From: Bradyrhizobium sp. RD5-C2
GTDB lineage: Bacteria > Pseudomonadota > Alphaproteobacteria > Rhizobiales > Xanthobacteraceae
NCBI RefSeq assembly: GCF_019972155.1
Contig: NZ_BOVL01000056.1
Span: 1-64,000 of the forward strand
Direction: 5' to 3'
DNA length: 64,000 nucleotides
The notes under the pieces are model-generated. The model was not told the origin of the DNA and did no database searches. It was given only the letters and a program-made list of their open reading frames with translations. The translations under genes and the position numbers were made by a program. Positions 1 through 64,000 of the stretch are shown here, piece after piece (within the stretch, counting starts at the first letter, position 1; each line of letters starts with the position of its first letter).

Positions 1-2
1 AT

Positions 3-92
3 CGGGTGGTCGACATGCAGGCGGTCGATGTCGAGCGCGACCTCGACGGCGAGCTGGCGCGGCTGGAGGGGAGTTTGCGGCAGGAGCGGTGA
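3..92 (+). CDS. C-terminal end of an unidentified protein (partial)
   Basis: An open frame enters from the left edge and ends at TGA 90-92, giving 29 residues rich in Asp, Glu, Leu and Arg, with the look of an amphipathic or coiled-coil tail. The body of the gene is outside the window, so the family cannot be named. It ends about 55 bases before the first REP-like hairpin, which is a usual place for such repeats. Confidence 0.4.
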   Translation, partial: RVVDMQAVDVERDLDGELARLEGSLRQER

Positions 93-148
93 GCTTTCGC
101 CGGCTGAGAGCCTAATGGCGTCGAGATCGACCGCGGGCCTCTCCACAC

Positions 149-269
149 GTCGTCCTGGCGAAAGCCAGGACCCATAACCACTGCATTCGGTGATGAATGG
201 GATCGCCGCCCCAGCGTCGCGCAACAATTGAGACTTGGGGTAATGGGTCCTGGCTTTCGCCAGGACGAC
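149..269. repeat. REP-like doublet 1: two inverted hairpin units
   Basis: The unit at 149-178 (GTCGTCCTGGCGAAAGCC, continuing into AGGACCCAT) recurs as its reverse complement at 243-269. Each unit is itself a hairpin (TCCTGGC/GCCAGGA). The head-to-head arrangement with a roughly 65-base spacer resembles a REPIN-type doublet. No gene is seen between the two units. Confidence 0.8.
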
Positions 270-300
270 ACTGAATGTGGCATTGCCGACATCCTCAATC

Positions 301-423
301 GTCGTCCCGGCGAAGGCCGGGACCCATACTCCGCGGCCGGTGTTGTGAACGGGACTCGTCTTTGCAGTATCGTTCAGCAATGAGCATCTGTGGTTATGGG
401 TCCCTGCTTTCGCAGGACGACAT
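301..423. repeat. REP-like doublet 2
   Basis: A second pair of the same family. The left unit at 301-327 is the GTCGTCCCGGCGAAGGCC variant with compensatory changes in both stem arms. The right unit at 396-422 is a reduced inverted copy (ATGGGTCCCTGCTTTCGC). The rest of 93-644 holds no convincing gene; short open frames across it run through the repeats. Confidence 0.75.
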
Positions 424-644
424 CGAATGTGTTGTGCGGTCCGCGAGTCACACATCCGCATTCTCGCGACATGATCTGTTCGAGTCTTGCTCTTCGTTCC
501 AACCTCTCATTGAGCAGAGGGTGCAGGGAAAGCCGGGTGCCCTTGCAACGGATCGGTCGATTGCGATCGGACCCGGCTAGATTTGACACCGTGAAAAGTT
601 GAGAGGCTTCGGGCGGCGGGCCGGGCCCGCCGCCTTTCGCGTGG

Positions 645-1040
645 TTATTTCTGCTCGACGCCCTCGATCCCGATTGCACGGAAGCTGGCATATTTGTTGC
701 CGACGTCTGCCTCGAGCTGGGTCTGCTTGGCACCGAACGCCTTGAGCGAGTCCATATCGGGAAACTGGATCAGCACCACGCGATTTGGTGGCGGCGCCCC
801 GTTCATGGTGATCGTCTTGTTCAGACCGCCCGCGAGGTATTTGCCGCCGTGCTCCCTGATGTTGGCTTGCGCCTTCGGCAGAAAATCCTTTGCGTAGCCG
901 TCCTGATCCCTGACATCGATTTCCGCAACCGAGTAAGCGGGTATCTTGGCCTGCGCGTGCAGGACGCTGCCGGCGCCGACGCCCAGAACAAAGCTGGCGA
1001 TTGCAGCCGTTGCAACCTTGGAAACAGACTTCATTGCCAT
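645..1040 (-). CDS. Exported DUF1330 domain protein
   Basis: A 131-residue protein with a signal peptide (residues 1 to about 30, cleavage near HAQA) followed by one DUF1330 domain, a small alpha/beta-barrel fold of the dimeric type. The domain fills the mature protein and is of normal length (about 95 residues). No enzymatic role is established for the family. GGGAGGA lies just upstream of ATG 1040; a second ATG two codons on would give better spacing, so the start may be 1034. It stands alone between the REP doublets and a gene-poor stretch. Confident for the family; function unknown. Confidence 0.85.
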   Translation of the reverse strand: MAMKSVSKVATAAIASFVLGVGAGSVLHAQAKIPAYSVAEIDVRDQDGYAKDFLPKAQANIREHGGKYLAGGLNKTITMNGAPPPNRVVLIQFPDMDSLKAFGAKQTQLEADVGNKYASFRAIGIEGVEQK

Positions 1041-1507
1041 TGTCCTCCCTCGTCACGTGCGCGGACGCCGGGGCGCACGCTGCCCGGTTCGAAATCGGCA
1101 GCGCCATAGCAAGCGGGAAAAACGCGTTCTTATCGCCGGCGATCTGTATGATTTCGTACCGTCATGCGTGATGCAGGACGTACAATCACAATCATCCTCA
1201 GTCAGGGCCGGATGGTTCAGCTTTCCACGACGAATGGCGAGGCACTAAAAAGGGATTGATCCAAATCCACGATGACACGGCTCTCGCCGTTCAACCGCGT
1301 AGGCAAGCCGCACTTGACGCGCAGGCGATCAAGCGTATCGCTCTCAATTCGCGTTTGGAAGATGCCAAACCCGGCCAAATCGTTTCCACAAATTTCCAGG
1401 CTCGCACTCACGCGTCATAGCCAGACAACGGGACGATTGCAGATACGGACTTGTTTCGCCCCGTCGCGGTCACGCCCCGACGGTTCCTGTCGCCTCTTTC
1501 GCAAAGC
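1041..1507. other. Gene-poor interval
   Basis: No gene can be supported in these 467 bases. A minus-strand frame at 1217-1411 begins with GTG and encodes 64 residues with fairly natural composition, but it has no clear ribosome binding site and no recognisable family. It could be a small orphan gene or a remnant. Confidence 0.5.
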
Positions 1508-2278
1508 TCAGGCAGCGCTGTAGCCGCCGTCGACCACTTGCGATGCGCCCGTCATGAACGACGCCTTGTCCGAGCACATCCAGACCACGGCCTCGGCGAT
1601 TTCCTCTGGTACCCCCAGGCGACGTGCGGGCACCTTGGCGATGATTTCGTCGTATCGTTCGTCCATCGTCTCCTTGGTCATCGGCGTCTTGATGTATCCG
1701 GGATTGACGCAATTCACGCGGATGCCGTCCTGGGCGTATTCGATCGCAGCGGACTTGGTCAGCCCGACGACGCCGTGCTTGGTCGCGACATAGTGCGCCG
1801 ACGTGGCAAGGCCGACCAGCCCGGCGATCGAGGCTGTGTTGACGATGGCGCCGCCATCACCTTGCTTCAGCATCTGCGCGATCTCGTATTTCAGGCACAG
1901 GAACACGCCCATCAGATTCACCGAAAACATCTTCGCCACCGAAGGCTGGGTGAGCTCATGGATGCGCTGGCCGGGCGGGCCGACGGAGCGCCCGGCCACG
2001 CCGGCATTGTTGAACGCGCAATCGATGCGCCCGAACGCCGATACCGTGCGGGCCACCATGTTGGCGACATCGGCCTCGTCGGTGACGTCGCCCTGGATCG
2101 CAATCGACTGGCCGCCCGCGGCGTTGATGAGCGCGACCGTCTGTTCGATGCCATCTTTCGAGAGATCCGACACCGCGACGCGCGCGCCTTCGCGGGCCAT
2201 GGCAATCGCCGTTGCCCGACCGATGCCGGAGCCGCCGCCTGTCACCAACGCAGCCTTGCCGTCCAGAATGCCAGCCAT
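1508..2278 (-). CDS. Short-chain dehydrogenase/reductase
   Basis: A 256-residue classical SDR oxidoreductase, cytoplasmic and NAD(P)-dependent. Visible motifs are the Rossmann loop TGGGSGIG at 13-20, NNAG at 90-93, and the catalytic set Asn121, Ser150, Tyr163 and Lys167 (YVATK). The acidic SDLS after beta-2 (Asp38) favours NAD(H). The C-terminal DGGYSAA is typical of the glucose-dehydrogenase/3-oxoacyl-reductase-like branch. It is the last gene of a minus-strand set after the ABC binding protein and the ThDP enzyme, so it may reduce or oxidise the aldehyde made by that enzyme (inference). Substrate not predictable. Confidence 0.9.
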   Translation of the reverse strand: MAGILDGKAALVTGGGSGIGRATAIAMAREGARVAVSDLSKDGIEQTVALINAAGGQSIAIQGDVTDEADVANMVARTVSAFGRIDCAFNNAGVAGRSVGPPGQRIHELTQPSVAKMFSVNLMGVFLCLKYEIAQMLKQGDGGAIVNTASIAGLVGLATSAHYVATKHGVVGLTKSAAIEYAQDGIRVNCVNPGYIKTPMTKETMDERYDEIIAKVPARRLGVPEEIAEAVVWMCSDKASFMTGASQVVDGGYSAA

Positions 2279-2303
2279 CAGAAGCTCCTCCAGCTTTTTT
2301 TAT

Positions 2304-2355
2304 GGAGCATGATCTTGTCGGAAAACCGCTGCGCACTTTTCCGGATCATGCTCTA
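2304..2355. repeat. Palindromic repeat family A, copy 1
   Basis: Inverted arms GAGCATGATC (2305-2314) and GATCATGCTC (2344-2353) enclose GGAAAA and TTTTCC blocks. The element fills the gap between two minus-strand genes. Its outer TAG (complement of 2353-2355) is the stop codon of the ThDP enzyme. Other copies are at 24052-24100 and 31453-31526, with a variant at 40536-40579. Confidence 0.85.
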
Positions 2356-4017
2356 GCGCTTGCCTTCGATTGCGATCTCGACGAGGTACGGGCGCTGCGC
2401 CGCGACAGCCTTTGCGACTGCGCCGGCGATGTCGTCCGCCTTTTCGACCCTGACCGCCTCGACGCCCATGCCGGCCGCGAGATGCACGAAGTCGAGCGCG
2501 GGGCCGGTGATGTCCATGTTCTGGTAGGGATGCTGGGTGCCGGCTTCGAAATTCTGTCGCCAGACGTCCACATTGTGCTTGAGGATGCGGTACTCGCGGT
2601 TGGCGAGTACCACGAACACGATCGCAAGCTTGTGGTGCGCGGCGGTCCACAGCGCCTGGATCGCGTACATCGCCGAACCGTCGCCGGAGATCGCGACAAC
2701 CGGACGGTCCGGCATTGCGACCTTGACGCCGATCGCGCCGGCAAGACCCTGGCCGATGCCGCCGCCACGTCCGCCGAAATAGTCGCCGAAGCCGCGATAG
2801 TCGAAGGCGCGGGCGAGATCGAGGCTCGCGGTGATGCTCTCATCGACGATGACCACATCATCGGGCAGGCCGCGGCGCAGTTCCGCGGTGACGCGCGGCA
2901 TCGAGCTCGGCTCGCGGTTCCAGCTCTTCTCGACGCGCGCGCGATAGGCTTCCTTCTCTTTCGCCTGCAGTTCGGCCAGCGCAGCATTGCGATTTTGCGC
3001 AGCCTGCCTGAAGTCTGCGCTCGCCTTGGCGCGTAACGCGTCGGTCAATGCACTGATGCTGACCGCGATGTCGCCGACGATGCCGGCATCGAGCCGGTTG
3101 TTGAGCGCGAGACGCTCGCTTGAGGCTTCGATCTGGAGCAGGGACGCGCCGTCGGGAATGTGGCTATCAGGCGCGAACCAGATGTCCTCGAAGAATGGGC
3201 CTCCGATCAGCAGCACGAGATCGGTATCGCCGAGCGCCTTGCGCACCTGCCGGGCGTCGCCGGGGAGCGACTGACGATAGCTCGGATGATTGGTCGGGAA
3301 GGGTGCGTGATGCCGCAATCCTTCGAACCACACGGTCGCACCGATCGTTTCCGCAAGCGCGACCAACGCCTGTTCGTCGCCCGACCGCGCCACGTCGTCG
3401 CCGGCGATGATGGCCGGATTCTTCGCCTTCAGCAGCAGTGCGACCAGAGCCTCGATGCCTGCCGGATCGGGGCGTGTCGATCGCCACAGATTGTCCGGCG
3501 TCGATGCATCGACCGCGGTCTCCTGTTCCAGGACGTCGATCGGGAGCGATACGAACACCGGCCCCTGCGGCGCATCGGTCGCCACCTTGAACGCACGGCG
3601 CATGATCGGTGCGATCTCGTCGGCGCGCTCGATCTGAACGCTCCACTTCGTCACCGGGGCTGCCATCGCAACGAGGTCGTGGCCGAGCAGCGGATTGTTG
3701 AGCCGCATGCGCGTGTCCTGCTGACCCGCGGTCACGACCACGGGCGAATTTGCTTTCAGCGCGCCGTAGAGCGAGCCGATGCCGTTGCCGAGGCCCGGAG
3801 CGACGTGCAAATTGGCGACGGTGACGCGTCCCGATGCCTGCGCATAGAAGCTGGCGGCGCTGACGGCGACGCCTTCGTGCAGCGCCATGATGTATTCGAG
3901 TTTCGGGAATGCCGGCAGGCTGTCGAGCAGCGGTGTTTCCGTCGTGCCGGGATTGCCGAAGATGTGACGCACGCCGTGCGACACGAAGGATTCCATCAGC
4001 ACACGGCGTCCACGCAT
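2353..4017 (-). CDS. Thiamine-diphosphate decarboxylase, benzoylformate decarboxylase-like
   Basis: A 554-residue ThDP-dependent enzyme with the three domains of the pyruvate-oxidase/decarboxylase family. The cofactor-activating Glu48 lies in ALHE, His71 in NLHVAPG matches the active-site His70 of Pseudomonas MdlC, and the ThDP/Mg motif begins at GDGS 445-448 with ALWTAA after it, very like MdlC. The loop that holds the second active-site His of MdlC (His281) reads PFFEDIW here and lacks His, and the MdlC Ser26 position is Thr. The reaction is therefore probably 2-ketoacid decarboxylation on a different substrate. GGGAGGA precedes ATG 4017. The gene lies between the ABC binding protein and the SDR, apparently one transcript. 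Confidence 0.85.
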   Translation of the reverse strand: MRGRRVLMESFVSHGVRHIFGNPGTTETPLLDSLPAFPKLEYIMALHEGVAVSAASFYAQASGRVTVANLHVAPGLGNGIGSLYGALKANSPVVVTAGQQDTRMRLNNPLLGHDLVAMAAPVTKWSVQIERADEIAPIMRRAFKVATDAPQGPVFVSLPIDVLEQETAVDASTPDNLWRSTRPDPAGIEALVALLLKAKNPAIIAGDDVARSGDEQALVALAETIGATVWFEGLRHHAPFPTNHPSYRQSLPGDARQVRKALGDTDLVLLIGGPFFEDIWFAPDSHIPDGASLLQIEASSERLALNNRLDAGIVGDIAVSISALTDALRAKASADFRQAAQNRNAALAELQAKEKEAYRARVEKSWNREPSSMPRVTAELRRGLPDDVVIVDESITASLDLARAFDYRGFGDYFGGRGGGIGQGLAGAIGVKVAMPDRPVVAISGDGSAMYAIQALWTAAHHKLAIVFVVLANREYRILKHNVDVWRQNFEAGTQHPYQNMDITGPALDFVHLAAGMGVEAVRVEKADDIAGAVAKAVAAQRPYLVEIAIEGKR

Positions 4018-4135
4018 TCACTTCCTCCCGGTCGTTTCTGATCCGTTTTGCGCATCATCGGCCGATGAGCGGCCGATGGCAACTGCGACAAGGTTTGCGT
4101 ACGCCGCGCTGTCTTTCGCGGGGCGCCGTGGACGA

Positions 4136-5362
4136 TCACGCCTTCGAAATGCCGCCGTCGATCACGGGACCCAGCGGCTCGTAACGTTCGCCGCTGAAGC
4201 GCGTCAGCTGCAGTTGCTCGAGCGGATAGTAGTCGGTCGGCGAGGTGTTGATCTTGATGCCCGGCAGCAGCATGTCGGATTCGACATCCTTCAAGTTCGC
4301 CGCCTGCTTGATGATGTTTTCGGACGAGACGTCGTCGCCGCACTGCTTGAGCACCTGAACCAGAATCTGGCTGGTGAGATAGCCGGTGACCGCGTAGATG
4401 TCGTTCCTGGCCGCGGCCGGATCGTATTTGTCGAGGAAGGCACGCCACTTCTGAATGGCGGGATCGCTGTCCCAGGCGGCGTCGACGGGATCCTTCAGAT
4501 AGGCGCTGGAAATGATCCCCTTGGACACGTCGAAGCCTGCGGCCTTCAGGGTCGAGCCGGCGGAGGAGGCGTTGTTGCCGATGTAATGCGCCGGCTGCCA
4601 GCCGAGCTCGGCGATCTTCTTGATGCCTTGCGCGGCGAATTTCGGCGTGGTCATGCTCATGAACACGTTGGCGCCGGCGGATTTGCAGCGGACCACCTGG
4701 CTGTCGATGGTAGGATCCGCGGTCTCATAGGATAGCTCCGCCACGATTGCAGAGGTCTTGCCGCCAAGTCCGTCCTTAAAACCCTTCAGCACGTCGCGTC
4801 CGAAATCGTCGTTCTGGTAGACGATGCCGATCTTGGGATCATTCTGAGTCGACAGGACATGCTGCGCGAAGGCCCGGCCCTCGATCTGGTAGCAGGGCTG
4901 GAAACCCATCGTGTAGGGGAAGTTCTTGTAGTCGCCGAACTTGGTGGCGCCCGAGGCGATGAAGAGGTGCGGGACCTTCTTCTGGTTCATGTATTTCATG
5001 ATCGCCGCATTGGTCGGTGCACCGAGCGGCGCAAACAGCACATCGATTTCGTCGCCTTCGACCAGCTTGCGCGCCTGTTCCACCGTCTTGGCCGGGCTGT
5101 AGGCATCGTCATAGGTGATGTATTTGATCATGCGGCCGTTGATGCCGCCTTGCTCGTTGATCATCTTGAAATAGCCGCCGGGCGTGCGGCCGATCGACGA
5201 ATAGACCGCAGCCGGTCCCGAATAGGCGTCGATGTTGCCGATCACGATCTCGGTCTTGCCTTTGGCAATGGCGGGCTTGCCGAGCAGCAGCGTGGCCGCC
5301 GTGGCGGCAGCGCCCTTGATGAGATGACGGCGGTTGAGTTGGGGGGAACGGTTCCTTGGCAT
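4136..5362 (-). CDS. ABC transporter substrate-binding protein, branched-chain amino-acid type
   Basis: A 408-residue periplasmic binding protein of the Leu/Ile/Val family (Peripla_BP_6). The start at 5362 is chosen because GGAGG sits six bases upstream and the next residues form a twin-arginine signal (NRRHLIKG followed by a small hydrophobic stretch). The mature protein begins near KGKTEIVIGNIDAYSG, with typical segments for this fold (YDDAYSPAKTVEQARKLVEGDEID). No permease or ATPase gene is adjacent. Proteins of this family in soil bacteria often bind aromatic or aliphatic acids as well as amino acids, which fits the neighbouring decarboxylase. Ligand unknown. Confidence 0.88.
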   Translation of the reverse strand: MPRNRSPQLNRRHLIKGAAATAATLLLGKPAIAKGKTEIVIGNIDAYSGPAAVYSSIGRTPGGYFKMINEQGGINGRMIKYITYDDAYSPAKTVEQARKLVEGDEIDVLFAPLGAPTNAAIMKYMNQKKVPHLFIASGATKFGDYKNFPYTMGFQPCYQIEGRAFAQHVLSTQNDPKIGIVYQNDDFGRDVLKGFKDGLGGKTSAIVAELSYETADPTIDSQVVRCKSAGANVFMSMTTPKFAAQGIKKIAELGWQPAHYIGNNASSAGSTLKAAGFDVSKGIISSAYLKDPVDAAWDSDPAIQKWRAFLDKYDPAAARNDIYAVTGYLTSQILVQVLKQCGDDVSSENIIKQAANLKDVESDMLLPGIKINTSPTDYYPLEQLQLTRFSGERYEPLGPVIDGGISKA

Positions 5363-5592
5363 TGTAGTCCTCCGCTTCTTCTTGTTGGCCGTTTTGGCAT
5401 TGTTGGCCGTTTGGCAGCCTCTGACGGGCATGTCGGCTTCAAGCATTGTACCGCGCTCGAGCCGGATCAAGCCAGTGTATGAGCGCGGCCCGGCGGAACT
5501 TGTGCGTAGTCGCTACCATCGGGAATATTGCTGCGGTGTCAGGGTCCGGCGCGGCAGATCGAATGATCCGCCGCGCCGGACACCAAGATCGA

Positions 5593-6054
5593 TCAGGCCG
5601 GCAGGGCCCGGCTTGCCGTGCGACCGTGCGGGCTGAGCTCGCGCACCGGAAACACGCGATCGTAAGCGATGTTGAAGACGAACGCGTAGACCAGATAGAA
5701 GGCGACGATCGAGATATCCATCATCAGCGCGGCCCACAGCGAGACGCCGAGATACCAGGCGACGAACGGGATCAGCAGCACGATCAGGCCAGCCTCGAAC
5801 AGCATCGCGTGCACGACGCGGATCGGCATCGTCTTGGCGACACGGCCGGTGACGCGGACCAGCGCGTGGTCGAAGCCGAGATTGAACAGCAAGTTCCAGA
5901 TCGTCGCCACCGTCGCCGAGACGACGCCGATGACGCCCATATGGGCGACCGGCTGATTGAACAGCCAGGCGGCTGCCGGCGTGAAGATGGCGATACCGAT
6001 CAGTTCGAACAGGACTGCGTGCCTGATCCGGTCGGAGAAGGAACGCATAGACAT
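5593..6054 (-). CDS. PACE-family efflux transporter (AceI-like)
   Basis: A 153-residue inner-membrane protein with four membrane segments in two bacterial-transmembrane-pair repeats. The first repeat has DRIRHAVLFE with the family's key glutamate (Glu17), then TIWNLLFNLGFD; the second has RVVHAMLFEAG and a conserved Asp in ALMMDISI. PACE proteins export biocides or polyamines by proton antiport. The longer reading starting at 6114 would take its N-terminus from repeat B, so 6054 is preferred. A divergent LysR gene follows, the same arrangement as aceI-aceR in Acinetobacter. Confidence 0.9.
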   Translation of the reverse strand: MSMRSFSDRIRHAVLFELIGIAIFTPAAAWLFNQPVAHMGVIGVVSATVATIWNLLFNLGFDHALVRVTGRVAKTMPIRVVHAMLFEAGLIVLLIPFVAWYLGVSLWAALMMDISIVAFYLVYAFVFNIAYDRVFPVRELSPHGRTASRALPA

Positions 6055-6078
6055 TTTGAAACCCTTTCTTGATTCTTG

Positions 6079-6132
6079 TTTTGACGCGTTTTCTTCACGC
6101 GAACCGGCATCCACTTCGCTTGAAAACGCTCT
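6079..6132. repeat. Palindromic repeat family B, copy 1
   Basis: Contains TTTTGACGCGTTTTCTTCAC, then GCGAACCGG, then CACTTCGCTTGAAAACGCTCT, so GCGTTTTC and GAAAACGC arms flank the element. The same element recurs at 40475-40526, 53624-53673 and 60414-60468. It lies in the divergent region between the PACE and LysR genes. Confidence 0.85.
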
Positions 6133-6148
6133 CGTTGTTGCGACCGGG

Positions 6149-6189
6149 TTTCTATCTGATATTGTGGGATTAGAAAGTTAGGTAATATC
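6149..6189. promoter_or_regulatory. Candidate LysR-regulator operator
   Basis: Two interleaved dyads lie just before the LysR gene: TTTCTA (6149-6154) with TAGAAA (6171-6176), and GATATT (6159-6164) with AATATC (6184-6189). The AT-rich dyads in a GC-rich divergent intergenic region suit binding by the adjacent LysR protein. This is inference; no known consensus is matched exactly. Confidence 0.45.
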
Positions 6190-6203
6190 TGGAAAAGAGA
6201 TAG

Positions 6204-7094
6204 ATGGCCGTTTCCATGGACCAGCTCGAATCCTTCGTGGCGGCGGCCGAGCAGGGCTCGTTCTCCGGTGCGGCACGGCTGCTGAAGAAGGCGCAATCGG
6301 CCGTCAGCACCCACGTCGCCAATCTGGAGACAGACCTTGGGATTGCGCTGTTCGATCGGACCGGGCGCAACCCGGTGCTGACCGAAGCCGGTGTGCGGCT
6401 GTTGCCGGAAGCAAGATTGATCCTCGATCGCCGCGAACACCTGATCGGTGTCGCCAGCAGTTTCGAGGCGCATGTTGAGAAGCGGCTGGTGGTGGCGATC
6501 GACGAGCTCTATCCGGAGAGCGCGGTCGGCGAGCTGTTCGCGGAATTCGCCAAGCGCTTTCCCCATGTCGAAGTGGAGCTGCTGTTTCCGATCATGGAGG
6601 ACGTCAGCCGTCTCGTGCTCGACGGCAAGGCCGATGTCGGCGTGATGTGGCGGCAGGAGCAGCTGCCGCCCGAACTCGGCTTCAAGACCATCGGCTGGGT
6701 GCCGCTGCAGCTCGTGTGCGGCAAGAACCATCCGTTGGCGCATGGGCGGGTGGATTGGGAGGAGCTGAAGCGGCATCGCCAGATCATGGTCACGGTGCGC
6801 AACGAAGGCACCGAGCGGCACCGGCTGCGTGTCGCAGCCGAGGTGTGGTGGGTCGAGAGCCATTGGGTGATCCTGCAGATCCTCAAGCAGGGCGTCGGCT
6901 GGGCGCTGATCCCGGCGCACATCATGGCGAGCTCGCAGATTGCCGAAGAACTGGCAATACCCGAGCTGGAATTCGGCGAGGGCGCGCATCCCGTCGCGCT
7001 CGAAGTGGTTTGGCACAAGCAGCGGCCGGCCGGACCCGCGGCAAAATGGCTGCGTCGCCGTTTCGCAACGCGGCCGCCGATGCTTCGCATGTGA
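6204..7094 (+). CDS. LysR-family regulator, probable regulator of the PACE pump
   Basis: A 296-residue LysR-type transcriptional regulator. The N-terminal winged helix-turn-helix (about residues 5-64) shows FVAAAEQGSFSGAARLL and QSAVSTHVANLE, followed by the effector-binding periplasmic-protein-like domain from about residue 90. It is transcribed away from the PACE gene, the usual geometry for a LysR protein controlling its neighbour and itself. An in-frame ATG at 6216 is an alternative start. Effector not predictable. Confidence 0.9.
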   Translation: MAVSMDQLESFVAAAEQGSFSGAARLLKKAQSAVSTHVANLETDLGIALFDRTGRNPVLTEAGVRLLPEARLILDRREHLIGVASSFEAHVEKRLVVAIDELYPESAVGELFAEFAKRFPHVEVELLFPIMEDVSRLVLDGKADVGVMWRQEQLPPELGFKTIGWVPLQLVCGKNHPLAHGRVDWEELKRHRQIMVTVRNEGTERHRLRVAAEVWWVESHWVILQILKQGVGWALIPAHIMASSQIAEELAIPELEFGEGAHPVALEVVWHKQRPAGPAAKWLRRRFATRPPMLRM

Positions 7095-7196
7095 CGGGCC
7101 ATGCGCGTCGGACAACGTCGCTGGCCGCACGGGAGCTGACATCGCGACCGCGATGTGTTGCCATGTGTGCCGCACTGACCGGACAGGGTGGAGATG

Positions 7197-7925
7197 ATGG
7201 CGAAGCAGTTGGAAGGCAAGGTCGCGGCCGTGACCGGCGCGGCGTCGGGCATTGGACTTGCGAGCAGCGAGGCGATGCTGGCCGCGGGCGCGCGCGTGGT
7301 GATGGTCGACCGTGACGCGGCCGCGCTGCAGGCGCTCGCCGGCAAGCACGGCGATGCGGTGATCCCGCTGGTCATCGACCTGCTCGATCCGAAGGACTGC
7401 GCGACGCTTCTGCCAAGGATCCTCGAGAAGGCCGGCCAACTCGACATCCTGCACGCCAATGCTGGGATCTATGTCGGCGGCGATCTCGTCGATGCCGATA
7501 CCGGCGCGATCGACCGGATGCTGAACCTCAACGTCAATGTCGTGATGAAGAACGTGCACGACGTGCTGCCGCACATGATCGCGCGCGGGACCGGCGACAT
7601 CATCGTGACGAGCTCGCTCGCCGCGCATTTCCCGACGCCGTGGGAGCCGGTCTATGCCTCGTCAAAATGGGCGATCAACTGCTTCGTCCAGACGGTGCGG
7701 CGCCAGGTGTTCAAGCACGGCATTCGCGTCGGCTCGATCTCGCCGGGGCCCGTGATCAGCGCGCTGCTCGCGGACTGGCCGGCGGAGAAGCTGGAGGAAG
7801 CCAAGGCTTCGGGCAGCCTGCTGGAGGCGAGCGAGGTCGCCGAGGTCGTGATGTTCATGCTGACCCGGCCGCGCGGCATGACGATTCGCGACGTCGTGAT
7901 GCTGCCGACGAATTTCGATCTGTAG
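7197..7925 (+). CDS. Short-chain dehydrogenase/reductase (ribitol-dehydrogenase-like)
   Basis: A 242-residue SDR with TGAASGIG at 13-20, NAG in HANAGIY and the YASSK active-site motif, and an Asp after beta-2 (MVDRD) that suggests NAD. The C-terminal VVMLPTNFDL and overall layout resemble ribitol/polyol dehydrogenases. Start choice is uncertain: GTG 7188, ATG 7194 and ATG 7197 are all in frame around a GGTGGAG ribosome site; 7197 leaves the best fit to family length. It follows the LysR gene by about 100 bases. Confidence 0.85.
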   Translation: MAKQLEGKVAAVTGAASGIGLASSEAMLAAGARVVMVDRDAAALQALAGKHGDAVIPLVIDLLDPKDCATLLPRILEKAGQLDILHANAGIYVGGDLVDADTGAIDRMLNLNVNVVMKNVHDVLPHMIARGTGDIIVTSSLAAHFPTPWEPVYASSKWAINCFVQTVRRQVFKHGIRVGSISPGPVISALLADWPAEKLEEAKASGSLLEASEVAEVVMFMLTRPRGMTIRDVVMLPTNFDL

Positions 7926-8036
7926 GCAGCATCGCGCCAATACCGTCGCCGGCGCGCCGTTGCGGCACAGGCAACGGAAGGTTGTGTTGCGGGCAGGGGC
8001 TTTGCTACTAGTCTCCCGGTGGGCGTGGGGGACGAA

Positions 8037-9311
8037 GTGACAGAACGGGCAAAACGTGCATTCGCCGCCAGGGCGATGATGATCGCGCTTGGTGTATTGC
8101 TGGCGCCAATTCCGGCTGCACGTGCACAGCTTCTCCTGCCGGCCAAGTGCACCGTGGCCGGAAATATCAGCCTGGACGATCGTATCGCAGGTTGCACTGC
8201 CTTGATCGAGGCGATGTCGACCAATTTGCAAGGGGCGATCTCCGCACATTTTCGCCGCGCCGCGCTCTATCTTGATAAGGGCGACGTTGATCGGGCAATC
8301 GAGGACTACAGTTACGTCATCGAGCACGATCCGAACAATCTGATCGCCCTTCTCCGCAGGGCATGGGCGCACAAACGGAAGGGCGAGGTCGATACAGCGC
8401 TTGCCGACTACGGTCGAGCCATAGAACTCGCTCCAAAAGACACTTACGCATACCTGGGACGGGCTGGCGCCTACCTGATCAAGCAGGATGTTGACAGCGC
8501 GATCGACGACTACGGCCGAGCCCTTCTCACCCATCCCGACAATGTGGCTGCGTATGTCGGCCGCGGGCGCGCCTACAATCTCAAGGGCGAGCCAGATCGG
8601 GCGATAGCCGACTGCAATCGTGCGATCGAGATCAGCCCGGAACGCGGGGCGGGGGTGGGCCTCATTTGCCGCGGACACGCTCACATCATCAAGGGCGACA
8701 TCGAGCTCGCATTGGACGACTTCAATCAAGCTATCGGTTTCAGTCCAAAAAATCCCCTGCCTTATGTTGGCCGCGCCAGCATCCTTCGCGCTCGCGGCGA
8801 CCTCGAACTCGGACTATCCAACATCAAACAGGCGATCGAGCTGACCCCGAACGATCCTCAACTTCATCGCTGGGCGGGGAGCGCTTACTTTCAAGGTGGG
8901 CTCCTGTCGGAAGCGCACGACGCGTTCGTCCGCGCCAGCGAACTCGATCGGAAGGATGTTTACACACTGCTATGGCTCGACCTCGTGCGCCAGAAGACCG
9001 GCCAACCGAGCGGACTTGATGAAGCCTCCGGGCGGCTTGACCTGTCGAATTGGCCGGCGCCGATCGTTCGCTTGTTCCTCGGCGCTACAACGCTTGAGGA
9101 TGTCGTAAAGGCCGCCGACGATGCCAATCCAGTCAAGATGAAAGGGCAGCTCTGCGAAGCGCATTTCTATGCCGGTGAGCTGGCGCTGGCGAAAGGTGCG
9201 ACGGACGAAGCCGTGCGGCTGCTTCGCCTCGCCGCTGACGGATGCCCGAAGATCTACTTTGAATGGGCGCCAGCCAATGCCGAGTTGCGCAAGCTCGACA
9301 CCAGACACTGA
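8037..9311 (+). CDS. Exported tetratricopeptide-repeat protein
   Basis: A 424-residue protein with a signal sequence (residues about 13-30, ending near AARAQ) and at least six consecutive TPR units of the form AY.GRG.AY..KG..D.AI.D...AIE..P, such as GDVDRAIEDYSYVIEHDPNN and GEVDTALADYGRAIELAPKD. It is probably a periplasmic scaffold for protein-protein contacts; no catalytic domain is visible. GTG 8037 is preferred since GGGGGA precedes it, but GTG 8019 and 8025 are also in frame. The C-terminal 130 residues are less repetitive. Specific role unknown. Confidence 0.82.
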   Translation: MTERAKRAFAARAMMIALGVLLAPIPAARAQLLLPAKCTVAGNISLDDRIAGCTALIEAMSTNLQGAISAHFRRAALYLDKGDVDRAIEDYSYVIEHDPNNLIALLRRAWAHKRKGEVDTALADYGRAIELAPKDTYAYLGRAGAYLIKQDVDSAIDDYGRALLTHPDNVAAYVGRGRAYNLKGEPDRAIADCNRAIEISPERGAGVGLICRGHAHIIKGDIELALDDFNQAIGFSPKNPLPYVGRASILRARGDLELGLSNIKQAIELTPNDPQLHRWAGSAYFQGGLLSEAHDAFVRASELDRKDVYTLLWLDLVRQKTGQPSGLDEASGRLDLSNWPAPIVRLFLGATTLEDVVKAADDANPVKMKGQLCEAHFYAGELALAKGATDEAVRLLRLAADGCPKIYFEWAPANAELRKLDTRH

Positions 9312-9355
9312 TGGCGTTTGACGGTCGCTGGGCCGCGTTCCTGCCGGACGTCGCC

Positions 9356-10573
9356 TCAGGCGGCGCCGCGATCGAGCGCCGGCGTGGGGTCCTTTTGCGT
9401 CAGCCGGCGCAGGGCCGCAACGTTGGTGGCGACGGACGCCAGGCGGCACTGTGCCTTGCCGTCGGATTTGGCTTCATAGAGCGCGGCATCGGCAACGGCC
9501 AAAAGCTCCTCGGCCTCGGTGCCGTGCTCGGGCGAGACAGCGACGCCGACACTGACGCCGACCTTTGCGAAGATGCCGTCGGCCAGCCGGTAAGGCATCG
9601 TGACGGCCTGGATGATGCGCTGGCCGATCCCGAGTGCCTGCTCGGCGGTGACGCCGTTCGCCAGCACCACGAATTCATCGCCGCCGAGCCGCGCGATCAC
9701 CGAGGTCTCGGGTAGAGCGCGCCGCAGCCGCTCGGCAGCCAGCATCAGCACCTGGTCGCCGGCCGCATGGCCATAGGTGTCGTTGATTGGCTTGAAATTG
9801 TCGAGGTCGAGGAACAGCAGCGCGAACGGCCTGTCGTGTCCGGCCGGAGCCGTGAGCTTGGTGTTCAGCGCGGCGACGAAACCGGCGCGATTGCGCAGTC
9901 CGGTCAGGGTGTCGTGATGGGCAAGATGGCCGTTCTCGCGCTCGGCGCGCATGGTTGCGATCAGCATCTTGTTGAGGCGGAAGGCCGCGACCGTCATCGC
10001 CGCAAGATACATCGGCACCTGCAGGAACACGATGAAGAGCAGCGGCTCGTCGGCCAATGCCGCGCCGGGCACGATCGGGCCGAGGCTGAGCAAGATCATG
10101 GTGCCGGCAAGGCGCGGGGCGCTGAAGTTGCGAAAGCAGATGCCGCCGACCATCGCCGCCGCCGACAGCGAGGCCAGCATCGCAACCACCCAATCGCCGC
10201 TTGCAAGGCTGATCAGCATGCCGAAGCCGACGCTCGCGCTCCAGGCGACTGCGAGGACGAGGTGAAGATCGGTCGGCGTCGGCCGCCCCTCGCGTGCCGC
10301 GCGATGGGCAGCCACGAGCACCGACAGTCGCGAGAGGCAGATGACGAGTTCGAGGATGACCCAGGCGATGAACGGCGCGGTCGGCTCGCGGATCGCAATC
10401 ACGGCCGCGACGGCGACCGTATTGACCGCGCCGGCCGCGAACACCGGCAGTGAGCCATAGAGATCCCCGATCAGCGCCGCGCGGATGTCATCGGGCACGC
10501 CCGGACCCGCATCGGCGAGCCAGCGCGTCACGCCCCAGCGCGGCTGGCTGTATCGTCCTTTTTCGGACTGCAT
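9356..10573 (-). CDS. Membrane-bound diguanylate cyclase (GGDEF)
   Basis: A 405-residue protein making cyclic di-GMP. The N-terminal 215 residues hold about five or six membrane helices of no named sensor type. The GGDEF domain follows with HHDTLTGLRNR, DLDNFKPINDTYGH and an intact RLGGDEF at 295-301, so it should be active. The RxxD inhibitory site normally just upstream of GGDEF is absent (PETS instead), suggesting no product inhibition through the I-site. No EAL domain. It is convergent with the TPR gene, 44 bases apart. Confidence 0.9.
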   Translation of the reverse strand: MQSEKGRYSQPRWGVTRWLADAGPGVPDDIRAALIGDLYGSLPVFAAGAVNTVAVAAVIAIREPTAPFIAWVILELVICLSRLSVLVAAHRAAREGRPTPTDLHLVLAVAWSASVGFGMLISLASGDWVVAMLASLSAAAMVGGICFRNFSAPRLAGTMILLSLGPIVPGAALADEPLLFIVFLQVPMYLAAMTVAAFRLNKMLIATMRAERENGHLAHHDTLTGLRNRAGFVAALNTKLTAPAGHDRPFALLFLDLDNFKPINDTYGHAAGDQVLMLAAERLRRALPETSVIARLGGDEFVVLANGVTAEQALGIGQRIIQAVTMPYRLADGIFAKVGVSVGVAVSPEHGTEAEELLAVADAALYEAKSDGKAQCRLASVATNVAALRRLTQKDPTPALDRGAA

Positions 10574-10834
10574 TGTTCTTGCCTCGTACTTTCACGGCGC
10601 AACTGACCCGGGTGGACCTAACAGGCGTTTAAGGCCGCGGCGGATCGCGCGGTGTGATTGACGACCGGTAAACCCGGCGGGCGATCGCACCGCCGAATAC
10701 CGATGCCGGAAGCTGCGATGCGGCCGATGGTCGCGACGTCCATTCGGCCGGCGGTTAATTTTTGAGCGGGGGTGCCGATCAAAGCGGGCAGCGAGGTGAT
10801 CGGGGGCGTCGCTCTACCGCAGCGTCCTTCTGTG

Positions 10835-11494
10835 TCAGACCGCCACCAGTTCGTCCGCGCGGCCCGCGCGCTTCGCTTTCTTCAGCTTGGCCGGCGCGAA
10901 CAGATTGCTTGCGGCGAGGCCCGCGGTGTCGGCGACCGTAGGGTCACATGACACCATGGCAGCGACAATGGCGCCGTCGATCAACAGCGCGAGCTGATGC
11001 GCGAGCACCGCCGGTTCGGTCGCGCCCATCTCGCCGGCGAGCTTCTCGATATGCGCCAGCACCACCTTCTTGTGCTTCAGCGCGATGTTGCGGAACTGCT
11101 TGGCGTCCTTGTCGTGCTCAGCGACCGCGTTGATGAACGGGCAGCCGTAGAAGCGTTCCTCGGCAAACCAGGTCTTGAGGGCAGGGAAGATCCGCGACAG
11201 CTTGGTCTGCGGATCGCCGCCGCCGGCCTCGATCGCACCGATGAACCACTCACGCCACTGCTTGCCTTCGCTTTCCAGCACGGCATGCACGAGGTTGGTC
11301 TTCGAGCCGAACAATTTGTAGAGCGTGGTCTTGGCGGTTCCGGCTTCGTCGATGATCGCATCGATGCCGGTGGCGTTGATGCCGTTCTTGCAGAACAGAT
11401 GCGTCGCCGCATTGAGCAGGCGCCCGCGCGCGGACTCGTCATCGCCGGCGGCGAACGCGGCGGCAGGTTTTTTCTTCACAAGCGATTTGGCCAT
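10835..11494 (-). CDS. TetR/AcrR-family repressor
   Basis: A 219-residue TetR-type regulator. The N-terminal helix-turn-helix is clear (RLLNAATHLFCKNGINATGIDAIIDEAGTAKTTLYKLFGSK, about residues 26-66), followed by a helical ligand domain with the CPFINAVAE segment common in one TetR group. The start at 11494 is chosen over upstream in-frame Met codons because it gives family-normal length. It is divergent from the OsmC-flavoprotein-rhodanese-cyanase operon and probably represses it (inference). A lysine- and arginine-rich C-terminal tail is present. Confidence 0.9.
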   Translation of the reverse strand: MAKSLVKKKPAAAFAAGDDESARGRLLNAATHLFCKNGINATGIDAIIDEAGTAKTTLYKLFGSKTNLVHAVLESEGKQWREWFIGAIEAGGGDPQTKLSRIFPALKTWFAEERFYGCPFINAVAEHDKDAKQFRNIALKHKKVVLAHIEKLAGEMGATEPAVLAHQLALLIDGAIVAAMVSCDPTVADTAGLAASNLFAPAKLKKAKRAGRADELVAV

Positions 11495-11712
11495 GCGCGG
11501 TAGTAAATCGGAGCGCGTCAAAATCATCAAGTCGCATCTTCACGGGGTCGGGCATGTGCGCCGTCCTGCGCTCAAAGTAATCGCGGCAGCGCGGCAGATG
11601 CACCGCGTTTGAGCAGCCGCGACCTGATCAATCCGCGGGCAGGCAGAGCTAACCGTCTGCGCGATTTCAGCTTTTGATTTGGCGGAGGACTGGCACGCTT
11701 CGTGCAGGAAAC

Positions 11713-11726
11713 AGACCGTTCGGTAT
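11713..11726. promoter_or_regulatory. Candidate TetR operator before the osmC-like operon
   Basis: AGACCGTTCGGTAT is a near-perfect palindrome (ACCG-TT-CGGT core) 35 bases upstream of the OsmC start, in the divergent region shared with the tetR-like gene. Short palindromes with this core are common TetR-family targets. Confidence 0.45.
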
Positions 11727-11761
11727 CCTTACCCAATCCATCGCTCCCAGGGAGAAAACTG

Positions 11762-12304
11762 ATGACCGCTGTCGCTCAAAAAACCGCACTGACCGGCTGC
11801 CTCGCGCCGATCGACAGGGGCGGGCTCGAGCAGCTGATCGCTAACGGCAAGGCCAACCCGAAGGTGATCAAGACCTTGAGGTGCAAGACGGTGGCGGAGG
11901 GCAAGTTCCGCCACGCCAACTACATCCGCAATCTCGCGCCCTACATCGTCGACGAGCCGCCGGGCCTGCTCGGCGATGACACCGCGCCCAATCCGTCGGA
12001 GGCCTCGCTCGCCGCGCTCGGCTCCTGCCTTGCGGTCGGCCTGCACGCCAACGCGGTGCATCGCGGCTGGATCGTCAACAAGCTCGAGCTGGAGCTCGAG
12101 GGCGATCTCAACATCACCGCGGTGTGGGGCACCGGCGACGTCAGCGAAAAGCCGGTCGGCTTCACCGATGTCCGCGTCAAGGTCGACATGGAATGCGAGG
12201 GCGTCGCGCAGAGCGAGATCGATGCGCTGGTGGCGCATGTGAAGAAGTGGTCGCCGGTCGCCAACACCTTCACCCGTCCCGTCAATCTCGAGGTCAGCGC
12301 GTAA
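11762..12304 (+). CDS. OsmC-family protein lacking one redox cysteine
   Basis: A 180-residue OsmC/Ohr-fold protein. The helix with the first conserved cysteine is seen (ALGSCLAVGLHANA), but the second peroxidase cysteine, expected in an ACPVSNT-like segment, is replaced (KKWSPVANTF). It is therefore probably not a two-cysteine peroxidase and may use a single thiol for sulfur or electrophile handling (inference). GGGAG lies upstream of ATG 11762. First gene of a four-gene plus-strand operon behind a divergent TetR gene; the next gene begins 35 bases after its stop. Confidence 0.85.
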   Translation: MTAVAQKTALTGCLAPIDRGGLEQLIANGKANPKVIKTLRCKTVAEGKFRHANYIRNLAPYIVDEPPGLLGDDTAPNPSEASLAALGSCLAVGLHANAVHRGWIVNKLELELEGDLNITAVWGTGDVSEKPVGFTDVRVKVDMECEGVAQSEIDALVAHVKKWSPVANTFTRPVNLEVSA

Positions 12305-12339
12305 GGCTCGACCGGCAATTCAAGGTGCGGAGACCAACC

Positions 12340-13467
12340 ATGGGTTCACTGGCTTTATCGCGGGTCGCAGCTCAAGATCCCGCACCGACCATTACGGACG
12401 AGGTCGCGCGCCTCGCTCGTCAGGAGCTGGCGCCGCTCGCATCCGCGATCGATGCCGGCTCGATCTATCCCGGCGAATTCCTGCGCCGGCTCGGCAAGAC
12501 CGGCGCGTGGAGCAGCCACGTGCCGCAGGAGGGCCCTGCCGACCTGCGCTGGGCGATCCAGTCGATGGCGGCGCTCGGCGAGATCTGCGGCGCCACCGCC
12601 TTCATGGCGTGGTGCCAGAACACGCTGGTCTGGTACGTCGCCAATTCCACCAACGTGAAGCTCGCCGCGCGCTTCGGCAACTGCTTCTCCAGCGGGCGTG
12701 CGCTCGGCGGCACCGGGCTCTCCAACCCGATGAAGAGCTTCTTCGGCATCGAGCGGCTGAAGCTGAAGGGCCGCAAGGTCGATGGCGGTTACGTCGTGCG
12801 CGGCGCGCTGCCCTGGGTGTCCAATCTCGGCCCCGACCACTACTTCGGCACGATCTTCGAGCGCGAGGACGAAGGCACCAACGGCGAGCCGGGCAGCACG
12901 GTCATGTTCCTTGCCGATTGCTCTGACCCCGCGATCACGCTGACGCCGTGCAAGCCGTTCCTGGCGATGGACGGCACCGGCACCTACAGCGTCCAGTTCC
13001 GCGACGTGTTCGTGCCTGACGAGCTGATCCTGGCCGAGCCGGCTGCGCCGTTCGTCAAGAAGGTCCGCGCCGGCTTCATCCTGCTGCAGACCGGCATGGG
13101 CCTCGGCCTGATGAGGGATTGCATCAACATCATGGACGAGGTCCATGCGCCGCTCGGTCACGTCAACCGCTATCTGCCGCAGCAGCCGGTGCAATTCCGC
13201 GAGCTCTATGCCGAGTTCGAGAAGGAGGCGATGACGCTGGCTAGCGATCCCTATAACGCCGACGACAGCTACTGGCGCCGCGTCGTCGCGCTGCGCCTGC
13301 GGATCGGCGATGCCAGTGTCGCGGTCGCGCATGCGGCGATGCTCCATTGCGGCGCGCGCGGCTATCTGATGAGCCATCGCGCACAGCGCAGACTGCGCGA
13401 AGCCTATTTCGTCGCCATCGTCACGCCTGCCACCAAGCAGCTGCGCAAGATGCTGGCGGACGGCTGA
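12340..13467 (+). CDS. Acyl-CoA dehydrogenase-like flavoprotein
   Basis: A 375-residue member of the acyl-CoA dehydrogenase superfamily, with the helical N-domain, beta-barrel middle domain and helical C-domain in order. The usual FAD-contact motif (ALTEP.AGSD) is altered to LGGTGLSNPMKSF, and the catalytic-Glu YEGT segment of true dehydrogenases is not visible. This points to the divergent group that includes flavin monooxygenases such as the DszC-like enzymes (inference). ATG 12340 is preceded by GCGGAG. Its place between OsmC and rhodanese genes suggests oxidation of a sulfur- or nitrogen-containing compound rather than fatty-acid oxidation. Confidence 0.8.
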   Translation: MGSLALSRVAAQDPAPTITDEVARLARQELAPLASAIDAGSIYPGEFLRRLGKTGAWSSHVPQEGPADLRWAIQSMAALGEICGATAFMAWCQNTLVWYVANSTNVKLAARFGNCFSSGRALGGTGLSNPMKSFFGIERLKLKGRKVDGGYVVRGALPWVSNLGPDHYFGTIFEREDEGTNGEPGSTVMFLADCSDPAITLTPCKPFLAMDGTGTYSVQFRDVFVPDELILAEPAAPFVKKVRAGFILLQTGMGLGLMRDCINIMDEVHAPLGHVNRYLPQQPVQFRELYAEFEKEAMTLASDPYNADDSYWRRVVALRLRIGDASVAVAHAAMLHCGARGYLMSHRAQRRLREAYFVAIVTPATKQLRKMLADG

Positions 13468-13513
13468 AGGAGTTTGGGACCACCACAACTGCAACCGCAA
13501 ACAGGAGAGAGCC

Positions 13514-14392
13514 ATGACGGACGTTCTGATCACCGCCGGCGAACTTGCCGAGCTCGTCAAGAAAGAGCCGTGTGTCATCATCGACACGCGGAATCCGGAT
13601 GCCTATGCGGCCGGCCATCTGCCCGGTGCCGTCAATGTGCATGACGTCTTCACGTTCCTCGCGACCTCGACGCCGGAGGGAATCCACGAACTGAAGACCA
13701 AATTCGCCGACGCCTTCGGCGCCGCCGGTCTCTCCGGCAAGGAGACCGCCGTGATCTACGAGCAGTCGATGAATTCCGGCTTCGGCCAGTCGTGCCGCGG
13801 CTACTACCTGCTGACGATGCTGGGTTATCCCAAGATCAAGGTGTTGCATGGTGGCTTCGATGCCTGGAAGGCCGCCGACCTTCCGGTTACCACCGACGTC
13901 GCGGTTCCGGCGAAGGCCTCCTTTGCGATCGTGCCGGAAGCCGGCGACATCATGATCGACGCCAAGGCGATGCTGGCCGCGGTCGGCAAGCCCGGCGTCG
14001 CGATCCTCGATGTGCGCGACGTCGACGAGTGGATCGGCGATAGCTCCTCGCCCTACGGCAAGGATTTCTGCCCGCGCAAGGGCCGCATCCCCGGCGCCGT
14101 CTGGCTGGAATGGTACCGGATGATGAAGCCGACCGGCGAAGGCCCGCGCTTCAAGTCCAAGGACGAGATCCTGGCGGAGTGCGCCACCGTCGGCATCTCG
14201 CAGACCACGCCGGTCTATCTCTACTGCTTCAAGGGCGCGCGCGCCTCGAACACCTTCCTGGCGCTGAAGAACGCCGGCGTGAAGGACGTGCGGATGTACT
14301 TCGGCTCGTGGAACGAGTGGTCGCGCGACCCGGCGCTGCCGATCGACGAGGGCCTGCCGACCGCTGCCGTCGTCACAGGCAAGGCGGCATAG
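13514..14392 (+). CDS. Tandem-domain rhodanese (sulfurtransferase)
   Basis: A 292-residue protein with two rhodanese domains. The N-domain (about 5-130) has VIIDTRNPDAYAAGHLPGA but a non-catalytic loop. The C-domain (about 145-285) has ILDVRDVDEW and the active-site loop with Cys238 in YCFKGARAS. Such enzymes move sulfane sulfur from thiosulfate or mercaptopyruvate to cyanide or thiols. No export signal is seen, so it is probably cytoplasmic. AGGAGAG precedes ATG 13514. Third gene of the operon, followed by cyanase, which links sulfur transfer to cyanide/cyanate chemistry. Confidence 0.9.
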   Translation: MTDVLITAGELAELVKKEPCVIIDTRNPDAYAAGHLPGAVNVHDVFTFLATSTPEGIHELKTKFADAFGAAGLSGKETAVIYEQSMNSGFGQSCRGYYLLTMLGYPKIKVLHGGFDAWKAADLPVTTDVAVPAKASFAIVPEAGDIMIDAKAMLAAVGKPGVAILDVRDVDEWIGDSSSPYGKDFCPRKGRIPGAVWLEWYRMMKPTGEGPRFKSKDEILAECATVGISQTTPVYLYCFKGARASNTFLALKNAGVKDVRMYFGSWNEWSRDPALPIDEGLPTAAVVTGKAA

Positions 14393-14491
14393 AATCTGCA
14401 TGTTTGCTGGCGTCCGGCGGCGTAAAATGCGGCCGGACGCCGATCAATGCCGGTGTCGGCACGGCGCGCCGATCCGCAAGGAGGAAGCCTC

Positions 14492-14980
14492 ATGAAACGC
14501 GAAGACCTCACCGAAAAGCTGCTCGACATCAAGCGCGAGAAGGGCTGGAGCTGGAAGCATATCTGCGAGAAGATCGGCGGCTATTCCGAGGTCCTGATCG
14601 TGGGTGCGATCCTCGGCCAGATGAAGCTGACAAAACCGCAGGCGGCCAATGCCGGCGAGCTGTTCGGGTTGTCGAAGGCCGAGACCGCGATGCTCAACGA
14701 GGTGCCGATGCGCGGCGCCGGCACGCCGATGCCGCCGACCGATCCGCTGATCTATCGCTTCTACGAGATGGTGATGGTCAACGGCCCAGCGTGGAAGGCG
14801 CTGATCGAGGAAGAATTCGGCGATGGCATCATGTCGGCGATCGACTTCGACATGGCGATGGAGCGTGTAGCCAATCCGAAGGGCGACCGCGTCAAGATCA
14901 CGATGTCAGGCAAGTTCCTGCCGTACAAATATTACGGCGCCAGCGGGAACGTGCCGGAATACGGCTTCAAGGAAGACTGA
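14492..14980 (+). CDS. cynS: Cyanate hydratase (cyanase)
   Basis: A 162-residue cyanase, which converts cyanate and bicarbonate to ammonia and carbon dioxide (via carbamate) as a decamer in the cytoplasm. The catalytic residues correspond to Arg89 and Glu92 (YRFYE) and Ser115 (GIMSAI), matching Arg96, Glu99 and Ser122 of the E. coli enzyme. The C-terminus runs about ten residues past the usual GKFLPYK end. A strong AAGGAGGA site precedes ATG 14492. Last gene of the operon; a shared hairpin follows. Confidence 0.95.
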   Translation: MKREDLTEKLLDIKREKGWSWKHICEKIGGYSEVLIVGAILGQMKLTKPQAANAGELFGLSKAETAMLNEVPMRGAGTPMPPTDPLIYRFYEMVMVNGPAWKALIEEEFGDGIMSAIDFDMAMERVANPKGDRVKITMSGKFLPYKYYGASGNVPEYGFKED

Positions 14981-14994
14981 GACGATAGCGCGAA

Positions 14995-15026
14995 TGGCGA
15001 GTAGCGAACGGAATCGTTACTCGCCA
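14995..15026. terminator. Bidirectional hairpin between cynS and purB-type gene
   Basis: TGGCGAGTAGCGA (14995-15007) pairs with TCGTTACTCGCCA (15014-15026) through one G-U pair around a six-base loop. It sits between convergent genes and would serve both directions, although the T tracts are weak. Confidence 0.6.
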
Positions 15027-15039
15027 ATGGCAAATGACA

Positions 15040-16470
15040 CTACAGGATCGTACCCGGCGCGTAGCTCGCCGCTTCCGGCTTGGCCCGGGCGAGCGCGTCG
15101 ACTTGCTCGGCGAAATAATCGACCTGGGCGCCGGCGTCGCCGGAGTTGGCGCGACCTTGCGCGAGCACGAGCTGCAATTCGCTTTCGCTCAAGCCGAGCC
15201 GTTGGTCGGCGGCGAGACGCTGCAGCAGATCGTTCTGCACAATCTTGCCGGTGCGCAGGTCGCCGATGGCGGCGACGGCGTGCTCCTTGATAGCCTCGTG
15301 GGCGCCTTCGCGGCCGGCGCCCTTCTTGACCGCTTCCATCATCACCGTGGTGGTCAGCAGGAAGGGCAGATAGCGGTTGAGCTCGGTCGCGACGACGGCT
15401 TCGAACACCTCCATCTGATCGAGCACGGTGAGCAGGGTTTCGAGCAAGCCATCCATGGCGAGGAAGGCATCCGGCAGCATGACGCGGCGGACGACCGAGC
15501 AGGAGACGTCGCCTTCGTTCCACTGATCGCCGGCGAGCCCGGAGGCCATGGCGAGATAGCCCTTCAGGATCACATGCAGGCCATTGATGCGCTCGCAGGA
15601 GCGGCTGTTCATCTTGTGCGGCATGGCCGAGGACCCGACCTGGCCCTTGGCAAAACCTTCACTGGCGAGTTCGTGGCCCGCCATCAGGCGGATGGTCTTG
15701 GCGAAGTTGCCGGGACCGCTGGCGAGCTCGGTGAGCACGCTGACCGCACGGAAGTCGAGGCTGCGCGGATACACCTGGCCGACGGCGTCGAGCGCTTTCG
15801 GCAAGCCGAGGTGAACGAGGATGCGCTCCTCGAGCGCGCGCGCCTTGCCGGCATCGCCATTGAACAAGGTGATCTGGTCGAGACGGGTGCCCACTGCGCC
15901 CTTCAGGCCGCGCGCGGGGTAGGTCTGCAGCACGTTGACCAGGCTCTGATGCGCCAGCAGCATCTCTTCGCCTGACATGGCGATGCGCTTGCCGAGCGTC
16001 GTGACCTGCGCAGCGACGTTGTGGGTGCGCGCGGTGAACGGGATGTCGCGCAATTGCTGCGCGCGCTTCGCAAACCGAATCAGCGCGGCGATGCTCTTGG
16101 TCTCGACCAGCTGCAACGCGCGGTAGACCTGCAGCTGTTCGACGTTTTCGGTGAGGTCGCGGCTGGTCATGCCCTTGTGCAGGTGCTCGTGACCGGCCAG
16201 ATCGCAGAACTCCTCGATGCGCGCCTTGACGTCGTGGCGGGTGACGCGCTCGCGCTGCATGATGGAGGCCAGGTTGATCTGGTCCTTGACGCGCTCGTAG
16301 CTTTCGATCACGCCGTCCGGAACCGGAATCCCGAGATCGCGCTGGCCCTTCAGCACGGCGATCCAGTAGTCGCGTTCGAGGCGAACCTTGCCCTCGCCAC
16401 TCCAGATGGCGCGCATGGCGGGTGAGGCATAACGTTCAGCGAGAACGTTGGAAATGTGATCCTGGGACAT
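15040..16470 (-). CDS. purB: Adenylosuccinate lyase-type enzyme, first copy
   Basis: A 476-residue lyase of the fumarase/aspartase superfamily. It shows HNVAAQVTTLGKR, TSRDLTENVEQ and the signature loop SSAMPHKMNSRSCERI, the form found in the animal-type adenylosuccinate lyases. Expected reactions are release of fumarate from SAICAR and from adenylosuccinate in purine synthesis. The start at 16470 (MSQDHISN) is supported by GCGGGA and family length. A second, different PurB lies at 61906-63213, so the two may divide roles or one may act on another substrate. Convergent with the cyanase operon. Confidence 0.85.
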   Translation of the reverse strand: MSQDHISNVLAERYASPAMRAIWSGEGKVRLERDYWIAVLKGQRDLGIPVPDGVIESYERVKDQINLASIMQRERVTRHDVKARIEEFCDLAGHEHLHKGMTSRDLTENVEQLQVYRALQLVETKSIAALIRFAKRAQQLRDIPFTARTHNVAAQVTTLGKRIAMSGEEMLLAHQSLVNVLQTYPARGLKGAVGTRLDQITLFNGDAGKARALEERILVHLGLPKALDAVGQVYPRSLDFRAVSVLTELASGPGNFAKTIRLMAGHELASEGFAKGQVGSSAMPHKMNSRSCERINGLHVILKGYLAMASGLAGDQWNEGDVSCSVVRRVMLPDAFLAMDGLLETLLTVLDQMEVFEAVVATELNRYLPFLLTTTVMMEAVKKGAGREGAHEAIKEHAVAAIGDLRTGKIVQNDLLQRLAADQRLGLSESELQLVLAQGRANSGDAGAQVDYFAEQVDALARAKPEAASYAPGTIL

Positions 16471-16659
16471 GATCCCGCTCTCTTGGCATTGCCTGAGGCT
16501 GCCTGCAAGTCGCGACCTGTCATGAATCGTCAGGTCTGGTAGCGCCTTGGCCGGACTTGCGGTGTTCGCGCTACCATACCAGATCAGTGGATACGCCGCC
16601 TCAGGCAAGTCCCGGGGCGGCGCCGGCATTCCCTGGCGCTGGGCAGGACGTCCCACGCG

Positions 16660-17487
16660 CTACGCGCCTTTCGCGGCAGCAAACGCCTCGCGCACCTCCC
16701 TCACCGGCGCCATGTCGCGGACGAAGCTGAACGCGCCCTGATCCTTCATCTCGCGGGCACAGCGCAGGAACGCGGCCAGCGCGTGCCGCTCCATCGCGCC
16801 GCCGACGCTGATGCGCTTGACGCCGGCGGCGGTCAGTTGCTCGACCGTCAGGGTCGGGTCGGCGAAGCCCATCACGAGGTTGAACGGCTTCTTGACCGAC
16901 GACACCACGGTCCTGATGGTGTCGATGTCGTAGAGGCCCGGCGAATACAGCACGTCGGCGCCGGCGGCCTCGAACGCCTGCAGCCGCCTGATCGTGTCGT
17001 CGAGATCCTTGCGACCCCAGAGGAAGTTCTCCGCGCGCGCCGTCAGCGTGAACGGGAAGGGCAGCGCCCGTGCCGCCTCGACGGCGGCCTGCACCCGCTC
17101 GACCGCCAGCGCGAAGTCGTAGATCGGACGCTCGCGATCGCCGGTCGAATCCTCGATCGAGCCGCCCACTGCGCCGGCTTCGGCGGCGAACCGTATCGCC
17201 TCGGCCGCGAGCTTCGGCATGTCGGCGCCGCAATTCTCCAGATCGGCATTGACGGGCAGGTCGGTGGCATCAGCGATCGCCCGGCAGTTCTCGATGATCT
17301 CGTCGAGGCCGACGGTTGCGCGGCCGAGTGTGTTGGCGAGCCCGAGGCTCGTGGTCGCAAGCGCCTCGAAGCCCATCGCCGCGAGCAGCTTCGCCGTGCC
17401 GGCATCCCATGGGTTCGGAATGATGAAGGCGCCGGGCCGCTGATGCAGCTCGCGAAAGCGTGCTGCCTTGTCTGCCTGGGTGCGCAT
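16660..17487 (-). CDS. Isocitrate lyase / PEP mutase family enzyme
   Basis: A 275-residue alpha/beta-barrel enzyme of the PEP mutase/isocitrate lyase superfamily. It begins with FIIPNPWDAGTAKLL, has DLENCGADMP and GGSIEDSTGD where Mg-binding acidic residues lie, and TARAENFLWG. Members of this short group include oxaloacetate decarboxylases and 2-methylisocitrate-lyase-like enzymes; the Cys motif KKCGH of true isocitrate lyases is absent. AGGAG precedes ATG 17487. A divergent LysR gene 115 bases away probably controls it. Confidence 0.85.
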   Translation of the reverse strand: MRTQADKAARFRELHQRPGAFIIPNPWDAGTAKLLAAMGFEALATTSLGLANTLGRATVGLDEIIENCRAIADATDLPVNADLENCGADMPKLAAEAIRFAAEAGAVGGSIEDSTGDRERPIYDFALAVERVQAAVEAARALPFPFTLTARAENFLWGRKDLDDTIRRLQAFEAAGADVLYSPGLYDIDTIRTVVSSVKKPFNLVMGFADPTLTVEQLTAAGVKRISVGGAMERHALAAFLRCAREMKDQGAFSFVRDMAPVREVREAFAAAKGA

Positions 17488-17602
17488 GTGAACTCCTGAG
17501 GGTTGAAAAAAGCGTCTGAAAGCAGCGATAGGGCGGTTTCGACCATCAGACAAATTTGCTATTTCTTTCGATGTCATCAGCTTTTTGCATGAGGCCTGGC
17601 GA

Positions 17603-18559
17603 ATGGACAGCGACGCGCTCAACACGTTCCTGGTGGTGCACCGGCGCGGCGGCGTCTCGAATGCCGCCAAGGCACTGCACCGCTCGCAGCCGGCGATCTC
17701 CCGCCGTATCGCGCTGCTCGAGCAGGAACTCGGCGTGCCACTGTTCGAGCGGGTCGCGGGCAAGACCAGATTGAGCGATGCGGGGCGGGTGATGGTGCCC
17801 TATGCCGAACGTGCGGTGGCGGCGGCGCAGGATGCGGAGAATGCGGTGCGCGCGCTGTTGCGCGACAATTCCGGTCCGGTGGCGCTGGCGGTGACCGGCA
17901 CGCTTGCGGGCGAGCGGCTCTCCAAGGTGCTGAAGCGCTTTGCCCGCCAGCATCCGGATGTCGCGCTGACATTGCGCACCGCGACCAGTGCCGAGGTCAG
18001 TGATCTGATCCGGCGCGGCGAGGCCACGATCGGGCTGCGCTACGACCGCGACCGCTCCGGCGAGCTCGATTGCGAGGTGCTGTTCGCCGAGCCGCTCGGT
18101 CTGGTCTGCGCGCCGGACCATCCGCTGGCGGGACGCCGTGTCGGCCGTCTCGCCGATCTCAGGGACGAGCGCTGGATCGCCTTTCCCGAGGTGCCGGGAC
18201 GGCGCGAAATCACCGCATCGCATGTGTTCGCATTGTTCCTGACGCACGGGCTCGGCGAGGTCGCTTGGACACCGGTCGACAGCCTGACGGCACAGAAGCG
18301 GCTGGTTGAGGCCGGGCTCGGGATCGCGCTGCTGTCGCACAGCAACGCAGCGGAGGAGCTGCGCGCCGGGTCGATCGCGACGATCCGCGTCGGCAATCTC
18401 ACCGCAAGTCACGAGGTTGTCGCGGTGACGCGGCATGGCGGCTTCCTCAGCGCCGCGTCGCGCCGCTTGCTCGACATCATCCGCACTGATTTCAGCAAGG
18501 TGGAATCGGCCGCGCCGGCCGCGAAGCCGCCCCGTCCGTCGCGACAACGTCACCGTTAA
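17603..18559 (+). CDS. LysR-family regulator
   Basis: A 318-residue LysR-type regulator. The winged helix-turn-helix occupies about residues 3-62 (TFLVVHRRGGVSNAAKAL, SQPAISRRIALLE) and the effector domain runs from about 90 to 295. A Pro/Arg-rich tail of about 20 residues ends the protein. ATG 17603 gives the normal N-terminus; a TTG six codons upstream is possible. It is divergent from the PEP-mutase-family gene and probably regulates it. Confidence 0.88.
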   Translation: MDSDALNTFLVVHRRGGVSNAAKALHRSQPAISRRIALLEQELGVPLFERVAGKTRLSDAGRVMVPYAERAVAAAQDAENAVRALLRDNSGPVALAVTGTLAGERLSKVLKRFARQHPDVALTLRTATSAEVSDLIRRGEATIGLRYDRDRSGELDCEVLFAEPLGLVCAPDHPLAGRRVGRLADLRDERWIAFPEVPGRREITASHVFALFLTHGLGEVAWTPVDSLTAQKRLVEAGLGIALLSHSNAAEELRAGSIATIRVGNLTASHEVVAVTRHGGFLSAASRRLLDIIRTDFSKVESAAPAAKPPRPSRQRHR

Positions 18560-18662
18560 CGGGTGATGAAGTGGCATCGGGGTTTTTGCCCGCCGCGGTT
18601 TGTCTTGTTGCAACCGGAGGTGGTTAGAAACGCGTCACGTTCCCTCGGTGCAAGGATCCGCC

Positions 18663-19055
18663 ATGACGTCGATGACACGCCTGTCCGCAACGGCCATCAG
18701 CCTGCTGCTCCTGACGGCTCCTGCTTTCCCTCAAACTCCGGCCGGGCGCATCACCCTGATCGAGCAAGCCGCTCCGATCCGCCAGGAAGGGATGGTCCGC
18801 GTTCAGAGTAACGTCAACCTGTTCCTGCCGGGGCCGAGCGGTGACGGCGAGGAGGCACAGAAGCTGCGCGACCGCGCTCGCCGCACCGTTTACGAAATGG
18901 CGGCGCACGAATGCGACCTGTTGCGCGAGGTGATCGCCAGGGATTGCCGGCTCGAATCGATCAATGTGAACATCAACGTCGCCCGGCAATACGGTCAGCA
19001 GCAGGAAGGTTTCAACGTGAACGGCTCGATGAGCATGCAGATCACGTTGAAATAG
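18663..19055 (+). CDS. Small exported protein of unknown function
   Basis: A 130-residue protein with a signal peptide (residues 1 to about 25, TAPAFPQTP). The mature part has two cysteines (HECDLLREVIARDCRLESIN) that may form a disulfide, and it ends in polar Gln/Asn-rich beta-type sequence (VNINVARQYGQQ, FNVNGSMSMQITLK). I do not recognise the family. AAGGA precedes ATG 18663. It lies after the LysR gene and is convergent with the zeta-like gene. Confidence 0.7.
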   Translation: MTSMTRLSATAISLLLLTAPAFPQTPAGRITLIEQAAPIRQEGMVRVQSNVNLFLPGPSGDGEEAQKLRDRARRTVYEMAAHECDLLREVIARDCRLESINVNINVARQYGQQQEGFNVNGSMSMQITLK

Positions 19056-19095
19056 GTATCGGGAATCGCCGTCGCGGGGACTTACGTCCCCGCCT

Positions 19096-19419
19096 TCAAG
19101 TTCCAGCCTTCACCTGAGCCGCAGCCACAGCCAGCAATTCGTCCATCTTGGCGCGAACGTCGCGCTCGGTCGTGGCCTGGCCCTTGGCGGTGAGGTCCTT
19201 CAGAACCTTGTGCAGGACGTCCTTGTCGCCGGCCTCCTCGAAATCGGCGGCCACCACTTCCTTGGCATAGGCGCCGGCCGCATCGCCCGTGATGCCGAGC
19301 TTCTCGGCCGCCCACAGGCCGAGCAACTTGTTCCGGCGCGCTTCGGCCTTGAACTTCAGCTCCTCGTCGAGGGCGAACTTCTTCTCGAAACCTTCCTCGC
19401 GCTTGTTGAATTCGTTCAT
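19096..19419 (-). CDS. DUF1476 protein, F1-ATPase zeta subunit-like
   Basis: A 107-residue all-helical protein of DUF1476. The stretch FNKREEGFEKKFALDEE, followed by KAEARRNKLLGLWAAEKLG and KEVVAADFEEAG, matches the alphaproteobacterial F1-ATPase inhibitor (zeta subunit of Paracoccus denitrificans), whose N-terminal helix blocks ATP hydrolysis. The N-terminus here keeps the basic/acidic pattern of that helix. Whether it inhibits ATPase in this organism is inference; in some rhizobia the zeta protein is a weak inhibitor. It stands alone, with a divergent purine operon 348 bases away. Confidence 0.88.
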   Translation of the reverse strand: MNEFNKREEGFEKKFALDEELKFKAEARRNKLLGLWAAEKLGITGDAAGAYAKEVVAADFEEAGDKDVLHKVLKDLTAKGQATTERDVRAKMDELLAVAAAQVKAGT

Positions 19420-19766
19420 GCCGAAGTTCCATTTCCCTGCTGAATGGCGGGCCGATGCTCGTTGCGGCAGCCCCGATGCCTGCCTAGATAAGTGGGAGGA
19501 ATCGGCAAGACAACGAGCCGTTAAGCCGCAGGCAAACAGGCGGAATCGGGCCTTTTTGATAGGGCGGTATAAGTGCCCTGCATGGGGCACTATCGATTGT
19601 GCTGGAAGGGCCAATCGGATAGGTTGCCAACAGGCATGGTTCTTGTTCTGTTTCCAGTTGGATTGCCCAGGTTCCAGGCCTCCGCGGCAGCTCCGTCGTG
19701 GGTCGTAACCCCAAGTCATCCGGAGCACCCAAATCCATGGATTTCAACAAAACACGGTACATCCCA

Positions 19767-20534
19767 ATGAGCCGTCGACGCCGTATTTATGAAGGCAAGG
19801 CCAAGGTGCTTTACGAAGGCCCCGAGCCGGGAACCCTGATCCAGCACTTCAAGGACGACGCGACCGCGTTCAACGCCAAGAAACACCAGGTGATCGAGGG
19901 CAAGGGCGTCCTCAACAACCGGATTTCGGAGTACCTGTTTCAGCATCTCAACGACATCGGGGTGCCGACCCACTTCATCCGCCGCCTCAACATGCGCGAA
20001 CAGCTGATTCGCGAGGTCGAGATCGTGCCGCTCGAGGTGGTGGTGCGGAACGTCGCCGCCGGCTCGCTGTCGCAGCGGCTCGGGATCGAGGAGGGCACCC
20101 AACTGCCGCGCTCGATCATCGAGTTCTATTACAAGAACGACCAGCTCAACGACCCCATGGTGTCGGAAGAGCACATCACCGCGTTCGGCTGGGCCACGCC
20201 GCAGGAAATCGACGACATCATGGCGCTGGCGATCCGCGTCAACGACTTCCTGACCGGCCTCTTCCTCGGCATCGGCATCCGCCTCGTCGACTTCAAGATG
20301 GAGTGCGGGCGGCTGTTCGAGAACGAGATGATGCGGATCATCGTCGCCGACGAAATCTCGCCGGACTCCTGCCGTCTCTGGGACATCAAGTCGAACGAGA
20401 AGCTCGACAAGGACCGTTTCCGCCGGGATCTGGGTGGCTTGCTCGAGGCCTACACCGAGGTCGCGAAGCGGCTCGGCATTCTGATCGAAAACGAGCGGCC
20501 GGCCGGCAGTGGCCCGGTGCTGGTGAAGAGCTAA
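19767..20534 (+). CDS. purC: Phosphoribosylaminoimidazole-succinocarboxamide synthase
   Basis: A 255-residue SAICAR synthetase, the step joining CAIR and aspartate with ATP in purine synthesis. It shows [12 protein letters not shown] (nucleotide loop), [16 protein letters not shown] and the [21 protein letters not shown] segments that are PROSITE-type signatures for the family. ATG 19767 ([10 protein letters not shown]) gives the usual length; an in-frame ATG ten codons upstream is possible. It heads a plus-strand set purC-purS-exported protein-purQ. Confidence 0.97.
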
Positions 20535-20549
20535 GCTTAAGGGGCGACC

Positions 20550-20792
20550 GTGAAGGCACGTGTAACTGTGACATTGAAGTCGGGCATCCTCGATCCGCAA
20601 GGCAAGGCGATCGAGGGCGCGCTGAAATCGCTCGGCGTCGACGGCGTCGCCAGCGTTCGCCAGGGCAAGGTGTTCGACATCGAGCTCGCCGCGACCGACA
20701 AGGCCAAGGCGGAGGCGGCGCTGAAGGCCGCCGCCGACAAGCTGCTGGCCAATACCGTGATCGAGAATTACCGGGTCGAGGTTCTGAGCTAG
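20550..20792 (+). CDS. purS: FGAM synthase subunit PurS
   Basis: An 80-residue PurS, the small dimeric subunit that bridges PurL and PurQ in formylglycinamidine synthase. The sequence VTVTLKSGILDPQGKAIEGALKSLG and the C-terminal NTVIENYRVEV are typical. The start is GTG 20550, with GGGG upstream. It begins 15 bases after the purC stop. Confidence 0.96.
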   Translation: MKARVTVTLKSGILDPQGKAIEGALKSLGVDGVASVRQGKVFDIELAATDKAKAEAALKAAADKLLANTVIENYRVEVLS

Positions 20793-20804
20793 CGAGCGAG
20801 CCAA

Positions 20805-21386
20805 ATGATGACAGCCGCTCCCACCTCTGCTCGCAGAGACCAAATCTTCGTCCGAGCGCTCGTGGTCGGCTTGCTGACGGTAGCCGGAATCGGCGGGGCT
20901 TCGGCTCAACCGGCGCCGGCAGCGCCTGCCGCGACGACGCAGGCGCCACCATTCACGGTCAGCGGATGGAGCTACGAGCGCCGCGGCTCCGATGTGCATA
21001 TGTTCCGCTGCGCGCAATCGGCCTGCGGCGCAGGCTCCAAGGTGAGCTACCGGTATTATACCGGCGGAAAACAGATGACGCTCGACCAGTTCCGCGAGGG
21101 GCAGGAGCAGATCATCAAGGCGCTGGAGCAGCGGACGCCGGGGCAGCGCATTACGCTGCTCGGCGTTGATGGCGACAAGGGCACCGCGGGGCCGCGCATG
21201 TTCAAGGCACGGCGCCTGACCGTGGCAGCCAACGGCGCAAGCGAGTATCAGGTCAGCGGCTTGCTGCTTGCCGGACAAGGCTCTGCCAGCCTGATCAGCT
21301 CGGCGCGTGACGAAAAGGCCAGCAACGACAATTACGCGAAGTTTGCCGCCGCAGTTAAGCTCGTGCTGGCACCCAAAACCAGGTGA
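20805..21386 (+). CDS. Exported protein of unknown function between purS and purQ
   Basis: A 193-residue protein with a signal peptide (to about residue 35, GGASAQ) and a Pro/Ala-rich linker. The mature domain has [39 protein letters not shown], with two cysteines five residues apart that may pair in the periplasm. Not recognised as a named family. It begins 12 bases after purS and ends 4 bases before purQ, so it should be co-transcribed with purine genes although its location is extracytoplasmic. Confidence 0.8.
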
Positions 21387-21390
21387 TGCA

Positions 21391-22092
21391 ATGAAATCAG
21401 CCGTCCTCGTCTTCCCCGGCATCAACCGCGAGCGCGACATGGCGCGCGCGCTCAAGCTTGCATCCGGCAATGAGACCGCGATGGTGTGGCACGCCGAGAC
21501 CGCGCTGCCCAAGGGCACCGACCTCGTGGTGGTGCCCGGCGGCTTCTCCTATGGCGACTATCTGCGCTGCGGCGCGATCGCGGCCCGCGCGCCCGTGATG
21601 GACGCGGTGCGTGACTTCGCCGCCAAGGGCGGGCTGGTCCTCGGCGTCTGCAACGGCTTTCAGATTCTCTGCGAGTCCGGGCTGTTGCCGGGCGTGCTGA
21701 TGCGCAATGCCGGGCTGAAATTCGTCTGCCGCGACGTGCATATGCGCATCGAACGCTCCGACACGCCGTTCACCCGCGGCTACAATGCCGGCCAGGTGAT
21801 CCGCGTGCCGGTCGCGCATGGCGAGGGCAATTACGAGGCGGACGAGGAGACGCTGAAGCGGCTCGAGGGCGACGGGCGGGTGCTGTACCGCTACTGCTCG
21901 GCCGAGGGCGAGGTCGATGAGGCTTCCAACTTCAACGGCGCCGCGCATTCGATCGCCGGCATCGTCAACGAGCGCGGCAACGTGCTCGGCATGATGCCGC
22001 ATCCGGAAAACCACGTCGAAGAGATCATGGGCTGCACCGACGGCCGCGGCCTTTTCGCGGGTCTGGTCCAGCATCACGAAAAGGCGGCCTAA
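21391..22092 (+). CDS. purQ: FGAM synthase glutaminase subunit PurQ
   Basis: A 233-residue class I glutamine amidotransferase that supplies ammonia to PurL. The nucleophile is Cys87 in GVCNGFQIL, and the C-terminal catalytic His is in [10 protein letters not shown] with the paired Glu nearby. ATG 21391 lies four bases after the previous stop. Works with PurS (20550) and PurL (28667), the latter separated here by about 6.6 kb. Confidence 0.97.
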
Positions 22093-22097
22093 CCGTC

Positions 22098-23066
22098 ATG
22101 TTTGGAAGGTGCCTTGCCGCAGCGGCGGCTGCATTGCTGCTGCTTGCGACGGCCGCGCACGCCCAGGATACCTCGAAGCTGGACTTCCCGAAGCGTCCGA
22201 TCACGATGATCGTACCGTTCACGGCCGGCGGCACCTCGGATGTGATTGCCCGCGCGGTGGCCGACCAGATGGGTACGGCGCTCGGCCAGACCATCATCAT
22301 CGAGAATGTCGGCGGTGCCGGTGGCTCGACTGCGTTGACCCGCGCCGCACGCGCCGAGCCGGACGGCTACACGATTGCGATCGGCAACGCCGGCACCAAT
22401 GCGGCGACCTACACGATCTATCCGAAGCTGTCGTTCACGCCGGATTCCTTCGCGCCGATCGCCGTGGTTGCGAAGACCTTCGGCATCGTCGCGCTGCGCA
22501 AGGATTTTCCGGCCAAGGACCTCAAGGAATTCATCGACTACGCCAAGAAGAATCCGGGCAAGGTCAATCTCGGCCATGCCGGCGTCGGCTCCTCGAATTA
22601 TTTGATCTGCAAGAGCTTCGTGCATGCCGCCGGGATCGACGTGCAGCTCGTCGGCTATCGCGGCGCCGCGCTCGCGCTGACGGACGCGATCGGCAGCCAG
22701 ATCGACGGCGTCTGCGATGCGGCCGCTTCGGTGTCGCAGGCGATCGACGACAAACTGGTGAAGGCGGTCGTGGTCGGCTCGACCGTGCGGCTCGCCTCGC
22801 TGCCGGACTTGCCGACCGGCCTGGCCGAGTTCGAGGCGCAGGGCTGGAACGGCCTGTTCGCACCGAAGGGCACCCCGCCTGACATCATCGCCAAGCTCAA
22901 TGCCGCCGCGCGCACCGCGGTCGCGAGCGAGGCGGTGAAGAAGCGCTTTGTCGAGTTGTCGACGGTAGCGCCCGACGCCGATGAACTCACACCCGAAGTG
23001 CTGCAGCAACTCGTGACCCGCGACGTCGCGAAATACCGCGCGTTGCTGGCGGACGACAAGAAGTAG
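22098..23066 (+). CDS. Bug/TctC-family tricarboxylate-type binding protein
   Basis: A 322-residue periplasmic binding protein of the tripartite tricarboxylate transporter (Bug) family. A signal peptide (to about residue 22, AHAQD) precedes FPKRPITMIVPFTAGGTSDVIARAVADQM and the GGAGGSTALTRAARAEPDGYT segment, both diagnostic. No TctA/TctB membrane genes are nearby, which is common for this family. It starts five bases after purQ, so transcription probably runs through from the purine genes. Ligand unknown. Confidence 0.9.
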   Translation: MFGRCLAAAAAALLLLATAAHAQDTSKLDFPKRPITMIVPFTAGGTSDVIARAVADQMGTALGQTIIIENVGGAGGSTALTRAARAEPDGYTIAIGNAGTNAATYTIYPKLSFTPDSFAPIAVVAKTFGIVALRKDFPAKDLKEFIDYAKKNPGKVNLGHAGVGSSNYLICKSFVHAAGIDVQLVGYRGAALALTDAIGSQIDGVCDAAASVSQAIDDKLVKAVVVGSTVRLASLPDLPTGLAEFEAQGWNGLFAPKGTPPDIIAKLNAAARTAVASEAVKKRFVELSTVAPDADELTPEVLQQLVTRDVAKYRALLADDKK

Positions 23067-23075
23067 CCGGAACGG

Positions 23076-24056
23076 CTATCCGCGCAACCTGCCTAGCCAC
23101 CGCTTCACGGCTTCGCCCGGGATTGTCATCGCGGCGACGCCGGCCATGACCAGCAGCAGGCCGAGCGCGAGGTTCGACGGCACGGATTCCCCGAGCAGGA
23201 TCACCGATAGCGCGACGCCAATCGGAATCCGCAAGTAACCTTGCGCATTTGTCGTGAGCGTGCCGAGCCGCGTCAGGCACATGTAGAACAGCATCAGACC
23301 GAACGCGCTCGAGAAGATGCCCATCACGACGGTGGCGACCAGCGCCTGCGGCGTCGGGTGCAGCGTCCAGGGGTGGTCGACGATCAGGGCGGCCGGCAGC
23401 AGCACGGTGCCGCCGAACAGCAGCGAGCCGGTCGCCACCACCATGGGGTCATAGTCGGAGAGGCGAAGCCCGAAGATCGTGGCGCAGGCGAACGAGACGG
23501 TGGCGAGCAGGATCGCGATCTCGGCGACAATCTCCTTGCCGAAGCCGGAGAGCGCGTCGAGGCCGATGATCGCGACGGTGCCGGCGAGGCCGAGGATCGC
23601 GCCGACGAACTTGAGCGGCGAGGCGGGCTCGTGCCGCGTGATCGCCCAGGTGATCAGGAAGGCGAAGATCGGCGTCGTCGAGGCCAGCACCACGGTATTG
23701 GACGCCGGCACATAGAGCTGGGCCCAGGTGATCACCAGGAACGGAATGGTCGAGTTGATGGTCTGCTGGAAGGCGAACAGCTTCCAGGCCTTGATGTCGG
23801 TTGGGATGCGGATGCCGCGGATCCGCAGCACCACGAGCAGGAAGGCTGCGGCGACCAAAGAGCGTGCCGAGATGAAGGTGACCGGCGGGATCGAGCCGAG
23901 CCCGATCTTGGTCAGCGGATAGGTCGAGCTCCAGCAGCAGGCCAGCGCCAGCAGCAGTGCATAGTCGCGCCAGCCGCGCGCACCGGGCGCGGTGGTCGAA
24001 GTCGGCGTGATCGCGGGAGCCGTCACGCCGCCCGTCTTCGCGCCTTGTTTCAGCAT
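23076..24056 (-). CDS. DMT-superfamily (EamA) exporter
   Basis: A 326-residue inner-membrane protein with about ten membrane segments in two EamA repeats, beginning at ALLLALACCWSSTYPLTKIG and with the second repeat at ILLATVSFACATIFGLRLS. Members export amino acids or metabolites. The start at 24056 is an ATG contained in repeat A; an upstream ATG in the same repeat would extend the protein by repeat-coded residues and is less likely. Convergent with the Bug-protein gene, nine bases apart. Confidence 0.85.
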   Translation of the reverse strand: MLKQGAKTGGVTAPAITPTSTTAPGARGWRDYALLLALACCWSSTYPLTKIGLGSIPPVTFISARSLVAAAFLLVVLRIRGIRIPTDIKAWKLFAFQQTINSTIPFLVITWAQLYVPASNTVVLASTTPIFAFLITWAITRHEPASPLKFVGAILGLAGTVAIIGLDALSGFGKEIVAEIAILLATVSFACATIFGLRLSDYDPMVVATGSLLFGGTVLLPAALIVDHPWTLHPTPQALVATVVMGIFSSAFGLMLFYMCLTRLGTLTTNAQGYLRIPIGVALSVILLGESVPSNLALGLLLVMAGVAAMTIPGEAVKRWLGRLRG

Positions 24057-24100
24057 GATCTTTTCGGAAAACCGCTTCGCACTTTTCCGGATCATGCTCT
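24052..24100. repeat. Palindromic repeat family A, copy 2
   Basis: Inverted arms AGCATGATC (24052-24060) and GATCATGCT (24090-24098), with the internal GGAAAA/TTTTCC blocks of copy 1. The ATG of its left arm, read on the minus strand, is the likely start codon of the DMT exporter. Confidence 0.85.
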
Positions 24101-24212
24101 GGCTGTGCTCTTCGGCACCTTGGTTTGGCTCCCCGCGCACTGCCGCGCATCAAAACTGATACTTCGGGAGCGTATCCGATGCCAGCGCAAGTTTGACGGC
24201 GCTTCGTGCCGT

Positions 24213-24587
24213 TCAATCCCGCGAGACGGTATTCGGAATGACCGGCTCGGCATCCGCGGAGCTGGACTGTGCTCCGGCATCCGACGTCGTTTCCCACCAT
24301 TCACCCAGCGCGTCGATCAGCGGCACCAGCCGATGGCCGGCCGGCGTGAGCTGGTATTCGACGCGCAGCGGATAGCCTTCGAATTCGGTGCGCTCGACGA
24401 TGCCGGCGTCCTCGAGCTTGCGCAGCTCCAGGGTCAGCATCTTGTGCGAGATGGTCGGGTTGTCGCGGCGCAGGTCGCTGAAGCGTTTGGTGCCCTGCTT
24501 CAGATAATAGATCAGCAGCGTCGGCCAGCGGCCGCTCAGGATCCGCATCACTTCCTCGATCGGGCAGCGGGAGACGAGAGATTTCAT
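24213..24587 (-). CDS. HxlR-family regulator
   Basis: A 124-residue MarR-like winged helix regulator of the HxlR family. Cys8 in CPIEEVMRILSGRW is the conserved thiol that senses electrophiles or aldehydes in several members; the recognition region is RFSDLRRDNPTISHKMLTLELRKLE and the wing RTEFEGYPLRVEYQLT. It is divergent from the glutathione-S-transferase-like gene, 107 bases apart, and probably controls it. Confidence 0.9.
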   Translation of the reverse strand: MKSLVSRCPIEEVMRILSGRWPTLLIYYLKQGTKRFSDLRRDNPTISHKMLTLELRKLEDAGIVERTEFEGYPLRVEYQLTPAGHRLVPLIDALGEWWETTSDAGAQSSSADAEPVIPNTVSRD

Positions 24588-24694
24588 GGCGGCTCGTGGT
24601 TACAAAAAGGTGCGTAATTTACTTCACGGTTGTGGCGAATAGGGTCCGGCTCCGCTGCGCAGCGTGATCGTCTGACATCACCGGAGACCACGTC

Positions 24695-25408
24695 ATGGAA
24701 CCTATCCTCATCTATGGCTTCCCGCTCGGAAGCTCCATGGGGCTCGTTGCAGCTCTCGAATGGCTGCGCAAGCCCTATCGCCTTTGCCGCGTCGACATGC
24801 TCGGCGAGATGCGCGATCCCTCCTATGCGCGGATCAATCCGCGGCATGAAACGCCGGCCTTCGTCACGGATCACGGCAAGGTGCTTACCGAGAACATGGC
24901 GATCGCAGGTTGGCTCGCGGCACGCGATACCGAGCGTCGCATCAGCTTCGACCCGTTGTCGCCGGAGGACGACCGGATGCATCAGCTGATGGCCTTCGTG
25001 AATACCGGCTTCACCGCGGCGTTCAGTCCGCTGTGGGCGGCGCTGGAGATGCAAACGCCGAATCCCGCGATGCAGTCCGCGCTGCGGCAGTGGGGGCAGG
25101 GCAATGTCGTGCAGCGCCACGACCGGCTCGAGCAACTGATCGGCGATGGGCCGTTCCTGCTCGGCGACCATCCGACATTGGCGGATGGGCTGCTGATCGG
25201 TGTTGCGCGCTGGCTCGATTTCCACGCCGTCGCCGACCGCAGTCGCTGGCCGAAGCTGGCCGCAATTCGCGCGCGACTGGAGGCCGATCCGGCCGTGATC
25301 TACGCGACGGCGCTGGAGAGCGGCGAGAGCAGCCCGGGATCCGGCGCTTGCGCCGGTCACGTTTCGCTTGCCGAGGTAATCGAGCGGTTCGGCACGCCGC
25401 GCGCGTGA
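24695..25408 (+). CDS. Glutathione S-transferase-family protein
   Basis: A 237-residue GST fold protein: an N-terminal thioredoxin-like domain (LIYGFPLGSSMGLVAALEWLRKPYRL, HETPAFVTDHGKVLTENMAI, with the cis-Pro of ETPAF) and a C-terminal helical domain with GPFLLGDHPTLADGLLIGVARWL. Expected role is conjugation or reduction of electrophiles with glutathione. The Ser-rich N-terminal loop (GSSMG) is where the activating residue would lie. Divergent HxlR gene suggests induction by a reactive compound. Confidence 0.85.
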   Translation: MEPILIYGFPLGSSMGLVAALEWLRKPYRLCRVDMLGEMRDPSYARINPRHETPAFVTDHGKVLTENMAIAGWLAARDTERRISFDPLSPEDDRMHQLMAFVNTGFTAAFSPLWAALEMQTPNPAMQSALRQWGQGNVVQRHDRLEQLIGDGPFLLGDHPTLADGLLIGVARWLDFHAVADRSRWPKLAAIRARLEADPAVIYATALESGESSPGSGACAGHVSLAEVIERFGTPRA

Positions 25409-25480
25409 CGATTCCCGTTGTGATTGGCGAGGCGGTGGACGCCGGTCTGACGTCCACCGCAATAAATTTGCGCGAGTATC

Positions 25481-27715
25481 CTAGCGCAGGACCTCGCTCA
25501 GCACCTCGCCATCGACCTGGTGCGGTGTGGTGCCGAGGAGCCGCATGACTGTCGGCGCCACGTCGATATTGCGCATGCGCCGCACCACGGTGTCCCTTCG
25601 GATGTGCGGCCCCGCGGCGATGAAGGTCGCGCTCATCACTGGAAGCTCGGGATCGTGACCGTGGGCGCCGTAGAAGTTCGGCATCGACAACGCGGTGGTT
25701 GCCGAATTGAACGGCGCATCGCCCTGGCGCGCGACGCCGGGGTTCTGGATGCCGTCGAAATTGTAGCCGGGCGCCATCAGCGCGAACACGTCGCCATAGT
25801 CCTGGCCGACGGTCTTGCTGATGCACTGTCCGGTTCCGGCGTCGCATTGCAGCGGCCGGGTTTCGACGACGGTGAAGATGCGCTGCTCCTTCAGCGAGTA
25901 GTTGAAGCGCGCATTGGGATCGACCGCGTTCTTCACCGCATCGGTGATCCGCGCCACCAGGTTACGGTAGGTCGCCAGATCGACGGTGCCGCCGAGCTCG
26001 CGGTTCTGCAGGTTGACGTAGATGTCGGCGGCCGGCCCGGAGGTGCGGATCCCGACCTTGCTGGTGTCGATGCCCGCGTTGCGCAGGATGTTGGTGAGAT
26101 TGACCGAGGTGTGGAATGGCGCGAAGCCGTGGTCCGACACCACGACGACATTGCTGTCATGGCCCGCCGCATCGGCGATCTGCTTCACCGCTCTGTCTGC
26201 GGTCTGGTAGGCGAAGCGGATGTAGGAGGCGTAGCGCTTGACTTTGGCGGGATCCTGATTGGCGCCAATCGAATTCGGGTCGGTCGGGCTGGTGCCCTGG
26301 CGGGGATCGGTCAGCAGGAACTGGTGCTCGGAGCCGTCGGGCTGCTCGATATAGACCATGACGAGATCGGCGTCCGGATGGGTCTTGATCGCGCGTTCGC
26401 CGATATTGGCCTGGTAGCGCACGAAGGTCTTCACCATGTCCTCGAACATCGTCTCGATCTCGACGTCGAGGAAGGTGGTGAAGCCGGGGCTCAGGCGCTC
26501 CGGGATGCGAAAGTCGGCCTGCGGACGCCAGAAGCCGATGTTGTTGTTGATGTCGTCGACATCGGCGAGGACAGACGTGTTGCGCGGGATGAAGTTGGCG
26601 CCGTAACGGGCGAAGCGCACAGTCGAAAGATCGGGCGACAGCGCCGAGACGAAGTAGGCGGCGCCGACCTTGGCCCCGCTGCCTTCGAAGAAGAACGGCG
26701 CGTTCTCGCCGCCGAACTTGACGTAGGCCGGCCCGGTCGACGGTGCATGGAACGGTCCTGCAGTGATGCCTCTGATAGCATCGAAGAACACCAGCGTGTC
26801 GTAGTTCACCTTGCGGTCATTGGTGGTGTCGATCGCGGCGACGCGGATCGAATATTTGACGTCGAGCGTCCCAGCGTTGGTGCAGGTCGCGGTCGCAGCC
26901 TGAGAGCATGAGAACGTCTCGATCGGCGCCGAGGTCACCAGCACCGGGCTGAACGAGAAGTGGCCGGCGGCCTGCAGCGCCGCGACGATGCCCGGATCGG
27001 TCGTGAAGTCGCTGCGCGACAGCGAGAAGCCTTGGGCGCCGATGCCGCCGAATGCGCCGAACGGCACCGTGAAGTCGGTCACGCGGGTGGGCTGGGCCGG
27101 CTGCACCACGGTCTTGTTGATCGAGATGTCGGCGCCGTCGCCGCCGGGCCACGTCGCGGTGACGACCTTCTTGCCTTGCTGGCGCAGCTGCACCCAGAGC
27201 GGCTGTGCCGTCGGATGCGCCGACGGCCCGAGCGGGCTTTCGCTGTAGCCGCCGATCGGCGCAGCGAAGCCGCTAATGCTGGTGGAGATCGGGCCGACGA
27301 TCGGCTGGAACGTGTTGGACGGGATGTCGTTATGGACCGCCGTCGAACCGGTCGCGATCGCGATATGCGAGACTGCGGTGAGCGATGGCGACGCCGTCAC
27401 GTTCTGCAGCGCCACTGCGCCGCGCCGGCTGAGCCGGGCGAGGCCACCGTCGCGCGGCAGCACGCCTTCCTCGATGAATTTCTGGATGAAATCGGGCTTG
27501 GCACCATCGAGCGAGATCAACACCACGCGCGGCTTGCGGCCGTGATGGCCGCCGTCATGATCTTGATCCTGGTCTTGATCGTGACCGCGGGACTCGCCGA
27601 CGCCGCGATCGCCATTGTCGCCGTCCTGGCCCGCGCGCGCCGGCGTTGCAACACAAGCCAGCGATGCGACGAGCGACATCGCTGACGTCATGGAAACAAA
27701 CGTCTTCAATTTCAT
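25481..27715 (-). CDS. Exported alkaline-phosphatase-superfamily phosphodiesterase
   Basis: A 744-residue protein of the type I phosphodiesterase/nucleotide pyrophosphatase family. A signal peptide (about 1-30, ATPARAG) is followed by a 30-residue Asp/His/Gly-rich linker (HDQDQDQDHDGGHHG), which may bind metal. Metal-site motifs are RVVLISLDGAKPDF, the SPSLTAVSHIAIATG nucleophile region, VVVSDHGFAPFH and GAHGHDPELPVM. Expected role is release of phosphate or sulfate from esters in the periplasm. The start at 27715 is chosen for its signal peptide. Three hundred residues in the middle (about 170-440) are a poorly matched insert. Stands alone. Confidence 0.88.
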   Translation of the reverse strand: MKLKTFVSMTSAMSLVASLACVATPARAGQDGDNGDRGVGESRGHDQDQDQDHDGGHHGRKPRVVLISLDGAKPDFIQKFIEEGVLPRDGGLARLSRRGAVALQNVTASPSLTAVSHIAIATGSTAVHNDIPSNTFQPIVGPISTSISGFAAPIGGYSESPLGPSAHPTAQPLWVQLRQQGKKVVTATWPGGDGADISINKTVVQPAQPTRVTDFTVPFGAFGGIGAQGFSLSRSDFTTDPGIVAALQAAGHFSFSPVLVTSAPIETFSCSQAATATCTNAGTLDVKYSIRVAAIDTTNDRKVNYDTLVFFDAIRGITAGPFHAPSTGPAYVKFGGENAPFFFEGSGAKVGAAYFVSALSPDLSTVRFARYGANFIPRNTSVLADVDDINNNIGFWRPQADFRIPERLSPGFTTFLDVEIETMFEDMVKTFVRYQANIGERAIKTHPDADLVMVYIEQPDGSEHQFLLTDPRQGTSPTDPNSIGANQDPAKVKRYASYIRFAYQTADRAVKQIADAAGHDSNVVVVSDHGFAPFHTSVNLTNILRNAGIDTSKVGIRTSGPAADIYVNLQNRELGGTVDLATYRNLVARITDAVKNAVDPNARFNYSLKEQRIFTVVETRPLQCDAGTGQCISKTVGQDYGDVFALMAPGYNFDGIQNPGVARQGDAPFNSATTALSMPNFYGAHGHDPELPVMSATFIAAGPHIRRDTVVRRMRNIDVAPTVMRLLGTTPHQVDGEVLSEVLR

Positions 27716-27989
27716 GAGAATGCCCCAACTTCGCTGACGCGAATGCACAAACGGAAACCGTTCAGCAATATTCCGGGCTTGGCTGACGCGCATGTGACGC
27801 GTGCGCGACGACGCAACGACAGCATGTCGTCGCGTTACAACTGGCGTTTCGCATTGCTTCACGCGAAGAACGCGCGTGAACACAACGCGCTAGCGCCGTG
27901 CTATCGATTCAATTTCGCGCCGATGTAACGGTTGAATGACGGCGTGTGTTCACGGAGCTTGCGCGTTTTGCGCGAACGGGTCGTGAGCG

Positions 27990-28481
27990 CTACGCTGTCT
28001 TCTCCGCCGGTGCCTTGCGCTTCGTCCGCTTGATGGTGCCGGAGAAGCTGAACAGCGGCCGCTCGGCCGATGTCAGCATGCCGCGCACGAAGATCAGCGA
28101 TCCGCCGGCGCGGGTGACCTCGCCGGTGCATTCGATCAGGTCACCCTCGCGGGCCGCATCGAGGAATTCCGAGGCGAACGAGACCGTGACCCCGGGGCCC
28201 TGGAGCACCGGGGAGGCGAGCGCGAACAGGCAGTAGTCCGCGAAGGTCATGAGGCAGCCGCCATGGACGTTGCCGGAGCCGTTGAGGTGCTTCGGACCGA
28301 CCCGGAACGCGCAGGCGATGCGGCCGTTCTCGTCCATGCGGTGGTAGAAGGGGCCGGTATGAGTCTCGAAACTGTCCCGGGTCCAGGTTCGCCAGCCGGC
28401 GAATTCGCCCTCGGTTTCGACGTGCAGGTCGGGGCGGCGGTTGAACGCCGTAGAGAGTGCGGTCTTGGCGAGCTCGTTCAC
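27990..28481 (-). CDS. Hotdog-fold thioesterase (PaaI-like)
   Basis: A 163-residue single hotdog-domain protein. The active-site region is GSGNVHGGCLMTFADYCLFALA, the usual HGG(x)..D/E pattern of PaaI-type acyl-CoA thioesterases. C-terminal Lys/Arg-rich tail. Cytoplasmic. It is divergent from purL, 185 bases apart; substrate unknown. Confidence 0.85.
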   Translation of the reverse strand: MNELAKTALSTAFNRRPDLHVETEGEFAGWRTWTRDSFETHTGPFYHRMDENGRIACAFRVGPKHLNGSGNVHGGCLMTFADYCLFALASPVLQGPGVTVSFASEFLDAAREGDLIECTGEVTRAGGSLIFVRGMLTSAERPLFSFSGTIKRTKRKAPAEKTA

Positions 28482-28666
28482 GAAATCTGGCCTTCAATTA
28501 TCGGGTTCGGGACCTTAAATCCGATCCATCCCCATTGTGCAAATCCCAGGCACAGATCCAGCTGCAAATCCCGGGCCGCGTCCAACCGCCGCAAAGCTCT
28601 GGACAGGCCGGAAATGGGCCGTAAAAGGCCTTTTCGCCCCCGTTCGATCTACCTATTAAGGGTCCC

Positions 28667-30898
<2,232 letters not shown>

Positions 30899-31008
30899 TC
30901 CGGATGGATCAGGCGCTGCAACGCCGAGCGAACAAGGTCTCAATCGCGCGATGAACCCGTCATCGCGCTATTGTCTTGTGGCGAGGCGCGATCCCTTCGG
31001 ATCAAGCG

Positions 31009-31269
31009 CTAGGTTGCGCCGCGGATCGCGCGCCAGGCAAAGATGATGATCACTGCGCCGATGAAGCCGGCGACGAGATAGCCGATCCATCCTCCGCCGA
31101 GCGATACGCCGAGCAGACCCAACAGCCAGTTCGCCAGCGCGGCGCCGACGATGCCGAGGATGATATTCATGAAGATGCCGGTTCCGGTCTTCATGAACAT
31201 CTCGGCGAGCCAGCCGGCCAATCCACCGACGATGATTGCGGCGATCCATCCAACTTGAGGGTCGTTCAT
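31009..31269 (-). CDS. GlsB/YeaQ/YmgE family small membrane protein
   Basis: An 86-residue protein with three membrane segments, each rich in Gly (IAAIIVGGLAGWLAEM, NIILGIVGAALANWLL, WIGYLVAGFIGAVIIIFAW), the transglycosylase-associated-protein family often linked to stress. AAGGAG lies upstream of ATG 31269. Convergent with purL. Function not established. Confidence 0.88.
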   Translation of the reverse strand: MNDPQVGWIAAIIVGGLAGWLAEMFMKTGTGIFMNIILGIVGAALANWLLGLLGVSLGGGWIGYLVAGFIGAVIIIFAWRAIRGAT

Positions 31270-31452
31270 CCCAGGACTCTCCTTGAGGTCAGCAGTGCGG
31301 CCAGCATAACCGAGAATCACATGGCCACATGTGACCAATGGCAGGTTGTGCGCAACTTGTTGGCGACGGGCTCAAGCCTGTCGCCCATGGCGCTGCCGGC
31401 GTTCGGCCGCCGTGATCAGGATGCGGGGGCGGCGCGGGGCGAGATCGCTGCA

Positions 31453-31526
31453 TAGAGCATGATCCGGAAAAGTGGAGGCCGGTTTTCCCGCGACAAACGC
31501 GAAGCGTTTGCGCAGAGATCATGCTC
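31453..31526. repeat. Palindromic repeat family A, copy 3 (long form)
   Basis: TAGAGCATGATC (31453-31464) and GATCATGCTC (31515-31524) bracket a body with an inner palindrome CAAACGC-GAA-GCGTTTG (31495-31511) not present in copies 1 and 2. Lies between two minus-strand genes; the rest of 31339-31571 holds nothing else. Confidence 0.8.
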
Positions 31527-31571
31527 AGAAAAGGAGGGAGGTTATGATGCGATTGCGCATCATAACCGAAA

Positions 31572-32756
31572 TTACAGCACGTATTTGGCGCCCGGAATCT
31601 TGCGCAGCACGGCGGTCGCGGCCCAGCTCAGCGCAACAGTGGCGAAGAACGCGATCGCGGCCTTGGCGATCGCCGGCAACTCCATGTCGAACAGCCAGTA
31701 TTGCAGCCACAGCACGATCGGATAGTGCACCAGGAACATGCCGTAGGCGTCGCCCTGCATGCGGTCGAGCAGCGTCGGTCCCGGCGCCTTCGATTGCAGG
31801 AAGTAGGCCAGGATCGCGAACAGGATCGAGGCGCTGAACAGCACGTAGAAGGTGCCGTAGAACGCGAGATACCAGCCCGGTAGCGGATCGGGGTTACCGA
31901 TGATCCCGCGCTTGATGTAGATCATCACCCACATCAAGCAGTAGGGGATCAGCGTGATCCCGGTCCAGAACCAGCGCCGCTCGGTCAGCCGTCCATGCGC
32001 GCTGAGCAGGCCACCCTCGAGATTCGCCGCCCCGATCCCCGCACCGATGAAGAAATAGGACGCATACAGCAGCACCCGGCTCGCCTGCACCGAGAACGGT
32101 CCAAGCTCGAACCAGTAGTTCTGGCCGTAATGCACCAGCATCGGCAAATAGGCGGCGGCACTGACGACGACGAGGAACAGCCAGAACTTCGAGGGACGCT
32201 CAAATCCCTTGATCGACAGGCGGTTGATCGGTTCGAGCAGGCGCGACGACACCCGGTACAGCACGCTCGCCGTCAGGTCGAAGGTCATCAGGACCCAGAC
32301 GAACCAGATCGGGCCGCTCGGCCAGGGCCCGAAAATCATGGTCTTCCGCCAGAACTCGGAGAAGGTCAGGTCCGGCGTCGCACGCAGCGCGATCGCGTAA
32401 TAGGCGATCGGAATCACCGTGAACGCACAGATCACAAACGGCAGGCCGAGCCGCAGCAGCCGGTCGCGCAGGAAGATCAGCCACGGCTTGTGGCCGAGCC
32501 CGGGCCAGACGAACAACCCGGACAGGAAGAAGAACATCGCCATGAAGAAGCTGTCGGTGGCGAGCACGACGCAGTCGAAGCCGATCCACGATGTCGGGTC
32601 GGTGTGGCCGAAATGGGTGTAGGGGATCACCGCATGATGCAGCAGCACGACCAGCGTCAGGAAGGTGCGCGCACGGTCGAGGGCGACATTGCGCTTGTGG
32701 AGCTTCGGTGCTGCCTGAACGTCGACGGCCGGAGCCGCGTGAGCAATCGATTTCAT
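31572..32756 (-). CDS. Acyltransferase family 3 membrane protein
   Basis: A 394-residue inner-membrane protein with about ten membrane segments. The acyltransferase-3 signature is present: [25 protein letters not shown] with the catalytic-type His pair, [15 protein letters not shown] and a C-terminal [15 protein letters not shown]. Members O-acetylate sugars or other surface molecules. The start at 32756 is preceded by GGGGG; a Met 32 codons upstream lacks a ribosome site. Substrate unknown. Confidence 0.87.
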
Positions 32757-32942
32757 GGTGCCCCCAGCCGGGTCTGCAGCCGGATGTTGCAATCGGGAAC
32801 CCGATTCAGCAAGGCCCAATCGTCCCGATTCCGTGGTGTCGAGGTCGGTCATTTCAGTGGATCTGTTTCGTTCTGGAACCGGGGTCGGTGGCGGGCGTTG
32901 TCGGGCGGACGCGTACGGCGCGCGCGGTTTGTGGAGCAAGCA

Positions 32943-33116
32943 ATGACACTGCTGAAATGGGCGTTGGTCTTCCTCGTCGTCTCGATCATCGCGGGCCTGC
33001 TCGGCTTCACCGGCATTTCCGCTGCCTCCGCCGACATCGCGCGCTTCCTGTTCTACGTGTTCGTCGTGATCTTCCTGGTGCTGCTGATCCTTGGGCTCAC
33101 GATCTTCAGGGTCTAG
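32943..33116 (+). CDS. DUF1328 small membrane protein
   Basis: A 57-residue protein with two hydrophobic segments ([22 protein letters not shown] and [22 protein letters not shown]) and the [10 protein letters not shown] linker typical of the DUF1328 (YtjA) family. GGAG lies upstream of ATG 32943. No function is assigned to the family. Divergent from the acyltransferase gene. Confidence 0.9.
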
Positions 33117-33145
33117 CGGCGATCCGGCCGAACACTCTCGTCGTC

Positions 33146-33221
33146 ATGCCCGGGCTTCGCCCGGGCATTTCCGTCTTCGGGCTGATCAGCACGCAACAAA
33201 GCGCCGGGCGAGGCCCGGCGC
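33146..33221. repeat. Two adjacent GC hairpins between convergent genes
   Basis: ATGCCCGGGC-TTC-GCCCGGGCAT (33146-33168) and GCGCCGGGC-GAG-GCCCGGCGC (33201-33221) are two perfect stems with three-base loops. They may act as terminators for the DUF1328 gene and the convergent DUF427 gene. The first belongs to the common REP-like class with CGTC before the stem. Confidence 0.7.
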
Positions 33222-33240
33222 GTGCGGCAGGCGCGATGGT

Positions 33241-33600
33241 CTAGGCGACTTCCTCGATTTTCACCTTGTCCGGATAGAAGGCGAGGTGGCCGGCGATCTC
33301 GGTCATGGCCGGAAAGGGCGCCTCATAGGTCCAGATCGCATTGTCCAGCGTCTTGCCGTTGGCCTTGATGCTGAAGTAGTTCGCATCCCCCTTATAGGGG
33401 CAATGCGTGGTCCGCTCGGTGCGGGTCAACAGCTCCATGTTGGCGTCCTGCCGGGGGACGTATTGCACGGCCGGATAGCTCGCTTCCTTCAAGGTCAGCG
33501 CATGGGTGGTCTCGGCGATGACGACGCCGTCGGCGGTGACGCGGACACGCTTGGCATTCGGCGTGATCGTGATCGGATGGTCGGGGCCGGGGAGCTTCAT
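33241..33600 (-). CDS. DUF427 protein
   Basis: A 119-residue single-domain protein of the DUF427 family, recognised from RVRVTADGVVIAETTHALTLKEASYP and TTHCPYKGDANYFSIKANG. The mainly beta domain fills the chain. Cytoplasmic; function not known. GAAGAGG lies 11 bases before ATG 33600. Confidence 0.88.
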   Translation of the reverse strand: MKLPGPDHPITITPNAKRVRVTADGVVIAETTHALTLKEASYPAVQYVPRQDANMELLTRTERTTHCPYKGDANYFSIKANGKTLDNAIWTYEAPFPAMTEIAGHLAFYPDKVKIEEVA

Positions 33601-33810
33601 GATTCCGCGCCTCTTCTGGTCATTTCGGCGTGATGGCTTGTGACCGATTGATGCAGGTTTAAATCGCTGGGAATGGGAATATAGTGTGCCCCGGAATGAC
33701 CTAGAAGACCTCAGGCGCCAGGTTTTATCTTGGGTTTTGCCTTGAGGTTTGTCTTGGTTTTCCTGGCCGAATCGGCCCTGATTCGAATGACCTGACGGAG
33801 GTGGACTGGG

Positions 33811-34047
33811 ATGCCGATGGACGCCCGTGATATCGAATCGATGATCAAGGCAGCGATCCCTGATGCCGAGGTGACGATCCGTGATCTGGCCGGCGACGGC
33901 GACCACTACGCGGCCACTGTCGTTTCCGAGTCATTCCGCGGCAAGTCCCGCGTTCAGCAGCACCAGATCGTCTACCAGTCGCTGAAGGGCCAGATGGGCG
34001 GCGTGCTTCACGCGCTGGCCTTGCAGACCGGCGTGCCGGAAGGCTAG
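33811..34047 (+). CDS. BolA-family protein
   Basis: A 78-residue BolA-like protein with the helix-loop core MDARDIESMIKAAIPDAEVTIRDL and the family motif RVQQHQIVYQSLKG (the conserved His). BolA proteins partner with CGFS glutaredoxins to carry or sense iron-sulfur clusters; the matching glutaredoxin is at 38259-38591. In many alphaproteobacteria the two are neighbours, but here five genes lie between. GACGGAGGT precedes the start. Confidence 0.92.
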   Translation: MPMDARDIESMIKAAIPDAEVTIRDLAGDGDHYAATVVSESFRGKSRVQQHQIVYQSLKGQMGGVLHALALQTGVPEG

Positions 34048-34077
34048 GCCCCGGCCAGCGGGCGGGGGCCCCAAGCG

Positions 34078-35259
34078 ATGGCAGATAATCCGCGCGGCGC
34101 GATGTTTCGCGTCATCGTGCCGAATCAGCACAGCCGCGTCACCAATGCCGAGCTGTTCTTCGACCTCGTCTTCGTCTTCGCCGTCACGCAGCTGTCGCAT
34201 ACGCTGCTGCACCACTTCACCCCGCTGGGCGCGGTGCAGGTCACGGTGCTGTTCCTCGCGGTGTGGTGGGTGTGGGTCTACACCACCTGGGTCACCAACT
34301 GGCTCAATCCCGACCTGACGCCGGTCCGCCTGCTGCTGTTCGTCCTGATGCTGGGCGGGCTGCTGCTGTCGACCTCGATCCCGTCCGCCTTCGACGGACG
34401 CGGGCTGTGGTTTGCCGGGACCTACGCAGCGATGCAGGTTGGCCGCACCGCGTTCTGGCTGCTGGCGACGCCGCGGCGGCGAACGGCAGTCCGCCACAAC
34501 GCAATCCGCATCCTGACCTGGCTGTCCTGCTCCGCCGTGCTCTGGATTCTCGGCGGCTTCGCCGAGCACGAGACGCGGATGTGGCTGTGGATCGCGGCGC
34601 TGGTCATCGAGTACGTCGCGCCGGCTCTGCGGTTCTGGACCCCCAGGCTCGGCTTCTCCTCGATGGAAGCCTGGTCGGTCGAGGGTGGCCACATGGCCGA
34701 GCGCTGCGCAGGGTTCATCATCATTGCGCTCGGCGAGGCGATCGTGGTCGACGGCGCGACCTTTGCCGAGCTGACCTGGACGCCGGAGAATGTCGCCGCA
34801 TTCATCTCGGCGCTGGTCGGCAGCATCGCGATGTGGTGGATCTATTTCCACAAGGGCGCCGAGGCCGGCGCGGACATGATCTCCAAGTCCGAGGAATCCG
34901 GCCGCGTGGCGCGGATCGCCTACACTTATCTGCACATGCCGATCGTCGGCGGCATCATCCTGACCGCGGTTGCCGACGAGCTGGTGCTGAAGCATCCCGG
35001 CGGCCATTCCGACCTGAAGACGATCGTGAGCTCGGTCGGCGGCGCCGCGCTGTTCCTGGTCGGGACCATCCTGTTCAAATACGTCATTCGCAATTTCCTG
35101 CAGCTCTCGCACGGCGTCGGCATCGTGGCGCTGGCGATCACGGCCTATTTCGCTCGCGAGATGTCACCGCTGGTGCTTTCGATCGTCACCACCGCGATCA
35201 TGATCGTGGTCGCGGCGTGGGAATCGATCTCGCTGCGGTCGAGCGGGGAGGAGGAATAG
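34078..35259 (+). CDS. LtrA-family (low temperature requirement A) membrane protein
   Basis: A 393-residue inner-membrane protein with about ten membrane helices. The N-terminal ELFFDLVFVFAVTQLSHTLLHH is the hallmark of the LtrA family, followed by WWVWVYTTWVTNWLNP. The family was named from a Listeria cold-growth gene; the biochemical role is not known. It starts 30 bases after the bolA stop, so the two may be co-transcribed. Confidence 0.88.
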   Translation: MADNPRGAMFRVIVPNQHSRVTNAELFFDLVFVFAVTQLSHTLLHHFTPLGAVQVTVLFLAVWWVWVYTTWVTNWLNPDLTPVRLLLFVLMLGGLLLSTSIPSAFDGRGLWFAGTYAAMQVGRTAFWLLATPRRRTAVRHNAIRILTWLSCSAVLWILGGFAEHETRMWLWIAALVIEYVAPALRFWTPRLGFSSMEAWSVEGGHMAERCAGFIIIALGEAIVVDGATFAELTWTPENVAAFISALVGSIAMWWIYFHKGAEAGADMISKSEESGRVARIAYTYLHMPIVGGIILTAVADELVLKHPGGHSDLKTIVSSVGGAALFLVGTILFKYVIRNFLQLSHGVGIVALAITAYFAREMSPLVLSIVTTAIMIVVAAWESISLRSSGEEE

Positions 35260-35268
35260 CGCGGAGGG

Positions 35269-35664
35269 TTACCTGCGACCGGCCGTGGCCACGCGGTGCT
35301 GCCAATAAACGAACAGCGGCGCGCCGATCACCTCCAGCGCGGTGAAGCCCACGAAGGGCAGCGGCGGGAGGCCGACCATCACGATCGACAGCAGCCTGCC
35401 GATGCCGCCGAGGAAGATGCCGCCCCAGATCACACGGAACAGCACGCTCTCGCTTTCGATGCGCGGCACCAGCCAGAGCAAAGCGAGGCCGAGACCGAGC
35501 CAGACCCCGCCGAAGAAGCGCAGATTGCTGTCGAGCACCGGCAGCGCGGGAACGCCCGACGAGGCGTACAGCGGATCGCTCACGCCGAGCATCGTGATGA
35601 GGCCGGTCAGGATCGGGACGAGGGCGAGCAGGGCCGTCGCGATCTGTAGCGCACGCCGGCCCAT
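35269..35664 (-). CDS. DUF4345 small membrane protein
   Basis: A 131-residue protein with four membrane segments, beginning with IATALLALVPILTGLITMLG and containing SNLRFFGGVWLGLGLALLWLVPRIE, typical of DUF4345. Function unknown. It lies 26 bases downstream of egtD on the same strand and may be transcribed with it. Confidence 0.8.
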   Translation of the reverse strand: MGRRALQIATALLALVPILTGLITMLGVSDPLYASSGVPALPVLDSNLRFFGGVWLGLGLALLWLVPRIESESVLFRVIWGGIFLGGIGRLLSIVMVGLPPLPFVGFTALEVIGAPLFVYWQHRVATAGRR

Positions 35665-35690
35665 GTCACGTTCCCTTGGCTGCCGGGATG

Positions 35691-36659
35691 CTAGTCTGCG
35701 ACCAGCGCGTGCACCGAGAACATCGTGTTGGCGTCGGTCCAGCTGTCGCGCACCGTCCAGCCCGCGCTGCGGGCGAGCGCGGTGAACCGCTCGAGGCTGT
35801 ACTTGTAGCTGTTCTCGGTGTGGATGCTCTCGCCCGGACGGAACGCGAAGGTGTTGCCGAGGATGCGCACGGTCTGCGCCTTGCGGCTGATCAGGTGCAT
35901 CTCGATGCGGTGGCGGTCGCGGTTGTAGATCGAGCGGTGCGTGAATCCCGACAGGTCGAAATTGCCGCCGAGCTCGCGGTTGATACGCACCAGCACATTG
36001 AGGTTGAAGCGCGCGGTGACGCCGGCTGCGTCGTTATAGGCGTCGTACAGCACCCGCTCGTCCTTCTCGAGGTCGACGCCGATGATCATCTGCGCCCCGT
36101 GGCCGAGGATCTTGCGCGCGCTGCGCAGGAAGGCCAGGGCCTCGCTCGGCTCGAAATTGCCGAGTGTCGAGCCCGGGAAGAAGCCGACCTTCGGCATCGC
36201 GGCGACGGCCTCGGGCAGCGCGAACGGCGTGGTGAAATCGGCTGCGACCGGATAGATGCCAAGACCCGGGAAATCCCGGCGCAACCCGTCGGCCTGGGCT
36301 TTCAGGAAATCGCCGGAGATATCGACCGGCACGTAGGCTGCGAATTCGCTGGTCTCGAGCAGGAGGCGCACCTTGGTGGTCGCGCCGGCGCCGAACTCGA
36401 CCAGCGCCGCGCCGTTCGGAATGATTGCGGCGATCTCGCTGCCGCGGTCGCGCAGGATGCCAAGCTCAGTGCGCGTCGGATAATATTCCGGCAGCACCGT
36501 GATCTGCTCGAACAGCTCCGAGCCGGTGGCGTCGTAGAAATATTTCGGCGACAGCCGTTTCGGGTGACGGGCGAGGTCGCCGATCACATCGCCGGCAAAC
36601 GCCGAGGTCGCTTCGTCGAACGGATACGCTTTGGCCAAAGCGGCGGCACGCACATTCAT
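35691..36659 (-). CDS. egtD: L-histidine N-alpha-methyltransferase (ergothioneine synthesis)
   Basis: A 322-residue SAM-dependent methyltransferase of the EgtD family, which makes hercynine from histidine. Seen: RLSPKYFYDATGSELFEQIT, LPEYYPTRTELGIL, LVEFGAGATTKVR (SAM site), and the substrate-binding YNDAAGVTARFNLN, HRSIYN and IHTENSYKYS segments. GGGAGAG precedes ATG 36659. It lies 54 bases after egtB on the same strand. Confidence 0.93.
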   Translation of the reverse strand: MNVRAAALAKAYPFDEATSAFAGDVIGDLARHPKRLSPKYFYDATGSELFEQITVLPEYYPTRTELGILRDRGSEIAAIIPNGAALVEFGAGATTKVRLLLETSEFAAYVPVDISGDFLKAQADGLRRDFPGLGIYPVAADFTTPFALPEAVAAMPKVGFFPGSTLGNFEPSEALAFLRSARKILGHGAQMIIGVDLEKDERVLYDAYNDAAGVTARFNLNVLVRINRELGGNFDLSGFTHRSIYNRDRHRIEMHLISRKAQTVRILGNTFAFRPGESIHTENSYKYSLERFTALARSAGWTVRDSWTDANTMFSVHALVAD

Positions 36660-36712
36660 GATACTCTCCCGAACGCGCTTACCGACGCGTCATCGATGTC
36701 GACAGGACTCAA

Positions 36713-37966
36713 TCAGGCATAGTCGGCGAGGCGTAACCCCGTGAATTGCCAGCGATGGTGCGGATAGAAGAAGTTGCGGTAGGTGACACGGCTGTGACCG
36801 GCCGGCGTCGCCAGCGACGAGCCGCGCAGCACGAGCTGGTTGACCATGAACTTGCCGTTGTATTCACCGAGCGCGCCTTCGATGGCGCGATAGCCGGGGT
36901 AGGGCGCATAGGCGCTGCGGGTCCATTGCCAGACGATGCCGTAGGCGTCGTTGAGCAGGCCGGCGCGGGCGGCGACCTCCCATTCCATCTCGGTCGGCAG
37001 ATGCTTGCCGGCCCAGCGGGCGAAGGCGTCGGCCTCGTAGTAGCTGACATGGCAAACCGGGGCCTGCGGATCGATCGGCTGCAGGCCGCCGAGCGTCATG
37101 ATCTTCCACTCGCCGTCGATCTCGCGCCAGTGGCCCGGCGCCTGCCAGCCCTCGTTGCTCACGGTGCCGAAGCCGTCCATCAGCCACAGCGTGGCGGTGG
37201 AATAGCCGCCGTCCTTGATGAAGGCGAGCCAGTCAGCATTGCTGACGAGGTTTTTCGCGAGCTTGACCGGGCCGACCAGCGCGCGATGCGCGGGCTTCTC
37301 ATTGTCGAAATGGAAGCTGTCGTCGGCGTGGCCGACGGTGTGGATACCCTCGTTGAGCGTCACCCATTCCTGGGGCCCGCGCTGCGATGCCGGGAAGCGC
37401 CACGCCGGATCGTAGGCCGGCGGGATCGGGTTCTGCGCGAAGGCATGCAGGATATCGGTGTACATCAGCTCCTGATGCTGCTGCTCATGATTGAGGCCGA
37501 CCTCGACCAGCGGCACCAGGGCCTCGAGCTTGTCCGTCGGGGCGGTCTGGAAGAACTTTACCACCTCGGCGTCGACATGGCGGCGGTAGGCGCTGACTTC
37601 GTCTGATGTCGGGCGGGTCAGATGGCCGCGTTGGTGGCGGGCGTGCCGGGGACCGGCGGTGACGTAATAGGAATTGAACAGATAGGCGTAGTCGGGATGG
37701 AAGGGCGTGTAGCCCTTGACGTGCTCGCCGAGCAGAAACTGCTCGAAGAACCAGGTGGTATGGGCGCGGTGCCACTTGGCGGGGCTCGCATCCGGCATCG
37801 ACTGGATCAGCTGGTCTTCCGCCGACAGCGGCGCGACCCGGCGCTCGGTCTCGCCGCGGACCGCGCGATAGGCGTCCACCAGCCGCCGCGCGAGCGATCC
37901 GGATTCGGAGGACAATGACGGGGGGGTGCCGGGAATGGCGGCCGCGGCAGAGGCTGGTTTCGTCAA
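36713..37966 (-). CDS. egtB: Ergothioneine sulfoxide synthase EgtB
   Basis: A protein of about 417 residues: a DinB-type iron domain then an FGE-like C-terminal domain. The three iron-binding His are in KWHRAHTTW (His66) and GLNHEQQHQE (His160, His164). It joins hercynine to a thiol using oxygen. No ATG is available near the N-terminus: TTG 37966 has CGGAG seven bases upstream, and TTG 37984 is the alternative. Only egtB and egtD are present, without egtA, egtC or egtE, so the thiol donor and the lyase step must come from elsewhere or the enzyme uses cysteine directly. Confidence 0.92.
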   Translation of the reverse strand: MTKPASAAAAIPGTPPSLSSESGSLARRLVDAYRAVRGETERRVAPLSAEDQLIQSMPDASPAKWHRAHTTWFFEQFLLGEHVKGYTPFHPDYAYLFNSYYVTAGPRHARHQRGHLTRPTSDEVSAYRRHVDAEVVKFFQTAPTDKLEALVPLVEVGLNHEQQHQELMYTDILHAFAQNPIPPAYDPAWRFPASQRGPQEWVTLNEGIHTVGHADDSFHFDNEKPAHRALVGPVKLAKNLVSNADWLAFIKDGGYSTATLWLMDGFGTVSNEGWQAPGHWREIDGEWKIMTLGGLQPIDPQAPVCHVSYYEADAFARWAGKHLPTEMEWEVAARAGLLNDAYGIVWQWTRSAYAPYPGYRAIEGALGEYNGKFMVNQLVLRGSSLATPAGHSRVTYRNFFYPHHRWQFTGLRLADYA

Positions 37967-38258
37967 CGATGGTCTCCGATTCAAGGGGAGAACGTTGCTT
38001 CGGTAAACTGGTTCCAGACGGACAGTTCGTCCTAGATAGGGGCTCCGTTACGGGAAAAAAGCCTCCCCTATGATGATATTGGGCCCGTCAGATAATCCCG
38101 GCCCGTTTTGCGGTGCGGTCCGGCTCCCGCCGCATGCCTGATTTCCGCCATTTTGCTTTGGATGCACAATGGTTTGAGCTACATATATAGCCAGTCACGG
38201 GTTAGAAGGGTGGGCCGGCCCACAAGGCTTGAGAGCGCCGCCCCCGAAGGAAGCGAAA

Positions 38259-38591
38259 ATGAGCATCGAGCAATTCATCGACAACGAAGTGAAGTCGAAC
38301 GACGTCGTGCTGTTCATGAAGGGCACGCCGCAATTCCCGCAGTGCGGGTTTTCCGGTCAGGTCGTGCAGATCCTCGACCACATCGGTGTCGGCTACAAGG
38401 GCCTCAACGTTCTGGAGTCCGCCGAGCTGCGCAACGGCATCAAGGTTTTTTCGAACTGGCCGACGATTCCGCAGCTCTATGTGAAGGGCGAGTTCGTCGG
38501 CGGTTGCGACATCATCCGCGAGATGTTCCAGACCGGTGAATTGCAGCAGCTGTTTGCCGACAAGGGCATCCCGGTCGACGTGGCTGCCTGA
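38259..38591 (+). CDS. grxD: Monothiol glutaredoxin, CGFS type
   Basis: A 110-residue Grx4-type protein. It shows [14 protein letters not shown] with the single active-site Cys29, and [19 protein letters not shown] for glutathione and cluster binding. It carries a [2Fe-2S] cluster with glutathione and works with BolA. GAAGGAAG lies upstream of ATG 38259. The macrodomain gene follows after two bases. Confidence 0.96.
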
Positions 38592-38593
38592 CC

Positions 38594-39139
38594 TTGACGG
38601 CGCGCCAGATCGGCACGGCGCGGCTCGAAGTCATCGTTACCGACATCACGACCCTGCGCGTTGACGCCATCGTCAACGCGGCCAATTCGTCGCTGCTTGG
38701 GGGCGGCGGCGTCGATGGCGCGATCCACCGCGCCGCGGGCCCCGAGCTGCTTGCGGAATGCGGCACGCTGCATGGCTGCAAGACCGGCGATGCCAAGATC
38801 ACCGGGGGCTACCGGCTCCCTGCCAAGCACGTGATCCACGCCGTCGGGCCGATCTGGCATGGCGGCGCCGAGAACGAGGAAGCGCTGCTCGCGTCCTGTT
38901 ATTGCCGAGGCATCGAGTTGTGCCACGCCAACGGGCTCGGCTCCGTTGCATTTCCCGCTATCTCGACCGGCGTCTATCATTTCCCGCCGGACCGCGCCGC
39001 CGCTATTGCGGTTAGGGCCGTGGTCGACGCCCTGGCAACCGCACCCTGCGTCACGCAAGTGATCTTTTGCTGCTTCTCGGCCCAGAGCGACGAGCTGCAT
39101 CAGCAGGCCCTGGACGCCTTCGGGAGCCCTTGTGCCTGA
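38594..39139 (+). CDS. Macrodomain protein (O-acetyl-ADP-ribose deacetylase type)
   Basis: A 181-residue macrodomain of the YmdB/MacroD type, which removes ADP-ribose or acetyl-ADP-ribose. Seen: [27 protein letters not shown] (the ADP-ribose loop), [18 protein letters not shown] and [15 protein letters not shown]. Start is TTG 38594, two bases after the grxD stop, so translation is probably coupled. The pairing of a glutaredoxin with a macrodomain is noted below. Confidence 0.88.
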
Positions 39140-39188
39140 TGATACCGCCGCTACACTTCCTCGTGATTTCCGGGGAGGGATAGTTCAA

Positions 39189-40475
39189 ATGCATTCATTT
39201 CGTTTGAAGTGCGCCGCCGCAGCCGCCGCGGTGTTGCTGGCGGCATCGTTGGCGTACGCGCACACCGAAGGCACCTACGAGATTCCGGCGGGCGCGCATT
39301 TCAACCCCGACAAGCTCGCCAAGATCAGCGAGTTCTTCAAGAACGAGGTCGCGACCGGAAAGATTCCCGGCGCCATCGTCCTGATCCAGCAGCATGGCAA
39401 GCCGGTGTATCACGAGGCCTTCGGCGTGCAGGACGTGGTCAGCAAGGCGCCGATATCAGACCAGACCATCTTCCGCCTGGCCTCGATGTCCAAGTCGATC
39501 ACCGCCGTGGTCTCGATGCAGCTTCTGGAGGAGGGCAAGTACAAGCTCGACGATCCCGTCTCGAAATACATCCCGTCCTTTGCCGATGTGAAGGTCGGCG
39601 TCGAGAAGAAGGCCGAGGACGGCACCAAGACGCTCGAACTGGTGCCGCCACAGCGGCCGATGACGATCCTCGATCTGATGACGCATACGTCCGGCATCAC
39701 CTACGGGTTCTATGGTGATAGCCTGGTCCGCAAGGCCTACAAGGACGCCAATATCTACGGCGGAGATTTCGATCTCGCCGAATTCGCCGAGCGGATCGCC
39801 AAGCTGCCGCTGCACAACCAGCCCGGCGCGCTCTGGCAATACGGCCATTCCACCGACATTCTGGCGCGCGTGATGGAGGTGGCCACCGGCGAGAAATTCT
39901 CGACGATCGAACGCGAGAAGCTGCTTGACCCGCTCGGCATGAAGGACACCGGCTTCTTCGTCACTGATCCCGAGAAGCAGAAGCTGATGGCCGAGCCGAT
40001 GCCGAACGACAGCGACTTCCGGGTCGGCCGGATCAACGATCCGACCAAGGTCAAGAAATGGGAGTCCGCCAGCGGCGGCATGGTCTCGACCATGGCGGAC
40101 TATTCGCGCTTCGCCCAGATGCTGCTCAATGGCGGCACCCTCGACGGCAAGACCATCCTGAAGCCCGAGACGTTCAAGGAATTGACCACCGATCGTGTCG
40201 GCCCGGGCTCAGGCGTTGCGCGCGACGTATTCTATTTCCCCGGCGACGGCTTCGGCTTCGGGCTCGGGATCGCTGTGCGTACCGATCCGGGCAATGCCAA
40301 GCCGCCGCCGCCCGGCGATCTCGGCGAGTTGAAATGGGACGGCGCCAGCGGCTGCTATTACATCATCGACCGCAAGCAGGACTTCTTCTTCGTCCTCCTT
40401 GAGCAGACGCCGACCGAGCGCCAGCGCATCCAGCGGACGTTGAAGCAGCTCGTCTATGAAGCCATGGAAAACTAG
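39189..40475 (+). CDS. Exported serine hydrolase, beta-lactamase class C fold, copy 1
   Basis: A 428-residue protein with a signal peptide (to about residue 24, LAYAH). It has the SxxK nucleophile motif S99-M-S-K102 and the YGHSTD motif, as in class C beta-lactamase/esterase-type hydrolases; true drug hydrolysis is not implied. Start ATG 39189 is preceded by GGGGAGGG. Its TAG stop (40473-40475) is the first part of repeat B. The next gene is a paralogue in tandem. Confidence 0.9.
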   Translation: MHSFRLKCAAAAAAVLLAASLAYAHTEGTYEIPAGAHFNPDKLAKISEFFKNEVATGKIPGAIVLIQQHGKPVYHEAFGVQDVVSKAPISDQTIFRLASMSKSITAVVSMQLLEEGKYKLDDPVSKYIPSFADVKVGVEKKAEDGTKTLELVPPQRPMTILDLMTHTSGITYGFYGDSLVRKAYKDANIYGGDFDLAEFAERIAKLPLHNQPGALWQYGHSTDILARVMEVATGEKFSTIEREKLLDPLGMKDTGFFVTDPEKQKLMAEPMPNDSDFRVGRINDPTKVKKWESASGGMVSTMADYSRFAQMLLNGGTLDGKTILKPETFKELTTDRVGPGSGVARDVFYFPGDGFGFGLGIAVRTDPGNAKPPPPGDLGELKWDGASGCYYIIDRKQDFFFVLLEQTPTERQRIQRTLKQLVYEAMEN

Positions 40476-40526
40476 AGCGTTTTCGAGCGAAGTGGGTACC
40501 GGTTCGCGTGAAGAAAACGCGTCAAA
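40473..40526. repeat. Palindromic repeat family B, copy 2
   Basis: Begins TAGAGCGTTTTCGAGCGAAG and ends GAAGAAAACGCGTCAAAA. The TAG at its left edge is the stop codon of the upstream hydrolase gene. It is joined on the right to a variant of family A at 40536-40579. Confidence 0.88.
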
Positions 40527-40535
40527 AGCAAAACC

Positions 40536-40579
40536 ATAAGAGCATGATCCAGTCCAATCGGATCGGAGCATGCTCTTAT
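40536..40579. repeat. Palindromic repeat, A-like variant (partner of repeat B)
   Basis: ATAAGAGCATG (40536-40546) and CATGCTCTTAT (40569-40579) form an 11-base perfect stem. The body differs from other A copies. The ATG start of the next gene begins at 40580, right after the right arm. Confidence 0.8.
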
Positions 40580-41842
40580 ATGCGTGGGTGCCGCGCGTTC
40601 GTCGCGGCACTCGCGCTCGCCCTCGTCGCAACGGTTGCGCAGGCCGGCTCCGCGGGGCCAGCCGCGCACAGCTTCTCGGCGGAGGGCCTCGCCAAGGTCT
40701 CCGACTATGTCCGGAACGAGGTCGTGACCGGAAAGATTCCCGGTGCCATCCTGCTGCTGCAGCAGCATGGCAAGCCGGTCTACTACGAGAAGTTCGGGGT
40801 TCGCGATATCGCAACCGAGTTCCCGATGAGCGCGGATACCATCTTCCGTCTCTATTCGATGTCGAAGCCGATCACGACCGTCGTCGCCATGATGCTGGTG
40901 GAGGAGGGCAGGCTTGCGCTCAGCGATCCGGTGTCGAAATACATCCCGGCCTTTGCCGACATGAAGGTCGGCGTCGAAAAGCGCGGTGATGAGAGCAAGG
41001 CGGCGATGACGCTGGAGCCGCTCAAGCGTCCGGTCACGATCGAAGACCTGATGCGCCACACGGCAGGACTGCCCTATGGCTATTATGGCGGCGGTGTCGT
41101 CAACAAGACCTACGCCGATGCCGGCCTGTTTGACAACGATCCCGACAATGCCGAATTCGCGGCGCGGCTCGCGGCGCTGCCGCTTGCCGAGCAACCCGGT
41201 ACGCAATGGGATTACGGCCATTCCACCGATCTGCTCGGCCGCATCATCGAGGTGATAACAGGGAAATCGCTGTTCCAGTTCGAGAAGGAGCGGCTGCTCG
41301 GTCCTCTCGGGATGAACGAGACCGCATTCTATGTTGCCGACCAGGCGAAATGGCCGCTGATCGCCGAGCCGATGCCGAAGGATCGCACCATCAGTCCGGT
41401 GGCCGAGCTTCGCGACCCGCGCAAGCCGCTGCGCTGGGAGTCCGGCGGCGGCGGCATGGTCGGCACCGTCGGCGACTATGCGCGCTTCTCGCAGATGCTG
41501 TTGAACGGCGGCAGCTATGGCGGGAAGCGCTATCTGAAACCGGAAACCATCGCGCTGATGGCGTCAGATCACATCGGTCCCGAAACCGGCGTCGTGCGCG
41601 ACAAGAACTATTATCCGGGGCCGAACTCCGGCTTCGGCCTCGGTTTCGCGGTCCGCACCTCAGTGCCGGAGAACACGTCCTGGCCGCTCGGCGAATATCG
41701 CTGGGACGGCGTCGGCGGCACGTTCTTCTTCATCGACCCGGCCGACGATCTGTTCGGGATCTTCATGGTGCAGACGCCGTCACAGCGCGGCCGGATCCAG
41801 CAGGAGCTGAAGACGCTGATCTACCGGGCGATGGGGCGCTAA
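40580..41842 (+). CDS. Exported serine hydrolase, beta-lactamase class C fold, copy 2
   Basis: A 420-residue paralogue of the preceding gene, with a signal peptide (to about residue 22, VAQAG), SxxK at S93-M-S-K96 and the YGHSTD motif. The first gene's KIPGAIVLIQQHGKPVY is matched by KIPGAILLLQQHGKPVY, so the pair arose by tandem duplication. A longer reading beginning at 40508 would take its first 24 residues from repeats B and A, so 40580 is preferred. No ribosome site is clear because the repeat hairpin occupies that place. Confidence 0.88.
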   Translation: MRGCRAFVAALALALVATVAQAGSAGPAAHSFSAEGLAKVSDYVRNEVVTGKIPGAILLLQQHGKPVYYEKFGVRDIATEFPMSADTIFRLYSMSKPITTVVAMMLVEEGRLALSDPVSKYIPAFADMKVGVEKRGDESKAAMTLEPLKRPVTIEDLMRHTAGLPYGYYGGGVVNKTYADAGLFDNDPDNAEFAARLAALPLAEQPGTQWDYGHSTDLLGRIIEVITGKSLFQFEKERLLGPLGMNETAFYVADQAKWPLIAEPMPKDRTISPVAELRDPRKPLRWESGGGGMVGTVGDYARFSQMLLNGGSYGGKRYLKPETIALMASDHIGPETGVVRDKNYYPGPNSGFGLGFAVRTSVPENTSWPLGEYRWDGVGGTFFFIDPADDLFGIFMVQTPSQRGRIQQELKTLIYRAMGR

Positions 41843-41864
41843 CCGGCTTCGTAGCCGGATGGAG

Positions 41865-42932
41865 CTACGCCCCGCGGACGATGTCCCTGACGTGACCGAC
41901 CGCTTCCTCGATCATCGCGGCCGTGACATCGAGATGCGTGCAGGCCCTGATCCGGCCGTCCATCATCGCGAGCGTCACCCCGCGCTTGCGCAGCTCGGCG
42001 ACCATCTTGTCGCCGGAGACGCCGGCGCCGTCGGGCTTGAAGAAGACGAGGTTGGTTTCGGGCGCCTGCACCGCGATGCCGTTGATCTGCGCCAGCCCGC
42101 GCGCCAGCGCCCGCGCATTGGCATGGTCGTCGGCGAGACGGTCGACATGGTGATCGAGCGCGTAGATGCAGGCGGCGGCGCAGACGCCGGATTGCCGCAT
42201 CGAGCCGCCGAGCCGCTGCTTCCAGCGCCAGACATCGTCGATGAAGGCGCGGCTGCCGGCGATCACGCCGCCGATCGGCGCGCCGAGTCCCTTGGAGAAA
42301 TCGATCCAGGCGGAATCCCAGCCCGCCGTCATGTCGCGCGGCGAGATGCCTGAGGCGACGGTCGCGTTCAGAAGGCGTGCCCCATCCATATGGGTTACGA
42401 GCCCATGGTCCTTGGCGATGCGCACGACCTCGTCCAGCGCGGCCTTCTTCCAGATCGTGCCGCCGCCGATATTGGCGGTCTGCTCGACGCTGACCAGCAC
42501 CTGCAGCGGCTGGTAGCGGGTGCGCGGATGCAGCGCGGCGCGGAAGGTCTCCGGCGTGAACTGGCCGTCGTCGCCCGGCAGCTGCGTGATCTGGAAACCG
42601 CCGAGCGCGGCATGCGCGCCACCCTCGCGGGCGATGATATGCGCGGTCGCGTGCGCCAGGATCTCGTCGCCGGGGCGGCAATAGGCCAGCGTCGCCGCGA
42701 CGTTGCACATCGTGCCCGACGGCATGAAGACGGCGGCTTCCTTGCCGAGCAGATCGGCGACGCGGGCGTTGAGCTCATTGGTGGTCGGATCGTCGCCGAC
42801 CTGCTCATCGCCGACCTCCGCCCGTGCCATCGCCTCGCGCATCCCGGGCGTCGGTTTCGTCTGTGTGTCCGACAACAGGTTGATGCGGACGGCGGGCGCC
42901 TTGGGATCGGGCCGGGCAGGGGTGTAGTGCAT
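41865..42932 (-). CDS. ltaE: Low-specificity L-threonine aldolase
   Basis: A 355-residue PLP enzyme splitting threonine or allo-threonine to glycine and acetaldehyde. The PLP lysine is Lys214 in DFSKGLGAPIG, with His181 and Asp183 in HMDGARLLNA and the phosphate contact PSGTM (71-75). Start ATG 42932 lies in a short Pro-rich N-terminus. Convergent with the hydrolase pair. Confidence 0.9.
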   Translation of the reverse strand: MHYTPARPDPKAPAVRINLLSDTQTKPTPGMREAMARAEVGDEQVGDDPTTNELNARVADLLGKEAAVFMPSGTMCNVAATLAYCRPGDEILAHATAHIIAREGGAHAALGGFQITQLPGDDGQFTPETFRAALHPRTRYQPLQVLVSVEQTANIGGGTIWKKAALDEVVRIAKDHGLVTHMDGARLLNATVASGISPRDMTAGWDSAWIDFSKGLGAPIGGVIAGSRAFIDDVWRWKQRLGGSMRQSGVCAAACIYALDHHVDRLADDHANARALARGLAQINGIAVQAPETNLVFFKPDGAGVSGDKMVAELRKRGVTLAMMDGRIRACTHLDVTAAMIEEAVGHVRDIVRGA

Positions 42933-42972
42933 GATGGTTCTCTCGGTCGGTGTGCCGCGACTTTAGCCAAAC

Positions 42973-43001
42973 AAAAAGGCCCCGGCAAAACCGGGGCCTT
43001 T
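42973..43001 (-). terminator. Rho-independent terminator of rpsD
   Basis: AAAGGCCCCGG-CAAAA-CCGGGGCCTTT, an 11-base stem with a five-base loop. Read on the minus strand it ends in a T5 run at 42977-42973, directly after the rpsD stop at 43025. Confidence 0.85.
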
Positions 43002-43024
43002 CGGATCTCGCATGCGTGCTGTGA

Positions 43025-43642
43025 TCAGCGCGAATAGAATTCGACGATCAGATGCGGCTCCATCTGCACCGGGAACGGCACGTCGCCGAGCGCCGGGATG
43101 CGGACGAACTTCGCGGTCATCTTGCCGTGATCGACTTCGAGGAAGTCGGGCAGGTCGCGCTCGGGCAGCTGGGCGGCTTCCAGCACCGGGGTGAGCTGCT
43201 TGGAGGCTTCCTTGACCTCGATGGTGTCGCCGATCTTCAGCTTGTAGCTGCCGATGTTGACCTTGCGGCCGTTCACCTTGACGTGGCCGTGGTTGATGAA
43301 CTGGCGCGCAGCGAACATCGTGGCGACGAACTTGGCGCGATAGACCACGGTGTCGAGACGGCGCTCGAGCAGGCCGATCAGGTTCTCGCCGGTGTCGCCC
43401 TTCAGGCGGCTGGCCTCGACATAGATGCCGTGGAACTGGCGCTCGGAAATGTTGGCGTAGTAGCCCTTGAGCTTCTGCTTGGCGCGCAGCTGCACGCCGA
43501 AGTCGGAGAGCTTGCCCTTGCGGCGCTGGCCGTGCTGGCCGGGGCCGTATTCGCGGCGGTTCACGGGGCTCTTCGGGCGGCCCCAGATATTCTGGCCCAT
43601 GCGGCGATCGATCTTGTACTTCGCCTCACTGCGCTTTGTCAT
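43025..43642 (-). CDS. rpsD: 30S ribosomal protein S4
   Basis: A 205-residue S4, the usual length for bacteria. It begins [37 protein letters not shown] and has an S4 RNA-binding domain ([30 protein letters not shown]). It binds the 16S 5' domain early in assembly. AGAGGA precedes ATG 43642. Single gene with a terminator; upstream leader of about 270 bases. Confidence 0.98.
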
Positions 43643-43794
43643 CGCGTCCTCTTTGATAGCCGTCGCACGAAGTGCCCGGCGTTTTGTCAGTTTCAGGTTT
43701 GAGGAGACGCGCCCTCCTGTGTACCGGCCAAAAAAGGCCCGTACCGACAGGTCCGCCTCGAAAGCTCGGGGAGAACCACGGGTCGCGAAACGCA

Positions 43795-43818
43795 TCGCGG
43801 GCCGAAACCGGCCCGCGA
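43795..43818. promoter_or_regulatory. Hairpin in the rpsD leader region
   Basis: TCGCGGGCCG-AAAC-CGGCCCGCGA, a perfect 10-base stem between the acyltransferase-like gene and rpsD. It could end the upstream transcript or be an mRNA leader structure for rpsD. No T tract follows on the minus strand, so a plain terminator is less likely. Confidence 0.4.
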
Positions 43819-43912
43819 GCAAGGGTGGTCTTAAGGAGAAAGTCCGGTTCTGTCAAACAAAACGCAGGGCGATTTGGGTCGAATCGGCGTCAAAATCGGC
43901 CGGTTTCACAGC

Positions 43913-44698
43913 TCAAAGCCGAGCTCCGGCCGCCCGGACCGGCCGGGCGTCGGCTTGCGGCCGGATCGCGCCCAATTCCGCGGCGATTTCGCCGCCCAGC
44001 ACCTGCTCGAGCCGGGTCAGGGTCTGGGCAATCAGGGCGGCGTCGCAGACCAGATGGTCCCAGCGCAGCACCACATCGATGGTCAAGTCCGGCTTGATCA
44101 CGCCATAGCTCAGCAGGAACGGCCCGGGGCTCAGTGCGTGCAACTCGCCCGGGCCATAGGCCGCGACCGAGGTGACGCCGAAGCTGCCGCAGAAATTGGC
44201 GCGCTGCCGGCCGAAATTCATCCCGATCGCCCATGCCAGGCGGCGCAGCGGAAACGGCAGGCGCGTCACACAGAGCATCTTGCGGAATGAGGGGATCTCG
44301 TGCAGCGGCGCGGTCTTGGCGCGCCGGATCAGCGCATCGACATCGCCAAGCGCCATCTCGTCGGCGCCCCGGACGCGTTCGAACAGTACGCATTCCTCGC
44401 CCTTCTCAACGCGCGCAATGGCCACCATGCCGACGCTGCACGGCAGCTCGTAGAGACAGGGCCAGGGCCATTTGGCGTGCAGGGTGCGCAGCGTCGGCTC
44501 GGTCTTGGCGACCAGCGCGAATGCCTTGACGAAGATCGCGGCCCAGCCCGGCGCCTGCGCCGCGCGTACGCGGGCCTCGACCACCGCACGAACGTTCAGC
44601 GAGCGTGTCAGGGAGACGAACGGCACGCCGGCCGACGCGTACATCAGATCTGCGACGAGACGGCGCGGCAATGAAATCCGACGAAATTTGCCGCGCAT
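43913..44698 (-). CDS. CAT-superfamily acyltransferase-like protein
   Basis: A 261-residue protein resembling the catalytic domain of 2-oxoacid dehydrogenase E2 acyltransferases. The terminal motif is DLTIDVVLRWDHLVCDAALIAQTLTRLEQVLGG, where the catalytic His and Asp of HxxxD are in DHLVCDA; the usual Gly after Asp is Ala. There is no lipoyl or subunit-binding domain, so it is not a normal E2. FVKAFALVAKTEPTLRT is the other recognisable segment. Its acyl donor is unknown. It lies upstream of rpsD on the same strand. Confidence 0.72.
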   Translation of the reverse strand: MRGKFRRISLPRRLVADLMYASAGVPFVSLTRSLNVRAVVEARVRAAQAPGWAAIFVKAFALVAKTEPTLRTLHAKWPWPCLYELPCSVGMVAIARVEKGEECVLFERVRGADEMALGDVDALIRRAKTAPLHEIPSFRKMLCVTRLPFPLRRLAWAIGMNFGRQRANFCGSFGVTSVAAYGPGELHALSPGPFLLSYGVIKPDLTIDVVLRWDHLVCDAALIAQTLTRLEQVLGGEIAAELGAIRPQADARPVRAAGARL

Positions 44699-44816
44699 CT
44701 GTTCGGTTCATATCCCTGCATTCAGGCAAAAATCAAAAGGCCTGGCGAGCTCGGATGGTTGCTCGCCGCACCTGAAGCCAACATGAACCAACTGGTCGGA
44801 GGCCAACAGGTTCGGC

Positions 44817-45206
44817 TCACGGCGCCGGTTTGGCCAAGGGCTCGCCGGCCTTGACCACGTAGACCCCTAGCACCTTGAGCGGCTTGTCGCCGGAAGTTTT
44901 GGCATCGTGCACCGCACCTTCCGGAATCTGGTAGGAATCGCCTGCCTTGAGCTTCAGCGGCGGCTTGCCGTCGATCGCAAGTTCCAACTCGCCCTCGAGC
45001 ACATAGCCGGTTTCAGCGCCGGGATGGCTGTGACGACCGGACGCACCCCCGGCTGGAACCTCGGCAATCGCCGTGACCGTGTTGTAGCCCGCCGGGAAAT
45101 CGACCTTCTGCAGCGGCGTTCGCTTGATGCCGCTCTGCTGCGCAAAGGCAGCGCCGGCACCAGCAAACGCAATCACGGTGAGACCAAGCAGCAACTTCCT
45201 GAACAT
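44817..45206 (-). CDS. Exported cupin-domain protein
   Basis: A 129-residue protein with a signal peptide (to about residue 22, AAFAQ) and one cupin domain. The metal motif is GRHSHPGAETGYVLEGELELAIDG with His residues and a Glu, and the second part IPEGAVHDAKTSG. GGAGG precedes ATG 45206. Possibly a metal-binding or dioxygenase-like protein of the periplasm; no substrate known. Confidence 0.85.
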   Translation of the reverse strand: MFRKLLLGLTVIAFAGAGAAFAQQSGIKRTPLQKVDFPAGYNTVTAIAEVPAGGASGRHSHPGAETGYVLEGELELAIDGKPPLKLKAGDSYQIPEGAVHDAKTSGDKPLKVLGVYVVKAGEPLAKPAP

Positions 45207-45960
45207 GCATTTTCCTCCCCAAGGCGCGGAACTCTAGCAGCGCGGAATCGCGGCGGAAAGCCGGCGAAGTGTGATCTGCGTTTGCGACGTTCGGATAAGT
45301 CCGCCGGCTGTTCATGGAATTGGACGCGGTCATCCTTACGCGGGGCTTACACGCTGTTCAGGCAATTGCAGTGTTCCACCGCAGGTCCGATGCCCGGCTT
45401 TGAACACCGGTTTCTTGACCTGATAGGAGCTTGCTCACCGGCAGATGCCGGGACGAAGCCGGTGGCTTCGCGTCTACGCTCGATCCCGGTGAATGCCGCG
45501 ACGAATCCACGCTTCCAACGGCAGCGCGATCGATCGACTGAGTGCAGGCGCTTGAAGTCAGTGCACCGAGCGCCCTGCGACATCGTGCCTCGCTCGGTTG
45601 GACTCGTACCGTGAGCCCGTCGAGCGGATTTCGCAAACGCGCAGTTTTTCGCTTGTTTCTTCGAGAAAGAGAATCCGACGACGATATCGGATTGATGGAA
45701 TTGGGACATCGTTCGTTAAGGCTGCACGCCTTGGGGTTGCGGGTGGCACAAACTGCACATCACATGCAAGGCGCGTTGCGCTATCGTTTGATCCCAAAGC
45801 GAAACAGCTCGTGACAACGTCCGGCGGGACGGATCACGCGCCGCAGGAGCGGGCGCGTGCGGACGCGCGCACCGATAACGACAAGCAGAGAAAGGGAAGC
45901 GGGCCTGACGTAATCAACGCTGCCGAGAAGTGCAGTACAGAAAAATGGAAGGGCGCGACA
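45207..45960. other. Gene-poor interval before the sulfatase cluster
   Basis: About 750 bases with no gene I can support. Several short frames exist, but none has a ribosome site or a recognisable family. The base composition is less GC-biased than its neighbours in places (45590-45720), which may point to degenerate or acquired DNA. Confidence 0.5.
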
Positions 45961-46122
45961 ATGCGATCGAGCACGACGTTGGATCCCTACGAACCCAAGC
46001 CTGTGACCTACAAGCCTGTGATCTACAAGGCTGCCATCTTCAGCAAGATTTTCCTCGGAGCGGTCATCGGAGTCACCGCCCCACCGAGAACGCAGGGGTT
46101 CCGGGACCATTGCCCACGGTAG
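45961..46122 (+). CDS. Possible small membrane protein or gene remnant
   Basis: A 53-residue frame starting ATG 45961, preceded by GGAAGGG. The middle contains a near-exact 15-base tandem repeat coding KPVTY-KPVIY-KAAIF, then one hydrophobic segment (AIFSKIFLGAVIGVTA). It ends 21 bases before the FGE gene. It may be a short leader gene or the truncated start of a longer one. Confidence 0.3.
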   Translation: MRSSTTLDPYEPKPVTYKPVIYKAAIFSKIFLGAVIGVTAPPRTQGFRDHCPR

Positions 46123-46143
46123 CGCGCGAACAGGTGCATCGCC

Positions 46144-47145
46144 ATGTCCCGGGCAGAGATCACCTCCGCTGAACCAGGGCCGGACGACCGGATGCAGACC
46201 GACGACATGGTCTGGATTGCCGGCGGCACCTTCCGCATGGGCTCGGACCATCACTATCCCGAGGAGGCACCGTCGCATCGGGCCTCGGTCGATGGCTTCT
46301 GGATCGATCGTACACCGGTGACCAACGCCCAATTCCGCGACTTCGTGCGGGACACCGGCCACATCACCATAGCCGAGCGGCCGCCCGATCCCGCGCAATA
46401 TCCGGGCGCGCTGCCGCATATGCTGTACGCCGGCTCGCTGGTGTTTTCGCCGCCGCGCCGGGTCCACACGCTGCGCGACTGGAGCCAATGGTGGACCTTC
46501 CTGCGCGGCGCGAACTGGCGTCGTCCCTATGGCCCGCGCAGCAACATCAATGTGCTCGGCAGCCATCCCGTCGTCCACGTCGCCTATGCCGATGCGCTCG
46601 CCTACGCCAAATGGGCCGGCAAGGAGCTTGCGACGGAAGCGGAGTGGGAGTTCGCGGCACGTGGCGGGCTCGACGATGAGGAATATGCCTGGGGCAATGC
46701 GCTGACGCCCGGCGGCAAGCACATGGCCAACATCTGGCAGGGCAATTTCCCGCTGCAGAATCTCTGCGAGGACGGGTTTGACCGAACCTCGCCGGTGACC
46801 GCATTCCCGCCGAACGGTTACGGCGTGCACGACATGATCGGCAATGTCTGGGAGTGGACCGCCGACTGGTGGTCGGCCCGCCACGAGGCCGACGCGGCAA
46901 AACCCTGCTGCATCCCGCAAAATCCGCGCGGCGGCCGCGAGGACGCGAGTTACGATTCCTGCCAGCCCGCGATCAGGATTCCGCGCAAGGTCCTGAAGGG
47001 CGGCTCGCATCTCTGCGCGCCGAATTACTGCCGCCGTTATCGCCCAGCCGCGCGTCATGCCGAGCCGGTCGATACCTCGACCAGCCATGTCGGGTTCAGG
47101 TGCGTGGTGCGGCCCTCCGCCGACGTTTCTCGCCCGCCGAAATGA
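46144..47145 (+). CDS. Formylglycine-generating enzyme (sulfatase modification)
   Basis: A 333-residue enzyme of the FGE/SUMF1 family, which oxidises the sulfatase active-site Cys to formylglycine. MVWIAGGTFRMGSD opens the domain, then FWIDRTPVTNAQFRDFV, ATEAEWEFAARGG and NVWEWTADWW. The pair of catalytic thiols is present, Cys291 and Cys296 in GGSHLCAPNYCRRYRP, so unlike EgtB-type relatives it should be a working FGE. The sulfatase gene begins 26 bases downstream, its obvious client. No signal peptide is visible. Confidence 0.93.
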   Translation: MSRAEITSAEPGPDDRMQTDDMVWIAGGTFRMGSDHHYPEEAPSHRASVDGFWIDRTPVTNAQFRDFVRDTGHITIAERPPDPAQYPGALPHMLYAGSLVFSPPRRVHTLRDWSQWWTFLRGANWRRPYGPRSNINVLGSHPVVHVAYADALAYAKWAGKELATEAEWEFAARGGLDDEEYAWGNALTPGGKHMANIWQGNFPLQNLCEDGFDRTSPVTAFPPNGYGVHDMIGNVWEWTADWWSARHEADAAKPCCIPQNPRGGREDASYDSCQPAIRIPRKVLKGGSHLCAPNYCRRYRPAARHAEPVDTSTSHVGFRCVVRPSADVSRPPK

Positions 47146-47171
47146 ATGCCTTGCAACGAAGGGAGTGTCTG

Positions 47172-48974
47172 ATGAGCAGCGACGCCGAGAACAACAAGCA
47201 GAACGGCACGAAGCAGGCGATTGACCGCCGCAATCTGTTGCTGGGGACATCGACCCTGGTGGCCGCGGCGGCACTGACGTCCGATGCGCTGGCGCAGGCG
47301 CAGAAGGCAGCACCAGTCACCAGTCCCGCGCCCGCGGCGCCATCCGGCCGCAAGCCGAACATCCTGATCATCTGGGGCGACGACATCGGCATCGCGAACA
47401 TCAGTGCCTATTCGAATGGCCTGATGGGATACGAGACGCCAAACATCGATCGCATCGCGCGCGAAGGCCTCAAGATGCAGCACTATTACGGCGAGCAGTC
47501 CTGCACGGCGGGTCGCGCTGCGTTTCTCACCGGCCAGCATGGCATTCGTACCGGCCTGACCAAGGTCGGCTTTCCCGGTGCGCCGATGGGAATGAGCCAG
47601 CTCGATCCGTCGGTCGGCGGCCTGCTCAAGAATCTCGGCTATGCCACCGGCCAGTTCGGCAAGAATCATGTCGGCGACCGCAACGAGTCGCTGCCGACCG
47701 TGAACGGCTTCGACGAGTTCTTCGGCAACCTCTACCATCTCAATGCCGAGGAAGAGCCCGAGCTGCCTGACTATCCCAAGGATCCGGCCTACCGCGCCAA
47801 GTTCGGCCCCCGCGGTGTGCTGCGCTGCAAGGCGACGGATCGCGACGATCCCACGGTCGATCCTCGGTTCGGCAAGGTCGGCAAGCAGACCATCGAGGAC
47901 ACCGGCGCGCTGACCAAGAAGCGCATGGAGACGGTCGATGACGAGACGTCCGCGGCGGCGATCGACTTCATCAAGCGGCAGCAGGCGGCCGGCAAGCCGT
48001 TCTTCTGCTGGTTCAATGCGACGCGTATGCATCTGCGCACCCATGTGCGCGCCGAGCATCGCGGCCGCTACACCCACGGCGACAGCGAGTATGTCGACGG
48101 CATGATGGAGCACGACGACACCGTCGGCTCGCTGCTCAAGACGCTGGATGATCTGGGAATCGCCAACGACACCGTCGTGGTTTATTCGAGCGACAATGGC
48201 CCCCACATGAACACCTGGCCCGACGGGGCCATGACCTGGTTCCGCTCCGAGAAGAACACCAACTGGGAGGGCGCTTTCCGCGTCCCGTGCCTGGTGCGCT
48301 GGCCGGGCACGATCAAGCCCGGAACGGTCAGCAACGAGATCATGAGCCACAACGACTGGATTCCGACGCTGTGTGCGATCGCCGGCGAATCCGACATCGT
48401 GGGTAAGCTGAAGGCGGGCTACACCGCGAACGGCATCAACTACAAGGTCCACCTCGACGGCTACGACCAGTCCGCGTTCCTCCGCAATGTCAGCGGGACC
48501 GCCGGCAACAACAACGGCACCAAGAGCGCGCGAGACAAGTTCTTCTACTCGGACGACGACGGCCTGTTGGTGTGCTTCCGGCAGGGTGACTACAAATACG
48601 TCTTCTCCGAGCAGCGCAAGGAAGGGACGATGGGGCTGTGGGCCGAACCCTTCACCACGCTTCGCCTGCAGAAGATATTCAATTTGATGCAGGACCCCTT
48701 CGAACGCGCCGACATCACTTCCAACACGTTCTGGGACTGGAACATGAATCACGTCGGCTCAGCCTACGGCATGATGGACGAGGTGTTTCAGTTCGTCGCG
48801 ACGTTCAAGGAGTTTCCGCCGCGCTCGTTCCCGCCGAGCTTCAATCCCGCCAACATCCTGGAAGGCATGATGGACGGGATCAAGCAGAAGAAGGCGTTGG
48901 TGGAAGGCGTCGACGTCGACAAGGTCCGCGCCGGACTGAACCGGATCATCCAGCAACAACTCCAGAATCGCTGA
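47172..48974 (+). CDS. Tat-exported type I sulfatase
   Basis: A 600-residue sulfatase. A twin-arginine signal (DRRNLLLGTSTLVAAAA, residues 18-34) suggests folding and formylglycine conversion in the cytoplasm before export. The metal-binding Asp70 and Asp71 are in NILIIWGDDIG. The modified residue is Cys111 in SCTAGRAAFLTGQ, a CxAxR form rather than CxPxR. VVYSSDNGPH carries further metal ligands. Substrate is an unknown sulfate ester. ATG 47172 follows GGGAGTG. It follows its FGE and precedes the HAD gene. Confidence 0.92.
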   Translation: MSSDAENNKQNGTKQAIDRRNLLLGTSTLVAAAALTSDALAQAQKAAPVTSPAPAAPSGRKPNILIIWGDDIGIANISAYSNGLMGYETPNIDRIAREGLKMQHYYGEQSCTAGRAAFLTGQHGIRTGLTKVGFPGAPMGMSQLDPSVGGLLKNLGYATGQFGKNHVGDRNESLPTVNGFDEFFGNLYHLNAEEEPELPDYPKDPAYRAKFGPRGVLRCKATDRDDPTVDPRFGKVGKQTIEDTGALTKKRMETVDDETSAAAIDFIKRQQAAGKPFFCWFNATRMHLRTHVRAEHRGRYTHGDSEYVDGMMEHDDTVGSLLKTLDDLGIANDTVVVYSSDNGPHMNTWPDGAMTWFRSEKNTNWEGAFRVPCLVRWPGTIKPGTVSNEIMSHNDWIPTLCAIAGESDIVGKLKAGYTANGINYKVHLDGYDQSAFLRNVSGTAGNNNGTKSARDKFFYSDDDGLLVCFRQGDYKYVFSEQRKEGTMGLWAEPFTTLRLQKIFNLMQDPFERADITSNTFWDWNMNHVGSAYGMMDEVFQFVATFKEFPPRSFPPSFNPANILEGMMDGIKQKKALVEGVDVDKVRAGLNRIIQQQLQNR

Positions 48975-49038
48975 CCCTCAATGCCCGGCCCATCTATCGG
49001 TGGGCCGGGTGGCTCTCTACAGGAAATTCGACGAGATC

Positions 49039-50088
49039 ATGTCCTTGCTCGCCCGCTTTGCCCGGCTCGTAGCCCTCGTGACGCTGCTCGCAGTTGGCTG
49101 CGGCGCTATTGAGTACCGCGAGGCGCTGGCGCAGCCCGATCCGCTGCCGTCCTGTAATGACGGCGCGGCGAAGCAGGCGATCACCGCTTTCGTCACCCGC
49201 GTGACGACGCAAGGCGGTGCAGACTTCGTGCCGGCGGCCGGACGCATCGCCACCTTCGATAACGACGGCACGCTGTGGACCGAGCAGCCGTTCTATTTCC
49301 AGCTCGCCTTCGCGCTCGACCGCGTCAAGGCGATGGCGCCGCAGCATCCGGACTGGAAGGCCCGGCAACCCTTCAAGGCGCTTCTGGAGAAGGACACCAG
49401 GGCGCTGGCCGCCAGCGGGGAGAAGGGCGTCGCGCAAATCCTGACGGTTACGCATGCCGGCATGACCACGGATGCGTTTGCGCAGTCCGTCCGCGACTGG
49501 CTCGCGACAGCAAGACATCCGCGCTTCAACCGTCCTTACGACAGCCTGGTCTATCAGCCGATGCTGGAGCTGCTCGCCTATTTGCGCGCCAACGGCTTCA
49601 AGACCTTCGTCGTCTCCGGCGGCGGCGTCGAGTTCATGCGGCCCTGGATGGAGCGGGTCTACGGCAACCCGCCGGAGCAGGTGGTCGGCTCTTCGGGCGT
49701 GGTCACGTTCCAGATCGGCGCCGACGGCAAGCCCGAGCTGATGAAGGCGGCCAAGGTCGAGTTCATCGATGACGGCCCGGGCAAGCCCGTCGGGATCAAC
49801 CGCTTCATCGGCCGCCGCCCGATCTTCGCTTTCGGCAATTCGGATGGCGACCTGCAGATGTTGCAATGGACCGCCGCGGGTGAGGGCGCGCGCTTTGCCG
49901 GCATCGTGCATCACACCGATAGCGCCCGCGAACATGCCTACGACCGGCAATCGAAGATCGGCAAGCTCGACAAGGCGCTCGACGCGGCCGCAGCCGGCGG
50001 CTGGACCGTGGTCGACATGAAGCAGGACTGGCAGGAGATCTTTCCGCCCCTGATCACAACGGGCGCTGCGAAGGAGCCGAAGCCATGA
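49039..50088 (+). CDS. Exported HAD-superfamily phosphatase
   Basis: A 349-residue HAD hydrolase. The N-terminus has a lipobox-like LLAVGC (Cys21), so it is probably a lipoprotein or otherwise exported. HAD motifs: FDNDGTLW (Asp74, Asp76), VVSGGGVEF (motif II) and FGNSDGDLQM (motif IV), with a conserved Lys before it. Expected to hydrolyse phosphate esters in the periplasm. It follows the sulfatase by 64 bases and seems to be in the same transcript. Confidence 0.88.
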   Translation: MSLLARFARLVALVTLLAVGCGAIEYREALAQPDPLPSCNDGAAKQAITAFVTRVTTQGGADFVPAAGRIATFDNDGTLWTEQPFYFQLAFALDRVKAMAPQHPDWKARQPFKALLEKDTRALAASGEKGVAQILTVTHAGMTTDAFAQSVRDWLATARHPRFNRPYDSLVYQPMLELLAYLRANGFKTFVVSGGGVEFMRPWMERVYGNPPEQVVGSSGVVTFQIGADGKPELMKAAKVEFIDDGPGKPVGINRFIGRRPIFAFGNSDGDLQMLQWTAAGEGARFAGIVHHTDSAREHAYDRQSKIGKLDKALDAAAAGGWTVVDMKQDWQEIFPPLITTGAAKEPKP

Positions 50089-50125
50089 GCGGCCGAACAA
50101 CGTCAATCCGTTTTGAGGTGATCCA

Positions 50126-52510
50126 ATGCGAGTAGCCATGATGAAGGAAATCGCACTTGCCGCGCTCGTCATGATGTCGACGCTCGCGTCGGCCTCGGCG
50201 CAGACGACGCCGGAAGAGGCGCGGGCGATCGCGCGCGATGCCTATGTCTACGGCTTTCCGCTGGTAGACAACTATCGCGTTCAATATTCCTATTTCGTCG
50301 ATCGTGCCGGACCGGAATACAAGGCGCCCGCGAATACGCTGTACAACAACGCGCGCGTCTACACGCCCGACGACAAGGCGATCCAGACCCCCAATTCGGA
50401 CACGCCGTATTCCTATGTCGGCGCGGATTTGCGTGCCGAGCCGCTGGTCTTCACGGTGCCGGCGGTCGAGAAGCGCCGCTACTATTCGCTGCAATTCATC
50501 GACCAGTACACCTTTAACTTCGCCTATGTCGGCAGCCGCGCCACTGGCAACGGTCCGGGGAACTATCTGCTGGCGGGACCTGAGTGGAAGGGTGAGACGC
50601 CCAAGGGCATCAGCGGCGTGCTGCGGTCCGAGACGGATTTCGCGTTCGTGCTGTACCGGACGCAGCTGTTCGGTCCTGAGGACATCGACAATGTGAAGAA
50701 AGTCCAGGCCGGCTACAAGCTGCAGCCGCTTTCGCAATTCCTCGGCAAGCCTGCTCCTGCCGCGGCGTCAGCGATCGACTTCGTCAAGCCGTTGACGCCG
50801 CAGCAGCAGAAGAATTCACCCGAGTTCTTCAACGTCCTCAATTTTGTCCTGCAGTTCTGTCCGGTGAATCCCACGGAGAGCGCATTGCGGGCGCGCTTCG
50901 CAACGCTCGGTATTGTGGCCGGCAAGCCCTTCAATGCCGATCAACTGGCGCCCGACATCCGCCAGGCGGTGCAGGACGGCATGGCCGATGCGTGGAAGCA
51001 GTATGCGGCGGCCGACAAGAAGATGGCGACCGGCGAGATGACGAGCGCCGATGTGTTCGGAACCCGTGCGTTCCTGAAGAACGACTACCTCAAGCGCATG
51101 ATCGGCGCTGTCGACGGCATCTACGGCAATTCGAAAGAGGAGGCGATCTATCCCGGCTACGTCATCGACGCCGCGGGCCAGCACCTCGACGGCACCGCCG
51201 GCCGCTACACCATGACGTTTGCGCCCGGCCAGTTGCCGCCGGTCAATGCGTTCTGGTCGCTGACCATGTACGACCTGCCGCAGCGCTACCTCGTCGCCAA
51301 CCCGCTGCATCGCTACCTCATCAACTCGCCGATGCTGCCGAACCTGAAGAGGAATGCGGACGGCGGCCTGACGCTTTATGTCCAGCGCGAGTCGCCCGGC
51401 GCGGACAAGGAGGCGAACTGGCTGCCGGCGCCGAACGGCCCGTTCCTGATGGCGCTTCGGCTGTACTGGCCGAAGGCCGACGCCTTCAATGGCAAATGGA
51501 AGCGGCCGCTGCTGCAGCGCGTGGCGGATGCCACGGTCGGAGCAGCGTCTGCCACGAGCGGCGCCGTGCCGGTCACCGTCGACAACTTCGCCCGCGCGGA
51601 GTCCGATCTCTACATCAACAACCTTGCCAAGGACGCCGGCCTTGGCAAGCTCAGCCACCGACGCGAGCCGGCAAGCATCGACAAGCAGTCGGTCATCCGG
51701 CTCAATCGCGATACGCTCTATACATCCGGCGTGTTCGACCTCGACGCTGGTCCCGTAACGATCACGATGCCGGACGCCGGCAAACGCTTCATGTCGCTGC
51801 AGGTGATCAACGAGGATCACTACGTGCCCGCGGTGTATTACGGCACCGGTAAACGCACCTTGACGCGCCAGAATGTCGGCACGCGCTACGTGGTGGCCGG
51901 GATTCGCACGCTGGTCGATCCGAACGACCCGAAGGACCTCGCGCAGGTTCATGCATTGCAGGATGCCATCAAGGTCGACCAGAAGGCACAAGGCAAGCTT
52001 GAGCTGCCGAACTGGGATCAGGTCAGCCAGAAGAGCATCCGCGACGCGCTGCTGGCGTTGAATGACTATACCGGCGGCTTCGCCCACGCGTTCGGGCCCA
52101 AAGGGCAGGTCGACCCGGTGCGACACTTGATCGGCACCGCCGCCGGCTGGGGCGGCAATCCCGACAAGGACGCGTCCTACCTCAGCATCACGCCGCCGAA
52201 GAACGACGGCGCCACGGTGTACAAGCTGACCGTCAAGGATGTTCCCGTCGACGCGTTCTGGTCGATCAGCGTCTACGACGCGAAGGGATATTTCGAGAAG
52301 AATCCCTACGACGCATATACGCTGAACAACATCACGGCGAAGAAATCCGCCGATGGCTCGATCGCGATTCAGTTCGGTGGCTGCGACGGCAAGATTCCGA
52401 ATTGCCTGCCGACCATGAAGGGCTGGAACTACACGGTCCGGCTCTATCGGCCGCGCCCGGAGATCCTGAACGGAAAGTGGAAATTCCCGGAGGCGCAGGC
52501 GGTGAACTGA
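50126..52510 (+). CDS. Exported DUF1254/DUF1214 protein with internal duplication
   Basis: A 794-residue exported protein (signal peptide to about residue 25, ASASAQ). The N-half is a DUF1254-plus-DUF1214 unit (YVYGFPLVDNY, PNSDTPYSY near 88, NAFWSLTMYD near 372). The C-half is a second such unit (RLNRDTLYTSG near 530, DAFWSISVYD near 706), so the protein is a tandem duplication in one chain. Family function unknown. It lies between the HAD and the porin genes in a cluster of exported proteins. GAGGTGAT precedes ATG 50126. Confidence 0.88.
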   Translation: MRVAMMKEIALAALVMMSTLASASAQTTPEEARAIARDAYVYGFPLVDNYRVQYSYFVDRAGPEYKAPANTLYNNARVYTPDDKAIQTPNSDTPYSYVGADLRAEPLVFTVPAVEKRRYYSLQFIDQYTFNFAYVGSRATGNGPGNYLLAGPEWKGETPKGISGVLRSETDFAFVLYRTQLFGPEDIDNVKKVQAGYKLQPLSQFLGKPAPAAASAIDFVKPLTPQQQKNSPEFFNVLNFVLQFCPVNPTESALRARFATLGIVAGKPFNADQLAPDIRQAVQDGMADAWKQYAAADKKMATGEMTSADVFGTRAFLKNDYLKRMIGAVDGIYGNSKEEAIYPGYVIDAAGQHLDGTAGRYTMTFAPGQLPPVNAFWSLTMYDLPQRYLVANPLHRYLINSPMLPNLKRNADGGLTLYVQRESPGADKEANWLPAPNGPFLMALRLYWPKADAFNGKWKRPLLQRVADATVGAASATSGAVPVTVDNFARAESDLYINNLAKDAGLGKLSHRREPASIDKQSVIRLNRDTLYTSGVFDLDAGPVTITMPDAGKRFMSLQVINEDHYVPAVYYGTGKRTLTRQNVGTRYVVAGIRTLVDPNDPKDLAQVHALQDAIKVDQKAQGKLELPNWDQVSQKSIRDALLALNDYTGGFAHAFGPKGQVDPVRHLIGTAAGWGGNPDKDASYLSITPPKNDGATVYKLTVKDVPVDAFWSISVYDAKGYFEKNPYDAYTLNNITAKKSADGSIAIQFGGCDGKIPNCLPTMKGWNYTVRLYRPRPEILNGKWKFPEAQAVN

Positions 52511-52559
52511 AGTGCGCGCGAATCCGCTACGATGTCTTGAACGAGGTGGGGAGGTTCAG

Positions 52560-53585
52560 ATGACGATGGTCAAACTTCACAGGCGCGCTTTACTCGGTAT
52601 CGTCGGCACGCTCGCGCTGTCGGCGGTGCCGCGCACGGCGTTGGCCGACGCCGGTGGGCTGAGCTTCTGGCTGCCCGGCGCGTTCGCCAGCCTGACGGCG
52701 GCGCCGGCGATGCCCGGCTGGGCGTATGAGACGATCTACATTCACCTCGATCAAAGCGCCAACGCGAGCAAGAATTTCGTCATCGGCAACCGCGTGCCGG
52801 GATCCGTCGTCGCCGGGCTCAACGCCCATGCGGACGTGCTGATCGAAGGCTTCACCTATACCTGGGCGCAGTCCGTGCTTGGCGGGCAGGCGGCGGTGAC
52901 CTTCCTGACTGCGCCGGGAAATATCGGTGTCGGCGTTGACGCGACGCTGACCGGCCCGCGCGGCAACACGCTCTCGGGCGTCGCAACCGACAACCGCACC
53001 ACGGTCTCTGACGTCTTCTACCAGGGCACCCTGAAATGGAATCAGGGTGTCAACAACGAGATGTTCTATATCTTTGGCAACATCCCGAGCGGGACCTATG
53101 ACAGCACCCGTCTCGCCAATCTCAGCTTCGGATTCGTCGCGATCGACGTCGGCGGCGCCTATACTTATCTCAATCCGGAATCCGGCCAGGAGTTCTCGGT
53201 GCTGGCCGGCGTCACCTACAATGGAATGAACAAGGATCTGCAGTACCAGAACGGCATCGACTTCCACGTCGACTGGGGACTTTCGAAGTTCATTGAGAAG
53301 AACGTCCATGTCGGTGTTGCCGGCTACTATTTCCAGCAGCTCACCGGCGATAGCGGGGCTGGCGCCAAGCTCGGCGATTTCAAGGGACGCGTCGCCGGGA
53401 TCGGACCGCAGGTCGGATTCATCTTTCCGGTCGGCGAGGGCTATCAGGGCTATCTGAACGTTCGCGGCTACAAGGATTTCGCCGCCGAGAACCGCGCGGA
53501 GGGATGGACGGCCTGGGTCACGTTCCAGCTCTCGACCGCCGCGCCACAGACGGCGCCGGCAAAGCCGATCGTACGGAAGTATTAG
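52560..53585 (+). CDS. Outer-membrane porin-like protein (phenol-degradation MetA type)
   Basis: A 341-residue exported protein, with signal peptide (to about 29, ALADAG), of the MetA-pathway/SphA-like outer-membrane family. It has aromatic- and Gly-rich alternating strands (WAYETIYIHLDQSAN, YFQQLTGDSGAG, VGFIFPVGEGYQGYLNVRGY) as in a beta barrel. Such proteins are thought to pass hydrophobic compounds. GGGGAGG precedes ATG 52560. Its TAG stop (53583-53585) opens repeat C. Last gene of the sulfatase cluster. Confidence 0.82.
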   Translation: MTMVKLHRRALLGIVGTLALSAVPRTALADAGGLSFWLPGAFASLTAAPAMPGWAYETIYIHLDQSANASKNFVIGNRVPGSVVAGLNAHADVLIEGFTYTWAQSVLGGQAAVTFLTAPGNIGVGVDATLTGPRGNTLSGVATDNRTTVSDVFYQGTLKWNQGVNNEMFYIFGNIPSGTYDSTRLANLSFGFVAIDVGGAYTYLNPESGQEFSVLAGVTYNGMNKDLQYQNGIDFHVDWGLSKFIEKNVHVGVAGYYFQQLTGDSGAGAKLGDFKGRVAGIGPQVGFIFPVGEGYQGYLNVRGYKDFAAENRAEGWTAWVTFQLSTAAPQTAPAKPIVRKY

Positions 53586-53615
53586 AGGTTCGGTTCTGAT
53601 CGAACCGAAGCTCTA
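53583..53615. repeat. Palindromic repeat family C, copy 1
   Basis: TAGAGGTTCGGTTC (53583-53596) pairs with GAACCGAAGCTCTA (53602-53615) around a short loop, with one imperfect pair. The outer TAG is the stop of the porin-like gene. Joined to repeat B copy 3. Confidence 0.85.
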
Positions 53616-53623
53616 CCTTTTGT

Positions 53624-53673
53624 TTGACGCGTTTTCTTCACGCGAACCGGTGCCCACTTCGCTCGAAAACGCT
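53624..53673. repeat. Palindromic repeat family B, copy 3
   Basis: Starts TTGACGCGTTTTCTTCACGC and ends TTCGCTCGAAAACGCT, eight bases after repeat C copy 1. The C-then-B order is the mirror of the B-then-C pair at 60414-60516. Confidence 0.85.
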
Positions 53674-53698
53674 TTGAAGGAGGCGAACGACAGACCCG

Positions 53699-55801
53699 AT
53701 GAGTGATGCGCGCGCGACCGGCCGGCGGCCGGTTCGGATCGGCTTCCGCACTTCCATCATCACGGTGTTCATCGCCGCCGTGCTAGTGGTCGGGCTGACG
53801 CTGGTCTATCTCAGCTTCAGGCGGGTCTCCTCGATCACGCAGATGGCGGCGAGCACCTTCATCGACAAGGTCGGGCAACTCGGTGCCGACCGCATCGACG
53901 CGCAGTTCAAGAATGTGCGCGACAATCTCGAGATTTTGGCGGGGCTGCCGGCGATCCAGGAGGCCGACATCGCCGACAACACCAGGCTCTACGGCCTGCT
54001 GGCCTCGATGCTGCGCAACAATCCGCAGATCTTCAATCTCTATGTCGGATACGAAGACGGCTCGTTCCTCGAGATGGACGTCATCGATCGCGCCAAGCCG
54101 CAATTCCGCACGGCGTTGAATGTCGACGCCGACGCGGTCTACCGCGTGGTCGTGATCGCCCGCACCGGGGCGTCTGCTGCTGCGCCGGTGACGCTGTTCC
54201 TGTCGGAAAATTTGATCCAGGTCGCGCAAGTCGCAGGACCTGACAGCTACGACCCGCGGCAGCGTCCCTGGTATGTCGAGGCCTTCAAGGATCGCAAGAC
54301 GCTGCTCACCGGGCCCTATGTGTTCTATGCGACCGGCGAGCCCGGCTACACGCTGCGCATCCCGCTGAGGGAGGGCCGCCGCGGGGTGGTGGCCGCCGAT
54401 CTCCTGCTCAATCGCCTCGAGGAGATGCTGAGCCGGCAAAAGCTCGGCAAATCCGGGCTGGCCTTCCTGTTCAACGATGCCGACCGCATCGTCGGCCATC
54501 CCGAGATGCGCGATCTGATGGCCGAGCGCCGCGACGCGCTGCCCCGGATCGAGGCCCTCAAGCTTCCCGGCCTGTCTGCGGCGATTGCGTCCTGGCGCAG
54601 CGATGGCAGCGCACAGCAGTTCTTCACCGACGGCGACGGGCGGACGCTGGTTGCAGCCTTTCACCGCATCGAGACCGCCGGGGCGGCCAACATCCGGCTC
54701 GCGGTGATCGCCCCGCTCGATGAATTCTTTGCCAAGATCATCTCGGAGCGGCGCGCGCTGTTCGCCATCGCGCTCGGCTTTGTGATCGCGATGCTGCCGT
54801 TCGCGTTCTGGCTCGGCTCGCTGCTCGCCCGGTCGCTGCGCGAACTGGCGCGGCAGACCGACGAGATCCAGCGCTTTCAGCTCGCCGACCGGCCGCGCAT
54901 GCAATCGGCGATCGACGAGATCGACGAACTCGGCCGTTCGGTATTCACGATGCGCACCGTCGTGCGCAATTTCTCCAGCTTCATTCCGCAGCCGATCGTC
55001 CGTCAGCTGATGGCGTCCGGGGCCTCGTTGCAGCTCGGCGGCGTCAGGCGCGAGGTCACGGTGCTGTTCACCGACGTCGCTGATTTCACCGCGAAGACGG
55101 AGAAAGCGGATCCGTCGCAGGTCATGATCTTCACCTCGCGCTATTTCGCCGCGATGTCGGAGGCGATCATGAAGCACCACGGCACCATCGACAAATTCAT
55201 CGGCGATGCGGTGATGGCACTGTGGAATGCGCCGGACGACGACGACGATCACGTCATTCACGCCTGCGAGGCGGTGCTGGACTGCCTGCAGCGCAACGCC
55301 GAGCTCAACCGGGCGTTCCGCAGCGAGGGCTGGCCGGCCTACACCACGCGGTTCGGCCTGCATCTCGGTGACGCCGTGGTCGGCAATGTCGGCTCCGCCG
55401 ACCGCATGAACTACACCGCGCTCGGTGCCACCATCAATCTGGCCTCGCGGCTCGAAGGGCTCAACAAGAACTACGGCACCCAAGTCCTGGTCAGCGCGGC
55501 CGTGCGGGCGCGCGCCGAGCACAAATTCGCGTTCCGCAGCGTCGACCAGATCCGGCCGAAGGGCTTTGCCGAGGCGATCACGGTCTATGAGCTCTGCGGC
55601 CCGCGCGGCGATGCCGAGCTGGCGTTCTGCGCGTTCTGGGAGGCCGTCTACGCTGCGATCTGCGGCGGGGAACCCGCCACGGCGCTGCTGCACATTGCCG
55701 ATTTCCTGGCAGAATATCCCGGAGACGGCGTCGCGCAATACCATGCCGAACGGCTACGCGATGCCGTTCAGCAACCGCTGCTCGATCATCCGGTGCACTG
55801 A
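53699..55801 (+). CDS. Membrane-bound class III adenylate cyclase with extracytoplasmic sensor
   Basis: A 700-residue receptor. TM1 at about 18-40, a Cache-type extracytoplasmic domain (about 45-350), TM2 (about 355-378), a HAMP-like linker, then a class III cyclase domain from about 450. Metal Asp459 in VLFTDVADFT and Asp503 in KFIGDAVMALW are present. The Lys of KFIGD and the Thr of NYTALG match the adenine-specifying pattern, and the NLASR Asn and Arg are kept, so the product is probably cyclic AMP. It is coupled by overlapping context to the binding-protein gene that starts one base after its stop. Confidence 0.92.
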   Translation: MSDARATGRRPVRIGFRTSIITVFIAAVLVVGLTLVYLSFRRVSSITQMAASTFIDKVGQLGADRIDAQFKNVRDNLEILAGLPAIQEADIADNTRLYGLLASMLRNNPQIFNLYVGYEDGSFLEMDVIDRAKPQFRTALNVDADAVYRVVVIARTGASAAAPVTLFLSENLIQVAQVAGPDSYDPRQRPWYVEAFKDRKTLLTGPYVFYATGEPGYTLRIPLREGRRGVVAADLLLNRLEEMLSRQKLGKSGLAFLFNDADRIVGHPEMRDLMAERRDALPRIEALKLPGLSAAIASWRSDGSAQQFFTDGDGRTLVAAFHRIETAGAANIRLAVIAPLDEFFAKIISERRALFAIALGFVIAMLPFAFWLGSLLARSLRELARQTDEIQRFQLADRPRMQSAIDEIDELGRSVFTMRTVVRNFSSFIPQPIVRQLMASGASLQLGGVRREVTVLFTDVADFTAKTEKADPSQVMIFTSRYFAAMSEAIMKHHGTIDKFIGDAVMALWNAPDDDDDHVIHACEAVLDCLQRNAELNRAFRSEGWPAYTTRFGLHLGDAVVGNVGSADRMNYTALGATINLASRLEGLNKNYGTQVLVSAAVRARAEHKFAFRSVDQIRPKGFAEAITVYELCGPRGDAELAFCAFWEAVYAAICGGEPATALLHIADFLAEYPGDGVAQYHAERLRDAVQQPLLDHPVH

Positions 55802-55802
55802 G

Positions 55803-56828
55803 ATGCCGACCGAGGCCTGCGTGCTGCCCCGCAAGATCAGCCGGCGACGTATCCTCGGCGGAACCATCGGCGCGGCGCTGAGTGCCGCGGCGATCGTCGC
55901 ACCCGCAATCGCGCGAGACCGTGCCCGGCTGCGGCTTGGCTATCTCCATGTCGTCGCCGTCGACGGCCAAATTCTCACCGGCCTCGACCGCGGCTCGTTC
56001 GACAAGGAAGGCATCGATCTTGAACTGGTCGAGTTCAACACCGGCTTCGAGGTGGTGCAGGCGATGGCCGCCGGCAAGCTCGACGTGCTGTCGGCCGGTG
56101 GCGTCATCTCGAGTCTGCTGCCGCGCGGCGGTTACACCGCGTTCCTTGTCAATGATATCGAGATCGCGACCGCGCAGCTCTGGGTGCGGCCGGACAAGGG
56201 CGTCACGACATTCGCAGACCTTCGCGGCAAGCGCATCGCGACCGCCAGGATGACGACAGCCCACATCTTCCTCGATCGTGCGCTGCGCGCCAACGGCCTC
56301 GCGCCGACCGATGTCGAGATCGCCAACAGCAACATGTCGACGGCGGTGGACGCGTTCATCGCAGGCGAGGTGCCGGCGGTCGCGCTGTGGGTGCCGTTCA
56401 ATATCACGGTGCGCGAAAAGCTGCCCGGCGCCGTCAAGCTGGTCGACGCATCCGCCTACTATCCGCAATCCGCCGTCGTTGGCGGCTGGGTCGCCCAGCA
56501 GGACTATTTCGCCGCCAACCGCGACCTCTTCGCCCGGATCATCCGCGGCTGGGCCGACGCCAACGACCACATGCTGCGGAACGGCAAGGCCGCGGCCGTT
56601 GCGTTGCAGAAGAACCACTATCCGCAGGCGTCGATCGCCGACATCGAGGAGGCGCTGGCGGCGCAGAAGATGTTCTCGTCGCGGGAGTGGAAGCGGCTCT
56701 ATGCCGACGGCACGGTGGCAAGATGGCTGCAGCAGGTCAGCGATTTCTTCGTGACCGAGGCCCCGCTTGCAACAGCAACACCGGCTACGCAATATTTCGA
56801 TCCGAGCCTTTATCTCGCGACGATCTAG
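55803..56828 (+). CDS. Tat-exported ABC-type substrate-binding protein (NMT1/SsuA-like)
   Basis: A 341-residue periplasmic binding protein of the NMT1/THI5-like family. A twin-arginine type signal (ISRRRILGGTIGAALSAAAIV) is followed by RLRLGYLHVVAVDGQILTGL, with the FEVVQAMAAGKLDVLSAGG segment typical of the family. No permease or ATPase gene is next to it. ATG 55803 begins one base after the cyclase stop, so the two are likely to be translated together; the binding protein may deliver a ligand to the cyclase sensor (inference). Confidence 0.88.
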   Translation: MPTEACVLPRKISRRRILGGTIGAALSAAAIVAPAIARDRARLRLGYLHVVAVDGQILTGLDRGSFDKEGIDLELVEFNTGFEVVQAMAAGKLDVLSAGGVISSLLPRGGYTAFLVNDIEIATAQLWVRPDKGVTTFADLRGKRIATARMTTAHIFLDRALRANGLAPTDVEIANSNMSTAVDAFIAGEVPAVALWVPFNITVREKLPGAVKLVDASAYYPQSAVVGGWVAQQDYFAANRDLFARIIRGWADANDHMLRNGKAAAVALQKNHYPQASIADIEEALAAQKMFSSREWKRLYADGTVARWLQQVSDFFVTEAPLATATPATQYFDPSLYLATI

Positions 56829-56835
56829 CGCTCTC

Positions 56836-57612
56836 CTACCGCTTGATCCCGGCGAATGCGGCGGCAATGCCGCGCTGGAACAGCGACCAGTCGAAGCCGA
56901 GCGCGAGTGCAAGGTAGCCTCGCTCGATCATCGCATTGGCCTGCTCGGCAGTGCGCGCGACGCCGCCGATCGGCACGCCGCTCTTCATGATGCCTTCTTC
57001 GGCGCGCTGCATCAGTGCGACCACTTCGGGATCGTCAGGAAAGCCGCGCTTGTTGATCGAGGTGGCGAGATCGCCGGGCCCGATCACCGCGAGGTCGATG
57101 CCCGGTGTCGCCATGATCTCGTCAATGCGATTGACGGCATCGACATGCTCGATCGTGATCATGCAGATCATGTCGTCGTCGGCGGTCGCCATGTAGTCGT
57201 TCATCGAGACGCCCCAGCGGAACGGCGCATGGAACGGCCCCCAGAGCCGGTCGCCGTTCGGCGGATAGCGCACGCTGCGCGCGGCTTTCTCGGCGTCGCC
57301 GCGATTGCAGATCATCGGAAAGTTGATGCCGAGCGCGCCGATGTCCATCGGCGCCTTTGCGAGGTGCGGCTCGTTGGCGGCGATCCGCACCATCGGCACG
57401 CACGGCGTGCCCGAGGTGGCCACGATCATCGCATGCGCGGTGCCGAGGTCGATCGGGCCGTGCTCGAGATCGACGATGATCCAGTCCAGCGACTGCGCCA
57501 TGATCTGCACGGTCTGGATGCTCGGAATGGTCGCGATCGCGCCGAAGGTCGGGCGCTTGTCGCGCCAAGCCTGGCGCAGGCGATTGAGCGGCGTCAGCGG
57601 TGCTGTGGTCAA
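56836..57612 (-). CDS. HpcH/HpaI aldolase family protein
   Basis: A 258-residue TIM-barrel lyase of the HpcH/HpaI (2-keto-3-deoxy acid aldolase) family. Mg and carbonyl motifs: DWIIVDLEHGPIDLGTA, MVRIAANEP, MICMITIEHVDAVNRIDEI and PGIDLAVIGPGDLATSI. The start is TTG 57612, with GGGAGGA six bases upstream. Convergent with the binding-protein gene, seven bases apart. Substrate unknown. Confidence 0.88.
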   Translation of the reverse strand: MTTAPLTPLNRLRQAWRDKRPTFGAIATIPSIQTVQIMAQSLDWIIVDLEHGPIDLGTAHAMIVATSGTPCVPMVRIAANEPHLAKAPMDIGALGINFPMICNRGDAEKAARSVRYPPNGDRLWGPFHAPFRWGVSMNDYMATADDDMICMITIEHVDAVNRIDEIMATPGIDLAVIGPGDLATSINKRGFPDDPEVVALMQRAEEGIMKSGVPIGGVARTAEQANAMIERGYLALALGFDWSLFQRGIAAAFAGIKR

Positions 57613-57671
57613 ATGCGGTCCTCCCTCGAAGGCGGGCAGAGGCTAGCAGCGGGTCGTGACGGCGAAAAGGA

Positions 57672-58469
57672 TCAGGCCGGGACTCTGCCGCCGAAGAACG
57701 GCGTCAGCGCGTCAGTGAGCGCATGCGGGCGCTTCGAGGTGAAGATCATCTCGGCGCCGGCCTCATCGCTCTCCGAGCCGGCCGGGCCGAGCAAATCGGC
57801 GACGCGGCGGGCGATCGCCGGCGCCGGATCGATCCAGTCGACCGGCCACGGCGCGAGCCGGGTCAGGCGTTCCAGCAGCAGCGGATAATGCGTGCAGGCG
57901 AGCACGACGGTGTCGGTGCGGGCCGGGTCATTGGCGCCATCGCCGACGAAGCAGGGGGCCAGTTCGGCGGCAATGTCCTCGTCGCGCACCCTCTGGCCGC
58001 TCAGCGCGGCCTCGGCGAGCGAAGCCAACTCACCGGAGCCGACCAGCGTCACCTCACAGCCCTGCGCAAAATCCGAGATCAGCTTGCGGGTATATTCCCG
58101 TTTCACGGTGCCTCTGGTGCCGAGTACCGAGACCCGCCTGGTTCTCGACGAAATGCAGGCCGGCTTGATCGCCGGCACGGTGCCGACGAAGGGCAGGCGA
58201 TAGGCGTCGCGCAGATGCGACATGACCAGGGTGGACGCCGTGTTGCAGGCGATCACGACGAGGTCGGGCGCGTGGGCCTCGATCAGCTCGCCGACCAGCG
58301 GCACCACCCGGGCGATGATCTCGTCCTCGGTGTGGTGGCCATAGGGGAAGAAGGCATCGTCGGCGACATAGACATAGTGGGCGTCGGGCCGGGCGCGGAC
58401 GATCTCGCGCAGCACGGTGAGGCCGCCGAGGCCGGAATCGAAGATGAGGATGGTCGGGGGAGTGGGCAC
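57672..58469 (-). CDS. murI: Glutamate racemase
   Basis: A 265-residue enzyme making D-glutamate for peptidoglycan. Catalytic Cys75 (VVIACNTAST) and Cys192 (VVLACTHYP) are present, with IFDSGLGGLTVL at the N-terminus (Asp11, Ser12). Essential in most bacteria. ATG 58469. On the same strand as, and upstream of, the aldolase gene by 59 bases. Confidence 0.95.
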   Translation of the reverse strand: MPTPPTILIFDSGLGGLTVLREIVRARPDAHYVYVADDAFFPYGHHTEDEIIARVVPLVGELIEAHAPDLVVIACNTASTLVMSHLRDAYRLPFVGTVPAIKPACISSRTRRVSVLGTRGTVKREYTRKLISDFAQGCEVTLVGSGELASLAEAALSGQRVRDEDIAAELAPCFVGDGANDPARTDTVVLACTHYPLLLERLTRLAPWPVDWIDPAPAIARRVADLLGPAGSESDEAGAEMIFTSKRPHALTDALTPFFGGRVPA

Positions 58470-58642
58470 GGTGAAAAGTCTATCCGAGGCAGGGTTACCA
58501 TTCAGTTGTTTTTGGCTATCCGGCCACTGGGGCCGACAAAAGGCGGTGAAGGCGGGAATTTCATATGGCCTTGACCTATCCCTGCAAGTATCACGGCAAA
58601 CTATTGCTGCGACGTGCGAAATCCAAACGGGGCCATTCGACC

Positions 58643-59242
58643 ATGATCCGCAATACCACCGCGAGCTGGGGCTCGCTCGCCCGTGCGTTCCACTGGGTGC
58701 TGGGCATCACCATCATCGGCATGCTGGCCTATGGCTGGTGGATGAACCACTTCCCGGCACGGGCGGACAAGTTCTTCTACCGGTCGATTCATGCCGATAT
58801 CGGCTACATGGTGCTGCTGCTGACCGTGCTGCGGCTGCTCTGGCGCAGCGTCAACCCGACCCCGACGCTGCCGGCCGAGATGCCTTCCTGGCAGCGGATC
58901 GCCGCCCGCGTCAGCCATGGCGCGCTCTATGCCGTCACCATCCTGGTCGCGATGCTGGGCTGGGCGCATTCCGGATCCCGTGCCCAGGACTATTCGAGCT
59001 TCTTCGGCCTGTTCCACGTTCCCCAGATCACCTCGCCCGACAAGGCGGCGGCGGACGCCTATGAAGATCGCCACATCTTCTTCGCCTACGTCTTGCTCGC
59101 GCTGATCGTGCTGCACCTTGCCGCGGTCGCCTTCCATCATTTCGTCAAGCGCGACCGGGTCGCCGCGCGGATGATGGGGGCGGGCGAGGCCGACGGCGCC
59201 CATGAGGCGGCGCGGGCAGCGACGCCGAGGGCGAGCGGATGA
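58643..59242 (+). CDS. Cytochrome b561 family protein
   Basis: A 199-residue inner-membrane protein with four membrane helices. Heme-ligand type His residues are in LARAFHWVLGI, FYRSIHADIGY, RVSHGALYAV and the C-terminal LIVLHLAAVAFHHFV. Likely di-heme electron carrier between quinones and periplasmic partners. Start ATG 58643 follows GGGG of a weak site. Divergent from murI. Confidence 0.88.
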   Translation: MIRNTTASWGSLARAFHWVLGITIIGMLAYGWWMNHFPARADKFFYRSIHADIGYMVLLLTVLRLLWRSVNPTPTLPAEMPSWQRIAARVSHGALYAVTILVAMLGWAHSGSRAQDYSSFFGLFHVPQITSPDKAAADAYEDRHIFFAYVLLALIVLHLAAVAFHHFVKRDRVAARMMGAGEADGAHEAARAATPRASG

Positions 59243-59335
59243 CCGCCGAGTCTTGACGGCCAGGTGATGGCATCGCACCGGCGCCGGCGCTAGTCTGGCG
59301 GTCAATCCGGGAGGGCCATCGCGGCCAAGACGCTC

Positions 59336-60361
59336 GTGGACGATCTTGCGCGGGACAATGTGAACTGGCGGATGCCGGACGAGGGCGCGCCGCATGCCGC
59401 GACCTGGATGGCGTTCGGCGCCAGCGCCGCGATCTGGGGCGGCAAGCTGCTTCCGGTGGCGCGGGAAAATCTTGCCAACATTGCCAAGGCGATCGCAGCC
59501 TATGAACGCGTCAACATGCTGGTGCGCGAGGAGGACCGCGAGATTGCCGCGCGGCTGTGCGGCCCCGCGGTCAGCCTCGTCGTGCAACCGGTCGATGACG
59601 TGTGGATGCGCGACACCGGACCGTTGTTCGTGAGGGACCCGTCGGGGCAGCTTGGCGCCGTCGGTCTCCACTTCAACGGCTGGGGCAACAAGCAACGCCA
59701 CGCGCTCGATGCCGAGGTCGCCGCGCATGTCACCACAGCCGCGAAGGCGACGTTTATCAAGGCGGGCCTCGTGCTGGAAGGCGGCGGGATCGAGGTCGAC
59801 GGCGAGGGGACAGCCATCATCACCGAGAGCTGCGTCCTCAACCCAAATCGCAATCCGGGTGTGTCGAAGGACAAATGCGAGGCCGAACTGTCTGGCCTGC
59901 TCGGGCTGGAAAAGATCATCTGGCTGCCCGGCATCGCGGGCAAGGACATCACCGACGGCCATACCGACTTCTACGCGCGCTTTGCCGGTCCCGGCGTGGT
60001 CGTGGCCGGCCTGGAGATGGACCCGTCGTCGTTCGATCACGCGGTGACCAAGCGACACCTCGATATCCTGCGCGGCGCTGTCGATGCGAAGGGCCGGCGT
60101 CTGGAGGTCGTGGTGCTGGAGAGCCCGTCGACGGTGCGTCCAAAGCACGGCGGCAAGGACTTCGCTGCCGGATACATCAACTTCTATGTCTGCAACGGCG
60201 CCGTGATCGCGCCCGAGTTCGGCGACGCGACCGCCGACCGCAACGCGCACGATATCCTGCGCGACTTGTTTGCGGACCGGGAGATCATCCAGCTCAACAT
60301 TGACGGCATCGCTGCCGGCGGTGGCGGCATCCACTGCACGACGCAACAGCAACCGCGTTGA
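59336..60361 (+). CDS. aguA: Agmatine deiminase family protein
   Basis: A 341-residue penta-alpha/beta-propeller deiminase. The nucleophile is Cys334 in GGGGIHCTTQQQP; Asp-His parts are seen in DDVWMRDTGPLFV and GHTDFYARFAGPG. Agmatine to N-carbamoylputrescine is the classical reaction; no aguB gene is near. The start is GTG 59336, without a good ribosome site. Two hairpins follow the stop. Confidence 0.9.
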   Translation: MDDLARDNVNWRMPDEGAPHAATWMAFGASAAIWGGKLLPVARENLANIAKAIAAYERVNMLVREEDREIAARLCGPAVSLVVQPVDDVWMRDTGPLFVRDPSGQLGAVGLHFNGWGNKQRHALDAEVAAHVTTAAKATFIKAGLVLEGGGIEVDGEGTAIITESCVLNPNRNPGVSKDKCEAELSGLLGLEKIIWLPGIAGKDITDGHTDFYARFAGPGVVVAGLEMDPSSFDHAVTKRHLDILRGAVDAKGRRLEVVVLESPSTVRPKHGGKDFAAGYINFYVCNGAVIAPEFGDATADRNAHDILRDLFADREIIQLNIDGIAAGGGGIHCTTQQQPR

Positions 60362-60370
60362 TGTGAACGT

Positions 60371-60396
60371 CCCGGCCGCGACGGATCGCGGCCGGG
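60371..60396 (+). terminator. Terminator-like hairpin after aguA
   Basis: CCCGGCCGCGA-CGGA-TCGCGGCCGGG, an 11-base perfect stem nine bases after the aguA stop. No T tract, so strength is uncertain. Confidence 0.6.
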
Positions 60397-60413
60397 CCGT
60401 TCATCGATTGCGC

Positions 60414-60468
60414 TATAGCGTTTTCGAGTGAAGTGGACACCGGTTCGCGTGAAGAAAACGCGTCAAAA
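60414..60468. repeat. Palindromic repeat family B, copy 4
   Basis: TATAGCGTTTTCGAGTGAAG through AAGAAAACGCGTCAAAAC. The left edge is TATAGC rather than TAGAGC. Joined to repeat C copy 2. Confidence 0.85.
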
Positions 60469-60477
60469 CAACAAACG

Positions 60478-60516
60478 AGAGCTTCGGTTCTGATCCTGTC
60501 AGAACCGAAGCTCTAG
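60478..60516. repeat. Palindromic repeat family C, copy 2
   Basis: AGAGCTTCGGTTCTGA (60478-60493) and TCAGAACCGAAGCTCT (60499-60514) form a 16-base perfect stem with a five-base loop. It lies six bases from the M20 gene's stop and could end both flanking transcripts. Confidence 0.85.
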
Positions 60517-60521
60517 CGGTG

Positions 60522-61694
60522 CTAACCCGCCGGCATCTGCTTCTCGACCAGGCGTACCCAGTAGGACGCGCCGTGGCCGAGGATGTTGTCGTTGAACTTG
60601 TAGGCCGGGTGGTGGCACATCGGGCCGTCGCCCATGCCGAGGAAGACGAACGCGCCGGGGCGCGCCTCCAGCATGAACGCGAAATCCTCGGCGCCCATCA
60701 CCGGCACCAGATTGTCGTTGACGCGCTCGGCGCCGGCCACATCGCGTGCGACCTCGGCGGCGATGCCGGCCTCACGCGCATGGTTCAGCGTCACCGGATA
60801 CATGCGGCCATAGTCGGTCTCGGCAGAGCCGCCATAGGCCTTGGCGATGTTGGAGGCGACCTCGCCGATCCGGCGCTCGACCAGATCGCGCACGCCGGGA
60901 TCGAGCGTGCGCACGGTGCCGCCAAGCGTGACGGTCTCCGGGATCACGTTGAACGCGGCGCCGGCCTCGAACATGGTGATCGAGATCACAGCCGATTTCA
61001 GCGGATCGACATTGCGCGACACGATCGATTGCAGCGCATTGATGATCTGGGCGCCGATCAGCACGCTGTCGACCGCTTCGTGCGGGGCCGCGCCGGCGTG
61101 GCCGCCCTTGCCGTGGACGACGATCTTCAAGGTGTCCGACGAGGCCAGCATCGGGCCCGGTGTGGTCGCGAAATAGCCCTCGGGCAGGCCGGGCATGTTG
61201 TGGAGGCCATAGACCTCCTGGATGCCCCAGCGGGTCATCAGCCCGTCGTCGACCATCGCCTTGCCGCCGGCGCCGCCTTCCTCGGCAGGCTGGAAGATCA
61301 CGACCGCGGTGCCGTCGAAATTGCGCGTCTCGGTGAGGTATTTCGCAGCGCCCAAGAGCATCGCGGTGTGGCCGTCATGGCCGCACGCGTGCATCTTGCC
61401 GGGGACCTTCGAGGCATAGGCGACGCCCGAGGCCTCGGCGATCGGCAGCGCGTCCATGTCGGCGCGCAGCCCGATGGTCTTGCCCGAACCGGATTTGCGG
61501 CCGCGGATCACGCCGACCACGCCGGTGCGCCCGATTCCCGTCACCACCTCGTCGCAGCCGAACTCGCGCAGCTTCTCGGCGACAATGCCGGCGGTGCGGT
61601 GCACCTCGTAGAGCAGTTCGGGGTTCTCGTGGAAGTCATGGCGCCAGGCGGCCATTTCATCCGAGAGGGCGGCAACGCGATTGACGATGGGCAT
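60522..61694 (-). CDS. M20 family amidohydrolase (hippurate hydrolase-like)
   Basis: A 390-residue metallo-amidohydrolase of the M20D group. Metal-binding residues: Cys104 and His106 in MHACGHDGHT, Glu in PAEEGGAGG, His in YGLHNMPG and a C-terminal His in CHHPAYKFND. Substrates of the group include N-acyl amino acids and hippurate. Cytoplasmic. ATG 61694. Confidence 0.9.
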   Translation of the reverse strand: MPIVNRVAALSDEMAAWRHDFHENPELLYEVHRTAGIVAEKLREFGCDEVVTGIGRTGVVGVIRGRKSGSGKTIGLRADMDALPIAEASGVAYASKVPGKMHACGHDGHTAMLLGAAKYLTETRNFDGTAVVIFQPAEEGGAGGKAMVDDGLMTRWGIQEVYGLHNMPGLPEGYFATTPGPMLASSDTLKIVVHGKGGHAGAAPHEAVDSVLIGAQIINALQSIVSRNVDPLKSAVISITMFEAGAAFNVIPETVTLGGTVRTLDPGVRDLVERRIGEVASNIAKAYGGSAETDYGRMYPVTLNHAREAGIAAEVARDVAGAERVNDNLVPVMGAEDFAFMLEARPGAFVFLGMGDGPMCHHPAYKFNDNILGHGASYWVRLVEKQMPAG

Positions 61695-61736
61695 GGGAGC
61701 GTCCGTTTCTTGTGAGCTTTGTAGTGAACCGTGTAG

Positions 61737-61762
61737 GGCGGGTCAGCGTAGCGTAACCCGCC
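61737..61762. repeat. REP-like hairpin GGCGGGT...ACCCGCC
   Basis: GGCGGGT (61737-61743) and ACCCGCC (61756-61762) flank CAGCGTAGCGTA. It lies beside the larger inverted-repeat element at 61785-61893. Confidence 0.7.
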
Positions 61763-61784
61763 GGCTTGTCACGCGAAAGCGACC

Positions 61785-61893
61785 GTCATTCCGGGGCGAT
61801 TCGAGCCCCAATTCGCAATTGCGAACTGTGGAATCCAGAGGTTGCGGCGCGAGATTCCGGATTTCACGCGCGGTGCGCGTGCCCCGGAATGAC
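61785..61893. repeat. 109-base element with 13-base terminal inverted repeats
   Basis: GTCATTCCGGGGC (61785-61797) and GCCCCGGAATGAC (61881-61893) are exact inverted copies. The inner part contains AATTCGCAATTGCGAA and the related GATTCCGGATTTC segment. It may be a nonautonomous (MITE-like) element or a REP mosaic. No gene inside. Confidence 0.75.
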
Positions 61894-61905
61894 GCAGGCA
61901 GATCC

Positions 61906-63213
61906 TCATGCTTCGCCGAACACCCGCTTGAAGATCGTGTCGACGTGCTTGAGGTGATAGCCGAGGTCGAACTTCTCCTCGATCTCGGCGTCCGTCAGGT
62001 ATTTCTTCACGTCGGGGTCGTTCTTCAGCAGCGTCTGGAAGTCGCCTTCGCCGCGCCAAACCGGCATCGCGTTGCGCTGCACGAATTTGTAGGCGTCCTC
62101 GCGGCTGGCGCCCTTCTGGGTCAACGCGATCAGGACGCGCTGCGAATGCACGAGGCCGCCGAGCCGGTCGAGGTTCTTCTGCATGTTCTGCGGATAGACC
62201 ACGAGCTTCTCGATCAGGCCGGCGAGCCGGACCAGCGCGAAGTCGAGCGTCACGGTGGCGTCGGGGGCCATCATGCGCTCGGCCGAGGAGTGAGAGATGT
62301 CGCGCTCGTGCCACAGCACGACGTTCTCCAGCGCCGGCGTCACATAGGCGCGCACCATGCGCGCCAGGCCGGAGAGGTTCTCCGACAGCACCGGATTGCG
62401 CTTGTGCGGCATCGATGAAGAGCCCTTCTGGCCCTCGGAGAAGAACTCCTCCGCTTCCAGCACCTCGGTGCGCTGCAAATGGCGCACCTCCACCGCGAGC
62501 CGCTCGACCGAGGCGGCGATCACGCCGAGGGTGGCGAAATACATTGCGTGGCGGTCGCGCGGGATGACTTGCGTCGAGACCGGCTCCGGCCGCAGGCCCA
62601 TCGCTTTCGCGACGTGCTCTTCGACCCGCGGGTCGATCTGGGCGAAGGTGCCGACCGAGCCCGAGATCGCGCAGGTCGAGATCTCGTCGCGCGCGGCGAC
62701 CAGGCGGGCGCGTGCGCGTGCGAACTCGGCGTGGGCATAGGCGAGCTTGAGGCCGAAGGTGACCGGCTCGGCATGGATGCCGTGGGAGCGGCCGATGGTC
62801 GGCGTCAACTTGTGCTCGAAGGCGCGCCTCTTCAGCGCCGCCAGCACCCGGTCGAGATCGGCGATCAAAAGGTCGGCGGCGCGCTTGAGCTGGACGTTGA
62901 GGCAGGTGTCGAGCACGTCGGAGGAGGTCATGCCCTGGTGCACGAAGCGCGCCTCGGGGCCGACGATCTCGGCGAGATGGGTCAGGAAGGCGATGACGTC
63001 ATGCCTGGTCTCACGCTCGATCTCGTCGATCCGCGCGACGTCGAAGGTGGCATCCTTACCCTTGGCCCAGATCGTCCTGGCGGCTTCCTTGGGGATCACG
63101 CCGAGCTCGGCCAGCGCGTCGGCGGCATGCGCCTCGATCTCGAACCAGATCCTGAAACGCGTCTGCGGTTCCCAGATGGAAGCCATTTCCGGGCGGGTAT
63201 AACGGGGGATCAT
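61906..63213 (-). CDS. purB: Adenylosuccinate lyase, second copy (Bacillus-type)
   Basis: A 435-residue lyase of the same superfamily as 15040-16470 but of the bacterial short type. The signature is KGSSSMPHKRNPVLSENL, with TSSDVLDTCLNVQLKRA and GRSHGIHAEPVTFG. Length and start MIPRYTRPEMASIW are typical of PurB in alphaproteobacteria, so this is the likelier housekeeping enzyme for both fumarate-releasing steps of purine synthesis. ATG 63213 is chosen over a longer reading. Confidence 0.95.
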   Translation of the reverse strand: MIPRYTRPEMASIWEPQTRFRIWFEIEAHAADALAELGVIPKEAARTIWAKGKDATFDVARIDEIERETRHDVIAFLTHLAEIVGPEARFVHQGMTSSDVLDTCLNVQLKRAADLLIADLDRVLAALKRRAFEHKLTPTIGRSHGIHAEPVTFGLKLAYAHAEFARARARLVAARDEISTCAISGSVGTFAQIDPRVEEHVAKAMGLRPEPVSTQVIPRDRHAMYFATLGVIAASVERLAVEVRHLQRTEVLEAEEFFSEGQKGSSSMPHKRNPVLSENLSGLARMVRAYVTPALENVVLWHERDISHSSAERMMAPDATVTLDFALVRLAGLIEKLVVYPQNMQKNLDRLGGLVHSQRVLIALTQKGASREDAYKFVQRNAMPVWRGEGDFQTLLKNDPDVKKYLTDAEIEEKFDLGYHLKHVDTIFKRVFGEA

Positions 63214-63326
63214 CGAGAGCTCCGAATCGAGCGGGGCGGGACCACGCACAGGGAATATAGTGCGGAAAACCGGCCAAAATAGCCGGCGTAGTGGCCGTAG
63301 CCGCGCTCGCCCGGGCTACCAAGCGG

Positions 63327-63992
63327 CTACAAATTCGCCAGCCCGCATTCGACGGCCAGGCGGACCAGCTGGGCATCGGTCCGCATGCCGGTCTTGGCCT
63401 TGATCAGATAGTGGTAGTTCTGCACGGTCTTGGTGCTGAGGTTGAGGTTTACAGCGATCTGTTCCTTGGTGCTGCCGGCTGCGAACTGCCGGAGAATCTC
63501 GATCTCCCGCTCGCCGAGCTGGTCGAGCGCCGATTTGGACGGCGCCAGGCTCTCCAGCGCGAGCACCCGGGCGACGTCGTCGCTCATGGCATGTTCGCCG
63601 CTCGCCACCGAGCGGATCGCCGCGATCAGCTCGGCCGGCTCGCTGCCCTTGGTGACGAAGCCAGAGGCGCCGGCGCCGAATGCCGCCTTCACCTGGGCGG
63701 CCTCGCTGTGCATGCTGAACACCAGGATGCGGGCGTCGGCATCGCGCGCGCGAATGTTGCGGATCGCTTCCAGTCCGCTCGCGCCGGGCATCGAGATGTC
63801 CATCACCACCACATCGGGCTGGTGCGACTTGAAGGCGCGATAGGCATTGGCGGCGTTGTCGGCCTCGGCGACCACGCTGAAATCGTCCTGATGCTCGAGC
63901 ACGCGCCGGTAGCCCTGGCGGACGACGGGATGATCGTCCACCAGGAGAATCGAGATGCTGCGACTGTTCACGTTCGTTGTCTTCGCGGCCAT
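63327..63992 (-). CDS. NarL/FixJ-family response regulator
   Basis: A 221-residue regulator: receiver domain (about 13-130) with phosphoacceptor Asp65 in VVVMDISMPG, paired acidic residues DD19-20 and a Lys in GFVTKG; LuxR-type DNA-binding domain (about 155-215) with LGEREIEILRQFAAGSTKEQIAVNLNLSTKTVQNYHYLIKAKTG. The cognate kinase is not in the window. ATG 63992, eight bases from the window end. Confidence 0.92.
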   Translation of the reverse strand: MAAKTTNVNSRSISILLVDDHPVVRQGYRRVLEHQDDFSVVAEADNAANAYRAFKSHQPDVVVMDISMPGASGLEAIRNIRARDADARILVFSMHSEAAQVKAAFGAGASGFVTKGSEPAELIAAIRSVASGEHAMSDDVARVLALESLAPSKSALDQLGEREIEILRQFAAGSTKEQIAVNLNLSTKTVQNYHYLIKAKTGMRTDAQLVRLAVECGLANL

Positions 63993-64000
63993 CGTCTTCG

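What the first reader, a model, noticed from the sequence alone, without database searches (positions are those of the whole stretch)
10835..14980. TetR-controlled OsmC, flavoprotein, rhodanese and cyanase operon
A four-gene run joins an OsmC protein with one redox Cys, an acyl-CoA-dehydrogenase-like flavoprotein without the normal FAD and Glu motifs, a tandem rhodanese and cyanase, behind a TetR gene with a palindromic site at 11713-11726. Cyanase and rhodanese act on cyanate and on sulfane sulfur/cyanide. Together with an oxidative flavoprotein this suggests breakdown of a C-N-S compound such as thiocyanate, isothiocyanate or an organic nitrile or thiocyanate, with cyanate as the product. 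I know of no described pathway with this exact gene set.
Basis: inference. Interest (0 to 1): 0.68.

Follow-up and report, generated by a model that had tools for sequence, protein, structure and literature searches.

The report
Conserved OsmC-flavoprotein-rhodanese-cyanase operon
A small regulated gene set in a soil bacterium, found in fuller form in other bacteria, looks like an undescribed enzyme route that may break a sulphur-carbon-nitrogen compound, perhaps thiocyanate, into cyanate and reactive sulphur and then into ammonia.

Summary
The genes are real: divergent TetR, then OsmC, an acyl-CoA-dehydrogenase-fold (ACAD) flavoprotein, tandem rhodanese and cyanase. TetR-OsmC-ACAD-rhodanese sat together in 26 of 26 loci, the window's included. 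The palindrome is a conserved operator-like site.

The four-gene run is not the ancestral set. Relatives carry a NrtABC-type ABC transporter between rhodanese and cyanase; here and in eight other Bradyrhizobium loci it was lost by one shared ~3.35-kb deletion. The rest stays under purifying selection.

Farther out, ACAD with OsmC recurs in alpha-, beta- and gammaproteobacteria with NrtA/SsuA-type transporters, rubredoxin or ferredoxin reductases, cyanase, and either rhodanese or a persulfide dioxygenase: of 99 loci 80 had rhodanese, 7 a dioxygenase, none both, 12 neither; 65 had cyanase. The ACAD lacks the usual catalytic glutamate.

Best reading (inferred): oxidation of a small C-N-S anion, most likely thiocyanate, to cyanate plus sulfane sulfur by a flavoprotein instead of copper thiocyanate dehydrogenase. 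Nothing was shown biochemically; cyanide oxidation and organosulfur scavenging remain open. Ten searches of open-licence papers listed none describing this cluster.

The parts
10835..11494 (-). TetR-family repressor, divergent to the operon
   Evidence: TetR_N 8e-13; beside OsmC in 26 of 26 loci, the window's included
11711..11726 (.). operator-like palindrome ACAGACCGTTCGGTAT, ending 35 bp before the OsmC start
   Evidence: only place in the window at up to 2 mismatches; near-invariant in Bradyrhizobium, perfect palindrome in Xanthobacter; binding not tested
11762..12304 (+). one-Cys OsmC-like protein (Cys89 kept, Ser164 where the second Cys is expected)
   Evidence: OsmC 1e-18; C89, E65 and S164 in 95 of 95 rows
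12340..13467 (+). ACAD-fold flavoprotein without the usual catalytic Glu; proposed oxidising enzyme
   Evidence: 25 of 36 genus genomes
13514..14392 (+). tandem-domain rhodanese (sulfurtransferase), active-site loop CFKGAR
   Evidence: Rhodanese 2e-36, two stretches; Cys238 in 81 of 82 rows
14450..14463 (.). deletion scar: relatives have SBP-permease-ATPase (NrtABC-type, about 3.35 kb) here
   Evidence: window 14300-14449 matches L028 10163-10312 and 14464-14600 matches L028 13662-13796; same scar in 8 of 8 other short-form loci
14492..14980 (+). cyanase CynS
   Evidence: NF002773 6e-66 and TIGR00673 1.5e-44, both over cut-off; R89, E92 and S115 in 66 of 66 rows

Best explanation
The operon is the shortened form of a widespread, undescribed pathway that oxidises a small C-N-S compound, most likely thiocyanate, to cyanate plus sulfane sulfur. 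Proposed steps: (1) an NrtABC-type ABC transporter imports the anion (present in most relatives, deleted here, so this strain must rely on another importer or an internal source). (2) The ACAD-fold flavoprotein, reduced by a rubredoxin or ferredoxin reductase encoded in the cluster in some groups, activates O2 and oxidises the sulfur. (3) The single Cys of OsmC takes the oxidised S-CN group and releases cyanate, leaving a persulfide. (4) Rhodanese, or a persulfide dioxygenase with a TauE-type exporter in other bacteria, removes the sulfane sulfur. (5) Cyanase turns cyanate into ammonia and CO2. TetR at the conserved palindrome controls the unit. Shown here: gene content, conservation, conserved palindrome, deletion, states of catalytic residues. 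From family knowledge: cyanase and rhodanese chemistry. Inferred: substrate, transport, TetR binding, and steps 2 and 3.
For: Linkage: TetR-OsmC-ACAD-Rhod in 26 of 26 loci, the window's included. Cyanase 1.3-18.7 kb downstream in 23 of 23 testable genus genomes, 22 of 23 within 10 kb; two further ACAD genomes have the genes on separate short contigs and are not testable.

The transporter tracks the ACAD module, not cyanase alone: the ATPase sits beside CynS in 19 of 20 scored ACAD-positive genus genomes (the exception is the window's) and in 2 of 9 scored ACAD-negative ones, Fisher p=1.7e-4. Seven of 36 genus genomes had no cyanase locus fetched and were not scored; the five ACAD-positive ones among them show the ATPase cluster.

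Recurrence far away: Marinobacter ATPase-SBP-permease-sigma54-OsmC-ACAD-reductase-cynS; Acetobacter OsmC-ACAD-rubredoxin reductase-NrtA-NrtB-ATPase-cynS; Caballeronia the same kind plus an ETHE1-type persulfide dioxygenase; a Methylobacterium-like genome NifA-like-OsmC-ACAD-rubredoxin reductase-persulfide dioxygenase-TauE-NrtABC-cynS on one strand (L257); Xanthobacter with rhodanese and a ferredoxin-reductase-like gene.

Sulfane-sulfur enzymes swap: 80 of 99 rhodanese, 7 of 99 persulfide dioxygenase, 0 both, 12 neither. Two subtypes of transporter fill the same slot before cynS (L117 against L104).

Genome level: cyanase in 13 of 16 ACAD-positive (own genome included) against 57 of 382 ACAD-negative genomes, p=2e-8; without the window's family 6 of 9 against 53 of 377, p=6e-4. 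On the ACAD tree the cyanase label needs at least 7 changes on well supported branches.

Purifying selection on all five genes against 7 of the 8 other short-form loci (dN/dS 0.024-0.168).
Against: No biochemistry; the substrate is inferred from neighbours only. 12 of 99 loci have neither rhodanese nor dioxygenase, 34 of 99 no cyanase and 23 of 99 no SBP within about 9.5 kb, some because contigs end (with at least 7.5 kb downstream 60 of 85 have cyanase and 65 of 85 an SBP). Three of 16 ACAD-positive genomes have no cyanase match. Three of the five Methylobacterium-like clusters closest to L187 (L253, L254, L255) have no cyanase in the stretch read, a fourth (L256) is cut off. Some clusters are only transporter-OsmC-ACAD or AhpD-ACAD-transporter, which suggests a broader or different substrate for the wider family. 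Bradyrhizobium clusters carry no reductase. The NrtA-type transporter could import cyanate itself. The window strain has lost the transporter. The genome-level test is corrected for phylogeny only by dropping one family.
Confidence: 0.42

Rival explanations
1. Cyanide oxidation: the flavoprotein is the gene behind the reported 'cyanide monooxygenase' activity (cyanide to cyanate), rhodanese is a second cyanide sink (to thiocyanate), and cyanase finishes the job.
For: A cyanide monooxygenase-cyanase route through cyanate is described in PMC5778177 (passages). Rhodanese with cyanase fits cyanide. Reductases in some clusters fit a monooxygenase.
Against: HCN crosses membranes (general knowledge) and should need no ABC importer, yet a NrtA/SsuA-type SBP is nearby in 76 of 99 loci. 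Persulfide dioxygenase and TauE dispose of sulfane sulfur and sulfite, which cyanide would consume, not make.
Confidence: 0.14
2. Sulfur scavenging from organosulfur compounds: the family is an SfnB/DszC-like oxidoreductase with its own importer, and cyanase is linked because cyanate is a side product or through shared nitrogen/sulfur-limitation control.
For: Distant members score below cut-off on SfnB (two of them) and DszC (one) models. A ~30% identical member with an ABC transporter sits on the Synechococcus plasmid that carries srpI and cysteine-synthesis genes, described as encoding many sulfur-related genes, srpI being induced by sulfur starvation (PMC8049743, passages). Transporter-OsmC-ACAD clusters without cyanase exist.
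Against: The window protein has no SfnB or DszC match at E 0.1 or better. Cyanase linkage recurs on several branches of the ACAD tree. The SBP of L187, 71% identical to the Bradyrhizobium one, matches nitrate and bicarbonate SBPs best among solved structures, and the L028 permease passes the NtrB cut-off.
Confidence: 0.22
3. Plain cyanate assimilation (cynABDS) with an unrelated redox/thiol-stress unit parked next to it.
For: cynF-cynABDS clusters for cyanate are known (PMC6627978, section 2.1 read). Cyanase is in 36 of 36 genus genomes, the ACAD in only 25. In Tardiphaga-like loci the ACAD unit stands without them, and in G702 the two units lie on different contigs.
Against: In the genus the transporter is kept with the ACAD module and mostly absent where the ACAD is absent. 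The same combination recurs in Marinobacter, Acetobacter, Caballeronia and Methylobacterium-like genomes with different transporters and regulators.
Confidence: 0.14
4. The rhodanese-cyanase adjacency in the window is only a by-product of the deletion, with no shared control.
For: The adjacency was made by the 3.35-kb deletion.
Against: Cyanase is downstream of the ACAD in 23 of 23 testable genus genomes, and the genes on both sides of the scar are under purifying selection in short-form genomes.
Confidence: 0.08

Closest known systems
cynF-cynABDS cyanate assimilation cluster (Pseudomonas pseudoalcaligenes CECT5344)
   Same: NrtA-type SBP, permease, ATPase, cyanase in that order in relatives; a PAS-sigma54 regulator beside it in some
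   Different: adds TetR, OsmC, ACAD flavoprotein and rhodanese; the window has lost the transporter
Cyanate pathway of thiocyanate oxidation (thiocyanate dehydrogenase, Thioalkalivibrio)
   Same: proposed conversion of thiocyanate to cyanate and sulfane sulfur, then cyanase
   Different: the known key enzyme is a copper enzyme using cytochrome c (PMC5778177, passages); here a flavoprotein of the ACAD fold is proposed
ACAD-fold oxidoreductases of sulfur compounds (SfnB, DszC)
   Same: distant members of the family score weakly on these models
   Different: the window protein does not match them; linked to OsmC, cyanase and reductases
OsmC/Ohr thiol peroxidases
   Same: OsmC domain, Cys89 and Glu65 kept
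   Different: expected second Cys is Ser in 95 of 95 rows; only solved relative by sequence at E 0.01 is 2opl; only NCBIfam match, below cut-off, is OsmC-related (seleno)protein

Membership tests
Cyanase (CynS) | cyanase model over curated cut-off | tested here: met
   NF002773 221 bits (cut-off 150), TIGR00673 151.6 (113.3)
Cyanase (CynS) | catalytic Arg, Glu, Ser (E. coli R96, E99, S122, recalled) | tested here: met
   R89, E92, S115 in 66 of 66 rows
Rhodanese | two rhodanese domains with a C-terminal active-site Cys loop | tested here: met
   Cys238 in 81 of 82 rows
Two-Cys OsmC/Ohr peroxidase | second (resolving) Cys | tested here: not met
   Ser164 in 95 of 95 rows at the place expected for it (position recalled)
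Two-Cys OsmC/Ohr peroxidase | OsmC domain with peroxidatic Cys and Glu | tested here: met
   OsmC 1e-18; C89, E65 in 95 of 95
Acyl-CoA dehydrogenase (true enzyme) | ACAD fold | tested here: met
   model pLDDT 88.9; 4kto_A Z 40.1, rmsd 2.8 over 349 residues, 17% identity
Acyl-CoA dehydrogenase (true enzyme) | catalytic Glu in the C-terminal EGTSE-type stretch | tested here: not met
   alignment to SCAD; V-T-P-A instead, T362 and P363 in 21 of 21 rows. Some ACADs carry their base elsewhere (recalled), which was not tested
Acyl-CoA dehydrogenase (true enzyme) | acyl-CoA substrate and ETF partner | not testable with these tools
   no ligand or complex test available
SfnB / DszC flavin monooxygenases | family model over curated cut-off | tested here: not met
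   no match for the window protein; SfnB 46.5 and 39.3 bits against 430.9, DszC 36.9 against 850, for distant members
cynABDS cyanate uptake cluster | NrtA-type SBP, permease and ATPase next to cynS | tested here: not met
   absent in the window through a deletion; SBP ortholog not elsewhere in the genome, best paralog 38%. SBP within about 9.5 kb of the ACAD in 57 of 76 named relatives tallied
TetR-controlled operon | conserved palindrome between divergent tetR and first gene | tested here: met
   binding itself not tested
Thiocyanate cyanate pathway | thiocyanate oxidised to cyanate by an enzyme of the cluster | not testable with these tools
   needs an enzyme assay

The most novel reading that the evidence does not exclude
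A third biochemical route for thiocyanate: an ACAD-fold flavoprotein, fed by a rubredoxin or ferredoxin reductase, oxidises imported thiocyanate on sulfur, and a one-Cys OsmC acts as a persulfide carrier that splits off cyanate. It would be a genetic basis for thiocyanate use as a nitrogen source by aerobic heterotrophs such as Methylobacterium.
Probability: 0.3. Interest if true: 0.85.

Novelty: new variant of a known kind. Interest (0 to 1): 0.62.

Why it matters
Two routes for thiocyanate are described, thiocyanate hydrolase (carbonyl sulfide) and copper thiocyanate dehydrogenase (cyanate) (PMC5328954 and PMC5778177, passages). Heterotrophs including Methylobacterium are reported to use thiocyanate as nitrogen source (PMC5328954, passage). 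The cluster gives a concrete, testable gene set, present in cultivable genera (Xanthobacter, Bradyrhizobium, Acetobacter, Marinobacter, Caballeronia and probably Methylobacterium). If true it would also give a function to a family now annotated as 'acyl-CoA dehydrogenase family protein' and to its one-Cys OsmC partner, and be useful for cleaning thiocyanate waste.

Tried and rejected
Considered and rejected: (a) chance four-gene neighbours: rejected by 26 of 26 loci and the distant clusters. (b) The four-gene set as the ancestral pathway: rejected, the scar shows a deletion. (c) Transporter moved elsewhere in the genome: not found, best paralog 38% (SBP only was searched). (d) Normal acyl-CoA dehydrogenase: fold yes, catalytic Glu no. 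(e) Structure search to name a substrate: the 50 rows shown in each are ACAD-fold enzymes, mostly acyl-CoA dehydrogenases, so it gave no substrate; families not listed there are not excluded. (f) Organic nitrile as substrate: judged less likely because of the anion-type transporter; no search for nitrilase or nitrile hydratase was made.

Led nowhere or weak: promoter/terminator scan at chance level. Taxonomy look-up of SYSU XM002 gave only the order. Methylobacterium identity of the unnamed genus g28 is inferred from an 83% DNA match, over 26% of the query, to a M. aquaticum plasmid. The 2008 pANL paper is not held. Thiocyanate dehydrogenase and thiocyanate hydrolase were not searched for in this genome.

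Literature searches behind the statement that no such cluster was listed: (open-licence papers only). Seen: PMC6627978 passages and section 2.1; PMC5328954, PMC5778177, PMC8561711, PMC8049743, PMC5596200 passages; all others search listing only. PMC5596200 holds three of the terms, but in unrelated places.

Rows dropped or doubled: five of 105 loci had no ACAD ORF called and left the tally (L113, L116, L162, L177, L186). L191 is the same locus as L123 (identical ACAD and contig length) and was taken out, hence 99. In the operator count 6 of 101 regions are repeats (95 distinct). L109 counts as without rhodanese although a fragment is there. Only 80 of 422 genome-contig relatives were kept by the tool, so close relatives of its first query sequence are over-represented. 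Conservation rows still include L191.
Full report
What is there. The window (contig C56 of an unnamed 8.26-Mb genome; Bradyrhizobium by its named nearest relatives) holds a divergent TetR gene and four co-directed genes: OsmC, an ACAD-like flavoprotein, a tandem rhodanese and cyanase, with gaps of 35, 46 and 99 bp. The palindrome ends 35 bp before the OsmC start, fits one place in the window, is near-invariant in Bradyrhizobium (exact core in 67 of 101 intergenic regions, one base off in six more) and is a perfect palindrome in Xanthobacter. Four distant loci of 21 scanned had no such site (L184, L188, L226, L227).

The run is a reduced form. ACAD orthologs (E up to 1e-20) occur in 25 of 36 genomes of the genus examined, the window's included, and in none of the 24 other genomes. 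All 26 ACAD loci read (25 of the genus and L027 of another family) had TetR, OsmC and rhodanese in the same order. In relatives an SBP, a permease and an ATPase lie between rhodanese and cyanase; the L028 permease passes the NtrB cut-off and the ATPase falls just short of the NtrCD one, and the SBP is NMT1_2. The window matches both sides of this insert and lacks the 3.35 kb between; the SBP ortholog is not elsewhere in the genome. Eight named Bradyrhizobium loci (L137, L141, L142, L144, L147, L161, L165, L176) share the short form and the same scar. One inherited deletion is the simplest reading. All five genes are under purifying selection against seven of these eight, dN/dS 0.024-0.168 (L141 not run).

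Linkage statistics. Cyanase is in 36 of 36 genus genomes. In the 23 genomes with ACAD and cyanase on one contig, cyanase lies downstream at 1.3-18.7 kb, 22 of 23 within 10 kb; two ACAD genomes (G033, G035) could not be tested because of short contigs. The ATPase beside cyanase is present in 19 of 20 scored ACAD-positive and 2 of 9 scored ACAD-negative genus genomes (p=1.7e-4; a fragment in G012 counted as absent; 7 of 36 not scored). The transporter therefore follows the ACAD module rather than cyanase, which argues that it brings in the substrate of the module. In a phylum-wide draw, 13 of 16 ACAD-positive (E up to 1e-40, own genome included) and 57 of 382 ACAD-negative genomes have cyanase (p=2e-8; without the window's family 6 of 9 against 53 of 377, p=6e-4). 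This is not fully corrected for kinship.

Distant clusters. Named records: Marinobacter shengliensis plasmid, ATPase-SBP-permease-sigma54 regulator-OsmC-ACAD-FAD reductase-cynS. Acetobacter ascendens plasmid, OsmC-ACAD-rubredoxin (reductase fusion by length and match)-NrtA-NrtB-ATPase-cynS. Caballeronia plasmid, NifA-like-OsmC-ACAD-rubredoxin reductase-SBP-permease-ATPase-cynS-ETHE1-type persulfide dioxygenase. Xanthobacter, OsmC-ACAD-rhodanese-DSBA-family protein-ferredoxin-reductase-like-SBP-permease-ATPase-cynS. Rhodoblastus, the same slot filled by another transporter subtype. Rhodobacteraceae SC52, transporter-OsmC-ACAD-sulfurtransferase-reductase, without cyanase in the stretch. Unnamed Methylobacterium-like genomes: NifA-like-OsmC-ACAD-rubredoxin reductase-persulfide dioxygenase-TauE-NrtABC-cynS on one strand in L257. 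L187 is similar, without TauE and with a PAS-sigma54 gene between, and its dioxygenase matches the Blh dioxygenase half (1.6e-114, below the cut-off of the longer two-domain model) and solved relatives 4ysk and 4efz. L253 and L254 have dioxygenase and TauE but no cyanase in the stretch, L254 also no permease or ATPase; L256 is cut off after the SBP; L255 has neither dioxygenase nor cyanase. Moraxella osloensis has an AhpD-type protein instead of OsmC, and no cyanase listed in the stretch. Methylocystis, G603 and G569 have only transporter-OsmC-ACAD. L259 shows no recognised partner.

Tally. Of 105 loci with gene calls, 100 had a called ACAD; one was a repeat, leaving 99. Within about 9.5 kb: OsmC 93, AhpD-type 3, rhodanese 80, persulfide dioxygenase 7, both 0, neither 12, SBP of either subtype 76, cyanase 65, rubredoxin reductase 12. 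76 of the 99 come from the named scan and are mostly close relatives, so these are not independent. On a thinned tree of 39 ACADs the cyanase label needs 9 changes, at least 7 on well supported branches. That tells of repeated gain or loss; some loci are cut off by contig ends.

The proteins. OsmC keeps Cys89 and Glu65 in 95 of 95 rows, with Ser164 where the second Cys is expected. Rhodanese Cys238 is in 81 of 82, cyanase R89/E92/S115 in 66 of 66. The ACAD model (pLDDT 88.9) has the full ACAD fold (Z about 40 to isovaleryl-CoA dehydrogenases), but V-T-P-A replaces the catalytic-Glu stretch, while W-V-S-N is kept. So it should bind flavin but not do ordinary acyl-CoA dehydrogenation (inference).

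How it most likely works. Sulfane-sulfur enzymes of three kinds (rhodanese, Blh-type and ETHE1-type dioxygenases) stand in for one another, a cyanate enzyme recurs, an anion-type importer is present in about three quarters of the loci, and reductases recur. The simplest compound that gives both cyanate and sulfane sulfur on oxidation and needs an anion importer is thiocyanate (inference). I propose flavin-dependent S-oxidation, transfer of the oxidised S-CN group to the OsmC Cys, release of cyanate, and sulfur removal by rhodanese. Transport, S-oxidation and OsmC chemistry are inferred; the final cyanase and rhodanese steps rest on family knowledge.

Limits. No expression or biochemical data. 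The wider family includes members without cyanase or sulfur enzymes, among them a ~30% identical one beside an ABC transporter on the Synechococcus elongatus plasmid with srpI, a plasmid said to encode many sulfur-related genes (PMC8049743, passages; whether this gene is sulfur-regulated I did not see). The general role of the family may be oxidation of sulfur compounds, with thiocyanate as one case. Cyanide oxidation and simple cyanate use remain possible.

Comparison with print. Known cyanate clusters are cynFABDS (PMC6627978, section 2.1). Known thiocyanate routes are the hydrolase and the copper dehydrogenase (PMC5328954, PMC5778177, passages). Ten searches of open-licence papers listed none that appears to join these genes; the one with three matching words was checked and is unrelated. 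The gene set is best called a new variant of a known kind: a cyanate-forming pathway with a new type of front enzyme.

Noticed in passing
L262:11301-15760 (Synechococcus elongatus PCC 7942 plasmid): A ~30% identical ACAD-like gene with a DUF4242 gene before it and an ABC transporter after it, on the plasmid with srpI, serine acetyltransferase and two cysteine synthase genes. Suggests a wider sulfur-scavenging family.
   Followed up: partly
L263:6393-10831, L264:6377-10838, L189:6108-10938, L225:8169-15209: AhpD-type (CMD) proteins take the place of OsmC beside the ACAD-like gene, with the same kind of ABC transporter.
   Followed up: partly
search tables only: Two Neisseria gonorrhoeae records hold a 38-40% identical unannotated ACAD-like stretch; context not read.
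   Followed up: no
L104:12126-12746, L117:11990-12589, L140:12023-12634, L261:9911-10516: A DSBA-family protein (Pfam for L104 and L117; annotated 2-hydroxychromene-2-carboxylate isomerase in L261) sits right after rhodanese in several clusters, hinting at glutathione chemistry.
   Followed up: partly
L119, L123, L128, L133 (Tardiphaga and kin): TetR-OsmC-ACAD-rhodanese without the cyanase or its transporter in the 21-kb loci; in G702 (L191) cyanase with NrtABC and a PAS-sigma54 regulator lies on another contig.
   Followed up: partly
window 9356-10573 (-) and 15040-16416 (-): Flanking genes look unrelated (GGDEF-type protein upstream, adenylosuccinate-lyase-like downstream, by eye).
   Followed up: no
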